NCBI GenBank assembly: GCA_015143295.1
Contig: CM026570.1
Coordinates: forward strand, 3,868,047 to 3,932,046
From: Tetracentron sinense
Taxonomy: Eukaryota > Streptophyta > Magnoliopsida > Trochodendrales > Trochodendraceae
Length of the DNA stretch: 64,000 bases
Direction of reading: 5' to 3'
Made by a program: the position numbers and the translations under genes. Positions 1-64,000 of this stretch are shown in pieces (the first letter of the stretch is position 1; each line of letters begins with the position of its first letter). The notes beneath the pieces were generated by a model. The model was not told where the DNA came from and searched no databases. It was given only the letters and a program-made list of their open reading frames with translations.

Positions 1-328
1 GTTGTAAAGATAGGTTTGTTTCATATCTATTCAATGAATTAATTGAAGAACAGTAGGTGCACTGTAGTCTCTAGTTTACAGGCGCAATTCTGTCCCTTTT
101 ATGTGTAATTGAATCTCAGTACATTATCACCTAACTCTAACCTTGACTAAGCTATTGAATGCTTGCGAGATAGGATCTGAGTGAGATATACGATCAAGTG
201 ATGATAGCCAAGAAACAGAATCATAAAGAATGGGACTTTTATGCTGATAAATATTAGTTACCTATGAACTTCTTGATCTAATGAAGACATGCTCTGGTGA
301 CAATGTGGTTTCTATTTGTAATTTGCAG

Positions 329-3300
329 TTTATTTTTTCAACTGCTGTTGATGGGAAAATTAAGGCCTGGCTGTATGACAATGTGGGTTCCAGAGTTGAC
401 TATGATGCTCCTGGACACTGGTGTACTACAATGCTTTACAGTGCTGATGGAAGTAGGTAAGATGAGAGAAAAAAAAAAAATATTAAGCTTAATAATCTGA
501 AAATCTTAGCTTTGATTTCTTATAAATATATTTTTCTGTCAATTTATACATACATGAGTTACAATTGATCCTTTCTATCTCAGATTGTTCTCTTGTGGGA
601 CAAGTAAAGACGGGGACTCTTTCCTAGTTGAATGGAATGAAAGTGAAGGATCAATAAAGAGGACGTATTCTGGATTTAGAAAGAAATCAGCTGGTGTTGT
701 ACAATTTGACTCGGCAAAGAATCACTTTTTGGCTGCTGGTGAAGATAACCAGATAAAATTCTGGGACATGGATAGTATCAACATTCTCACAAGTACAGAT
801 GCTGAGGGTGGACTCCGGGTCAGCATTCTATAATTTTTTGATGTGTTTTTTTATCTGACAAACACTTCAACATTTCAATCAGATCCTTGACATCATCACT
901 TTGATTTCTTCAGACTCTTCCGTGTTTGAGATTCAACAAGGAAGGAAATCTTCTTGCTGTTACTACTGCTGACAATGGATTCAAGATCCTTGCAAATGCT
1001 GATGGTCTCCGATCTTTGAGAGCAATCGAAAGCCGATCTTTTGAAGCATTGAGAACTCCCATTGAACCTGCTGTAATTAAGGTTGCAATGTTCTTTTTCT
1101 TCTTATTTATATAGAAATTTTTTCCTTTTAATTTTTTTACATTATGGGATCTATAGAAACCTCTCCTAGAAATGTTGTGTTTGTATATCAGGTTTCTGGT
1201 GCTACTGCAGTTGCAAACATCAATCCAGTCATTAGTAGAGTTGAACGTATTGACAGAAGCTCTCCTACCAGGCCTTCTGCTATTCTTGTATGTCAGATTA
1301 TTTAAAATAGAAGTTTACCTATGTTCCTTTAAAAATGATGTGTGTTAGTTACAGAAATAACTATGACAATTTAGGGAAAAAACATCTTGCTCTTTCTTTG
1401 TGATGCGTTGCACTAAACAGAGACCAAATTACTGATCAATATAATACCAATAAAAAATTATAGAAATGTAGCTAAAAAATAAAAGGATAGTTTGTGTTGA
1501 GGTTATTCTAATCTAGAACACCTCTTAATTTTTTTCTTCATCTAAAGTCAGACTCTTGATGCTTATGCTGCTCTTATGGTAGGACTCTTCCTCAGTACCA
1601 ACTTAATAAAAGTCTCATCTATTGGACTCTTGATATTGCTCTTATGGTAGGAATCTTAGTTACACCAATTCTGGATACATATTCTTATGCCTCTCATGTT
1701 TACCTAGTTGTTAAATCCAAATCGAATCACAAAATCGTAAGAGGGTAGATTTAATTTAAATTGGGATCCAAATAATAGATCGAAGGATTCATTGTGATAT
1801 TTTAAATGGTTGGTAAAAAAAATACAAAAAGTATGTAATAATTCAGAAACAATTAACTATACATCTAATTTCATGCATATCTATGAAATTGAAACCAAGT
1901 AATGAGCATTTCCGGTCCATACATTCATAGATTCCGCTGAATGACTTCTATGTATTGATCATAATTTCCTAACATCATAGTCCAAAACTTCAATCAATTA
2001 AAGTGAATCCATACAATAAAAAACAAAATAGGAACACGTTATATGCGTATATATATATAAATTAAATCAATGACTCGCACAAGGTTTGGAGATATTTCCT
2101 CTCTCGATTGGGAACTAGCTGGGTGTTTCCTCTCTCCTTCCGGGACTCCTTATCCTGTAAGTTCTCGGTGCGTTTGGGGGAAGAGGGCTTTGAAAGGGGC
2201 GCTATGCTTTTCACCTCCGTTGCTTGGTCCCTTAGGATTGAACGGAACTCGAGGGTCTTTGAGAACTCCCTCTCCCATTCATCAGTACTTGTCTACGGGC
2301 TGCTCATCTTCTACAACATTGTTGCTCCACCCTAGAGAATTTTGACTCAGCATGGCTCTACTTTTTGTTGTAACAGCAAGCTTTCTTTTAAATTTCATCA
2401 TTGTAGTGCTGTTATTTCCATTTCTAGCAGGGCCTGGGCTCACTCCCTTGTGACCCCTCGCCCACCTTGTATTTCATTCTCAAATCAATTTATCTCTCCT
2501 ATTACCGATGAAAAAAAAAGACTCCATCATCAATCGTCGTCTGGAGGACTAATAAGATCATCCTCTTAAGTTCATCCCCTTAATCTATATATTCAGAAGC
2601 CGATGTGGAAACATATTCTTCTTCCTGGATATTTCCTTATAATTTCCCTTTCTCTTTCCCCTATCATTGTTTGTTATAACATTCTTGTTAGACTTAGTAG
2701 GGGACTTGTAGTATACTTCAAGACTATAGATATTAGAAAATAAGTATTTATATTATAAAAATTAATAACCAATGTACAAATTCAGTGTTCATATCTCATT
2801 GTCTTTGATGGGCTTTACTAGAATCTTCTTCCTCTTGAAAACACTCATTTATGTCTAGCTCTAAGGTGTTATCCGGAAGATCTGGATCATCCTTTTCGGT
2901 AATCCACTCATCATTCAAACTTCATATCCTATAACCATATTGCACCAAAATCTTTCTCCCCTCCCCTTATTGAAGCTTGAGTTGCATATTGTACTTAACA
3001 ACTACAAAATCATAAACATTTTTTTGTTCCTGTCTATTCCTGTTTTTTTTTTCTTCATATGTAGCTTCATGTTAATTAATGAGTAAACATTGTTATGTTT
3101 GTACCAATGTTTTAAAACGTGAAGGCGTGAGGCGAGGCATTAGGACCTCAAGATGTGTGAGGTGTAAGCCTCACAAGAAACCTTCATGCTTTCTAATTTT
3201 AACAAATAAATAAAATATAAGAAAATTTGTAAAAAAATTTAAAACGTTAATGAAATATTATAGTATATATATACACATATATACATAGAGAGATACATTT

Positions 3301-5858
3301 ATATATATATATGTGTGTGTGTGTATTCGTGTACCTTGTGTGTGTTCGTATGGGTGCACGCATACACATAGGAAATATTATATAAATTAGTTGAAACAAA
3401 TAACAAATTAAAAAATGACATTTAAGTATCAGTTGTGGCTAGAAACCTAATTTTAGTTAATGTATTAGATGTATGCCATAAAAATAAAGCGAGCTTCAAA
3501 GCATGAGGTGTGTGCCTCATGGGGTTTAAGCCTCTTGGTTGAGCTTCATGGCATTTTCCTTAAGCCTCGCCCCGAGGCGAGCCTCAAGGCGTAAACCTCA
3601 CACGCTTTTTAAAACACTGGTTTGTACTTCTAAGAATCGCATAAGCATCATAAAGCAATACAATATTCTATTTCTACATCTACAATTTACATTTTATTTT
3701 CATTTATTTTTTAAGTTTTTATTTCTATTTTTATATCCTTCTATTAAAAAAAATTAAATGCTCAAATGCTCCATGTCTAGCAAACTTATGCAAATAGAAT
3801 TCATTCTCCGGTTGTTCGTTCCATAACTCTACATCTAGATTCCAGAGAGATGTATATATATATATAAAAGAATTTAAATAATTAACTAATAAAGTCTTGG
3901 AAAATAAAGTAACAACAAATGAATCAAAATACTTGGTAATTTTGTTCACTTAGTTAACTTTGTCGTTGCCCTTCTGAATATTTCTTATGCTCCCTTGAAC
4001 AAGTTGATTTGTTCATCGAAACCACTTTATTCTTTTAAAGACGAGACCTCCTCTCCATGAAATCATATAAAGTCCTGTTCTTTTTGCGGGATTTGGAGGT
4101 GGGGCGTTTGATTTTCCAGGGTTTCATGATTTTGACGCTGATCTTTTTATGAAATGTCCCACTAAGTCCCAATTCACTTTAAATGCCATAAAATAAGGTT
4201 TTCAACACCCACCAAAATGTCTCAGAAATGAATTCTCATTACTTGAGACATTTTAAATGGGGAGGAGCCGGATAAAAATAGGTTACTGCCATCAAAATCA
4301 ACCAAATGACGGACTTTAAGAAGAGGAATAGTGCTCTGCATGCAATACTTGATAGCCGACCAAAAATCAACATCTCCTAGCACAATCCCTTGAACACGCA
4401 TCTCATCGCCTTGCAAAAGAAAGTTTCTACCTTACAAGTACACCTATTCTTTCATTTCTCTAAATTAGTCTTCTTCTTCTTTCTCTTTTCTCCTTACAAG
4501 AAATTAGGGTTTCAATATTTCTACTTCAGTAATAGGAAAGTTTTTGGTGTAAGAAATTAGACAGTTGATGGGATTCATGCATGAGGTCGGAACAAAAGTC
4601 GCAAAACAAACAAGTAGACAACCAATCGCCCCCTTATATGTATAAAATGTAATCCAATTCTATGTGTTTGATGCGGGCGTGAAAAACCAATTGGAACCCA
4701 TATAGGTTGCATTCAGTTTATCACAATAAGGAGAGATAGGTTGGTCTAGAGAAACACTAACGTCACACATCACAAAGGTAATCCACATGGGTTCAACATC
4801 ATGACTGCAAGAGATTAATGCTCAGCTTCCACACTTGACCTAGCAATGGTTGATTGCTTCTTACACTCTAAGAGACATAGTTGGACCGGAGAAAGAGTGT
4901 AGTCATGCTGATTGTCAATTTTCTTTACAGCCAGCCCAATCAGCATCAAAGAACCCATATCAAGAAAAGAAAAAGGGCGCTTGACCTGCAAGAGATTAGT
5001 GCTCAGCTTACACGCTTGACCTAGCAACGTTTGATTGATTCTCTGCACTCTAGGAGACACAATTGGACATGAAAAAGATAGCATAACGTGATGCCGATTG
5101 TCGATTGTCTTTACAGCCAGCCCAATCAGCGTCAAGAACCTGTAAAACAATTTCAAGAAAAAGGGACATCAAGAAAATTGGCGTCTTGCTCTTCACTTGT
5201 GACGCATTGTATTAAATAGAGAGATCACTAAACAAATAAAGACACAAGGGAGATTTTGTTGAGGTTTTTCTAATCTAGAACTCTTGATTTTGTTCAATCT
5301 TGAATACCTTTGGATATTGTCTATGATAATTGATAGCTTAGTTTTTTCTGATCTAGAACACCTCTTGTGTTTCTTGTTCTCATCTATTGAAGGACTCTTA
5401 ATTTTGCTCTTACAGTAGGACTCTTGCTCAACACCAATTCTTGATAGATGTTTCATCTGTTGAACTCTTAAGCCTGCTCTTATGGTAGGACTCTTAACAA
5501 CAAGAGCCCACTATAGCTTAGTTTGTTCTGACCTTTCAAGTTTGTTCTGATCTAGAACACCTCTTGTCTATGCTATAATGTTATTATCTTGGCCAGACAT
5601 GAGCTCGACATATCAGAAGCAAGCACTATGTGAAGCCTCTGACTCCCCAGTGTTGGGTTTGGGGACTTCTACCATCATAGTTACAAAATTCTCTAATTTT
5701 CTTTAAAATTCCCGAACAATACCCGAATTTTTCGTCTAACGATTAATTCACGAAATATTTATGACTTTTGGAAAAAAAAAACTTTTTTAAAAAGTGGCGA
5801 ATTAAACACAAATTAATCACGATTTTTTGAAAAAGTCTCAAATAAATATCTAATATAT

Positions 5859-5914
<56 letters not shown>

Positions 5915-8900
5915 CTAATTAGTAATCTTATTTTATATTTTTCCTATCTTCCTAGACAGTTTCCCGATTTATTTTGGAATTTTTCCTTAGACGAACGAAT
6001 AATTCCTGAACTTGGACTTGGTAACTATGCTACTAGAGCATGCCAAAAGATTTTTTTCTATTAGAGTATCCCTGCTGCTTCTTACCCGAGGATTTGTAAG
6101 AAGCTATTGCATGACTACAGCTTAGTTAACTTGTTCTCTGACATTTAATTTTACTAAATACTTTTGTAGAATGGAGTTGATCCTACGAATAGAAGTACGG
6201 AAAAGCCAAGAACTTTGGAGGATGTATCTGATAAAACCAAACCCCGGGAAATTTCTGAAATTGTCGATCCAGTGCAGTGTCGAGTAGTTACCATGCCAGA
6301 CAGCGCAGATCCTTCCAGCAAGGTGGATTAAGTGTTTTATCAATATCATGCTGTACATAACAATCCATCAGTCATACTAGTTATTACATTTTAATGGCCC
6401 CATCTCAGGTTGCTCGCCTTCTTTACACAAATTCTGGTGTTGCTGTTTTGGCTCTCGGGTCAAATGGGATTCAGAAGCTATGGAAGTGGAGCCGCAGTGA
6501 ACAAAATCCACGTGGAAAGGTAATGGTTTGTATGAAATAGGTTTATATGTTAATTGATTTGTGTGGAATATTTACATATGACTTCTTGGAGGAGAGATTT
6601 CTGAATTGAGTGAGGGTTTTCAAGGCCACTGCCAGTGTTATCCCACAGCATTGGCGACCAAACAGTGGTCTTCTTATGACTAATGATGTCTCAGATGTCA
6701 AACTTGAAGAAGCAGTCCCATGCATAGCACTTTCAAAGAACGACTCATATGTTATGTCTGCCTCTGGTGGAAAGGTTTCATTGTTCAACATGATGACTTT
6801 TAAGGTAAATTGGTTGCAAATCAGTATATACATGCGTTTTTGTGTATTTGTGCATGTATTGTGGATTTTTCCAGCCTTGGCAATCTTTGTATGGTTGGGC
6901 ATGAAATTACATTGATGTGCAGGTAATGACAACATTCATGCCACCTCCACCAGCTTCAACCTTCCTAGCATTTCATCCTCAAGATAATAACATTATAGCA
7001 ATTGGAATGGAAGATTCAACAATCCACATTTACAATGTTAGGGTGGATGAGGTAATTACTTTAAAGCATCTAATTGTGTCTCATAAAGGGATTTGAACTG
7101 CTTTCTCAATAGAAAGTGGTTTGTATTGCAATTTTCAGGTAAAAACAAAATTGAAAGGTCACCAGAAGCACATTACTGGTTTAGCTTTTTCCACCAACCT
7201 AAATATCCTGGTTTCATCAGGTGCTGATGCTCAGGTAAGTTGCACCCATGGTTATGTGCTAATTTGTATATCCTGCCACATGCATTGTATAATACCATCT
7301 ATGGCTATGTTCGTTTCTCTTTAAGACTCAAACTGTAGCTTCATTGCTTAAGCTTTCCTTTTTTTCCCTTCTGTATTCATTTGGGTAGGAAGCTTTCCTT
7401 TCCTCATTTACTTCCTCCACTTGCTTATAAGCAAAATGCAGATCTAGTAAATCTTGTCAACGAGTAGAACCAAGCATGTATGATAATGCTTGAATAGTTT
7501 TTTATCTTTTGAGAACTGCTTGAAGTTCCATGTTTTTTTCTTGTGAAGGTTTACTTAACTGCCATCATTCAGTGGAAGGGCCTCTTTTCTCGACATGTTG
7601 CTGAATCTTAAAATCTTAACCTCCATGTAGAGGACAAGCTATCCAACCCTGACTTGGTGTTTGGTAATATATATATATATATAGGGGGAGGACAAGATAT
7701 CCAACCCTGACTCGGTGCTTGGTGATATATATGTACATACATAAGTATGTAGCCATGTAGGTGTATATATGAATGCATATTTGTGTGTGTGTGTGTATAC
7801 ACACGCGCGTGCACACAATACACATATGTATATATATGCATGTGTACTTATATATGAAAGATTAATATATATGCATGTGTACTTATATATGAAAGATTAA
7901 TTTAATTTTGGCAAGAAGTCTTACTCCCTTGCCTGTTTGGCCAAGGGGCCATTACTTCGGGTTCTTGCCTAGGTGGCTGCACAACCATACGAGTGCTTTT
8001 AGCAACAATGGAACTATGAAAAGCTTGATACCACTGTAGGGATGGCAACGGACCGGGTTAATTGGATAACCCGCCCCGACCTGCCCCTATTGGGACGAGT
8101 TTGGAAGGTTCATAAACGGGGTAGGAGTGGGGATGAGAAATGATGGGTAAACCTGATCCGAGTTCGTGCCGGGGATGGATTTAAGTTGTCCCGGTCCACC
8201 CCCGCCCCCGCCCCGTTTTAAATTTAAATGCCTATTTTACCCTTTAAATTATTCCTAAAATTACCTCAGTATCATACGTATAATATGAAATACCGAACCG
8301 ACCCACACCGACTAGTGTTTAACGGGACAAGGTTGAACGAGGCTAAGAAGGGTTTTGACGCCCCTCCCCACCCCACCCCATTCTATGCATATAGTGTTCG
8401 TTCTCCTTTTCTACCTGCTATACATTGCTAATTGATTCTCTTTTCCCCTCGTTATTATTCCTTCCCCCCCCTTCCATATGTGTGAAGATCTCTTCATCTA
8501 CAACATATCTTCCCATCTTAGGTTTCAATTCTAATTTTTGACCTTTTTTGTACATTTAGGCCATCCGTGTTAACCCTGATTTTTTTTTTGTTTATACATG
8601 TGACTGCACTCTAAGTCCATCCTAATAGCCTTCTTTTGTTTTGGTTGTTTCTGTGGGTAGCTAAATTTTTTTTTTTGGCCGATATGTGGTATGGACCACC
8701 CAAAGTTGGAAAGAGGAAATTAAGAAAGATTACTGAACGGAACATCCCTTATAAATCTTGATGTGGGATCCCAAGCATCAGATATTGATGCTAGGGAACT
8801 TTGAGCATTTAGTTTCTGCTCTACTACGGAGTGAATTTGTGCATAAGAACTTCCAATTTCTTCTTGGTATAGCTCAGTCTGATGTCTGCCCAGATGTTCT

Positions 8901-10978
8901 TTTTTTTAATAGGCAAATGAAGTTATCATATTAAAAATTGGAGAAGCTGATATAGGGATTCACAAAGAGTGAACCGAAACGACAGAAAGAAAATAATGAC
9001 AAAACCACACCAGAAAAGAAGCACATGCAAAAGGCCACGGCTAAATTATCTCTTAAGTTCAAAAACCCGATCCTCTCCCTCCTTGTGGCTGCACCCCTGA
9101 TCGAATCCCATGCTCCAACAAGCTTTCAAGTCTGCTTGGTGACTCGTTCACTTGATAGGGAAGAGTCCTCAGAAATTCACCTATTCCGCTCTTTCTAGAT
9201 GGACCAGGGAACTGCCCCTGGAATAAGCGCCCATAAGTGTCCTAGACGCGAACCCCTCACGCCCGACTGCCAGCAAGATAAGAAACTCTGGAAGGAATAG
9301 GGAAAAACCCATATAACTCCAAAGTGAGCTAGAAAGAAGCTCTAGATGAAGTATGCGAAAGGGCAGTGCAATAGCAACTTTAGCAAGTGATCTACCCAGA
9401 TGTTATTTTGCTTTCACTTTTCCCCTATATCCTTTTAGGTCAGTCTACGAGTGTCAATGTACTTTGTTTATAAAACCACATCCTTTCACAGTTTGTGTCA
9501 ATTTGATTTTCCCTTGCAATTAATTGGATGGAAAGCTGGTACCAGGGTGAGGCATTTACACAGTGGCATGCGAGACTTTTTTTTTGGCTTTACTAATATT
9601 AATACAACCATTGTTTTCTGCAGCTTTGCATATGGAACACTGATACATGGGAAAAGAGAAAGTCAGTTATAATCCAACTGCCCACTGGAAATATGCCTAC
9701 TGGTGACACCCGAGTACAGTTCCACTCTGATCAAATCCGTTTGTTGGTGTTCCATGAATCACAGCTAGCAATATATGATGCCTCTAAGATGGATTGCATC
9801 CGGCAGGTAGAAAGCTACTACTCAAATACATGATATGTTGATGACTGGTAACAGATTACTTATGTGTTCTATTGTGGCAGTGGGTGCCGCAAGATGTACT
9901 GTCTGGGCCAATATCTTATGCAGCATACTCATGCAACAGTCAACTAGTTTATGCTGCCCTCTGCGATGGTAACATTGGGGTGTTTGATGCTGATAGTCTG
10001 AGACTAAGATGCCGTATTGGCCCATCAGCATACCTGCCCCAGGCAATGTCAACCGGGTAAGTTAGAGCATCAAGACTTGCCCCCCAGGCACTGTTATTGC
10101 ATGGCTTCTATTGTAATCTTCTGATATGAACTGAGTTTGTGATATTTACAATTTTCACTATCTGTTTATTGTGTTATGATGTAATACATCTCCGCAGAAA
10201 TGATACTCTGCGTTGGTAATTTTTGGATTCCTAACTTTATAGTTTAACTTTTCCCATTTTTTAGCCAATGATTTGGTTGATTTACCTGCATTGAACTTGG
10301 AGAAATTAGTCATTTCTTGGTCACACCTTCTTTTAATTCCTTTTCTTCTCTCACCGGTCACTCGTCAGTTTCTTTGCGAGTTTCCTCCAACATCAATTTG
10401 ATTTTAGTCTTATTCTAGATGTTTTCTTCCTGTTGTCCAGATAGTAATTTTTTCCCCCAGATAGTAATTTTTTTCCCCAGATAGTAATTCTCATTTGGTG
10501 TAGGAATCATCAAATTGGTTTTAAGAGCACTGTCAAACGAGCAATTTATAATAGCTCTCAAGGCGTTCTTTACCTCTCTTTTTTGTGTGTAATCATGATC
10601 AGTTCCAACTCAACTCTGCCATCTCTTTCCCTATTCTCTCTCCCTCTCTCTCTCTCACTCACACACACACACGCACACACACATGGTTTCAGTCGTTTCA
10701 GTGCTTACAAGCATTTATCTATGTTGAATTTCATCTTCATCATTGAGTCCTGTGGTTTTCTATTTTATAGCAGCCAAGCTGTGTACCCGCTTGTTGTTGC
10801 GGCACACCCGCAGGAGCCAAATCAATTGGCTGTTGGATTGACAGATGGATCCGTTAAAGTGATAGAGCCCTCAGAGTCCGAGGGGAAGTGGGGAGCTGTT
10901 GATAACGTGATATCGAATGGCAGGACAGCAGCATCATCTGCCACAAGCAACCCCACTCCTGAGCAGCCTCAGAGATGA
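329..10978 (+). CDS. TPR: TOPLESS/TOPLESS-related co-repressor, C-terminal WD40 half (5' end outside window)
   Basis: This is a Groucho/Tup1-type transcriptional co-repressor of the nucleus, recruited by EAR-motif proteins such as Aux/IAA and JAZ. Exons read by eye: 329-456, 584-818, 914-1081, 1192-1287, 6170-6322, 6409-6519, 6625-6804, 6923-7051, 7139-7234, 9624-9806, 9881-10056, 10771-10978. Together they give 620 residues in one frame ending in TGA. Family-typical strings are DGKIKAWLYDN, SCGTSKDG, GFRKKSAGVVQFD, RFNKEGNLLAV, GSNGIQKLWKWS, HQKHITGLAFS and GLTDGSVKVIEPSESEGKW. These are the second WD40 propeller and the C-terminal tail, which ends PEQPQR. The family is about 1130 residues long, so the LisH/CTLH/EAR-binding half lies upstream of base 1. 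Introns 4 and 9 are large because of transposon insertions. I cannot tell which TPR paralogue this is. The family assignment is very secure; exact exon edges are slightly less so. Confidence -1.
1390..1690. repeat. LTR-like repeat copy 1 in TPR intron 4
   Basis: This block shares several strings with 5200-5560: 'aacaccaattct'-like text, 'ttctaatctagaaca' and repeated 'gctcttatggtaggactctt' units. The second copy lies next to copia RNase H remnants. The two blocks may be decayed LTRs of one copia element occupying much of the 4.9-kb intron. That pairing is inference, because the copies are diverged and the edges are not defined. Confidence -1.
2070..2345 (+). pseudogene. LINE remnant (C-terminal region of reverse-transcriptase ORF)
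   Basis: An open frame at 2108-2335 carries SVAWSLRIERNSRVFENS. It resembles the tryptophan-rich and ERN-R-F-E signature found at the C-terminus of plant LINE ORF2 proteins (zf-RVT region). Base composition here is clearly more GC-rich than the flanking intron. It is short and isolated, and no reverse-transcriptase domain is visible, so it is a fossil fragment inside TPR intron 4. Confidence -1.
3105..3619. mobile_element. hAT-type MITE with perfect 8-bp target duplication
   Basis: The ends are inverted: CAATGTTTTAAAACG on the left and, read from the right, CAGTGTTTTAAAAAGCG, followed by GGCG/GAGGCGAGGC-rich subterminal repeats. The flanks are the identical 8-mer GTTTGTAC at 3097-3104 and 3620-3627. 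Eight-base duplications with CA-N-TG ends are diagnostic of hAT transposons. There is no transposase ORF, so the element is non-autonomous. It sits in TPR intron 4. Confidence -1.
4806..5150 (-). pseudogene. Ty1-copia RNase H remnant, tandemly duplicated
   Basis: On the minus strand the text DADWAGCKDN, followed by ARSSVEAEH-like text, is the copia RNase H signature. Two copies occur head to tail, about 4806-4985 and 4986-5150. Each is broken by stops. This is a dead retrotransposon piece inside TPR intron 4, next to the LTR-like block at 5200-5560. Confidence -1.
5200..5560. repeat. LTR-like repeat copy 2 in TPR intron 4
   Basis: It contains repeated 'tctaatctagaac' and 'gctcttaYRgtaggactctt' units shared with 1390-1690. 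It abuts the minus-strand copia RNase H fragments, which fits a degenerate copia LTR. Its edges are uncertain. Confidence -1.
5854..5909. repeat. AT dinucleotide microsatellite
   Basis: A run of about 50 bases of alternating AT inside TPR intron 4. It is likely length-polymorphic. Confidence -1.
7630..7730. repeat. Two-copy direct repeat in TPR intron 9
   Basis: The unit 'gaggacaagMtatccaaccc' plus 'tgactYggtgYttggt' occurs twice, each copy followed by an AT run. Just downstream (about 7829-7900) a second unit, 'tatatgcatgtgtacttata', is also duplicated. This looks like replication slippage at AT-rich DNA. Confidence -1.
8036..8365. repeat. GC-rich dispersed repeat fragment
   Basis: The block starts 'gggatggcaacggaccgggt', continues with many gggg/cccc strings, and is far more GC-rich than the intron around it. 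It resembles the common plant repeat that begins GGGATGGCAACGG. I see no clear second terminus or target duplication, so I call it a fragment. Confidence -1.
8899..9394 (-). mobile_element. Retroposon with poly-A on the minus strand and 10-bp target duplication
   Basis: A poly-T run at 8899-8907 (poly-A on the minus strand) begins an insert of about 496 bp. The 10-mer CCCAGATGTT flanks it directly at 8889-8898 and 9395-9404. That arrangement is typical of target-primed retroposition (LINE or SINE). No coding domain is recognisable, so it may be a 5'-truncated LINE 3' end. It lies in TPR intron 9. Confidence -1.
10438..10492. repeat. Three tandem copies of a unit of about 21 bp in TPR intron 11
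   Basis: The unit 'ccagatagtaatttttt' plus a C run occurs three times in a row. A simple slippage repeat in the last TPR intron. Confidence -1.
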
Positions 10979-11199
10979 GAATCCATGTACATCAATGTCC
11001 TGATTGCCACAATCTGTAATATCAGTGTACAGTAGTTGGTTTTCAACCTCTAGTATGCGCGTCATCAAAATTGAGCATAGAAAGAAATGGTTAGAGCGAG
11101 ATAAATTCGAGTATAATGTATTTTATTGGCTCTATTCAATGGCATATTCAAATCTTGTATATATTTTTATTTATTTTTCTTTGGATTCATAGTTTCTGT

Positions 11200-11612
11200 T
11201 CATTGATTCTGATACCTGAAGTCAATATCGCGTTCTCTTGAAAATCAGTGAAAAATTGAATCAAACCACAGAAATATTATAAATTCCTGATCCAAAATTG
11301 TATAACTGGAGCCGTTGATAAGAATGTTTTATTTGTCAGATGTTTTTTATGGAACTCATTTATGAGTTTCTAATTTTGAAGTTTTTTTTTTTTTCTGTTT
11401 TTTGGATTGATAAATTTTCAATTTTAAACTGTATTATACTTATGATATTGTGATTTTATGTATTTTTTGAAAAAAAGTAAATAAGCTCAATTGGTGTGCA
11501 TTCTTACAGCAACCATGAGGTCATAGCCCATAGGTTGGTGCAAATTTTTGCACTCTACAGATTTGGAAAGGTCCTGAGTTTAAGTGGAATTTGATCAAAC
11601 CTATGGAGCTAA
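11200..11612. other. AT-rich spacer downstream of TPR
   Basis: The stretch after the TPR stop (10978) contains the presumed 3' UTR up to roughly 11.2 kb and then AT-rich sequence with no coding signature that I can see. Confidence -1.
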
Positions 11613-12093
11613 GGGGCCATTTGGCATCAATTCTAGTGATTATCTCATTCTTAAAAAAATATAATTCTCATAAGTTTTGATACTTACAATCAATTTTGTG
11701 CTGAAAACACATTTGGCAGTTGTCAGTCAGAATCAATAATGAAGAAAAGATATGACAGAATTATGTTTGGATGGAAGTAAAAAACATAAGATTATTGTAG
11801 GCATCAAATATGGCCTATATTCATCAACACATTTACAAGTGTCATGAAATACCCAAAATTTGATTGTGTCCTATTTATCTCGTCTGTTTTCACACTATTT
11901 ATCTCTCTTGTTTTAAGTGCATTTCTTAGATTTAATTTTGTGAAACATCTATTTTTTTGTTTTGCTAAAATTGTGCCAAAAATGGAATGATTCTTAAAAA
12001 CGTTCACTAAAAATGTGTTCTCAAACGTTTTTACAATGTTTTTGTTCCCGAGATAACGATAATCCTTCCCAAGGAACGATGCCAAACAGCCCC
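11613..12093. mobile_element. Tourist/PIF-Harbinger-type MITE with TAA target duplication
   Basis: The left end is GGGGCCATTTGGCATCAA. The right end read inward is GGGGCTGTTTGGCATCGT. The element is bounded by TAA at 11610-11612 and TAA at 12094-12096. A trinucleotide TAA/TTA duplication with GGGGC-N-TTTGGCATC ends is the Tourist signature. It is 481 bp long with no transposase, and the minus-strand open frame inside is not a gene. Confidence -1.
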
Positions 12094-13109
12094 TAAAATT
12101 CTATGAATATAATTTCCCGTTAGGGGCTGTTGGAAACTCTTGACTGCTGCCACAATTTGTTGGCTCTCACTATCATCCATTTTATCCATTATTGTGATTA
12201 TTATCTGGTGGTGGAATGAGAGCCTAAATGTCTTTCTATAACATCTTGGGTTCCAACTATTTTTTTTTTGTTGTAGAGTCAACTTGCTTGCTTTTACTTT
12301 ATTTCTGCTCTGGAGAAAATTTAGGGACATTCTTGAGGAATTTTTGGACTGCGTTCGGAGGACTTTATTAGCAGTTTTAGATCCATTGGCAAAATCAAGA
12401 ATGTCGCCCCTCACATTCTTACAATTCTTGCGACAAGTTCGTGGCGAAACTCCAAGGGATTTCCATTTTCCAATGATGAGCTTCACTAATAGGTGCTGGT
12501 AGACCTCAAGAACCATTTTTTTAATAGGTAAACTTCTACTTTCTGATTTTGATCCCTTCCCCCTGAGTTAGTATGATATGTGCACTTAATTATACTCTCT
12601 CCTTTTGTACACAAACAATAACTTACGTATTTCTGCGCGTTCTACTTCGAGCACTGTCTCACTAATTTTTTTTTTCCAAAGCCATACCAATTCGCTTGCA
12701 TTCCAACTGTATATATTGTCTGATGTTATCACTTATCAATGTGTGACCCGTTGTAAGTTCTGCTAGGCCCTTAATGGTATCTAACTAAATGCTGAGTTGG
12801 TGACACTGACACCCCTTTATAATTAACTGCCCACAAACCTGATATGCAAAGATAGGAAGCTTGTGCCTTGATTGCCATTTAAACATCAATGGTTCTTTCT
12901 TCTTTTCAATGTGCATAATTTTGCGAAGTTTTCCTTCTAATTTCTTACAGTTTACTGAATTCTTAGGAAACATTTGAGTTCAATGCCCTCCATCTCCTGA
13001 AGATTTTCTAGTTCCTTGCAGAAATCCTCCTCAGGTTCCTATACTTGTTCCCTAATGGAGCAACAGTTCGCTAATCCATAGATTATCGCTTTACAGTTAC
13101 GCATATATA
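12094..13109. other. Spacer without recognisable gene
   Basis: AT-rich intergenic DNA. A 161-codon minus-strand open frame (12516-12031) runs into the MITE and shows no family resemblance. A second 'ttaggggctgttgga' at about 12120 looks like another Tourist end without a partner. Confidence -1.
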
Positions 13110-13262
13110 TATTTGTTTCATTGGAGGCCACAAGGACTTATGGGCTACACCATGAGGGTAGCCTCCCATACACCTCCCCCCCCCCCCGAGATTCGATCCC
13201 AGGTCTCTGGTACAACGCCAAGAGACTTTACCAACTAAACTAGCTGGCAACTACCAGGTTTG
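13110..13262 (-). mobile_element. tRNA-derived SINE (minus orientation)
   Basis: On the minus strand the head reads 'gccagctagtttagttggta' (box A type), followed by 'gggatcgaatctcgg' (box B type, compare GGTTCGANNCC) and then a G run and a unique tail. This is the layout of a Pol III tRNA-derived SINE. Target duplications are not clear, so the edges are approximate. Confidence -1.
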
Positions 13263-14714
13263 CATTTATTATTCATATAGGTGTTATCCCTTACTTATTT
13301 ACGGTTACTTACCTACTTTACCGTTACCCTATAGGTAGGGTAAAATTTTACTTTACCCATATCCTCTCTGGAGGGTAAAGGTATCCAGTTACCTATCGGG
13401 TAGGGTAGGGCAAGATATTTATCAATCGAACAAGATTGACATCCCTATTCTTTCGTCCTAAAAAAGGCAGGGAAAATTTTAGTCATTTACTTTTGAGGCA
13501 ACTTGAAATCTACTCCACTTGAGGTGTGACATCGTTCCCACAAAACAATTTCTTGTTAAGTTTTGGAAATGCATTTGTTATGACATGTTTCGGAATAGTT
13601 CTTAAGGAACAAAAAAAAGTTGATCCTCCTTACAAAACAAAATGATTTCTCTCGGACCTAATAAAAAAAGAAAATTGAGTGTTAAATGGAGAATCCTATT
13701 CATGAGTTATCCGTTATTAGAATCAGTTTCTGATTTGAAACGATGCCAAACACCACCGTACCAGACCCTGTCTTAATTAAAATTGGCTTGAAGTGGGGAG
13801 GGGGATCGATCACCCACTATGGGGATCGATCGCCGGATGCGAGATTTCTTCGGGAAAATTCCATTTTGAGCTATTTTGCTTTATGGAAACTCCTAATTCG
13901 AGTGAGAGTCTTTCTAATTGTCTAGGATTCCAAGTTTAGGCATATAAATAGGAGATTATGAGTTTAGGGTAAGGTCATGGTTATGAGAACATGGTGAATG
14001 TTTCAGGGCTCTCGGGGAGAGCGGGGTTTGCTCTCGGGGAGAGCCCTGATAGTTCTCATGGGGAGTGAGAGATAATAGAAATAGTTTAAGGATACTAGGG
14101 CTTGGGATAAAGGTTGAAGAGATGATAGATAGAGATTGTTCTTAGGCTTCATTGAGAAGGTGACTTGAGTGAGTTGTACAAGGGGTTCTGAACTTGAGTT
14201 AGGATTTAATTTGAGAGGAGAGTAAATATTGTACTGGGTTTCTCAAGGTTTCTTTGAATAAAGTAGAAGCAATCGGATCTTGACCTGTGGATGTAGGCAG
14301 GTTATTGCCGAACCACGTACATCTCTTATGTTTTTCCTTGGTGTGTTGTTTGTGTGTTTGTTTGTTTATTATTTTCCATCGGTGTTACTCTCTTATTTCC
14401 TCAACAGTCTTGAATTGTATATGTCATCAGCTCTGTCTTTCCATGAAAAACTTGGCTCAATTTGTATTTATCTCAGTATCCATTTTGGTGGCACCCACAG
14501 CATCGCATTTTTTAAGTGCCTACTTTCTGTCAGTTTGGTTTCACTGCCTAGAAATTGAGTTTTGCTCTCGTTCCATTTCAGTATCAAACATTCATGTGAA
14601 ACTGATTCTCACCCTTCTGTTTTTTTAAACCCTCTACATTGCAATTGTTAAACTGAGAGATGAGTCATTTTCTGGTTATCCTTTCCTTGCACGGTAAAGA
14701 AAATTACTAAGTTT
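13263..14714. other. Spacer without recognisable gene
   Basis: Intergenic DNA. It contains short imperfect inverted strings ('ggtagggtaaaattttac' region, 'gctctcggggagag' repeated near 14010-14045), but no coding family that I recognise. The plus-strand open frames near 14.3 kb are compositionally random. Confidence -1.
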
Positions 14715-14965
14715 GGACTTTTTTTGGAACTCGGGGTGTCCCCAACCCTTTGGGTTAGGACTAATCCCCGAGGGTGTGACGTGAGCCCGCAAACCGTCTC
14801 ACCAGGTAAGTCCAGGTAAACCCATGCCGGGCTGGCTCCAAATGGGGAGTGAGAAATGGAACCAGGACCTCCTACTTGGGGAAAGGCCCGGGAAAAAGGT
14901 TAAAATTGGAGGAGATGGTGAACAGAAAAAGTCTTACCAATCAAACAGTCAGCTCTTGGACCATG
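14715..14965 (-). mobile_element. tRNA-derived SINE (minus orientation), second family member
   Basis: The T run at 14718-14724 is the tail on the minus strand. The head at the right end reads 'gactgtttgattggtaagac' (box A-like), and 'ggtcctggttccatttc' is box B-like. The internal text 'ggactaatccc' is shared with the SINE tails near 57.1 kb. Only a weak 6-bp flanking repeat (TTGGAC) is visible. Confidence -1.
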
Positions 14966-15253
14966 TGTGATCGATCAACTGTCATATATATTCAGATGGT
15001 GGAACTGCAATGCCTGTCCAAACACTATATTTCCAAGTCCCACTTTAACCGGCAATGAGATCTGCAGCCAGTGGACTCAGCTAGGACGAGTCAGAAATAG
15101 CATACGCAACTAGTTTTACCCTGGGCCTTTGTTCGGTCTAAAAGTTTCCTTTCCACAAGATCCTACTTTAACCTGTAAATCTCTACCCCATTGTAGCTAT
15201 CACGAGAGAACAATAATAGCTACAATGGGTCATCCGTATGGCCTATTACACGC

Positions 15254-15290
15254 TGGGAATAGCCCAGTGGTGATGTACACTGGGCGCTGC
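15254..15290 (+). mobile_element. Possible SINE head fragment
   Basis: The 17-mer GGGAATAGCCCAGTGGT is identical to the head of the complete SINE at 63847-63980 (minus). Only the box A portion is present here. It could be a truncated copy or a chance palindrome-rich match, so confidence is low. Confidence -1.
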
Positions 15291-15685
15291 TCGGTAGTTT
15301 CCTTTCCCTTTCCGTCGCTAATAACTTTAGCCACGGACGTAATTGTAACAGATTAGTGATAGATATTTTTCTGTTACTAATAGTAATAATGACGGAAAAT
15401 CGAGTATTAATGGAAAATTTCCTTCATTTTTGGGAAGTTTTCTTTTAGTATGTATCCCCCCAGTAGGAGGGAGGTCTACCCATGTGAGAGAGAGGTGAGT
15501 GTGGTGTTCAACTAGAAATACTAATCCTAACTGACCAGTAAAGTGTAAAATAAAAATAAAAAATGGGTATGGACTATTTCCAGGATTCTTTCCCGGAATC
15601 GATTCCAGGACCTCCTCTTTCTAATTTCTAGACAAACTCCTGGGTGGACAGAACCCCCCTCCACTCCTTTTTATTTATTTATTTT

Positions 15686-15912
15686 GGAACCAAATCCTCT
15701 ACGATTAATTCGGATTCTCTAGAATCTGGTTATGTCCCCTTAGGTGTCCCTTTCAATACCTCTTAACTATGAATATTTTTTTCTAAAAAAAAAAGGACGG
15801 GTTAATCTTAATCAATAATCACAGTTAAGGGATGAAGGGATGTGTAAAGGGACATGTGGAGACCTCAGGGGCATAACTGGATTTGTCAAATCCAGCCATA
15901 GGATTTGGGTGT
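15686..15912. mobile_element. MITE-like inverted-repeat element ('CACGTGTCC' family copy)
   Basis: The left end 'ccaaatcctctacg' and the right end 'ataggatttggg' are imperfectly inverted. The interior has inverted 'ttatgtccccttaggtgtcc' and 'gggacatgtggagacctcag' text. The same family recurs near 25.8-26.7, 29.9-30.2, 31.8 and 54.4-54.7 kb. There is no coding capacity. Confidence -1.
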
Positions 15913-16299
15913 TTTTTCTGGGGTCTTTTTCTTGTTTTGTTTTGCGAAGATTAGAAGAACCGCATCTTTTTGGAATAGAGCAGTGCAAATTTCAGTCGCG
16001 CCTAGGTGTACTTCCCTTTTCTGTAGCGAAGCCCATGTGACCCCACCACAAAATCCTCCTTTTGTCCCAAAAGGGACGAGTGCAAAAGAGAGAGAGTGGC
16101 ACTGGATTCACAAAATTCAGCCTTGGGGAAGAAAGATGTGAATCCCAAACCACATGCGACACCTAGTCTTTTGAACAGTATAAGCATTGACTCGGAGCCG
16201 AAGATGCTTAGGTTTGGGTGTGAAATGCGTGTGTCGGATCCCAATAAATGATGGTGGGCTCCCTTAGCTTTCAGGTGTGGACCTGTCTCTTCTTAATAA

Positions 16300-17089
16300 C
16301 TTATTAGCGATTTTAATTTCTTTATCTTATGAAATTATTTCTACCGTTAAAAAAAACTATTTGTCTTATTAACAAACTCATGATTAATCCCAGCAAAATT
16401 CTTACCGTTGATGATAAAAAAAAAAGAAAAAGAAAAGGCATGCTTTAAAAAGAGAATCCAATGTTCGGTCACAGAAGTTGAAACTTTTTGCTCTTTCTTC
16501 TTCTTCTTCAGCCTCAGAATCTTTTCTCAAAACCAGACACTTTAATAATATCTTTTATACAGGGAAATTTTTAATTTTCTGTAAACCTTAAAAAGGAAAG
16601 TTTTCATCCCCCTGGTAAAGCTGCATCCTCACTTTAATGGCTATTTTTGTCTATCAAACAAGACAGTGAGTCACCTGGGTAAAGCGGATTATAGTAGGAA
16701 AGCTGTGCTGTGTTTTCTGTTCGCAGTCAAAGCTTTGCTATTAGCACTTTATTTAGACAAACCCCATATGAGATTTTGGACCAGAGAGGTGGGGGTGGGG
16801 CCATGGGCCATGGGCCATGGTGGACTGTGGGGGCCGCAAATGACTCTGAAAGGGAGCTCTGTTCTGTCAAATTGAGTGAGGCCAGGCTAGCATTTTGAGC
16901 CATGATTGAGGGGTGGGTCCCTTTCTAGTCCTGGCACTCACATGCGGACTCGATACCCCATGCATCATATAACCCAAACTCATTTTTTTAATTTCCTCAT
17001 TTTCAAATTTTGTAAGATCATAATACTAGGAAGGATTTCTGTGTGTGATGATGGAGGGTCGTGTCGGCTAGAGAGGGTTGTTTGTTGTA

Positions 17090-17133
<44 letters not shown>

Positions 17134-17293
17134 ATGATGTTTCTTAAGTTTGATTTGGTTATGTACATGAAGAGCTGTCTTTTTGGTGTTTAGTTTATTC
17201 TTTCTTCTTCACTTCTCATTACTGTTCTTCTTTTAGTTTCAGCTCTGCTGTTGTTTGTCTTCTGCTGGGTGTTGGAGGAAGGAGCAGGGACTT
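16300..17293 (+). promoter_or_regulatory. Upstream/5' UTR region of the GH28 gene
   Basis: This is the interval directly upstream of the GH28 start codon. It holds pyrimidine-rich stretches (TTCTTC repeats at about 16495), an AT microsatellite at 17090-17117 followed by a T run, and no other gene. I see no convincing TATA box to name, so the transcription start is unknown. Confidence -1.
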
Positions 17294-20200
17294 ATGAAGA
17301 GTCTAGTAAGTACGTTGTTTAATTTAATTTCTTTCTTTCTTTTTTTGCTGATTCTCGATTTTTCAGGATTTGGGTGTTCGAAAGTTCTGTTATTGTAGTG
17401 TTCTGATTCCTTTTCAGAATTTAAATGTGGGTATTCGGATTTTGGTGCTGAGACTGATTTTTGAAGTGTTTACTTGACTATAATTCATTGAATATTTCAT
17501 TTTGGGTGTTTAGAAATCTACTTTTGTGGGTCGTGTAGACTTTTTGCTTTTGGGAGTAATTTTCGATATGGGTACTGGATATTTAATTTTTTAAAAAAAT
17601 CTTTTTTTGATGGTGTGCTGTGTAGATTTTGCAAATTTTGAAGTGATTCTCGATATGGGTATTGTGGTTTTAATCAAATTTGTGTTTTCTCTTTTGTTGT
17701 TTGCGACTGTTGACTTTTTTTTTTCCTTCTGCCTTGTTTGATCTTGAGTTCTTGATTTTTTGGTATGTTCTTGCCCTTTCAAACTGGTGGTCTTGCGTTT
17801 GGGGAATTCTGTTATGTTTTTGTTTTCTTCTTCATGATTATAGATCATCAAAATGCTACTTTTTGAGGGTGTTTTTGTTTGTAGTTATTTACCTTGCTTC
17901 TTATTCATATTAACAAATTTAGTTCTATCTTTTGTTTCTTGTGTCCTATTATCTACTTTCCATTTTTTTTTTCTTCTGAATTTTTTGAGCCACACGTCTT
18001 ATTTTCCATCTGGGATCACAATTTCTGCTTCAAACAATTATGTGATTGAGTTATACAGTTTCACCTCACCATATATATGTATGTATGTATTTAACAGAAT
18101 GGTATTTAATTCTGTTATATATATATATTCCATTACTTTTGAAATTGACTCGAATTTCCTTGAATTGCCTGTTGTTCATCATATGATTTATATAATGCGA
18201 CTTAACACGTTCAATATCTTTTGATAGTTCTTGTGAGTCGAGTAATTCTTTAATTTATGTTTCCTTTCTGAGTTTTTTTTCCCTCCAGGAGCTTTGTTTA
18301 TTTTACTTGTGGACTTGTGGTAATCCTAATATATCAGTTTCAATAGTTCTCAGAATCCAGACTGAGAGTGTGGCTTGTTTGGTCTTGCCCAATTTCCTTT
18401 TCAGATGAAGTTCTTTGCCCCCCTTAATTTTTCAGTTGTCCTTGCAAATTTTGTTGATCAATTCCTTTTTTCCCCCTGATTTGTATAGTAATACAGCTGG
18501 GTATGAAGCTTGTCTTAATTGTGATGACAGCTTTTTTTTTTCCCTGTTTCCTTGTGAATTGCTTATCAGCATTAATGGATTCTGGAACATAGAAACTATT
18601 CTTAGAGTTTGTCTGTTGTTTTTTCCTCCCACAATTTTAATTTTATTTTCAGGTGGCACTGCTTTTGCTTCTAGCACTGAGCAATACTGTTGAAATTAAT
18701 GGAGAAGGGAGTGACGGGCAATGCAAATACAAGCGGGATTTGGACCCCAGACCTCACAGTGTGTCCATCTTGGAGTTTGGGGCAGTTGGGGATGGGAAAA
18801 CATTGAACACAATTGCCTTCCAGAATGCTGTTTTCTATCTCAATTCATTTGCTGATAAGGGTGGCGCTCAGCTGTATGTGCCACCAGGCAGGTGGCTTAC
18901 AGGAAGTTTCAATCTTACCAGCCACCTCACACTCTTCTTGGAAAGAGGTGCCGTCATTCTTGGATCTCAGGTCTTTATTCCTTCTCTTGCTTTTCATGGT
19001 TTTATTTATTTTTTCATATTCTTTTCACCCTAAGGGTCTGTTCTTTTGCGGAGACTTATAAAGTCCAGAACTTTGCAAGTTTTGTTAATGGACAATTTGC
19101 ATTTTCTCTCGAGAACTAGATGTATCGAATATCGATGCTTTTCATCTATTGGGTTTCAGCAAAATGAATGATTTCAAATCTCATAAAAAAGGGTAAGACT
19201 TGAAATCTCATGATGGTAAGAATTAATCTTGTTAAAAACCTCGACAAAGTGAGTCAAGTTTCCTACCAACTACATTGACTAAGTGTAAAGTGCCAAGCTT
19301 TATTAGTCTCAGCAAAAGAATGGACCCTAATGGAAGAATAAATATGAGAAACGATTTCTAATAGCACGAAAGTTGACAAATTTCCATAGTGGCATTTTGC
19401 CAGCCTTTGGACCATTGGCTAAGTGATCCCTCTTTCTAAAAGGCTCTGCATTGAAGAATTCTAGTATCCAGCAATGACTTTCATTTCATTAACTTCATCA
19501 TTCTCCATATTTGGTTCTTTTCTGCTCTTAGGTGTTCCTTTACCACCATTGAGGCCATGACATTTGTCAATTCAAAGCATTGGGCTTTTGGATTATATAC
19601 CCATCCCCTGTTCCTTATTGGATGGTAGTTTGTGCGTCTTAAAGTGTTAGACTTAGCAGTATGGTCTTGATGAGTAGATAATCCCAACAGCATCTTTTTG
19701 TGTTCTAAGCAGGTAGCGTGTACCGAACTCGCAACCTTGAAGTTGCAATTGAAAGCACTAAAGAAATTGAATTATGGGCCTGACTTGTGAAAACACTTTT
19801 GTTAGTTTATCCCTTTCATGGTCAACTTTGCCAAAGGCTATGAGTTCTGGTATTTAAGAATAAGGGGGGTATGGTATCAACTTATAGAGGTGTCCATACT
19901 CTATAGTATCTGTGGATCTAATAACAATATCTGAAGCCGATCCCAATTAGTCGAGATGCGACTTGGATGATGATGATATCAGTATCTGAAGCACCCTGGA
20001 TCCATTTTACTGGGTTTTCGTAGATCTTTACACTTATTTCCTTGCTCTTGCAGGATTCATCTCACTGGGAAATTGTTGAACCCTTACCCTCGTATGGTCG
20101 AGGGATTGAACTTCCAGGTCAAAGATACCGAAGCTTGATAAATGGATATATGTTAAATGATGTGGTTATAACAGGCAAGGATGTTTCTGAATCTCTAGTT

Positions 20201-22473
20201 TTCCTGCGTCTCTAAATTTCTGGTTTCCCTATTGACCTCTATTTTTTTTTGTGCCATCTTATGTTTGTCTCTCGTTTTAGTTATTAAATGCTTACAACTA
20301 TTAATTGGTCCAGGTGATAATGGAACCATCGACGGCCAGGGCTCAGTTTGGTGGGAGTGGTTCAGATCTCATTCCTTAAACTACAGCCGCCCTCATCTCG
20401 TGGAATTTATTGGCTCCAATGATGTTGTAGTTTCAAATCTTACCTTTTTGAATTCCCCTGCCTATAACATACATCCAGTCTATTGCAGGTATGCTGGCTA
20501 AACCCTTCTGATGTATGTACTACTCTGCCCCTTTGAATTCATATTTATTTGGATGTACTGCAGCGATGTGCAAGTTCAAAATGTAACAATTTATGCTCCA
20601 CCAGAATCCCCTTACACCAGTGGTATCGTTCCAGGTTTGTGATGATTCATGCACTCCCCACTTTTTGATGCATCCTGAAAAAACTTATTATGCATAAAGA
20701 TCTTTTATTTTGCATGTCCTGTTCTCACGTCTTGGGTTTGGATATTATATATTCACCTTTTTATCAAAAATGTATTGGTTTTACCTGAAATACATTGAAA
20801 CATATGCGATTCATGGTAACTGGTATGATGTTGCTCACTACAATATTGGGTAATTTAATGATCTTGGTATCCTTTAAGATTTGGGATTATTATCTGCGTG
20901 GACAAAGTTTGGATGATAACACAGTATAGTTTGAGTATTTGATGAAGTAGCAAGCAATAGGTGTATCATGAATGCGAGCAGCTCTTACATCGGAAAATTG
21001 TGGTGTATACATCATTAGGGAATGATTAACTTGTAAAATAGATGGAGATTCTATAGCGGTATTAAAATATCTTCAAACTTCTGCATAGTTACTATCAAAT
21101 CTTTTGCGAAAAACAAATAAATAGGAAAATTAATAATGGTGAAGATAAGATAAAACTACCCCCATTGGACAGAGTTTTTCAACTTGTTCTATGACCCAAG
21201 CTATTGATTTCCTCACCTCAATGAATTATAAGATCAACCCCCTCCCCCAGGGGAAAAAAAACTATTTTAATTAGACCCTCCAATTCTGCCCATCACCTAA
21301 TATAAGTTTGATCTATTATCATTTTTTTTACTACTGCTAAGCTGCCAGGCCATCATAAACACACTGAAAGCAAAGGTCTTTATTAACTTTTATGCCGTAG
21401 GTGTCTGAGCTTCTTTTTGATGAGCAGCAGCAGCAGTAACCGTCAATGTACTTAGTTAATGCTTTCTAGGTAAAAGAAGTAGAACCTAAATATGTTCTCA
21501 TGTCTCTGAATTGCAGAAATAGTTTAAATTTGAAAGGTTCGGAGTTTCTTGATGAACAGCAGTAACTGACACTCTACTTAGTTTTTGCTTTCTTGGCAAA
21601 AGACCTAGAACCTAAATATATTCATGTTTTCAAACTGCATAAATAGGAGCTGATTTGATAATGAGTCATAACCATGATAATGTACAGAGTCGCATTTGAT
21701 TCATGAATTCATCCTTCTATGTATTTCTGGTTACTCTTATTTGTGTGTGCATAAATCGTAGCACGAGAAGGGTTAACATTCGTAAAACTGTATTTTCAGA
21801 TTCTTCTGATAATGTATGCATTGAGGACTGCAGCATTAGCATGGGTTATGATGCCATTGCGCTCAAAAGCGGTTGGGATGAGTATGGCATCACCTATGGC
21901 AGACCTTCCTCAAATGTCCACATCAGGGGTGTCCACCTTCAAGCTTCATCAGGCTCTGGGCTCGCATTCGGCAGTGAGATGTCTGGTGGCCTTTCCAACA
22001 TACTTGTGGAGCGCCTCCGCCTATATGACTCATTCAGTGGTATCAAATTTAAGACTACAAGAGGCAGAGGTGGTTATATAAAGAATGTCCTTATATCGGA
22101 CGTGGAGATGGAAAACGTCTACATGGCAATTGGGGCCACGGGTCAATGTGGATCTCATCCGGATGACAATTTCGATCCCAATGCACTCCCGGATGTGGAT
22201 CGCATCACCTTGAAAAATGTGGTTGGCACAAACATCACTTTTGCCGGAAACTTTGCCGGAATCCAAGAATCTCCCTTCACCTTGATCTGTCTATCCAATG
22301 TCTCCTTATCAATCACTTCTGACCCTTCCACTTCTTGGGTCTGTTCAAACGTGTTGGGGTTCTCCGAGTCTGTGTTCCCTGAACCATGTACTGACCTCCA
22401 GAGCTCATATTCAAATTCTTCCTCAGCCTGCTTCTCCCTCCAATACCCTGATGGTCATGCTGCAGTCTTGTAA
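17294..22473 (+). CDS. GH28 polygalacturonase-like secreted glycosidase
   Basis: A glycoside hydrolase family 28 (pectinase-type right-handed beta-helix) protein, probably exported to the cell wall. Exons: 17294-17305, 18653-18970, 20054-20174, 20314-20488, 20564-20634, 21800-22473. They give 456 residues, a usual length for the plant clade. Residues 1-23 (MKSLVALLLLLALSN...) form a signal peptide. SILEFGAVGDGKTLNT opens the beta-helix. FLNSPAYNIHP, IEDCSISMGYDAIALKSGW, GLAFGSEMSGG and GIKFKT follow. The classic catalytic motifs NTD, DD, GHG and RIK read here as SDN, Y249-D250, GLAFGS and GIK. That is, as I recall, shared by a non-canonical plant subfamily, so activity on polygalacturonan is not assured. 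The first coding exon is only 12 nt, and intron 3 uses a GC donor. No neighbour belongs to the same pathway. Confidence -1.
20175..20313 (+). other. GC-AG intron in the GH28 gene
   Basis: The exon ends ACAG and the intron begins GCAAGG. The acceptor is 'ggtccag'. Joining gives ACA-GGT-GAT-AAT, which continues the conserved ITGDNGTIDGQG text, so the GC donor is required by the frame. Confidence -1.
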
Positions 22474-23372
22474 GATCATCTCCTCACACTACAATTATTT
22501 GTTTAAGCTCCTTTGTACATGAGAGAGAGAGAGAGAGACTAAAAGCTTCTTCCATTTCCATCTCGAATTCGACGGATTCTTTTCCAATAAGACGGAGATC
22601 TGGAATCTTTGTTTCTTCGCATTTTTCAGTTCACATTGGCGCATTTTGCAACAGAACTCCGACATAGTAGTGTTTGGCCCGATCAGCAGCTTATCTGTAC
22701 ATCATCATTTCTTCATTTATATGTAAGGAAATTTTTGGTAGTGTTGGTACCTCATGAGATTCTTGAGATACTGTTAGTATTGTCTAATTCTTTTTCTATT
22801 TCCTTTTCTTTTCCTCTCTTCAGTCGTTTATTATTGAGACAGAGGATCCCCTATGGCACTTGCAGGAGAGGTTTTGTCAAGCACAAAAACTTGAGATGAA
22901 TCAATCTATCTTCGTTAAGTCGACATTAATTTTATTTTTATTATAATTAATTTTTTAAAAAAACTAACAAAAAAATAAAACATCCGCATGGTTTGTACTT
23001 AAAAAAAAAAAATACTTGTGTATATATGTAGCTTAGACAAAAGAGGGGAGTTTGTATTTTTGTTTGGTTAACACAAAAACACCACAAGGCTTTACTGTAG
23101 GCACAGCGTGGGACTCTAAACTGATTGTCTGTTTTTTTGGTTAACAGAGTTTGGACTTTGTACTTTGTAACCTCCTCCAAAAATGAATAAAAAAAAAGGT
23201 GTCAATCCTGTTTACTGATCTGATGTGTGAGATCAGCTAATATTCGTGGTGGGCATGAGTTCTTTACCCTCCAATTTTGATCGGATGGTGATGAGATATT
23301 GAGATCCTCAAATGATGCATATCAACACATTTATATTCATTTCTACAACCAAATAAAAAAAAAAAATAATTT

Positions 23373-23427
<55 letters not shown>

Positions 23428-23862
23428 GTCTCTCCAGGATGTATTCAGTAATCTTGAAATTTTTACTGTTGTACCCAAATAATCTAATGTATATGACAGC
23501 AAGAAGGGGGAGTTGGGAGTTAACACGAGAGCATCAATTTTAAATATAACTAGTTAGCCCAGCACGTGCAAGGCACGTGCAGGTTGTGTTTCATATTTTC
23601 CAATTTTATTAAAAAACTATATATATTAGCAGAATTTCAGATTTAAGAACAACAATCCGAATCAATAACCAATATAGAAATTGATAAACGAATCAAACAA
23701 AACTAAACTATGTGACTATCTTTAAATTTTTTATTGGTTCAGAACTAACCCTACTGGTGCAATGTTGAGATGAAGAGTGCTAGTCCTACTCTTGGTGAAC
23801 CTCTACTCTCATCATCCACCAACCTGCTATCCATTTTATTGAAATTAAAACACTTTTCATAA
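22474..23862. other. 3' flank of the GH28 gene and spacer
   Basis: Contains the presumed 3' UTR, with a GA run at 22521-22538, an AATAAA-like string near 23183, an AT/AC microsatellite at 23373-23428 and unremarkable AT-rich DNA. No gene seen. Confidence -1.
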
Positions 23863-24007
23863 CCCTATGTTTGGTTGTCGTGAAAATAAGTAAAAAGATG
23901 GAAAAGAAAGAAAATTAGGCAAAATACAACTAAAAATGCATTTGAAATCGAAAACTTTATTTTCTTTTCCATGCTTTCACATATTTTCTCGGTAACCAAA
24001 CATAGGG
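23863..24007. mobile_element. Short MITE, copy 1
   Basis: The ends CCCTATGTTTGGTTGTCG and, read from the right, CCCTATGTTTGGTTACCG are inverted repeats, followed on each side by GAAAATA. It is 145 bp with no coding content. A second copy lies at 24779-24924. Confidence -1.
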
Positions 24008-24580
24008 TAAATGATTGGTAGAGAATGAAATCCCGTCAAACCTTTGCAGTACCCGTTGAACTCAGGATGAATTTTGCCCAGCTCCATGGCCTCCTCGCCA
24101 ATCCATCATTGAAGGATTATTCAATTTTTTTTATTTTTTTTGTGTTGGCACATGAAAAAGTAAAACTATGCTACCAAATTCGTTAATCGTGCATACATGT
24201 CTATTTTGTGAGTGCATGTATACCTGTAGTTGCATGCACACTTGTCATTAGACATTCAATAATACCAAACTCCTCATGGACCACACAAAATATAGGCATA
24301 TATAAATCAATATAAATCAAATTCAAGGATCCAGAGTCTGGCTAACTCTATGGAAAGCAGAAAAGGGCAAGAGTGTGCGGAATTGTTTGGTTAGAAGTTA
24401 AAAAGGGTAGTTTCGACATTTCAAAAAAATGTTGTTGGATTTTAGAGGGTATTTTCGGAATACGAAATGGTGATCCAGACACAGCTAGTGTTTCCCTTTT
24501 ATTTATATGTTAGTAGACATGAGTTGGTCTAAGTACTCCCAAATACACTCTCTAATCCAAATTCCTAATTGCTTATAACC

Positions 24581-24750
24581 CCCTAGGGGTGCAACCTAGT
24601 GGTCGAGGGACGTACCGTAATTCCGGAGTTCTTGAAATCAAATATGCGCCTCCTTATCGGAGGTATGGGGTGGGGGGTTTCCCTTTACCTCACGTGGGAT
24701 TAGTCTGTCTGGGACAAGGATACCCAACGTTTACCCAAAAAAAAAAAAAA
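24581..24750 (+). mobile_element. tRNA-derived SINE with A-tail (plus orientation)
   Basis: Head 'aacctagtggtcgaggg' (box A-like), then 'gttcttgaaatcaaat' (box B-like), a G-rich middle and a 14-base A-tail at 24737-24750. The flanks TCCTAATTGCTTATAACC (24563-24580) and TCCTAACCACTTATAATC (24751-24768) match at 14 of 18 positions. This suggests an old target duplication. Confidence -1.
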
Positions 24751-24778
24751 TCCTAACCACTTATAATCAATCACTAAT

Positions 24779-24924
24779 GCTATGTTTGGTTGCTGAGAAA
24801 ATTATAGATAACATAGAAAAGAAAAGAAAAATTTGAATTTTTAATACAAATTTTAGTTGTGTTTTGTTTAATTTTCTTTTTTTTTCCATGTTTTTACTTA
24901 TTTTCTCGGCAACCAAACATAGGG
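24779..24924. mobile_element. Short MITE, copy 2
   Basis: Same family as 23863-24007. It has inverted ends 'ctatgtttggttgctgagaa' and 'ttctcggcaaccaaacatag', and similar length. Confidence -1.
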
Positions 24925-25384
24925 TAAAGGTCAGAATTTAAGTTGATTTTTTTTTATCTTTTCTAATGCCATATCAGCTTTAATCATAACTATTTAGTAT
25001 TTGAGATAAACGATTAAGATTTAAGAGTATATTAGAGAGTACAATTTGGGAGTATCCCTAGATTAATTCATATAAACTAGAGTTGGGGGAAGCGTGGATT
25101 AAAGCGCAAGGGTATTGCATGGTTTAGTCAGACTGTTTTTTAAGAAGTATAAGGAAAGACAATTTTGGGTAGAATTCACGGTGGTCTTTCAAAGAAAAAT
25201 GGAGGATATTGAATTGCAATAAAATTAGCATAGGTGAAGAAGTGATTTGATTATAGGACATTACTTTCATTACTAGGGGTGCTGATAGGTTGAATTCAGG
25301 CCACAAAACCCGAACGACCGTCCTTATCCAAAAAAAAACACATAAATGCAAGAACAAGCATGACCTTTCACTATTTCCCTTTAT

Positions 25385-26912
25385 TTTTCATTGAAGAAAA
25401 TACATAGATTTCAAAAAATACATTAGATACCGATACTTTTCAAAATATTGATACTTACACCTTTTTCATCAATTGACCGTTAATCAACTAAGATAATAAT
25501 AATGTCATGTGATAAAATGGTATGAACTATAAAAAGAGATTAATTTTGAGCCGGAGCTCTGCATCACGGTGTTGATACGGAGCTCCCTTTTTTACACTAA
25601 AAATGTGACCTTTTTGTAGTTATTGATACCGGGTGGGGTAATTTTGTAACACATCGTAATTACACATTTACCATCGGGTAGTGTAAAAAGAGGAGCTCCG
25701 CACAACGTGGTGATGCAGAGCTCCTCTTTATATTTAAATTGCTATAAAAAATGTCCTCTCTATCATTATCATTTTCCACTTTTCTCATATACAAAATTGT
25801 TCCCTTATTTTTAAATGAAGTCAAATCCTCTTGGGTAGCCACGTGTCCTTTTTGACACCCCTTGAGGTGGCCACATGTCCTTCTTGACACTCCTTGAGGT
25901 AGCCACGTGTCCTTTTTGACATCCCTTAAATGGGGTTAGATTCACCTACCCCTAGGGTTCACCCGCCCATCCTTAGCTTTTTTTTTCTTCTAAATATTAA
26001 TTCTTTTTAAAAATTAAAAAATTGTTTTTAAAACTTTTTAATATTAAAATATTAAAAAAAGAATTATTATAAAAAAAAAACTAAGGATGGGCGGGTGAAC
26101 CCTAGAGGTGGCCACGTGTCCTTTTTGACACCCCTTGAACACGTGTCCCTTTTGACACCCCTTAACTGTGGTTAAGATTCACCTACCCCTAAGGTTCACT
26201 CACCCACCCTTGGTTTTTTTTTTTATTAATTCTTTTGTTAAATATTAATTATTTTTAAAAAATTTAAAAACTGTTTTTAAGGCTTTTTTAATATTAAAAT
26301 ATTTTAAAAAAGAATTAATATAAAAAAAACCAAGGATGTCCACGTGTCCTTTTTGACACCCTTTGAGATAGCCACGTGCCCTTTTTGACACTCCTTAAAT
26401 AGGGTTATATTCACCCATCCCTAGGGTTCACCTGCCCATCCTTATTTTTTTTTTTCAAATATTAATTCTTTTTAAAATATTTTACTATTAAAAAGCCTTA
26501 AAAATAGTTTTTAAAATTTTAAAAAATAATTAATATTTAGAAAGAAAAAAAAAAAAAGAATGGATTGGTGAACCCTAGGGGTGAGTGAATCTAAACCCAT
26601 TTAAGAGATGTCAAAAAAGACATGTGGCCACCTCCAGGGATGTCAGAAAGGACACGTGGCCACCCTTAGAAGATTTGGCTTCATTTAAAAATGAGGGACA
26701 GTTTCGTATATGATAAAAGTGGAAAATGACAACTTTAGTAGATGATATTTTTGTTAGTTCATACCACTTTATCACATGACATCACCATTCTATCAGTTGA
26801 GTAACGAATTGATAGAAGGGATGTAAGTGTCAATATTTTGAAAAATAAGAATACCTAATATATTTTATGAAACTGACAGGATCTATGTGTATTTTCATCG
26901 AACTTCAGGGGT
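25385..26912. mobile_element. Palindromic foldback-type element of about 1.5 kb with nested hairpins
   Basis: The outer arms are inverted. The left arm includes 'gaagaaaatacatagat', 'tttcaaaatattgatactta' and 'gtcatgtgataaaatggtat'. The right arm reads back as 'aaaatacacatagatcc', 'ttcaaaatattgacacttac' and 'gtcatgtgataaagtggtat'. Both arms then carry 'aatgaagYcaaatcYtc' and 'gccacgtgtcctttYtgac'. The middle is at about 26.15 kb. Inside are three smaller hairpins, around 25925-26100, 26165-26340 and 26400-26590. No transposase ORF is present. Long arms suggest a foldback or Mutator-derived non-autonomous element, but I could not define a target duplication. Confidence -1.
25835..25931. repeat. 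Three tandem 32-bp units containing CCACGTGTCC
   Basis: The unit 'gtRgccacRtgtccttYttg' plus 'acaYYccttgag' is repeated three times in a row within the left arm of the foldback element. The core ACGTGTC is a G-box/ABRE-like sequence. Whether it binds anything here is unknown. Confidence -1.
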
Positions 26913-27899
26913 GTAAATGTATTTTCTCCTTTTTCATATTGCCCCTCTCGTAAAAACGGCGAGTCTGCCCAGGGCTAACTGGACTTACCTTAAACTCGGC
27001 AAATATGATTGAGTGAAACTTGGCAACATTAATGGTGTTTATAGCCTCGATCGGAACTCCCATTTTAATGTATAGATGGTATGGAGAGATAGTGACACTT
27101 AGTAACAAGATTGACAATGAGTTGGGATCATATTCCATCATGATTGAACTCGAGACAGTTTAATCACATCCACAGGTGAACTCGTGTCCCATTTAACACT
27201 CATTGACTATGATTAGGATTCACTAACCCTTAAGGGTTCTACAATTTTAGAAAGAACTACTAAAAAATAACAATTTTTTTTTTAATGATGTCACATTCTA
27301 TTAAGCTTGTGAACTGAAGCTTGTAAGAATGGTCTACAAACAACCTTCTCCCAAAAAAAGTGTTAACCCTACTTCAGTCAACTCCTAATCTTAGCCAAAA
27401 TCAACAGATATCCACGTTTTCAATAAGAAACCAACACCTATATTTGCTTTAGCAGGTGCTGGTTGTAGGCTAGAGTAGGAACTGATTGAGAGTAGGGCTA
27501 GCAGCACCCCTCAATTTTTTTTTTTTGTAAATTGTAAGTGACATATTCTGATAGGCTTCGGATATGTCTAAAAGGCAATGGTTGTTACCAAATTGGGAAT
27601 GTTACCAAATAAATTTGCCTTCCAAATTGCCAGATTTCACTCATTGGACTTAGCACTCCTAGAGAAGATTCTACTCATTGGACTATTATCACTCCTAAAG
27701 AAAAAAAAAAAAACTGACACCATAATGTAACACTACAAAAATCTACTAACAAGTAACAAGAAGTTAGAAGCTACTTCAAACAAACAAAATCAAAATTAAC
27801 ATAAGATCATCATTTGCTAATAAGAGAACATATCAGAAAAAGAAAATTCAGAACCTCCCTCCTCTTGTCCCTTATCCTTCTCAATTCTCATGGAAGTAG
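26913..27899. other. Spacer and likely 3' UTR of the minus-strand gene at 27.9 kb
   Basis: AT-rich DNA with one half-copy of the 'CACGTGTCC' repeat family at about 27175-27240. Bases nearest 27900 are probably the 3' UTR of the gene that ends there. No other gene seen. Confidence -1.
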
Positions 27900-28844
27900 C
27901 TATGGTAACGGATTCCCATTCTCATCATAGCGAATCAAACCGGAGAAATCCATACGCCGGCGGCATCGCTCTCCCATCAGAATCCTCTTCCGGCACAGCT
28001 CCTTATCTCCTTCCTCTTTGTCCTCCACCACCTTGGCCGCTTTATTTCTCAACGACCGTGCCTTCCCATTCACCACTTCCTCCTTTTCAATCTCGCTATC
28101 ACTAGCACCACCACCACCACCACCATTACTACTACTACTGATACTGCTTTTACCCTTGATGAAATCCAAGCGAATCTTCTTCTTGAAGAATCTCCAGAAA
28201 GACAATGACAATTTCCTTGGTGGCTTATGAGTCACGATGGATTGTTGGGTGTTATTTCTGGCCAACCCCGTCTGCTTTTTTAGCTTTTCTTCTTCTTCTT
28301 CCACCTTCAAGATTTCATTCAAGGTATGACATTCAGATGGCAGTTCCACACCATTCAAACTGTTTGTGCTCCTCATACTTGAACCGGTGCATCGATTGCC
28401 ATGTCCATCAAGGTTTCCTCTAACATTTCTAGTACCATCACCACTACTACTACCACCACGGGATCTATCATTTCCACCATTGACAGATGATTTCTTACTG
28501 AAGACATTAGCGAAGAGCGAAGAAACTTTGGTTGGAAAAAGCTTTCTTGGGTTACCCCATTTCTTGGAGTTTTTGATGATGTTGTTCTTGTTGGTGTCTA
28601 CGTGGTTGCTTTGAGAATCCTTTTTCTTCAAAGTCTTGCCGAGTAACTTGGGGATCTTGATCCTTATGTTTGTTGATGAGTGATTGAGAGAAGTAGATTT
28701 CTTGATGGTGATGTTGATGAAATGAGATAGTGGAGACTTTGGTGGAGCCCTGGAAGGTGTCCTGAAAAGAGCTCTGCAACTACTGTTGTTAATAGTAGTG
28801 TTGGAGTTCTTCTCTTTCATTTCTCCCCAGTGTGATGATGCCAT
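27900..28844 (-). CDS. Plant protein of unknown function with conserved basic C-terminal motif
   Basis: A single-exon frame of 314 residues. I start it at MASSHWGEM (28844) because the longer frame upstream reads through a GA microsatellite (Ser-Leu repeats) that looks like 5' UTR. The protein is Ser/Asn/Lys/Gly-rich and highly basic in the N-terminal half, with no signal peptide or membrane segment. Around residue 205 is KLSLSFWRFFKKK. A Gly run lies near residue 240. The C-terminus GERCRRRMDFSGLIRY followed by DENGNPLP resembles a conserved end that I associate with plant uncharacterised proteins of the type CRP-L-N-SG-I-YD-G-LLP. I do not know its function. Codon order and the intact frame support a real gene. 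Confidence -1.
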   Translation of the reverse strand: MASSHWGEMKEKNSNTTINNSSCRALFRTPSRAPPKSPLSHFINITIKKSTSLNHSSTNIRIKIPKLLGKTLKKKDSQSNHVDTNKNNIIKNSKKWGNPRKLFPTKVSSLFANVFSKKSSVNGGNDRSRGGSSSGDGTRNVRGNLDGHGNRCTGSSMRSTNSLNGVELPSECHTLNEILKVEEEEEKLKKQTGLARNNTQQSIVTHKPPRKLSLSFWRFFKKKIRLDFIKGKSSISSSSNGGGGGGASDSEIEKEEVVNGKARSLRNKAAKVVEDKEEGDKELCRKRILMGERCRRRMDFSGLIRYDENGNPLP

Positions 28845-28908
28845 TGTTGGCTTCAAATAAGTGGTTTTCAGAGAAAGGTCAGATACATGGCTTCTAGCTA
28901 CTTTGATG

Positions 28909-28913
<5 letters not shown>

Positions 28914-28942
<29 letters not shown>
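28914..28942. repeat. GA microsatellite in the presumed 5' UTR
   Basis: A run of about 14 GA units (CT on the sense strand of the minus gene), 70-100 bases upstream of its start codon. GA-rich 5' UTRs can bind BPC-type factors in plants; here that is only a possibility. Confidence -1.
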
Positions 28943-28947
<5 letters not shown>

Positions 28948-29418
28948 GGCGGAGATGGTGGTGGACAGAGATTATGGAGAAATAGGATTGGTGGGAAGTG
29001 CGAGGGTTTAGGTGTTTGGATTAGCTTGTAGTTGCATCCATGACCCATGACTAACCGTTTTGGGCTACTTTTCAGGTTTTTGAAATTGTGGAGTGGTAGC
29101 CCCACTCTCCTCCTACTGCACTCTCTCCTTCTCATTCATGTCCTTGACTCTGGCCCCACTAGTCACTACAGAATTAAGTGCAGTAAGGGAGAGTGGGCTA
29201 GCAAAATCCTTTGAAATTTGAATGCCGTTACTAAGTGATATTTTTTTTTTGCTCAGGCGGAAGCCAATCGTCTGTGTTCTTCCGAGTGTGTGCATGGCTA
29301 TGTGTCCAACCGGAGCTCTTGTTAATAGTAGTTAATCTCTTTTTTTTAAAAAATTATTATTAAGTAGGGCAACCTGACTGGTAGTTTTGGAATGTATTCA
29401 AGTTCAGAGCGTTTCCCT

Positions 29419-29871
29419 CATAGTTCAAAAACCTGAAAACTCGATTCGACTTGAAAGTTAGTCGGGTCGAGTAACTCGGAAAACTCGAAAAAAATTCGAC
29501 TCGATCCAACTCGGAATATATATGTAATAATTTAAAAAACCTGGATCAGAAGAACTCAAATAATTTTACAGCCTCAAACCTATAAACCTATAAACTAGGT
29601 TTAATAGAACTCATAATAGGTTGTCTTTGTAAACCAAAAACAAATTTGATGCAAAAATAGTATCACGTTCGAGTTTAGATTAAAAAAAATGATAAAAATA
29701 CCCTTGTGTGACTTGATCTAGTCCGATGATTCGAAAAACTCGGCTTGACTCGACCGAGTCACTTGGGAAATAGTGTCTTTTTCGAGTTTTGAGACGACTT
29801 AACTTGAAATTAAGTCGAATTGAGTAACGCAGCCGAGTTACTCAGGTGACTCGCCTGATTTTCGAACTATG
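29419..29871. mobile_element. hAT-type MITE with perfect 8-bp duplication
   Basis: The ends CATAGTTCAAAAACCTGA and, from the right, CATAGTTCGAAAATCAGG are inverted. The 8-mer GTTTCCCT occurs on both sides (29411-29418 and 29872-29879). The interior is filled with 'actcg'-type short repeats. 453 bp, no ORF. Confidence -1.
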
Positions 29872-29884
29872 GTTTCCCTTTTGT

Positions 29885-30200
29885 TAATGGAACCAAATCC
29901 TCTACGGTTATAACCGGACTCGGGGGAGTCCGGTGACGCCACTAAGGTCACCATGTGATCCTTTTGACACCCTTTAACGGTGGTTAATATTCACCCACCT
30001 TAGGGTTCACCAATCTATCATTGGTTTTAAGAAATAATATTAATATATAATACTAGTGGAATGGTAATATTTTTTTCTAACCATGGTTAAATTTTTTTAA
30101 AGTATTTTTATTCTAAAAACCAAAGATAGGTGGGAGAATTTTACCTACAATTAAGGGGTGTCAAAAGGGACACGTGGTGACCTCAGTGGCCTAACTGTTC
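29885..30200. mobile_element. 'CACGTGTCC'-family MITE copy
   Basis: Starts 'ggaaccaaatcctctacggt', like the copy at 15686. It has inverted 'ctaaggtcaccatgtgatcc' and 'gggacacgtggtgacctcag' halves around a short AT-rich loop. It is followed by a C run at 30200-30213. Confidence -1.
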
Positions 30201-30213
30201 CCCCCCCCCCCCC

Positions 30214-31459
30214 CACAAAAAAAAAAACCCCTGGGGGCATCCTGATCCTTACTCCCTTAGCACCACTTGTCCACTTTGGACGGGTGGATTTACTGCTTGC
30301 CAAATCACCAATGAAACTTCTATCACTTGATAATTGGGGAAATCTCTCGTTGAAACTGGATTCAAGGGACCATTCTGAAATGAGGAGCACACATGCATTT
30401 ACCATCACAGGTTCCTCTCTGGAGGGTCAAATTCAAAAGCATGTAAAGGAGTCGAGCTTTTATTCCTGGTTAAGAAATTTTAACTCCTAGGATTATTATT
30501 TTTTAAATATCTGTTTTATACAAACTAAAGTTAGATTGTTAACTCTAAGGGTTAATGAATCTTAACCACAGTTAATAAGGATTAAAAGTGACACGTTGAC
30601 CTATGGAACTTGGTAATTCAATTGTGATTGAAAACCATCCCAACTCTGTGAAATGCTAGCCCGTTTTATCTATTCCATTGAGAAATGCTAGTCCCAACCA
30701 AACTTGCAAAATCTTACGGTGGTAAGGATATTCCCTGTTGAAGGGGTAGCAACAGACAAAAAATATGCCTTCACTTCCCCAACACTAACCGAACAACAGA
30801 TATGCCTTCTCTTAGGGGACGCTACTGAGGAATGCTGAGACATAAAAAACCTACAGAAGTGGGATCCTACTCACAGGACCATTACTCAGTAAGTTCAGTC
30901 ACACTATTACAATTAATTCTATGCGCAATACCTAAAAAAAAAAAAAAAGGTGTGGGGGGGATAACCCCAACCATCTGAGCAAAATCCTAGAGAACAGAAG
31001 CATATGTGCAACAGTCCCATCTGAGCAAAATCCTCGAGAACAGGAGCATATGTGCAACAGTCCCAAACCAATCTTCTAATAAGGCATTTACATAAATTAT
31101 AATAATAGATTTCTGTCATATGGTGATAATGTTCTCAATGAATCCAACCCCATGGCTCCAACAGTGCATAAATGCAGGCTTATAAACAAATTATGGACAT
31201 TGCAACAATACTTGGCTTTTACAGAATATTCCAAGATGATCTTTCACAAAAGGAATAACATGGAAAAATGTGTGTTTCTTATTGCAACTCATCATAGTTT
31301 ACAAGGAATTAATAAACTTCCAATTGGTAGAAACCACCATGGCACTGTTGCAGAGTAAAGTAAGATAACAAGCACTTGTAAAGAACAAACCTAATGATAA
31401 ATGGAAAAGAAACCGGTAAGAATCTGCTCAGATATATGTATGTATAGAAGTTTGTATCA
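30214..31459. other. Spacer downstream of PDCD2, with a half-copy MITE and a 44-bp duplication
   Basis: No gene is recognised. It contains the right half of a 'CACGTGTCC' repeat at about 30540-30605. A directly duplicated unit of about 44 bp starts 'gagcaaaatcctMgagaaca' (30976-31063). The last few hundred bases before 31460 are probably the PDCD2 3' UTR. Confidence -1.
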
Positions 31460-34400
31460 TCAAGGTACCACAGCTGATGGAGAAGATAGTTGAACCCAAG
31501 CAAATTCATCTTTGTAACCCACGCTTGCCTCGCAGGAGGCTGCACATGTGTACACAACGATGGTTGCCCAATCAAGTGAGTCTGCATCATTCTTCACCCC
31601 AAAGTAATATAGTAGCTGAGGCAATATCTGCAACCACCACAATCAAGGAGAATGATTACACCAATAGCTTCAATGGAACTTGGATTTGAGATCCATAGGT
31701 ACATGCAAAAAGGAAAATAATCACCTCCTCGGTCGGTGACACGAGGAGGTGCGTCTCGGGTTCCCTTTTAATGCCATGTGTCCCTCATTTAGCTCCATTT
31801 AACTGGGGTTAAGATTCACTCATCCTTAGGGTTCACCCATTTACCCTCAGTTTAGAAAAATGAAATAATTTTTTTTTAACCACAAGAGTTAAAAAAATTA
31901 ACTAGGGTTCATAGGAGTTGAGTTGGGTTTGTGAGAGCGAGGAGCAATAGTTCACTCCACGCTAGTGGAGCGAACTATTGCTCATGCAAAAAAAATTTCA
32001 AATATGTAAAACGTGCTAAAGTAGATGGACCAAGTTGACCAGCCACATCAATGAGAAAAAGGCAATAGCATTAAAGAAGACAATGAATTGGAACAGAAAA
32101 ATGTGATGGGAAGAGACCCGCATACCTGGAACTCGAAACCCAGAGGGCCATCACAATACTTGCATTTAGGAATATCTGCTTCGGACGATCGGCCACTTGA
32201 CACGGGCCATAAGGGTTTGGCATTTGCATCCCTACAATACCTGTTCCATTTTTAGGAAGAGAGTGAATGATCCAACTCTGTATTTCTGATAGATCACTTT
32301 TACTGATCCATGGAGTCCTTTGTGCAGAAGGAAATTTATATACCATACACCCTGAAAAGGAGAGCATGAAAAACCAAAGACCAAATTTCTGAAACCACGT
32401 TCCTCAAGCCGGAGACAGAAAAACATACTTGCACGAGTGTGCAAATTTATACATTTTACGTAGGTCCCAATTTTCATCAACAATCATTAAGTTTATAGTT
32501 TTATACAAATGGAGAATCACTATGCATTCTCAAATTTGAGGTAACCACTCACCTCAAAACTTGCTCGGGGGCCTTGGCTATGCGCTCTTGGAAAGAGGCC
32601 CAACTCCTTTTGTCACTATCCCCCTGTTTGCCAACATTCAACAAAGTGTAAGAGATCCAAGCAGACAACCATAATTTACAAGATCATCTGTGTGGCCATC
32701 CATACCTCGAAATTGTCCAACAGTGACTTAACTGTTTCATCCATTTGTTCTTTAGACACCAATGCGCTTGCATAGGCATTGTCTTCAGAGACTTCTGAAT
32801 CAAATGCACATTCATCCTCAATTATGATCTCGAATTCCGGCCATAGGCTGTTGCTCGGAACTGCTATGAAATAAGAATAATTTTTCTTAGTGGACATGAA
32901 ATTCTGGATGGCCCAATGACTAGGAAGACTTTATTAAGGAAAACCGGTGAATTCAAGAAAATATGGGTTGAACATTTTCTGGATTCTGACAAACTCATGG
33001 CACATATGATCATATACTCTAGACCATCAATTAGTAGGCCTCCATTCAGTGAGCCATAGGCCCATACCTCACAATTTACACAATTCAGACGATTCTAACT
33101 GGACTATGAAGTATGAACTTCTAGTATCCACTATTAACTACTCTTTCACTTAAAGATCCAAGGTTAGGACTATCTGATTCGAGTCTTTAGAGCATTTAAG
33201 GAGTGGCCACATTGTGATGTTCCAGATCAATGAGCATGTGTGCCATGTGGATGAATGCCTTTCTGATCTGCAGTTCAGTGAATTCCACCCATATTCTCAG
33301 GAAATCCCATCAATAGCTACTAGCCTTTATTTATCTCTGCTGAAGTGGTTGTACTGTTACTCAGGCTAGAGCTGGAAGATTGAGAAGAGATGCTCAACCG
33401 TCTACAGTCAATATTATGACCTGAGCGCCAATGCATAACCTGTAAGGGGAAAAAGAAGGAAACTTTTGGCAATGATGACCTAAATAAACAGATCATAATA
33501 GAAACCTCACCACCTCTAATTACCTGGTGTTTCTCCGAGCAATATCGTGCTCCACGGCAACTACTACAGATTTTGTCTCCCCTCCATGTACTGCACCACG
33601 TACAGAGTGTAGCTAAACAAGGCACCATCAGAGGGATGAGATCACCAAGATGCATGTATTAAAAAAAAGCAAAATGTGTATTTTCAAGCCCACAAATGTG
33701 TATATATGAGTTTTCTGCAGGTGACATAATAGCAATACCATAGACGTCGTTTTTGCAGTGGTGATAAGGCCAATGTAACTGATGGTGAGAATTTCTAAAC
33801 TGAACAATCTAATGGGTGCATATATGGTCATGTGTTTCATTTGCCTTGGAGGATGTTGTCTCCCTCAAGACACAATATGTTTTTGTTGTGTCATACCATG
33901 TATTTAGATATTAACCACATAGATTATCACATTCAACATTTTACAAACATTGTAATCAAATAGATCTAATATTGTAATACATGCCAAATCATAATGGCAT
34001 ATTAGATAAAAACAACAAAGGAATCATCCTTACTGTAGTCTGTAAGGCCTCAAGTTTTTTTCCCTCTTCTTGTAATAATAATAACTGCCATGAGACCTAG
34101 CTATTGGTCTGAGTTTTTCAGGAAAGAACTACGATCAGATACATAAGCAACGGAACTAAAATCATAAACTACCTCCAGTTAGGGATGGTTTGTCAGTCCC
34201 ATCCTGTCTCGGGGGCTCCCGTGAGTAGAAAGGATTGGATCGTGGCAGCTGACAACGGAAAACCTTCACACTTTAGAAACCGTTTCCAATGTCAGAAACA
34301 GATTGTGATTAAGAAAAACAGCAAATTTGATTAAATTAGAAGGAATGATGGATAACACCTTCGAGATGGATTCTCTGGTTGGCGTTTCCATTGCTCATGC

Positions 34401-34543
34401 TGGTCTTGGAGAAGACATGTCATTGACGGACACATGAACACATATAACGTCCGATGAAATGTGGATTCCTTCTCAGATATTGGTGCATAAACCTAAGAAC
34501 TCAATGACCATAAAGAACTATTATCATTTTTTGATCGGTAATC

Positions 34544-34583
<40 letters not shown>

Positions 34584-36058
34584 TAAAAAGGAATTTGCAG
34601 TGCAAGGTTCACAAAGAGTGACCATAAAAAAATATTATTTCTATAGATCTGCAGTGAATACAACTCTCTCTCTCTCTCTCTCTCTCTCCCTCTCCCTCTC
34701 CCTCTCTCTCCATGAAGTTGGTATCCTTGTGCCAGATGACTATTGCAGGGAATGGAGGATGGTATGGAATTGTTCTCCTTGCCTGTCATGCAAATGGCAC
34801 ACTTCAAAGGTGAAAGGACCGACCATTTGATCAGTCACACCAGGGAGATCTCCTAGAGGGCAAATCTAAGCCTGAACAGATAGATCATAACATCACATCC
34901 ATGGATTTTTTTTCTTTTAAATTTTCCTTCTAGGAAGTTAGCATATTTCTCTGATCTTAGTTTAGTATTAAAATCATTGGATGAGTCAAGCATTGGCTCA
35001 AGTGGCCTCCTTGGATAATTGACATTAGGTACCAACCACCAAGAGTGTGACAGAGGTGGGGAGGATGACTTCATCTAATCCTCATGCCGTCAAGTTAATT
35101 TTTCGTCTTCTGTTGACAAACCATCAGCCACTACAAAAAAATAATATGTAGAAGCCATATAATCACAAAACAGTGAATGATCAAATGCATTCAAGGTTTT
35201 ATGCTTTTGTTTTGATAAATTCTGATCTTGTTTGAATAGAAGAGAGCCTGAAATTTCAAAGTTTCTATTGAGCTTTTGTCTAGAATGTGGATATGTTGTA
35301 TAGGAAGTAGCCAAAATTGGTCCAATTTCCTCTTTTTTTTGGGTCTCAAAATTGAAACAAATTCTTGAATCTTGAGATTCTCGGAATTTCATTCGAATTT
35401 AAAACCTCGTATGTCATCAAAACAAAATAATTTCCTAGTCCTCATGCTATAGCAGCAAAAATTGACTAAAGGTTGTACAGTTTTTCCCGCCCTAATAGAA
35501 AAGAATCTACAAGTTTAAAAATAACTCGAAATCCGAATTGGGACTTGGAACAAACCATAATTTGCAATAATTAATTTTGTGATAAAGTGATACCCTCATG
35601 TTACATACAAGAAAAAAATATTTTGAAGAAGATAAAAGTAAAATAAATATAGTACCTGAAGCAAGAACTGTAGAGGCTCTCTGCATATGCCACAACTAGA
35701 TTTTTCTGATGGTAAATCAACTGGATCCAACCAAGCCTGATTATAGAGAAGATGAATTTTTCAAAACCATTAGAAAATTATCCATAAATCAAAATATTAG
35801 GAAGAGAAAGTTGCAGGATTAACAACATACAGGGGTGCCACCGGCCTTGCTAGGAAACAAGTGACGAAGAAGGGAACGAGGATTTTTAGGCTTCTCAACA
35901 AAACCTAGGGTTACAGGGTCTGGTTCTTCATCTTCATCTTCTTCCTCTTCATCATCATCTTCTTGTTCTTGCGGTTCTTCTTCTTCATCATCTTCAAGAG
36001 AGGAAATCTGCATAGCTCTGAGATTTTCTAGAGAATCGTCTTTCACTTCTATATCCAT
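31460..36058 (-). CDS. PDCD2: PDCD2 (programmed cell death protein 2), MYND zinc finger and PDCD2_C
   Basis: Homologue of animal PDCD2 and yeast Tsr4, dedicated chaperones of ribosomal protein uS5 (RPS2) in 40S biogenesis. Ten exons on the minus strand: 36058-35831, 35736-35656, 34492-34359, 34270-34173, 33612-33524, 33439-33325, 32863-32706, 32623-32553, 32240-32126, 31627-31460. They give 418 residues with no frame break. Residues 22-46 are an acidic Glu/Asp run. LGFVEKP and AWLDPVDLP open the PDCD2 N-terminal fold, with CGICREPLQFLLQVYAP. The MYND finger (about 184-222) has CTWC, CSSC, YCSEKHQ and HNIDC. WPEFEI leads to PDCD2_C, with LRYCRDANAKPLWP, CKYCDGPLGFEFQ and YTCAASCEAS. Intron 6 appears to use a GC donor. 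The gene is divergent from WDR43. Family call very secure. Confidence -1.
31765..31880. repeat. Half-copy of the 'CACGTGTCC' MITE family in PDCD2 intron 9
   Basis: The text 'tgccatgtgtccctcattta' and 'ggttaagattcactcatcct' matches the left halves of the copies at 29.9 and 54.4 kb. The inverted partner half is not evident. Confidence -1.
32864..33324 (-). other. Probable GC-AG intron in PDCD2
   Basis: The upstream exon ends AATAAAG and the intron begins GCTAGT. The next exon begins CAGTTCCG after a TTTCATAG acceptor. Only this junction gives in-frame EINK-AVPSNSLWPEFE; the nearby GT ('cta-gtagct') breaks the frame. The +3 base is T instead of the usual A, so transcript data would be needed to be sure. 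Confidence -1.
34541..34582. repeat. AT microsatellite in PDCD2 intron 2
   Basis: A run of about 36 bases of alternating AT. A CT/CCCTCT run follows at 34661-34711. Confidence -1.
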
Positions 36059-36320
36059 TTGATTCTTTGATTGAAATTCCGTTCTTGATTTATCGAGTGA
36101 GACAGTGGAGGTCGGCCTTCTAGGGTTTCTCGAATAAGAAAAACGCAGCTTAAACCCTTAAACCCAGTTCTTGAATAAAATGTCCGTTTTATCCTTACAA
36201 ACTTATAAGAATAACGAAGATTGGTGATGGCGGGGCCGAGGCAGGCTTATATTAGAAGGGTATCTCGCGGAATAGAAAAAAAGGAGGCCAAGGGCTTTTG
36301 TTTAGGGTTTAGGGTTTTTG
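36059..36320. promoter_or_regulatory. Shared divergent promoter of PDCD2 and WDR43 with telo-box motifs
   Basis: PDCD2 starts at 36058 (-) and the first WDR43 codon is at 36859 (+), after what looks like a 5' UTR intron. The telo-box AAACCCTA occurs on the minus strand at 36121-36128, and twice, overlapping, as TAGGGTTT at 36303-36310 and 36310-36317. Near-matches TTAAACCCTT and TTAAACCC lie at about 36150-36165. Telo-boxes are known enhancer elements of plant ribosomal protein and ribosome-biogenesis genes. Coordinated expression is inferred. Confidence -1.
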
Positions 36321-36509
36321 CTCAGATTTTGAATCGAGAGGGACTGCGAAAGCGAGCTTTGCCGCCTCCTGTTAGGTTTTCGTTTCAGATTTTCAGTTTT
36401 TTCCTGCGAGAAATTTGAATCTCAGATCTTTTTCTGGTGCATTTAAGTGCATAAATTTTATATACCCCTCTCCTATTTCGAATTTCAGCAACAAGAACGA
36501 AAATTTCAG

Positions 36510-36854
36510 GTATGTGACGAAAAATGGAATTAAAGATTGTAATTTTTTTTTCTTAAAAAGGTTTCTGTTCAACCATTCTCTCATTTTTATTCTATTATAT
36601 TTGGTTTTTTGTTACTTCATGTATCTCCTTCGATTAAACCCAATTATTTTTGTGCTTTGATGAACTTATCAATATAAATCATTATATTATAAATATGTTT
36701 AGTTTTCAAAATCTCTATGCGTACTTATGTTCGCAGGCTTTTACGATCAATCTCTTATTTACCCATTTTTTCGTCTCTTGTAGATTCTTTTGGATTCTCT
36801 TCAATGACCCTGTAATTAATTTAACGGGTTTTTTTGTTGTTTTTTTTCCCCCAG
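36510..36854 (+). other. Probable 5' UTR intron of WDR43
   Basis: A donor 'ttcag|gtatgtg' at about 36510 and an acceptor 'ccccccag' ending at 36854 bracket a T-rich AT stretch. Coding starts 5 bases after the acceptor, at 36859. The upstream non-coding exon would lie around 36.24-36.51 kb. The placement is by signal only. Confidence -1.
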
Positions 36855-36858
36855 TATT

Positions 36859-39800
36859 ATGGGCTCACAGAATATCAGAGATCTCTTGACATCATTTAGT
36901 CCTTCTTTGGACTTCTTTGCTATTAGTTCAGGAGATGGTCGAATTAAGGTACAGTGGTTGTCTTGGATTAAATTTGAGAAGTGCCAGGATTCACAAGGAA
37001 CTGATAATTTAAATTATATTAATTTATTTTCCCCATGAATGTCACTGTTATCAATAATTGGTAACAATAGAAAAAGCTAAGTATGTATTGAATCAATTTT
37101 GTTGGCTTGGCTTGGCTCATGAAGAATTGATTGCATCTAGTCTGAGTGTCTTTGCAGTTTGGACACACACACACACACACACAATTAGGGTATGTATTTT
37201 GTTTGTCACTAACAATTTGTTGTTTGTTTTACATTTTTCCGTACGTGTATATAAAACTTCTTACAGACAGAAAAATAAATGATACCTTTGATTGGGTGTC
37301 ACGATGATAGATTAAATATACGGGGAGGGTAATTTTATCTCTCTGTTCTCAGATTTGGGACACTTTGAAGGGCCAGGTCCAGACTGAGTTCGCAGACATC
37401 ATATCAGCCGATGCTACAGATATATACACAAAATCAGAAAGAGGCCATCTTTCGGTTGATTACACATGCATGAAGTGGTTATCTCCGGGGAGGAAGGTTT
37501 GTTGTGATGCATACACTTAAATGAGGAATTATCAGGTTGCAACTCATTTGAGTTTATTACCTGCACTTTTGTGTTCTTCACTAACTTTGTGGGACTAAAT
37601 TGGTTAATGATATTCAGAGAAAAAGGAAGCTTGGATCTTCACTGTTAGTGTTAGGAACAGGTAGTGGCGATGTTTTAGCTCTGGATGTATCTGCTGGTCA
37701 ATTGAAGTGGAGAGTAAGCGACTGCAATCCTGGGTGGGTTTCTTCTCAAAATCTTTATGTTCCTTTGCTTTGCGTATTTTTAGTGGAGGAAGAGTTGTTT
37801 GCCATCAACCATTTTAGTTTTTGTGGTCATTTAATTGTATTTATTTGATCACTGATTATTACTTTGGATATGGTACACACTTTAGAAGCAAGATTCTCCC
37901 ACTCAGGGCTTGCTCCTGCTCCTGATTCACGAATTTACTCTTTGGACACTATAGCTTGGCCGTTCACACTCCCACTCGATGAACATGCATTTAGCTAGAC
38001 AAATTCAACAACCTTCACTGTTTTAACTTCTAATCATACTTCAGAATTGACTGATCAAAAAAAAAAAATTGCAGTTCAGAATTGACTGATTCAGACTGTT
38101 ATCTCATTGCAGTAGCTTATTACGATTGCTACATCATGATTAGTTAAACATTGATGGCGAGGAATGAAGGTCCCGGATGGAAAATTCTTGTTGAATTTAC
38201 AATTCTTTTAAGTACACCTTAAATTTTCACATCAAATATCACATCCTTATTGACATATACTTACCTGCAACATGTAATCACACTAAATTTCACATATTGT
38301 TGTCTATTCTAAAGTTAGACATGATAATATGATATTTGAATGCATATGTTACGTCAGATTATTATAAATATTTGTGACATGGTAGAAAATAGGGACGAGA
38401 TAAATTCGTCACCGAACATTGGCAATGAAACTTTGCAAACTGGCTTCTTCATGATAATGCTAGAGAATAAGTACATAATTTAATTGTGTTTTAGGCATTA
38501 TAATGTTGATCTTATCATGCAGTTTATTATTTGAAAGCTTAATCACTACAAATTATTATGTGGATGACGTAAAGTGAGTTGAATAACGTAAAGTGGGTTG
38601 ATTATTCACCAAGGGAAAAAGTGAAACAACTACATTTGGATCTTTTAATCAACCACAACATTCTTACAATGCGCAGGGGTGTCAATGACATTTCATTTTC
38701 TACACATGGTTCGTGCATTTACACTGCGGGTGTTGATGGTATGGTTTGCCAAATTGATTCCATGACAGGGAGCTTGTCGGGGAAGTTTAGAGCTTCTACA
38801 AAGGCAATAGCCTCCATGTCCATATCGTCAGGTATATATTCGTAGCAAGGTTCTAGCTACTTGTGTTACATTTCAAAAGAGTAAAAAAGTATTTCATCAT
38901 ATATTGGTGTAGAATTAATAACTATAGTTGCATGATTAGTATAATCACATATGAGTAACATAATTGTTTCATTCATGAACGAATGTATTGGTGTAGAAGT
39001 TAAAAATTCCATGTGGGATCATCACAAATGTCTTTTTTGTTACCAAACAAAAAAACAAATGTCTTTTTTGTTGGTGGTAGATTCATTCGCTATTTGTTAA
39101 TGTCGAGATAAGAGAATGGAAGTAGCTCTTCTGAAAGATCCTTGTTATAATGATATGAGTAGTTTAGGACATGCATGGAGATGGCAAATATAATGAAAAC
39201 AAGCAAATGGTCAACTGGTTAGAAATATCCAGTGTAGTCAAGGTGTCACTTAGGTGGGTTTTTCTTTTCTTTTTTTTGGTGTAGAACGGTTAGGTGGTTG
39301 CCTAGGGGTTTAAAACCATCATCGCTTGGGTGCCTATTTACAACTTATGAGCTTAATTACATAAAATATCATTTAGGTAATCCATTTACTTAAGATATTT
39401 ATATGCACATAAGGTTATACCCCAATTTGAATTCATTAAAAATTATCTTAGGTTCAAAATCCTGAATAATGAAAAGTCAACCTTTTTGTTCAAGAATAAA
39501 ATTCGCTTTTTAGCATCTTTTGAGATTAAGTCAAAATTTCAATTTGCAAATGCCAAGATATTTCTCAAATCTTAAAATTTTATAAATTCTACTATATTAA
39601 AACATTACTAAACCGCAAAAGTTTGGTAAAAAATCTCATATTTTTGTCTTAAAAAATATTTCATCTATAGGGTCATAAAGTGAACTAATGGTCCAACAGA
39701 AAAACATATATTATTTGAATTGCTATGTGTATATATTAATATTTAATATATATATTATTTAATTAATTTCTATTGCTTAGGTAGCGCCTCGCCTAGCCAA

Positions 39801-42800
39801 GCCTAATCGCCTAGACGCCTTGACTACACTGGACATATCATAGTAGGTTTTTGATTCTTTTGAATACTATAATAATTTTATAGAGCTATAAGATGATGGC
39901 GTTTTAATCTTGTGGCTACGTTGGCTTGAGAAGTAGAAACTTCTATTCATGCAATACTGTGAAATACTATTTGTCAGGCTTATGTCAAGTTCCCAACTTT
40001 TTGGTAGGGCACAAATCCTGTTATGCCATTCCTCTCTATCTAGAGCCATTTTTTCTATTCGATCTTGGGACTTCAACTGATAGTTGCAGGGAGGCTATGT
40101 GTGAGGTGGGAAAAGCTCGTTTCCTAGAATCGCTTCTCTAGAAGCTCGCTTCCATCATATCTCATTTAGTGGTCAATGGGGGCTATTTATTTAGGAAGTG
40201 TTCAAATAGACCCAAATCTAAAGCCCATGTGTAGATCTTGAGCAAGTATCGTTGGATTGAATCCTAAGATACCTACTTCTTCACAAATATCTCATCTAAA
40301 AGGTATGCTTAGCAATCCTAATATAATGGGAATGTGACACCTATATCTTATTTCTCATTTCCTGTTTCCTAAGGATTTTTTGAACCTTGCTGCCCGCTTT
40401 AGTAACCGTGCTTCAACTGTTTTCTCATAACTTCCATCCATGTCCTTTTTGGTCGTCCAATTATTTTCTTGGACCTTCAACCTGTACTAGGGCACTCCTT
40501 ACTGAAGCTGTGAGAATTCTTTGTTGAACATGATTAAATTATCTCAAACGACTGTCCCTTGTTTTATCACTTATGGAGGTTACTCTCTTTTATACGGAAT
40601 TTTCAATTTTGTCCTTACTATTCTTGATATTCATCCACATGCTGAGCTATGAAAATGTTGTTTCTTAATAATCCCACATTCTACTCTATAAAGCATGGTT
40701 AAACATGATTTATAGTTATATGTTTACGTAATTCAAATGGTAATTTAGGAAAATTATATTGATGGTGTCCAACATCAATTTATTCCTGATTATTGTATTA
40801 TATAACGGGTTAGTGTTTAGTATGTTGTTCTTAATCACTTCACCATTTCCTTATCTTCTGTTATGGATAAAAGGACTAGTGTGTTCTAGTAATATGCTTT
40901 TGTTGTCTAGAGAAGTAGAAGCACCCTTCATGGCTCATGCATTACTATATAATTACCATCCATCAGGGGGACCTACAATTAAATGCTTACATGAAGGGTC
41001 TTCCTTAATCATTTGTAGTAAATATTGAACAACTCAGAGGAAGTTGTATTTACTGGCCTGCTAATATATTTGTCGATGTTGAGATGAAATTTTTTAGACA
41101 CATCGTCTCTGCTTAATTCATTTTATTATTACCTTTTATATAGTTTTAATTCTTCCCAGTGTATGAAGATGATCAGATTGCGAAGCCTTTGGATATTGGA
41201 AGATGACTAGCTAGTTCAAAATTTGGATTTCAGGCTGATAGATCTTCCCAGTGAATGAAGATGATCAGAGAAAGCATATATAAAATCAGCTTAATTCATT
41301 TTTATTTGCTTGGTGAACAGTAGACAAGGAAAGACTGGTTTCTGATATTTCATTGCTGTGGTGCCTTTTTTCTCACATATGTTTTCCCTTTTATTTTCTC
41401 ACTTAAGGTGTCCTACTCATTTAAGGTGTGCTTTGGATTCTAATTAGGGGTGCCAACAGGTTGCATACCAGTATATCCAAACCCGATCGGATTATTAATC
41501 CGCATTTGGAAATGGATTTCTATTCAAGGAATGGGTAGGGGGACTAGGGGTTGGTCTGTAAGATATTTGGGTGTTTGGCCACGTAGTGAATATAAAATTT
41601 ATATGCCTGGGTGCCTATACTCATCCTACAAATATCTTTCTTCAGAAATAGAAACCCAGATCCAAGCAAATCGTTGACGGATGTATCAAGAAATCAAGTA
41701 TTTAGGCACCCATTAGGCCATTACACTCCTAATGCTAATTGATTTTCTGCTTTAATGACAGTCCACTACTTTTTGGTGCTGTGTTTGTAGTGTTTTCTTC
41801 TTATGATTCTCTATTGCTTATTGTAAGTTTATTTTCTGTATTTTGAAGGTTTGGTTGGTTTACTAGTGCTTATGTTACTAATTGTCGTTATTTTTCCTTA
41901 TCAGATGGGAAAATATTAGCAATTGCAGCTTCTCAGTTGAAGATTTTCGATTGTTCAGATAACAAAAAGATACAGAAGTTTTCTGGTCATCCTGTGAGTG
42001 CAGAAGTTTTCATATTTTTGCTTTGAGTTATCTTCACATTTTCTATTTCATCTTCCCGTTGTGTTCGCAAATGCTACTGGAACTGCTTCTTTAGTCGGCA
42101 TCTGATTATCTTCTACCACTTTTGGATTTTAATTAATAACTTAGATTCTCTACTGTTTAATAGGGGGCTGTTCGTTGCCTGATCTTCACTGAGGATGGGA
42201 AATTCATCCTATCTTCGGCTGTTGGCGAAAGATATGTTGCACTATGGAGAGTAGATAGTAGCAAAAAAAAGTCTGCCAGCTGTGTGCTTGCAATGGACCA
42301 TCCTGCTGTCTTTCTGGATAGTAAGTGCATAGACAATGTGGGCACAGATGATGTAGGTCTATATATTTTGGCCATTTCGGAACTGGGTCTTTGTTACTTT
42401 TGGTATGGAAGAAATATCGATGAATTACGAAATAGCAAGCCCACAAAAATCTCCATGTCTCTTGAGGATCACCTCTCAAAGAATAAAAGGGGTGGATTAC
42501 CTACAATATTTGCTGCGAAATTGCAAGGCATTGTAAAACCTGCCTCTGGACACATGTTTGTTGCCTATGGTTCATTAATAAAGCCATCATTTGAGAAAAT
42601 CTTGGTGCAGCGTGGAATAGACATTAAGTTATGTAGCTTTCATGATGGGGTTCTTCTGCCAGTGGATCAGTCTCACAAGAGTAAGAAAGGTCAGAGCGTA
42701 CAAACTGGAGGTAAGTCAGGCATGACTATACAGTGTCCTATTGATTTTTTTCTTTACAAGTTAATAATGAATATATGAGATTGTAATACACTAGGGGAAC

Positions 42801-45800
42801 TTGATAGAGAGTTACAACTTAAGAAATTTCATTGATGTGTTTTGAAAGCCTTTGACTGTCCTGCTTTTGAAATCACATCATTTTACTTCGTCGAAACTCT
42901 GGTTTTCTTGAGAAGTCAGGAGTTTCTTTCTTCTCTATATATGCATCATGCATATGACATACATGGAGTGGGGTGAGAACTAACAATTGATTCTTTTCTG
43001 ACCCTATTTGATCGGTTCAAGTAGGGTCCCGTTGTTAAAAAGTAAGTCCAGTTGTATGATCATGAGTATCTTTTGAGCATTCCCCATATCTTTTCTAATC
43101 TTCGAAAATGATGTGATAGATCAGATGGTTACAATAATCTGATTGCCATGACTTTGACTTGGGAGATCGTTTTGTGAGATTGTTTTGTTGGGGACATTTA
43201 ACAGTGGGCCCAGAACTGCTTGAACTTGAACCTTTTGTATATTATGGGTAGGAAGATTTCTGTTTCCCCATTGGTATTTAGCATCTCTTGATTTCCCTAA
43301 CTGAAAATTTCTACATGTAAACATATCATCCCATGTAAAACAATATCATTTGCATTCCAGATTTTTCATGATGCACTAATAACTTGTCTTCTGATTTAAC
43401 AGTCACTTCACTCAACCGCGCAAATGCCGAAGATGCCTTACTTCCTATTACAAAGCTCTATGATTTTCATGACAACAATAGAAGGCTCCAAAATTCAAAA
43501 ATTGATCTTGATGAAGTATTGGATGATGATTTGGTAGGTAGCAGGAGTCATGCTAAGCCCGTGGATTGCAAAGGTAAGCTTAACATAATTCAGAGCAGTA
43601 GCCAAATCTTGGCTTTCAATATACAAATCTTTTTATGGTGTATTAAGAGAATGATAGAATTATCGGCTTATTGCCTTGAGAATCTGTGATGGACAGATGG
43701 TTGCTTGACCATTGAGGACTGAATTGGCTTATTGTCCATTTGAGTTTGACCACCATGAAAACATATGAATGTGATGATGGTTGCACAATTTAAATGTGTT
43801 TGGTAGTAACTTGTTTACAGTTTTGTAGACCCTCATTTCTGTTTAAGGGGTGAGGTTTATGTTCCCATCCTTATGGTTGTACATTTTCTACTTATTTTTC
43901 TGATAATAAATAAGTACGCATGTTGCCAGCTCCCTCTTCCTCTCAGAAGATGTTTTATTTAATAAAAGGAAACTATTCTATAGTTATTGATGGGTATTGC
44001 TCTATTTTTGAGTCATTTGTTGTTATATATCTTTATTTGTTTTGTGCTTCTATATCTTTCCTGTTAGTGGGTAATATTTTAAGGATCTTTTTATGATGCT
44101 TGTTCTCGGTATTATATGTTTATTATCTTAATCTGTTTTGTGCTTCCATATCTTCCTGTTACTGGTTATATTTTAAGGATCTTTTTGATGATGCTTGTGC
44201 TCAGTTTTATGTGTTTATTAATTCATGCAGATGACCTGGAGAAACTTGAAGGGGGCACTGTTGCAGTATGCATGGAGGATCGGCTTAGATCATTAGGAAT
44301 TCTCAGTAATGGAGATGATCTTACCTCCACCTCAACCCTTACCTCTAAAATTTTCAGTGATGCCCATTTTGAAGCTAATATCCCACAAAAGAAGGTTTGT
44401 TTCTTCCAAGAGTAGGGAAACATTAATGCTAGAAATGTTCACATTGTAATTTCTGCATTTAGTTATGATGGTGTTATTTGTAAAACCGAATGGCCATTGT
44501 TTTGGTTTCAATGTTCATTGCTGAGTGACCATATCTGCATCTTCTCCATCAGATGAACTCAACTATTTCGTCAATGACACCTAGTGATGCATACAAGTTG
44601 CTGACTGTCTTGGTGGCGATGTGGCAATCAAGGTTTGCTAGTTCTCTTCCCTCACATAATTTTTTCTACACGGGGACTCTATTCTCTGATTAGTTTTATT
44701 TTATGTACATTTTGGTTGTTTATCAATGAGAAAAGATGGAAATCATAGTTTAAGAAAAGTAAAACCGAGTCTTTGCTTCATCCCAAGTACAAATCTTTCA
44801 TTATTTCTCGTATTTAGGAATGGATTCCTACTGTACAATCATTAACTTATTTGTCATTCTCTTTTAGAGACTTGCATGTCAGTGAGCTGTATAACTATTC
44901 ACTTGCTGTGAATTATTATATATTTTTCATTTCTTCAACAGGTCACACAGTGGGAAGCATGTTCTTCCATGGATTTGTAGTATACTAGTGAATCACAGTC
45001 GGTATGTTGTATCTCAGGAACCAGCATCCCAAATGCTTGATATCTTATACAAGGTATAAAGTTGTAACAGAAAATCATTTTTCTTTTGCTTCCTCATGGA
45101 CATGGTTTTTATCTTCATTTGTAGTTAGGAGTTTCTTTATAACATATAAAAGTGTTGTTTGACTGTTTTTGTCATTAGTATTATAAGTTATATCTAAAGA
45201 AAGAAGGGAAAACACCATGTACAAAAGTGGCCTTTGACCAAGTCCTAAAATATGAGTATTCCTTGTGAAAGGGGACCCATATTGGGTCATCCAAAAGACC
45301 AAAAGAGCATGTTTTTTAATATTATTTGTTGATGTCTTTGTATTTATATGGCTTCTCAAACAAGGTCCAATCATCCAAAACCCCTAAAACCGCCACTGAC
45401 CATGGCACAGTTTTGAAGTACATTTTCTTTCTCTTGATCAGCATATGTTTTCTGAAAATCTCAGTCTTTTTCTATTAGCTGAGTATTTAGTTCCCATAAT
45501 TTAATTTTAGATGATACCTATGCAAGCAGACATTCATAAACATCTAGAAATTATCTGTTTGTGTTTTTTGTTTTGTTTTTGAATCAGAGTGTTTAGTGTT
45601 CATGGTGAAGGCCGTGGAAGTTGAAGGCATTCTACAAAAAATGTTTTCAATTCTACCCTACTTATCTATACATTAATTTCTCTTATACAAACCTGTAATG
45701 TACCACTCTTGAATTAAACTGAGGAGAATGACCTAGAGATTTGAAGCCAAATAATGAGGATTTATGGTTCACGATTTTGCTCCTGTGTGGCTTCTCTTTG

Positions 45801-46899
45801 CTTAGATGGAAGGGATAACATTAGAATGATTTCTGTCGTATTGTCGTGAATCGGATTGGGTTCGAAGCACAACTGATGGTGGTTTGTGTTGCAATACTGA
45901 GTTCATGGCCTAGATTTAGGCCTATCTTGTTTTTGGAGCTGTAAACAGAATTATATTAAAAGCAAAATGAATTACAGAAAATTTTCATGGACTGATAAGA
46001 GAAACAATGGTCTTTTATCACTTCATAGATTTTCATTAGGTGGGAGGAAATTACTGTTATAGTTGATTAGATACATAAAAACCAATTTAATTGCAAAATC
46101 AATGATATTTGTCAAGATAGATATTATGTTAACCATATATACTATTTTGCATGAAGTATCAAAAACCAATATTGAGTTTATATATCACATATCATTTTAT
46201 GAAAATACAGGTCCATACTTAGATGATTCCATTAGCTCATTAACGTAGAAGACCTTACCAAATTGGGTGTTGGAACAACCACTCTACCAGTTCAGTTAAG
46301 GAATTATGAAATTCTTGATTTTGAGAACGTAAACGCCGAAGCTTGGGTCTGATAGCAAGCATGTTGTAAGATTCATACAACTGGTTCAGTTGTATCTGCT
46401 GCATGAAATAATATTTTAACCAGTTTTTGTAAAGCTTCCCAGTAATCATGTAGAAAACTCATAGGTTCTCAAGTATGCTCATGTCTTCCCATAGCTTTCC
46501 TCTTCATTTTCTTTTGAGCTTTGCAGTTCATTCAACACCCATCACCCTCATCATATGGTGATTATTAGATAAGTCATGTTTTTCTTGTTCCAGATGACAG
46601 AATCCAAAGGCGTATCTATACAATCTTTATTACATTTATCAGGTCGTTTGCAGCTCATAACAGCACAGGTCAATATATCTTCACATCACCGGTTTAAATC
46701 ATTATTTACTTTGTGAGTTTGTTGATATTTGTTCTTATTTATTTTGTTCTTTTTGCAGATTGACAGGGCTTCACAAAACAAGAATCAAACCTTAGCACAT
46801 GATAACCAGTTGGAAGAAAGTGAAGATGGAGAAGATGTCGATGAATTGGTTTATGGGGAAGATAGTGAATCCCAAAGTGGTAGTGATGATGATAACTAG
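36859..46899 (+). CDS. WDR43: WDR43/UTP5 homologue, small-subunit processome WD40 protein
   Basis: Nucleolar t-UTP/UTP-A complex subunit needed for pre-18S rRNA transcription and processing. Exons: 36859-36948, 37353-37496, 37618-37733, 38677-38831, 41905-41993, 42164-42710, 43403-43573, 44231-44394, 44553-44632, 44942-45053, 46594-46668, 46759-46899. They give 627 residues, with all phases closing. The N-terminus MGSQNIRDLLTSFSPSLDFF and ISSGDGRIKIWDT starts the WD40 propeller. LVLGTGSGDVLALD and GGVNDISFSTHGSCIYT continue it. Residues about 493-580 form the Utp12 domain (DAYKLLTVLVAMWQ, HVLPWICSILVNH). The tail is acidic (DSESQSGSDDDN), as in animal WDR43 (about 677 residues). Intron 4 (3.1 kb) contains a hAT MITE. 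It shares a promoter region with PDCD2. Confidence -1.
39230..39831. mobile_element. hAT-type MITE, 'CAGTGTAGTCAAGG' family copy 1
   Basis: The ends CAGTGTAGTCAAGG are perfectly inverted, followed inside by 'cgcctcgcctag'-type text. The flanks GAAATATC (39222-39229) and GACATATC (39832-39839) match at 7 of 8 bases, a hAT-size duplication. 602 bp, non-autonomous, in WDR43 intron 4. Confidence -1.
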
Positions 46900-48357
46900 G
46901 AATTTCTCTGTAAGAGGTTGTTATTCTTTGTCAAATTATTTTTTCTTTTTTCGCTTTAGGTCTGTAGATGTTTGACACCTTAGGATCCCCTTCTCATGTT
47001 TTGAAGTAGAGGAGTTGTTGGAATGGCAAGAGACTATTCCTAATTCCTATTACTTGGTGATTCTTCCGTACATGTGGCTGACACCTGGAAGGCCTAACAC
47101 TTGGTACTCCTTCCGTTCCTGTAGCTGACATCTAGAGGGCCTATTATTTGGTGGTTACATGTAGCCGACATCTGGAAGGCCTAACACTTGGTGCTTCTTC
47201 TGTACATGTAGCCGGCATCCTCAATGGTTTCCATCGACAAGATCTGAAAATTTTGCTTTATGGGATGAATTACCAGTCTAGGAACTTTTATTAAGCTTTA
47301 ACAGTCAGATTGGTTCAAATTTTGATCCAGGAAATCCACTTGCTGGATCTATTAAATGATTGTCCTAACCCCACTGGATGTGCACCATCAAGTATGGAAG
47401 AGGCAGAGACTTCTTGAGAATAAATTACGAGTGTTTTCATTTGTTCTAGTTTTTGTTTTTTTCCAAAGTTCGATCCCATGAAATACTTTGGATTTTCTTG
47501 GCTAGATGTAACTGTTTTATGATTTGGCATATAATTGCATTAGTCAAGACTTTCCTGGCTTATGGTTCAATCTGTCTTTTGCAGTTGAGACTTCATACAT
47601 TGTGAGGCTAGTGCCTTCTCCATTGCATACAAGATAGAGAGACTTATTCTGCAGTGACCTGTCCATCAATTCGCGAGAACACATTCACCGATCTCATGGC
47701 GCTGTGAAACGGTAAATATAGCTTGAACCTTACTTTGGGTGCAATCCCACTCGTCTTGTTCAAGCTTCCATGTCTAGCCCCACACATTTTTGCCTCTCCT
47801 TTTTGATATAGTTTCCTTGCATATTGAGCAAAAAAATTGTTTGTTCAGACATCAAGTGGCATTAAGGTGTATTCAACAAATTATGGACCTGTAACCTTTT
47901 CCTGTGAAATATTCGGGAAAAACTGATGTATGAGGGTTCAGGCACTGTAAAAGAGATGAGTATCTGTTTAAGTGATAATCGATGTTAGTTTTTTTTATTC
48001 TACTTTGGCCATCTATCTTGCTGCTTCTAAATCAAGAATGACTGTCAGTAACCTGGTTAGTTTGTGAGTAGAGCATCCTATGATGTGTAGTCCTGACCTG
48101 GTCAGCATTGGGTTAAGAATTTATTGGATCCTTTAGTTTCTAATTGCTTGTTTTCAAAACCCTCTTTCAGCTCGAGTTGTTAGAGCACCTCTCTGAAAGC
48201 CCTTGTGTGAAGGAGTTACAGGGATCAAGCCCTGATGGCTAATATCCTATAACAGGCCTGCCTTGCCTGAAACAATCTTAAAAGAAGAAAAACAAGTCTA
48301 CAAGCATCTTCTGACCTTATATTCTTCCTGACCCCTCAAAAAATCCAGTAAGTCAAT
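46900..48357. other. 3' flank of WDR43 and spacer
   Basis: Includes the presumed 3' UTR and a tandem repeat (see 47050). No gene is recognised. Text near 48174-48297 looks loosely like a tRNA-derived SINE in plus orientation ('gagttgttagagcacc', 'agggatcaagccctg', A-rich end), but no target duplication is visible. Confidence -1.
47050..47222. repeat. Tandem repeat, about 3.7 copies of a unit of about 48 bp
   Basis: Unit: 'acttggtg', then 'ttcYgtacatgtagc' and 'gacatctggaaggcctaac'. Successive copies are diverged, and one is shortened. It lies in the likely 3' UTR or immediate downstream region of WDR43. Confidence -1.
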
Positions 48358-48991
48358 CACTGTAGTCAAGGCGTCGCCTAGGCGATTTTGGAGCATCATC
48401 ACCTAGGCGCCTCCCTAGGCGGGCATTTTTGCACTATTCTCTATAAGCCTTTTTGACAACTTATTTACATATAAATATCATTTATTAAAATGTTCATTTA
48501 CTTATGATATTTATTTGTAAATAAGGTTAAACCATATTTGGATGTAATAAAAATTATTCTAGATCTAAATTCATGAAGAATAAAAAGTCAACTTTCCAAC
48601 AAATTTTGTTTGTTAGCGCCTTTTTTTAAATTTCAACTTTCAAATGCTAAGGTATTTCTCAAAATTTAAAATTTCATAAAATCTACAATATCAAAACATT
48701 ACTAAAATCCAAAGGATGATGAAAAGAGTCTTATATTTTAATCTTCATAAATATTTTCATCTACATGGTCAAAAAGTCAACTAACAGTTCAGAAGTTGTT
48801 ACATTCAAGTTACAAAATAAAATTTTAATTTACCTAGATTATTAGCGTCAGGAGGTTTAAATTGTTGTGTATATATTAATATTATATATATATACACATT
48901 AAATAATTTAATTATTTTTTATCGCCTAGGCACCGCCTCGCCTTGCCAGGTCTAGTCGCCTAGGCATCACCTAGACGCTTTGACTACACTT
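48358..48991. mobile_element. hAT-type MITE, 'CAGTGTAGTCAAGG' family copy 2
   Basis: The left end CACTGTAGTCAAGGCGTCGC and the right end (inverted) AAGTGTAGTCAAAGCGTC match the element at 39230. The flanks AAGTCAAT (48350-48357) and AATTCAAT (48992-48999) match at 7 of 8. 634 bp, with internal AT-rich text shared with copy 1. Confidence -1.
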
Positions 48992-48999
48992 AATTCAAT

Positions 49000-50370
49000 T
49001 CGGGCTCTTTTATGAGATCTCTTAGGTGGTCCCCATTGGAAGTGCTCCTGCATGAAAACTTCTAAGCTTCCTGCTTCTTTTTCTCTAATCTATTCCAGTT
49101 TTTGCTCTGTGTACAACATAAGGAGCTAGGTAAATAGTTATGATAACCAGTTTGGTAGCTCCTGAATGACCAAGTTAAATTGTCTAACTGGTCACCGATC
49201 AAAAAAGAAAATGTCTAACTGGTTCTGAGACAGTTCAAGACATGATTAATAGTGTGTAGAACTGTGTTGTTGGTAACATTTTTTTAGTTGTGGATGTCAA
49301 GATGGTTGAAGCACCCTCTATTGCAGGATACTCACCCTTGGAGTCCATGATCTTAATAATGATGGTTATCCCACTGTTTTTACTGTCATGTTGGCATCCA
49401 GTAATCTGGTCAATAGATATTGGAATTTCTCTCTTGCTAATTTGGCCAATAGGCGGTGGAAATACATTTAAGGTGCACTAGAGTTGAACAGAGCTTGGTT
49501 TGACAGCTGAGAATTCCACCTTAAATGTCATTTCTCGTGGGTTATCCACCTTTGATGTCGTTTCTTGTGGTCCATGTGATTGCACATAGGTCATGAGATA
49601 TATATATATATATATATATATTTGGTTAGGTCGTAAGAATATTGTGAAATACCAGAAACCTGAAGCCTAGTACTATAGTCATCGAGATTTTGACTTTGGT
49701 TCTCTCCCGCTAGATATAGTAACAAAACAAAATATCTGGAGAATCTTTGGGTTTGGAGCCACCTTTTGATGGATCTCATCTCAGAAATCTTGCAAGTTCA
49801 TCAACTTGGTTGCATGATTGTAAATACTATAGCTGCCAACATCTATTTTAGTGGAAACAGAAAAACTGATAAAAATAACTTATATTTTAGTGGAAACAGA
49901 AAATACTGATGAATGATAGGATAAGAATTAGAAATTGATGGTTTTGATCACTATGATTTTTGACAGTAGAGATTCTCTAGCTGATCTATGAAGGCCAGAT
50001 TAAAGATTTACCCTTGTGTGTAACCTGCTGAGTGCTGACATTTGAGAACAGAGAGTGGGTTGATGATCCAAATTAAAGAGACTCTCTCTCTCTCTCTCTC
50101 TCTCAGTGCAGATGTTCTAAGATAATAACATAAATTTACAGTAGATAGATATTCTCCAAAGTTGGATGGCTGGGGAATGTAGTTGTGGAAATAACACAAT
50201 GAAATTCTCCCAAAGAATTGAATTGCAGGCAGTATATATTAGTCAAGTTAGAAGTGGTACGAAGGATCGATTCTTCCTGCACTTGCAAGTTAATAAGAAT
50301 CTCCTCCGGACATTCTCACATGATATTACTGCCTACATGTACTATTATTTTACTACTCTCTTCCATCCCT
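49000..50370. other. Spacer upstream of the HIPP stop
   Basis: No gene is seen. AT microsatellite at 49597-49621 and CT microsatellite at 50083-50104. The portion nearest 50371 is probably the HIPP 3' UTR. Confidence -1.
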
Positions 50371-51233
50371 CTAGGCAATTCTACATGCATTTGGATTTTC
50401 GTCACTGAACATTGAAGAAATGTTGTTTCCATTGCTGTTACTGCGGTTGCGATAGTCCTCACTGTAGTGTTCTGTCCTATTGTAATGGGTGTGTTGAAGT
50501 GGTGGCCGGATGTACTCGTATTCAGTGATGTGGGGAGATGGTTTGTAGGTGTTGTAACTGTGGGTAACGTGAACAGGTTGCAGTGGCTCGTAAACAGGTG
50601 GTGGTGGCTCGAGTTGGAACCCATGGTAATTAGGATAGTTGTTCCAGTTCCCACCACTGTGGCTGTACCTATGGCCGTAACCATAATCAGGTGGATGGTG
50701 ATATATAATGTGAACCTCTTCGACATCCTTGGGTGCTGACTGCTGAGCGGCAGTATCAGCGGCCAAAGGTGATGGTGTCACCTCCGGAGGTGGATTTTCA
50801 GGAGGTGGTGGGTCTTTGGGAGGTTCCTCTGGTGGAGCAGCTTCAGCAGGAGGAGATACTGTAGGAGGGTTTCCGGCATCGGGAGGCGGTGGCCCACTTT
50901 CAGGTGCTGCTTCTGTGGGTTGAGGTGCCGGGTCAGTTGGTATTGTATGGGAACAAATTGAGGCCATCTTCCTTGTCTTCTTGATGGCTTTGATGATCTT
51001 CTCCGGGTCGGCCCACCCGACTACTGTCACTTTCTGTTGAGGGCAATCTATGTAGACCTCATATATACCTGTGGAAGATCATAGAGCTTAGTATTATGGT
51101 TTGAAGATGGCTAAGATGTTAATGCAAGAGAGCCTTAGTTACCCTTAATGCCATGTAAAGCCTTCTTGATCTTCTGTACGCATCCATTACAGTCCATCCG
51201 GACCATTATCTCTGTGACTCGAGGCTTCTGCAT
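50371..51233 (-). CDS. HIPP: HIPP: heavy-metal-associated isoprenylated plant protein
   Basis: A metallochaperone-like protein of a plant-specific family. Exons 51233-51143 and 51068-50371 give 262 residues. The start MQKPRVTEIMVRMDCNGC opens an HMA domain (about residues 5-70), with the metal-binding MxCxxC at Cys15 and Cys18, then KIKKALHGIKG and VTVVGWADPEKIIKAI. Residues about 75-150 are Pro/Glu/Ala-rich. Residues about 150-235 are His/Tyr/Pro-rich, a possible second metal-binding surface. The C-terminus MFSDENPNACRIA ends in a CaaX box (CRIA), predicting isoprenylation of Cys259 and membrane or nuclear targeting. The position of the intron within the HMA domain matches the family. The neighbours are unrelated. 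Confidence -1.
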
Positions 51234-54219
51234 TTTGGACAAGAAAACCAGAAATCTGATTTTTTTTAGAGAAATGTCTTGCAATATGTATGCACAAATG
51301 AATCTACTGGGTTGAGCCAGTTGGGGAATGGTTGTGAAGGGCTCTCGCAGAACATGCCCCGAGGAGTATTAACAAATATTATTAAGTAGATGATGATTAT
51401 GTTATTCTCATTAAAATTGTATTAAGTAGGAGACATGGGTTGAGTGACATACCTCTATTTCTGGAAACATTGGCGAGGATACAGAAAAAATGGAGGGAGA
51501 ATGGGTGAGAACAAGAGATTGATTTACTTCATGTGATTGGGGAGCTTGGAGAGTGAATGAAGAATCAGTAGCTGCATTTATTTGTACATGAGGAGGGAAT
51601 ATTTGAAAGGTGAAAGGTGTGGGACATGGAAGGAATCTAACTTTAGATAGATTGGGATGGGGTCGGTGCTTTTGTTTGGGATATGAGATACTGGGCCAAA
51701 GGGAATTTGCTTTGAGAAGGATGACCATTTATAATTGAGGTGTGTCTGGATGGATGGAATATCCAGAGCCGACCAAAGCTTTTAAAGTGAGCATGATCAT
51801 GGCTCTTTGTCAACCAAAACCGATGTAGCTTTTGGTGAAGGATAACCATTCTCTAGCATTCCTTCTTTGCTATAAGAAAATATAAATAAAAAGAAATGAA
51901 AATGTGGTACCTGTTTTTAATGAAATTTAGAGTGTAATATTTGCAGATTTTAATGGGCATGTATTTCTTTCATTTATGCAACCAGATAAACAAATTGTGA
52001 CTGTAGTGATTACGACATTAATTACACACATTTGTCGTGGTTATGTTTTGGTTAGGATAACCACTTTAACCGACCTCTTGTCTCCAATCTAGTTTGCCAA
52101 GTGGGCTTCATTGCATGTATAATTGTTAAGGTGATTAGGTGATAAACCCCATGGGTGCCTGAGGTGTCCCCTGAAGAACTCCTTGCACATAATATGAGAT
52201 TTGTATATGTTGCATTTCTTTGAATGAAGAGCCTTACTAATAATATATATTACAAAATTGTCATTGTCAAGATGCACTTTAATAGAACAATTATTGAATA
52301 CACTTCTGAGAATAATAAAGAGAGATTTCAAATGAGAAATGGAAAACAAACCCAAGGTCAACTTAGAAGCTGACCCCGTGATGTCATTGGTTCATGCCCC
52401 TAGGGTTAAGCAATCTAACCATGATTTTTAGAAAAATCATAAAACAAAATTATTAATTTTAATTTAATTAAAGCTTAACCATGGTTTAAAAGGTGTTGAA
52501 AGGGACACGGGTACTCAGGACTCATTTCAAATGGTGAGAATATAAAAAAAGTCTAACACTCATCGCTGAAAAGGGAGAGAGAGTGTAGGGATAAAACAAG
52601 AAAAAAAGTCTACATAGAGAGAGAGAGAAGTGTGGGATTGAATAAAGAATAAATTGTAACTGTCTTCTTCTCTTTTATTCATTTTTCATTCTTCTAGTTT
52701 ATACCTAAGAAGATAATAAAAAACACATAATAAGTAAAATATGTATAAGTCACACCTTAAATTATAAAAAAAACCTTTTAACAAGGGATTTATGAGAGAT
52801 TTAGGATCCTAGCCTAAAGAGATTTTAGAATATTTAAAGACATTTTTTTTTATTATTAGGCTACCTAGACCCAAATGTGCCCTTGGTCATCTAGGTGGTA
52901 GCTTCAAGCGACACAATTAACAACCATGCAAATAATCCACCCCACAAATAGAGGGAGAGAGAGTGACTAATTGTTCCACCAATTAAGAGAGGGCATGTTA
53001 GCTTGAGGGCAACATACTTGACACGGTACAATCTCTTCTTTTTTATTCTATTTACAAATATTTTTTTGTATATACAAACTCTAATATATTATATAGTAAA
53101 ATACATGATACACATATAATATGGTTTTTATTGACCAAACAATTATTTTCAAATAAAATAAATTTTATACTATTAAATAATAATAATATTACATTTATTA
53201 GATTTTTAATAATAATCCCTTAAGCGGGCAACGCCTGAACTTATCACAACATCTAGTCACCTAAGCGACCGTTTGAGGCAACGCCTTTAACAACCATGAT
53301 TGGACGGAACCTGAGGTATCCATGGATCCATCCCGAACCCAACCTATTTATAAATGAACTGAAAACCCAACCTAAAAGACCACTGGGTCGAAAACTTCAA
53401 CCGTAATATGTGAATGTTTCTCAACCTTGATCGGGCGTCTTTGTGAGCTAGTTTTTTTTTAGGTGAATGAAACAACACACACACAACACCCTCACACACC
53501 CGGTACTTAAACACACACAACACAGAAGGAATCATCCCACAATTCACCTCTAAAACCAGTACCGACCGTGGGAAATAGTGACACCTTAAGTACTAATACC
53601 CACATGCCCACCTGATCGAGATGCGGCTAGGCTCAAAAGAAGCCTAGATTTTTGAAATAATGTGTAATGCTTATAGTAGCAGCTATTACTAAAATATTAA
53701 ACCCTAATATTTTCGCTATTTAAGGCTTGTCCCATTGATTGTGTGTGTTTCTGACCATACTCTCATTCCGAGTTCCAGTTCACTTGTGCACTTCAGTTGA
53801 AATATCCACCTAGCCCTACTAATATTTGCTAACTTTGAGTCCATATAAAGGTCCTTTCTCTCACCAAGACCCTTTTGGTGAGATGAGTTGGGTTTAGAGT
53901 GTGTGTGAGCAGGTTGGCCTATGTGAGTGTGTGTTTTAACCATTCAACTTTTAGAAAAAACTAATATTTTTCCAGGTGGAACAAAGCCTGGTGTCACTAT
54001 GTCCGTAGTAATTTTTCTGGTAATTACTCCTTTCCCGATTGGTTCTCTTAACAATAGGAATAAGCATAGGGAATTAATGATTACCAAAAAAAGCAGAAGA
54101 ATGATCAACTCAAACTTATCCTCGCTGAGCTTGTATTAGCTGCATCCCTTAGCTACAGATTTTGATCGATATTAACGGTTTAACTCTAACTCAATAGTGG
54201 GGTTCACAAATCCAGCAAC
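51234..54219. other. Intergenic spacer between HIPP and the PR-10 region
   Basis: No coding family recognised. Half-degraded copy of the 'CACGTGTCC' MITE at about 52385-52515. AT-rich elsewhere, with GA runs near 52580-52630. Confidence -1.
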
Positions 54220-54823
54220 CAGGGGCGGAGCCAGGGGGGGGGCGGGGCCATGGCCCCCCCAATTTTTTTGTAAACCCTTCTTCTACTAGTATGAATTGTG
54301 GGCCCCTCAATTAAAAAAAAAAAAAATTAGTATACTTGGCCCCCCCAATTTTTTTTGTACTTTATAATATAATGGCCCCCCCAATTTTTTTTGTCATATA
54401 TAGTGGCCCCCCCAATGGAGTCCCCTTATGCCCTTGAGATTGCCACATGTCCCTATTGACACCCCTTAACTATGGTTAAAATTCACCCAATATCAGGTTT
54501 ACCTACTTGGTTTTTAGAAAAAAATATTTTAATAATTTTAACCTTAGGAGTTAGTGAATTTTAAACTAGGGTTCAAAAAGAAATTTGATATTTTTTTTAA
54601 AACCAAAGATAGGTGGGTGAATCTTAACCACAATTAAGGGGTATTAATAGGGACATGTGGCGACCTCAAAGGCATTACCGGGAAAAAAAAAATTTCAAAA
54701 TAAAAAAACTACCCCAAAAAATTTTTCTCGGCCGAATCCCCAAATTCCATACCCTTAAATCAAAATTTTTTTTATTTCAAGTATTTTGGCCCCCTCAATG
54801 AAAAATTCCAAGCTCCGCCCCTG
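54220..54823. mobile_element. hAT MITE (CAGGGGCGGAGC ends) with perfect duplication, carrying a nested MITE
   Basis: The left end CAGGGGCGGAGCCAGG and the right end (inverted) CAGGGGCGGAGCTTGG agree. The 8-mer CCAGCAAC flanks both sides (54212-54219 and 54824-54831). The interior repeats 'ggcccccccaatttttt'. A 'CACGTGTCC'-family MITE occupies about 54423-54674, so two insertions are layered, the inner one younger. Confidence -1.
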
Positions 54824-55143
54824 CCAGCAACTAAGCATGTGCCCTTATTGTGGGGGGTATCCCTAGCTAACTGGGCGTCTTCTAGGCAGTTCAGGCTTTA
54901 TGGTCCCTACAGCATGATTCTAAAGTGGCTCACAGTGTCAGTGATCAACATCATTCAATATGTGAAGCGCTGGGTAATATCCCAAGATCTAGATGGACTG
55001 CGCCATTTTTAGCAGAATCATGCATTAATCACTTCTGCAATAGAAAGATTACACCAGGGGAACTCTGGAAAAAAAAAGAAAAGAGGAGACAGACTGTTAC
55101 ATAAAAAGAGAGAGGGAGTAACTAGAATAACTGAACAAACAAA

Positions 55144-55388
55144 CTAAGCATCGACATCAGGGTTTGCCGAGAGGAAGGCTTCCACAACCTTGTAAATTTC
55201 CATGGCTGTGTGTGTTCTTGCCTTCCTCGATTTCCCCAGCTTCTTTCAACGTCGCGTCACCAGTGTGCGGTACTCACGCTTTTCATCTTACAAATGCATC
55301 TTCCATCATTAGAGGCCTCGAACTTAACCTCATAAGCAATTGATTCAAGTTTGTCCCCTAATACATCCCTTCAATCAAAGTGTGCAAG
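55144..55388 (-). pseudogene. Antisense fragment of PR-10 exon 2
   Basis: Read on the minus strand this is the C-terminal exon of a PR-10 gene: GRCICKMK-like text, then EEAGEIEEGK-like text, then YKVVEAFLSANPDVDA and a stop at 55146-55144. The frame is broken in the middle by small indels. Its upstream part stops where the hAT-like element begins. It points towards the PR-10 pseudogene on the plus strand, making an inverted pair. Confidence -1.
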
Positions 55389-55856
55389 TTCGCTACATAC
55401 TATAGTGAACCCGAATTGGTTCGTGGTTCGGTTCGGATTGATTCGTGAAATTGAGTAAACCACATAGTGGTTTCAAAACAATCTTAGTTTGTCATTTTTC
55501 ATTCAAATTCACTCATAATTTTTTATAGGTTTGGCAAATTTATATTTGAGTTCACAAATCGTTCATAAAAAGACATTTATTATTATTATTTTTCAATTAA
55601 GTATTTATAATATATTGTTTGCATGCTTAAAAGATATATATTTTATATTATAATATAATATAATATGATATAAAATATATATTTTGTTTTACATGCTTAA
55701 GTAGCGAACTAAGCTAGTGAACCAAACTAAAGAACTTAAGCAAACCGAAAAACAAATTATCTCATCCTAACCCTAGTGAACCGGGTTCACTAGATCTATA
55801 GTGGCGAATTGCGAACCGCTGACCCGAAATCGAACCGAGCGAACGAGGTAACATTG
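55385..55856. mobile_element. hAT-like element, left end lost, inside the PR-10 pseudogene
   Basis: It shares 'aagttcgctaYatRctat', 'gttcgtggttcggttcg' and 'gaacYgggttcactag' text with the complete element at 58055-58505. The right terminus GGTAACATTG is intact, but the expected CAGGGTTACC left terminus is missing. It is joined directly to the antisense PR-10 fragment. The insertion truncated PR-10 exon 1. Confidence -1.
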
Positions 55857-56280
55857 GTTGGAAGCATCAAACAAACCAACTTTCCTCAAGGTTAGCTACA
55901 AATTTTTGTTAAGACTCTAACAAGATTCTTTTTTTGGTTCTTAGGGTCATATATCACATAAGAATTTGGTTCAATATGCAGGTAGTCATTTCAAATTCTT
56001 GAAGCACCGAACTGACACGCTCAATAAAGAGAATCTAGTGTGCAAGTACACTTTGGTTGAAGGTGATGTACTGGGGACAAGCTCCAGTCCATTGCTTACG
56101 AGGTTAAGTTTGAGGCTTCAAGTGATGGAGGATGCGTTTGTAAGATGACAATTAAACCACTACCACTACCATACCAAGGGTGATGTCGAGCTCAAAGAAG
56201 AGGATACCAAGCACAAAGCGATGGGGATGTACAAGGTTGTGGAAGCCTGCCTCTTGGAAAACCCTGGTGTCTATGCCTAG
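55857..56280 (+). pseudogene. PR-10 pseudogene (exon 1 tail, intron and exon 2)
   Basis: 55857-55890 is the last 34 bases of exon 1 (GSIKQTNFPQ-like). 55891-55981 is a short intron with a TATGCAG acceptor. 55982-56280 is exon 2, ending TAG. The exon reads SHFKFLKHRTDTLNKENL and CKYTLVEGDVLG, then loses one base relative to the intact gene (ctgggg-acaagctcc), shifting the frame. A second small indel follows near 56148. Most of exon 1 is absent, so no functional protein is expected. Confidence -1.
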
Positions 56281-57039
56281 TGTTTCTTTGTCAAATTACT
56301 CTGTAGTATCCCCCATCCTTTCATCTAATTATGAGTCTTTGTGGCTTTTATAATAAAAAAATCTTCCTATTGTGATATTTTTTGTGATAGAGATATGACT
56401 GAAATGATTAGTTGTGATTCCATGAACTTGTGCGAGTATTTGAAAGATGTTAATCGAATAATAAATACGAAAACTATTGAGGGTATTCAAGCCACAAACA
56501 ATGCAATTTCAGTCACCTTCTTGTTGATGGTGAACAGATAAAAAAGGAGCAAAGGATAGTAATCTTGCTAGAGATCTGATTTGGTAGCTTGCGAATTATT
56601 ATTATGTTAGATGGCCGTGCGTTCCCATAATCTATGGGAACGCATTCGAATCATGACATAGTGAACATACCATTTTTCGATTGCTTATAGTAACATGTCG
56701 AAGAAAGGTATTATACATGGTTACCTTATAATTTGAAGTACTTCTCTTTGTTTTATTATCGGATTTTGCTATTGAGACCGTTCATAACAGTACTCAGAAA
56801 CTAAAAAAATTGCATGGGATTCAAAAAAATTGAATCCATGTTCTGTTGGGGCAATGTCCCCCTGGATGGTCTCACTAGCAAAATCATTTATTATATTGGG
56901 CTAAGATGAACTTTTCAATCACCCCATTCCCTGTACTTTAATACTATCAAAGATTCTTGTGATGCACGACCCTTGTGATGCAGAGTGAGTGATAAAAATA
57001 TATATAATAAATGCCACATAAATGATCAAGAGACTTGAA
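56281..57039. other. Spacer with no recognisable feature
   Basis: AT-rich DNA between the PR-10 pseudogene and a SINE. Open frames here look random. Confidence -1.
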
Positions 57040-57216
57040 TTTTTTTTTGTACAGGAGGGTGTCCCAAAGCCTTCGAGCCAAGGACTAATCCCTTCAGGGA
57101 TGCACACCGACCCACTCGGAATTTTCGCTACGAATATCAGGGTAAGTCAAGGAGTAAGAGTTGAACACACGACCACATGGATCAAACCCGGCACGCTAGC
57201 CAACTGCACCAACCAG
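57040..57216 (-). mobile_element. tRNA-derived SINE with 10-bp duplication (minus orientation)
   Basis: T run at 57040-57048, tail 'gggtgtcccaaagcc', and head on the minus strand 'tggtgcagttggctagcgtg' (box A) then 'cgggtttgatcc' (box B). The 10-mer GAGACTTGAA flanks both ends (57030-57039 and 57217-57226). 177 bp, complete. Confidence -1.
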
Positions 57217-57226
57217 GAGACTTGAA

Positions 57227-58054
57227 CTTTATTCGTGGTTAAAAATGAAACAGATTCTACAAATGTAAATAATATGTTAATAACATAGATATTTACATAT
57301 GGATTTGGGATACCAAAGGGTGGGATTATAATAAAGAAATTTGAAGTAATCCATTAAAGGTGTGTTTGTTTGACAAGAAAGTGATGGAAAATAAAAGAAA
57401 AATGAGTATTCTTGCACATTCTAGTGTTTGATGTAAAGAAAATGAATAGTGACAACTTTATCCCAAAAACTTTCCATTGTTATTTTAAAAGAAAATTTAA
57501 GTTTTTTTTTTTTCCTTTTCTTTTTCCTACCTAAGGTAAAACTGGTGGTACCCATGTCTCCCTATATTAGGAAAATAGTCTACAAAGAAAGAAGGATCAA
57601 CTGACTCTTGATGGTGACACTGAGATAAGTCATGGAGATGGTAAGAACATTGGAAATTAGGTCGAGATTGGGAGGTGCCTTTCTTTTTCTATGCATGATA
57701 TATTTCCTCCCCCAGTAGCCGGAACTTGATCTCAGGCGAATATTATCAAAGGGGCACACCTTGCCATCAGAGTTACAGGCACACTCATTTACAATATTGA
57801 CCAGCTCAACTCATCATGGCAGAGACTTTTGGAACTGCCGCTGTATACTTTTTTTTTTCTACTTATACTTAAATTAAAGAACTTCTAACAGAGCATTTGG
57901 AAAAAATAACACATGGGCAGTGGCGTGGTCAACCACAGCGGGTTTGCGTACAAGTTGAGACTTGGGTAGATGTTGAGACAGGACTCATGCGCAACCATGA
58001 CATAATGGGCCCATCCCCAATAACTTACTAGGATGGGTTTGACATACTTTAAAC
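57227..58054. other. Spacer with no recognisable feature
   Basis: AT-rich intergenic DNA; no gene or well-defined repeat found. Confidence -1.
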
Positions 58055-58505
58055 CAGGGTTACCAAGTTCGCTATATGCTATGGCAAACTGAGCGAACCT
58101 GAACTAGTTCGTGGTTCGGTTCGTGAAATTGAGCGAACCATATAGCCGTTTCAAAACAATCTTAATTTGTCAAATTTTTTTATTCAAATTCATTGATATT
58201 TTTTTTTAGGATCGGAAAATTTATATTTTGAGGTCACAAACCGTTCATAAAAAGTCATTTTATTATTATTTTTCAAATAAGTATTTGTAATACATTATTT
58301 ATATGCTTAAAAAATATATATTTTTATAATATAATATAAAATATATGTCTTGTTTTACATGCTTAAGTAGCGAACCAATCTAAAGAACCTAGCGAATCGA
58401 AAAACGAATTATTTTATCCTACCCCTAGCGAACCGGGTTCACTCTAGAGTGACAAATTGCAAACCCGAATTTTAATCGAGTGAACCGATGAACTAGGTAA
58501 CATTG
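58055..58505. mobile_element. hAT-type MITE, complete copy of the element in the PR-10 pseudogene
   Basis: The left end CAGGGTTACCAAGTTCGC and the right end (inverted) CAATGTTACCTAGTTC agree. The flanks CTTTAAAC (58047-58054) and CTTTAAAT (58506-58513) match at 7 of 8. 451 bp, no ORF. It lies about 1 kb upstream of the intact PR-10 gene. Confidence -1.
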
Positions 58506-58760
58506 CTTTAAATCATCCTATTCTAAAAACAAACCTTGATTTATGAGAGTAAAAAAGAGAAGCAAATTGTCTGTTTTTATCCCTGTGGTCAGGGGTGTTT
58601 AAAGTCAAGGATCAATTGTACAGTATGGATTTAACAACTGGATTTAACAAATGAAAAATTGATCCTGGCCCTTAAACACCCATGGTCATAGGGATAGACA
58701 CAGATGATTTGGTTCCGTAAAAAAGGTATATAAAGGTTAATGAAAAATAGACCATAACTT

Positions 58761-58891
58761 CTTTTTTTTTTGGAACGAGGTATACCGGCCTCTTAGAGCA
58801 CCCAACTAAGTCCTTCAGGCCGTGCACATCCCCTTATACTACACAACCAAGAAAGCTTGGTATTGGCCACTAGCCCATCCCCTCGTTGGTT
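58761..58891 (-). mobile_element. SINE copy with 16-bp duplication (minus orientation)
   Basis: T run at 58762-58771 and the tail 'ggaacgaggtataccggcct'. The flanks AAATAGACCATAACTT (58745-58760) and AAATAGACCCTAACTT (58892-58907) match at 15 of 16. The tail text resembles the SINE at 57040 ('cttcaggccgtgcaca' compared with 'cttcagggatgcaca'). The head is shortened. Confidence -1.
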
Positions 58892-59431
58892 AAATAGACC
58901 CTAACTTATATGTACGGCTTAGGATTGAGAGGTTTTTTTTATTGGATTTGGTTCAAGTTTGTCTTTTCTCGACATGTTTATAGACATGTCAAGTTCGAGC
59001 AGAGGATGGGCACTTGGCTCGAGTCGAACCCAACTCAACAAATTAGCACCCCTAGGACCACATCATAAGACTAGGACCGGGACAGGAATAACCTTTTTTT
59101 TTTTTGGTCACTAGGACAGGACTAACCTTACTTCCCCCAAAACAAGATGAATCCCGGCCCGGTCAGGCTAAGACCATGTACACCTCTAGACATGGGGATA
59201 CCTTTCAGAAGATCCGGCCCACGATATGGTTGGTCCCTTCTAGAAGAATGCGAAAACCCAAAAAAATAAAAAAACATTAGGCATCAAAGAAAGACTAAGA
59301 GGATTCAAAAAAAGTGGGTTGATCGGGTCAGGGTTCAAAGAAGTAAGCTTTACTTTGTTCCTGTTTGACTTTTTGGAGTATAAAATTCCAAGCCAAAAGG
59401 GACTTCAGTTTAATTATCATCACCATTTGTC

Positions 59432-59439
59432 TATAAATA
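59432..59439 (+). promoter_or_regulatory. TATA box of the PR-10 gene
   Basis: TATAAATA lies 110 bp upstream of the PR-10 start codon. This predicts a transcription start near 59465 and a 5' UTR of about 85 bases. Confidence -1.
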
Positions 59440-59548
59440 GTACCATTGTTCTTCACCATCTCCACCTCTCTTTTAAAATAAAAAGCCTATTAATACAATT
59501 AATCCCTCTTATTTTTTTTCTTAGATCGTTTTCTAGCTCCAAGAAAAC

Positions 59549-60763
59549 ATGGGTGTCACTTGCTTTACCCAGGAATTCACTACTCCGGTTGCTCCGGCTA
59601 AGATGTTCAAGGCCTTGATCCTCGACTCGCACAACCTCATCCCCAAGCTCATGCCTCAGTCCATTAAGAGCATCGAATTTGTTGAAGGAGATGGCGGGAT
59701 TGGAAGCATCAAGCAAACCAACTTCGCCGAAGGTTAGTTGTAGAAGATAGACTCAGTAGTGGTGCTGTCAATGAGCTGAGCGAGCTCGATTCGTCTTAGA
59801 ATGGCCAAGCTTGAGTTGGGTATTTGAGCTTGTTGAGCTGAGCCAAATCGAGCTAAGTGATTGAGCTCGTTTGTTAATCAAGCCGAACACAAGCAACCAG
59901 CGGCTCAGCTCAATTAATTTTGTTGTATTATTTATAATACCCTTATAATATTAGTTTTCACATAAAAGATGAAGAAACTTAAATATAATTTTTTGTATAG
60001 GTAAAACATGAAAGGTAACTTCATCTTTTAAAAACTTATAGATTCTCTATATCACGCTTCTTCAATTAGACTCCAGAGAATAACTATGTTCAGTACTTAC
60101 GGTTTTTTTTGTTTTTTTTTGGGTGAGAGAATCTGATGAGCATGTTTAATTCTTACGATTCTTATTTGATTTCTTTTTGTTAAAATTAAGGTAAATGAGC
60201 CTCAAATAATAGTGCAACCTTACGAGCCGGCTCTAGCTCGATTATCAATAGATGAGCTGAGCTCAAGCTAGCATTAGAGGGCTCGAATTGAGCTAGAGAC
60301 GAGCTTAAGCCAGCATATATATGTCACGAACTGAGCTTGAGTAACAACCGGCACAGCTCAACTCAGCTAGTTTACACCCATACTCAGTAGTCAGATTACT
60401 CAGTGCCATATATTAGATAAGAAGTTAACTTAGTGCCATATGTTTAATTTAGTTTAATATGCAGGTAGTCATTTCAAATACATGAAACACCGAATTGACG
60501 CGCTAAACAAAGAGAGCTTGGCGTGCAAGTACGCTTTGATCGAAGGTGATGTGTTGGGGGATAAGCTCGAATCTATTACTTATGAGGTTAAGTTTGAGGC
60601 ATCTGGTAATGGAGGATGTGTTTGTAAGATGACAAGTTGGTACCACACAAAACTGGATGTGGAGTTCAAAGAAGAGGAAATCAAGGAAGGCAAGGACAAA
60701 GCAATTGGGATGTACAAGGTTGTTGAATCCTACCTCTCCGAATACCCTGATGTCTATACTTAG
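59549..60763 (+). CDS. PR-10: PR-10 / Bet v 1-type pathogenesis-related protein
   Basis: A small cytosolic ligand-binding protein of the START/Bet v 1 fold, usually induced by stress or pathogens. Exons 59549-59732 and 60465-60763 give 160 residues, the standard family length. MGVTCFTQEFTTPVAPAKMF starts the protein. The glycine loop EGDGGIGSIK is at residues 46-55. YALIEGDVLGDKLESITYEV, then KAIGMYKVVESYL, is the typical second half and C-terminal helix. The intron sits after the first base of the Gly62 codon, the conserved PR-10 intron site. The intron is 732 bp; without a 621-bp insertion it would be close to 100 bp, as in most PR-10 genes. A TATA box is in place. Broken and antisense relatives lie on both sides. 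Ligand and inducer cannot be told from sequence. Confidence -1.
59761..60381. mobile_element. Insertion in the PR-10 intron with 10-bp direct flanks
   Basis: The 10-mer ACTCAGTAGT occurs at 59751-59760 and 60382-60391. The ends are imperfect inverted repeats: GGTGCTGTCAATGAGCTGAG, and from the right TGGGTGTAAACTAGCTGAGT. The subterminal text is rich in 'gagctcga/agctcaa' units. No ORF. Probably a non-autonomous DNA element; the superfamily is uncertain. Confidence -1.
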
Positions 60764-61303
60764 ATGGTTTTTGCTGAGCTAGTCTCTCCCTCTATTTACA
60801 TGTCAAAGTACTGCGGCTTTTCTTTTATTTATTTTTTCTTTGTACCAACTACCAACCATACATTTTGAATCATAATATGAACTTCCCTATTGTGATATAT
60901 TCTTTGACCTAGTCTGAACCAGAGATTCTGTATAGGCAACGGATTCTTTCTACCTGAGTATTACACTTAGGCATAGTTTCTTCAGCTGACATGTGGTGAG
61001 AAATAGGAGGAGAATAAAAAAATGTGGGAAAGATTGAAAAGACATGTGAAATTTTGATTTCTTCGCTAATTTCTCGCCACATGTTGGGTGAAGAGGCTCT
61101 ACTTGAGTGTAATACTTGAGCATCTGCTAGAGGAAATCCGTTGCCATCTATACCATATCAAATGTATTCTCAGGTTTCAACAACATGAATAAATAAGACT
61201 TGCTTAGAGGATTAAAACCTTGAGCCCTATATCTCGAACTTGGACTGCAAGTGTCATAAACCATGAGTAATAGTGTCATAAACCATGAGTAAAGGCCTCG
61301 GAT
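60764..61303. other. 3' flank of PR-10 and spacer
   Basis: Presumed 3' UTR, then AT-rich DNA. A short direct duplication of 'gtgtcataaaccatgagtaa' lies at 61250-61291, next to the element at 61304. Confidence -1.
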
Positions 61304-61571
61304 TGTCTCCGGCGAAGCCAGAAAGGGCTCTCAGGGTTCCATACATTGTACTACAGTTGGCATAAACATGGGGAGAAGTCATTTCATTTTCTCCCCATGA
61401 TTTTGACTTCTCCCCACTTGATATCTCTCCCCCTTATCCTCACACACTTATCGCCACATGTCTTATTATGTGTGGAGAAGTCAAAATCATGGGCCCCATT
61501 ATTTTGACTTCTCCACTTATCCCCTATTCTATGGAATCCCGAGACAAGCCCTTTCTGGCTTCGCCAGAGAC
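61304..61571. mobile_element. Inverted-repeat element with GTCTC-GGCGAAGCCAG ends
   Basis: The left end GTCTCCGGCGAAGCCAGAAA and the right end (inverted) GTCTCTGGCGAAGCCAGAAA match at 19 of 20. Inside, 'ggagaagtcaaaatcatggg' and its inverse recur. The flanks carry ATGAGTAAAGGC (61285-61296) and ATGAGTAAAAGGC (61572-61584), the left one separated from the element by 7 bases. A long duplication would suit a Mutator-type origin. 268 bp, no ORF. Confidence -1.
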
Positions 61572-61584
61572 ATGAGTAAAAGGC

Positions 61585-62104
61585 AGGGCTCTCTATAAGC
61601 CAAGCCCCACACTGACATAGACCCAGTTCCAGATTGACCCACAACTAGTAAAAAAAAATAAAAAATATATTTGCAAGAAAAGAGAATAAGTTAATCATAA
61701 TTTTGCAGCAAACTGAAATAGCCAAATTTTTTTGGTAACTAAAACCCTTGATTAACACTCACGTAATCTAGAGTATGTGGGAAAAAATAGGTAAGAGGGG
61801 TGGGAAAACAAGATAAACTGGGTCCTATTCGAAGATACCGGCAACTCAATCAAGTTCTCAAATGATAATCGAAACAAGGAGACCAAAATCCTTCAACCAA
61901 ATAGAAACAAAGAGAAATATTCAAGATGAACAAGAACAAAAAATTATACCTTTTTAATTTGTAAAGAAGATCTTACATGTGATTGTTCAAGATGAAAAGA
62001 GATGATGCGAGTGTATAAAACCCTCAACTTATATAGACATAAGCTACAACCACCTATTAAAGAAATACAAGATACTAGTACAAATGCATTGTCCCCAACC
62101 ATAG
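61585..62104. other. Spacer with no recognisable feature
   Basis: AT-rich intergenic DNA; no gene seen. Confidence -1.
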
Positions 62105-62281
62105 CCCTCTAACTTAACCTGGTAAGTAATCTTTTTTTTGGAAATAGATTACTTAACCTGGTAAGTAATCTATTTAAGCTTATTTACTAATTCATGGCCT
62201 TCAATTAAAGTGTGGTTGCACATGAAATTCTCTATGTCGAGTACCTGCGATTCAGGCTTTACATACATGAAACGACTAGCT
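62105..62281 (-). pseudogene. Second antisense fragment of PR-10 exon 2
   Basis: The minus strand aligns by eye with the first 130 or so bases of PR-10 exon 2: 'agctagtcgtttca', 'ctttaattgaaggccatga', 'aaataagctt', 'gattactta', 'ggttaagtt'. It is strongly diverged. A local duplication repeats 'acttaacctggtaagtaatc'. No open frame remains. Confidence -1.
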
Positions 62282-62570
62282 ACATATAGACCCAACAAAA
62301 CATGCTTGTGTTACTTATTGTTAAATATATGGCATTATATGCGAACCACAGCTTTGTTGAGTTTTTATCTTATGTTGCTGACCTTTCAGTGAAGTTGACT
62401 TGTTTGAGGCTTCGTGTCATCCTTTAAGAAATTCTATGGTCGTTATAGATAATTTCATCCCGAAATTATCTTCAAAATACTTTTTCAATTAAATCAGCTT
62501 AGAACTTTATAAGATATTCTACAAATTCAAAAGAATGGACCAAATTCTCTTGGAATTTAGTGATCCCAAA

Positions 62571-62785
62571 AAAAGTTTAGGTTTTTTTGCTGGAGGCTTA
62601 TGTATGGTGTTCTTCTTATCGATTCTAATGTGCAATCCATCGGTAAAAGTATAGGTTTTTTTGCTGGAGGCCTATGTATGGTGTTGATCTTATCGATTCT
62701 AATGTGCAATAAAGTATAGGTTTTTTTGCTGGAGGCCTATGTATGGTGTTGATCTTATCGATTCTAATGTGCAATCCATCGGTAT
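62571..62785. repeat. Three tandem copies of a unit of about 70 bp
   Basis: The unit begins 'agtWtaggtttttttgctgg' and contains 'ggcYtatgtatggtgtt' and 'cttatcgattctaatgtgca'. Copies 1 and 3 end with 'atccatcggt'; copy 2 is truncated there. It lies just upstream of a LINE RNase H remnant and may belong to it. Confidence -1.
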
Positions 62786-62949
62786 CCCTATGGTTAGTTG
62801 CTACTCCTGTTGTTGTCGTAGGGATGATATTGAATCTTTAGAATATTAAAAGGTGGATAACTGAGATTGGTCTCTATACAAATAGAAAAGGTCTGGAGCT
62901 TTCCCCTATTAATATTTTTATTCCTCACATCAAAGTTTTATTTATTTAT

Positions 62950-63260
62950 TTATTGTTATTCATGTCAAGTGGTTTACACCTCCTCAAGGTAGACTGAAAT
63001 TAAATGTGGATGATGTTTCCAGAGGTAATCCGGGTAATGTAGTTGATAGAGGTGTTACTAGAGATCATGTAGGCAATCGTATAGCATCTTTCTATTCTTT
63101 TTATGGCCCTTTCAATAACCATATAGCAAAGACGCCTGATCTTCTAGATCTGGATAGTCTTACTTTGTCAAATTAGGTGTGGTTCATGTGAATGTGGAAT
63201 CGGATTCAAAAATTCTTGTGATTGCTTTGAATGATATATATAATCACTCGTCTTCTTAGT
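62950..63260 (+). pseudogene. RNase H domain remnant of a non-LTR retrotransposon (LINE)
   Basis: The translated text WFTPPQGRLKLNVDDVSRGN-PG, then RDHVGNRIASFYSF and, after a stop, VNVESDSKILVIAL follows the order of the plant LINE RNase H (RVT_3) domain: PP-G-K-N-D-G-GNPG, RD-G, and v-eSDs. Stops and shifts interrupt it, so it is inactive. No reverse transcriptase is visible upstream within the window. Confidence -1.
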
Positions 63261-63829
63261 ACTGAAACAAGCAGATCAATTGTTGCTCTTCTATGTGTCT
63301 TGTCAACAGAGAAGCTAATGAAGCTGTGAATTTACTTTAGTGACTATACATGTACATTATTATATATTTGTTGAGTGGAGATGGTCAACTTGAGCCCGGC
63401 CCGACTAAAAAAGGTCTGCATATCAAGCACATTTAAAACCGGGCCTAGCCAAGCCCAGCCCAAGCCTGGTTCGGCTCATTGACAGGTCCAATTGTGCCTC
63501 GCTTATACAGACCTGATGCGCTAAAGCAACCCCATAGTGGCTTATGGCTAGATTATTGGGGGCGAGGCATTAATCAAATACAAAAACATCAGGAGTCCAA
63601 GTCCAACAAAATGGTTTGATTCATTTTCATCCATGCCAGTTAATATGCTCAAGAGCTGGGAGTAGCCTGTAGTCAAAAGCTTGCAAAAAGTGTGGGGTTG
63701 GGAAGCCCATCAATAAGGCCCAGCCCATGTAAAGATAAAAAATGCATGCATGCACCCATACTTCTCAGTGTCCTGAAGTCTAGTCTGACATCACGACCAT
63801 TCAAGTATATCCATCGGAATGGACTTATT
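63261..63829. other. Spacer with GC-rich repeat
   Basis: No gene is seen. 63385-63490 holds 'cccggcccg' and 'gggcctagccaagcccagcc' text typical of short degenerate repeats common in plant intergenic DNA. Confidence -1.
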
Positions 63830-63846
63830 TCCTTGTTTTAGCTCTT

Positions 63847-63980
63847 TTTTTATTTTTTATTTTTTTGCACAGTTTAGCTAGTGGGTTAGTATCTGTTCTA
63901 CGAAAGGATGGGGAAATCACTACGCCCTGCATGAGACTCGAACCCGGAACACACTACCACTGGGCTATTCCCGCGGTGTA
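63847..63980 (-). mobile_element. Complete tRNA-derived SINE with 17-bp perfect duplication
   Basis: On the minus strand the head 'gggaatagcccagtggtag' (box A) and 'ccgggttcgagtctc' (box B) are near-ideal tRNA promoters. The T run from 63847 is the A-tail. TCCTTGTTTTAGCTCTT flanks both ends (63830-63846 and 63981-63997). 134 bp. A recent insertion by the perfect duplication. Confidence -1.
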
Positions 63981-64000
63981 TCCTTGTTTTAGCTCTTGAT

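Follow-up and report, generated by a model that had tools for sequence, protein, structure and literature searches.

Two decayed PR-10 pseudogene fragments, probably of separate descent, lie head to head at a truncated hAT-like element in Tetracentron sinense

The analysed stretch of the Tetracentron sinense genome (1.16 Gb), hereafter the window, comprises 64,000 nucleotides (C20:3868047-3932046) and contains a block at positions 55144-56280 in which an antisense PR-10 exon-2 fragment stands opposite an exon-1 tail, an intron, and an exon 2 in sense orientation, with a hAT-like element between them. Two fragments with broken reading frames are present, each has its own closest relatives elsewhere in the gene family, and the left end of the element is missing. 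The block very probably represents fragments of two PR-10 pseudogenes, decayed and of independent origin, that came to lie head to head in a birth-and-death cluster; the order of events behind this arrangement and the absence of a selected function are what we infer from these observations. As it is, the block serves as a worked example that the base rate of a tandem family with mixed orientation is needed before a regulatory role is proposed for one of its inverted pairs. The features to which the analysis refers are the following (positions in the window).

55070-55143, minus strand: remains of the left fragment's 3′UTR (the blastn match to the intact gene extends to 55070)
55144-55384, minus strand: left arm, pseudogene fragment of a PR-10 exon 2 that runs from about codon 84 through the stop and lacks both exon 1 and the 5′ part of exon 2
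55385-55856, no strand given: non-autonomous hAT-like element (spacer); right terminal repeat GGTAACATTG intact, left terminus YAGGGTTAC lost
55858-55890, plus strand: 3′ tail of exon 1 of the right PR-10 pseudogene, adjoining the right end of the element
55891-55981, plus strand: short intron of the right pseudogene (91 bp); GT..AG kept, by comparison with the splice sites of the intact gene
55982-56280, plus strand: right arm, exon 2 of a PR-10 pseudogene, which differs from other copies by two deletions (1 nt and 9 nt) and one 10-nt insertion
59549-60763, plus strand: intact PR-10 gene (exons 59549-59732 and 60465-60763), 160 aa, Bet_v_1 family

Both arms combine PR-10 homology with disrupted frames and were classed as PR-10 pseudogenes on that basis; the left arm contains stops in all three frames (3/3), the indels of the arms were read from the exon-2 alignment, and the native 5′ ends are absent from both fragments. 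The block had initially been described by a model from the letters alone (the sequence-only reading) as an inverted pair of exon-2 copies. Its sense exon 2 was recovered at the same coordinates and on the plus strand (55982-56280), and the hAT-like element and short intron, which it had placed in an interval of about 0.6 kb, do lie between the arms (gap 664 nt). The antisense fragment, given there as 55388-55144, was correct in PR-10 identity and strand but ends earlier, at about 55384: its stop codon occupies 55144-55146, and the PR-10 alignment runs to 55383. Likeness of the left fragment to the 3′UTR of the intact gene fades at about 55070-55100, and over 38 bp the right exon-1 tail is 87% identical to 59700-59737. 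The protein of the intact gene matches Pfam PF00407 (E 4.3e-26), with Fra a 3 and Pru p 1 as best solved matches, and its ATG at 59549 lies 3.27 kb downstream, close to the earlier estimate of about 3.3 kb. The intact gene and the right arm have plus-strand orientation, whereas the eight PR-10 loci found over the next 60 kb of C20 downstream all have minus-strand orientation. A third PR-10 exon-2 fragment (62080-62280, minus strand), far more diverged, follows downstream of the intact gene at a distance of about 1.3 kb, in tail-to-tail orientation.

The descent of the two arms was traced by searches and by phylogeny. A genome search with the left arm, in which 23 of 23 candidates were scored, gave 22 non-self matches; the best was C8:4113614 (80%), the intact gene of the window ranked fourth (76%), and the right arm only 17th (72%). 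Relatives of the right arm were drawn from four cluster regions and a search with the block (40 of 2760 candidates scored), and among the four cluster regions compared it is closer to positions 111681-112031 of the C20 cluster (78%) than to the left arm. The arms did not group in the tree, which comprised 24 exon-2 sequences, all from four clusters (C20, C8, C14, and C16). Constraining them to one clade cost 8.0 log-likelihood units (p-AU 0.0174, 24 rows), and 7.6 units when the divergent 62-kb fragment was left out (p-AU 0.015, 23 rows). This test was run after the tree had been seen and its p values are modest, which, together with the four-cluster scope of the tree, counts somewhat against our preferred reading.

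Substitution patterns were compared over the 228 sites shared by both arms. Relative to 20 other copies (62-kb fragment and C14_1237 omitted), 19 substitutions were private to the left arm and eight to the right, and none of them was common to both. At codon positions 1/2/3, private changes numbered 7/10/2 in the left arm and, over all right-arm sites, 3/5/2 in the right arm, the spread to be expected after loss of coding constraint. Scored against a leave-one-out consensus, six derived states were common to the arms, all of them also present in other copies, and single other copies share 3-13 such states with the left arm. Neither compensatory change nor gene conversion between the arms left a sign, and selection on arm pairing was looked for and not found. 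The inverted match between the arms ends near the 3′UTRs (55124 / 56302), which indicates that the intergenic flanks were not duplicated.

These results bear on the idea that the arms arose through one recent inverted duplication and form a proto-microRNA of the kind described by the inverted duplication model of microRNA origin. Head-to-head PR-10 segments joined by a transposon are what such an origin could leave behind, and the model, in the portion of PMC3237417 consulted here, extends to divergent segments and transposon-mediated events. Each arm, however, resembles several other copies more than it does its partner: the left arm is 72% identical to the right arm and 80% to C8:4113614, and the right arm likewise has a nearer relative in the C20 cluster. 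The arms are thus not each other's closest matches, share no flanks, and have no private change in common; with a common clade disfavoured, they do not appear to be inverted duplicates of each other, as far as the alignments and tree can tell. A recent inverted duplication was rejected on these grounds (right arm 17th of 22, p-AU 0.017 and 0.015), and we consider it extremely improbable.

The spacer belongs to a genome-wide repeat, of which 39 further copies at 80-87% identity were found among 40 scored candidates out of 2760. In a subset of the copies listed, i.e., eight besides the spacer (seven genomic ones and the one at 58055-58505), the element begins with YAGGGTTACC and ends with GGTAACATTG, or close variants of these, and 8-bp target duplications were recognised by eye in all eight (four exact, three with 7/8, and one with 6/8 positions identical). 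Judged by its terminal repeats and 8-bp duplications, the family appears to be non-autonomous and hAT-like. The copy at 58055-58505, situated between the pair and the intact gene, retains both ends and a 7/8 target duplication. At 54220-54823, about 320 bp from the left arm, a further hAT-like element was seen by eye; its terminal repeats resemble CAGGGGCGGAGC, and it carries an exact 8-bp target duplication (CCAGCAAC at 54212-54219 / 54824-54831).

The right end of the spacer is intact and sits in exon 1 of the right pseudogene; its left terminus is lost where the left PR-10 fragment begins, and no target duplication was seen by eye at the spacer. The simplest history would be insertion of the non-autonomous hAT-like element into exon 1 of the right copy and, later, a deletion or rearrangement through which the element lost its left end, the right copy the remainder of its exon 1, and the left copy its 5′ half, so that the remaining pieces were joined. 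The junction between spacer and left arm was placed near 55384/55385. Matches to three of the 39 element copies extend slightly past it, to 55370 or 55374, a point against our account insofar as the true breakpoint may lie a few bases away. Alternative hAT transposition produces inversions. An aberrant event of this type could have acted on a PR-10 segment at the element's left end, inverting or duplicating it, and the breakpoint does coincide with the lost left terminus, but a simple deletion across the left end yields an identical junction. We regard such an event as unlikely, although it would be a variant compatible with two decayed fragments of separate descent.

The sequence-only reading had further proposed that a transcript crossing the block folds into a hairpin. 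In this scenario, a read-through transcript pairs arm to arm, Dicer-like enzymes cut the stem to 21-24 nt siRNAs, and PR-10 mRNA is lowered. The alignment of the two arms and the intact exon 2, which it had suggested as a check, gave ungapped identities of 81.8% between the arms, 81.1% between left arm and intact exon 2, and 83.4% between right arm and intact exon 2. The arm alignment spans 273 columns (198 matches, 44 mismatches, and 31 gap columns; identity over 242 ungapped columns) with a longest exact run of 19, and among its 253 windows of 21 columns none was perfect, seven had at most one difference, and 30 had at most two. When the block was folded as RNA, 180 of the 241 left-arm bases were paired with the right arm on the plus strand and 188 of 241 on the minus strand (180-194 arm-to-arm pairs), interrupted by bulges. 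Hence, a stem would form on either strand, but the length claimed for it, about 240 bp, was generous.

Isolated arms co-folded at −280.0 kcal/mol, compared to a mean of −131.3 (SD 4.7, minimum −142.7) for 50 dinucleotide shuffles of the right arm; pairing between the arms is beyond chance. A perfect duplex of the left arm would reach −495.5 kcal/mol, so that the co-fold attains about 56% of the perfect energy. The block also has the dimensions required in PMC2708354, namely a stem of more than 100 bp and a loop of less than 2 kb. With stable pairing and these dimensions, the objection anticipated in the sequence-only reading, an arm identity too low for stable pairing, does not hold, and the stability of the stem is itself a point that our preferred reading has to accommodate. 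This pairing is not particular to the two arms. Among nine partners tried with the left arm, of slightly unequal length, co-fold energies ranged from −277.3 to −311.9 and the right arm ranked sixth (−280.0), i.e., the left arm pairs with other family copies about equally well as with the right arm. No match to a known RNA family, microRNAs included, reached the Rfam gathering score in window positions 53000-64000, and assignment of the block to a known RNA family was rejected accordingly.

The four clusters, window included (204 kb in total), were surveyed for inverted pairs whose arms measure 100 bp or more and lie no more than 2 kb apart. This yielded ten inverted pairs, some overlapping, of which three consist of PR-10 on both sides: one each in C20 (the block itself), C8, and C14, and none in C16, i.e., in three of four clusters. 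Their co-fold energies were −282.2, −271.9, and −258.2, and opposite-strand PR-10 pieces within 2 kb of each other occur in all four clusters. Given this family base rate, the block resembles an ordinary by-product of cluster turnover, and the recurrence of such pairs speaks against a hairpin locus. A PR-10 array with pseudogenes and mixed orientation is likewise found in grapevine, where, according to the part of PMC3095314 consulted, 13 of 17 copies of the cluster on chromosome 5 are in direct orientation and three pseudogenes lack a matching expressed tag; in contrast to the proposal for the present block, that text makes no hairpin claim. One of the other surveyed pairs (L021:2322-2536, plus strand, and 3088-3299, minus strand; 76% over 221 columns, gap 551 nt) has one arm inside an open exon 2, and the longest uninterrupted helix of its read-through hairpin comprises 36 pairs, at a smaller energy (−258.2). 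It is arguably a better hairpin candidate than the pair at 55144-56280.

Targeting potential was assessed with 21-mers. Exact 21-mers shared with the nearby intact exon 2 numbered 0 of 228 for the left arm and 0 of 289 for the right arm, against the hairpin scenario; in its favour, 20 of 228 and 43 of 289, respectively, fall within two mismatches. Across 21 family copies (62-kb fragment and the other arm omitted), exact 21-mers were found in four copies for the left arm and in ten for the right, one of them being C20_104048 of the same array, with exact sharing of up to 30 nt (C8_19806) and up to 28 nt, respectively. As exact 21-mers exist in other copies and not in the intact neighbour, other PR-10 genes would be the likelier targets.

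Two plant systems were used for comparison. In rice, the consulted portion of PMC2708354 describes an inverted pseudogene pair, one of two tabulated cases, that yields small RNAs; its arms are 83% identical, the duplex spans 185 nt, and the loop measures 1,283 nt. Like the present block, the pair is made up of paralogous pseudogene fragments that occupy opposite strands no more than 2 kb apart; unlike here, where the evidence is sequence, small RNAs were mapped there, and its loop exceeds the 664 nt found here. A dismissal of the hairpin for low identity alone was therefore rejected, and the rice pair counts against reading the block as mere debris. In the same text, 38 gene-pseudogene pairs have complementary small RNAs, and in 21 of them gene and pseudogene are no more than 10 kb apart, compared to 437 of 11,956 pseudogenes overall, which suggests that closeness to an intact relative, as seen here, is where such cases occur; this, too, weighs against our preferred reading. 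For the parent gene of the 83% pair, however, that text notes no detected small RNAs, and 53.4% of the antisense siRNAs of candidate pseudogenes were 24 nt long (PMC2708354).

At the soybean I locus, the consulted portion of PMC3804491 describes two perfect 10.91-kb inverted repeats with whole chalcone synthase genes, whose trigger is 82% identical to the down-regulated targets and shares no siRNA longer than 20 nt with them, silencing probably proceeding through one- or two-base mismatches. The likeness lies in inverted copies of family genes and in trigger-target identity (82% there, 81-83% here), and the difference in the arms, which here are broken fragments of about 240 bp with 82% ungapped identity. 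As a precedent, which the sequence-only reading had invoked, chalcone synthase is thus fair with regard to the target and weak with regard to the trigger (PMC3804491). Taken together, the rice and soybean cases mean that neither identity nor position rules out silencing. Among the titles and abstract openings listed, with subscription journals mostly uncovered, no precedent for PR-10 small RNAs or hairpins was found.

Hairpin silencing at the block is structurally permitted, and to that extent possible, but unsupported: both sides lack native 5′ ends, and no private change in common points to maintained pairing. As an explanation of the block we judge it very unlikely. It is a long shot, too, that the block is transcribed and that its small RNAs damp part of the PR-10 array, making it a silencing locus at an early stage, put together at a broken hAT element from two different paralogues and not through inverted duplication of one gene. 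If this were so, two separate paralogues within an array of plant defence genes could supply the parts of a hairpin trigger. With two decayed fragments of separate descent as the preferred reading, the locus is presumably silent, and small RNAs, if any, would most likely be siRNAs of 24 nt that act in cis, on the transposon and on the two fragments.

Two observations concern other parts of the window. At 18641-22473 (plus strand), reading frames resemble, from their translation, what we take to be a glycoside hydrolase family 28 (polygalacturonase-like) gene. Past the intact PR-10 gene, inverted repeats with 65- and 26-nt arms at 60957-61116 and 61304-61572, respectively, may be small foldback transposons.
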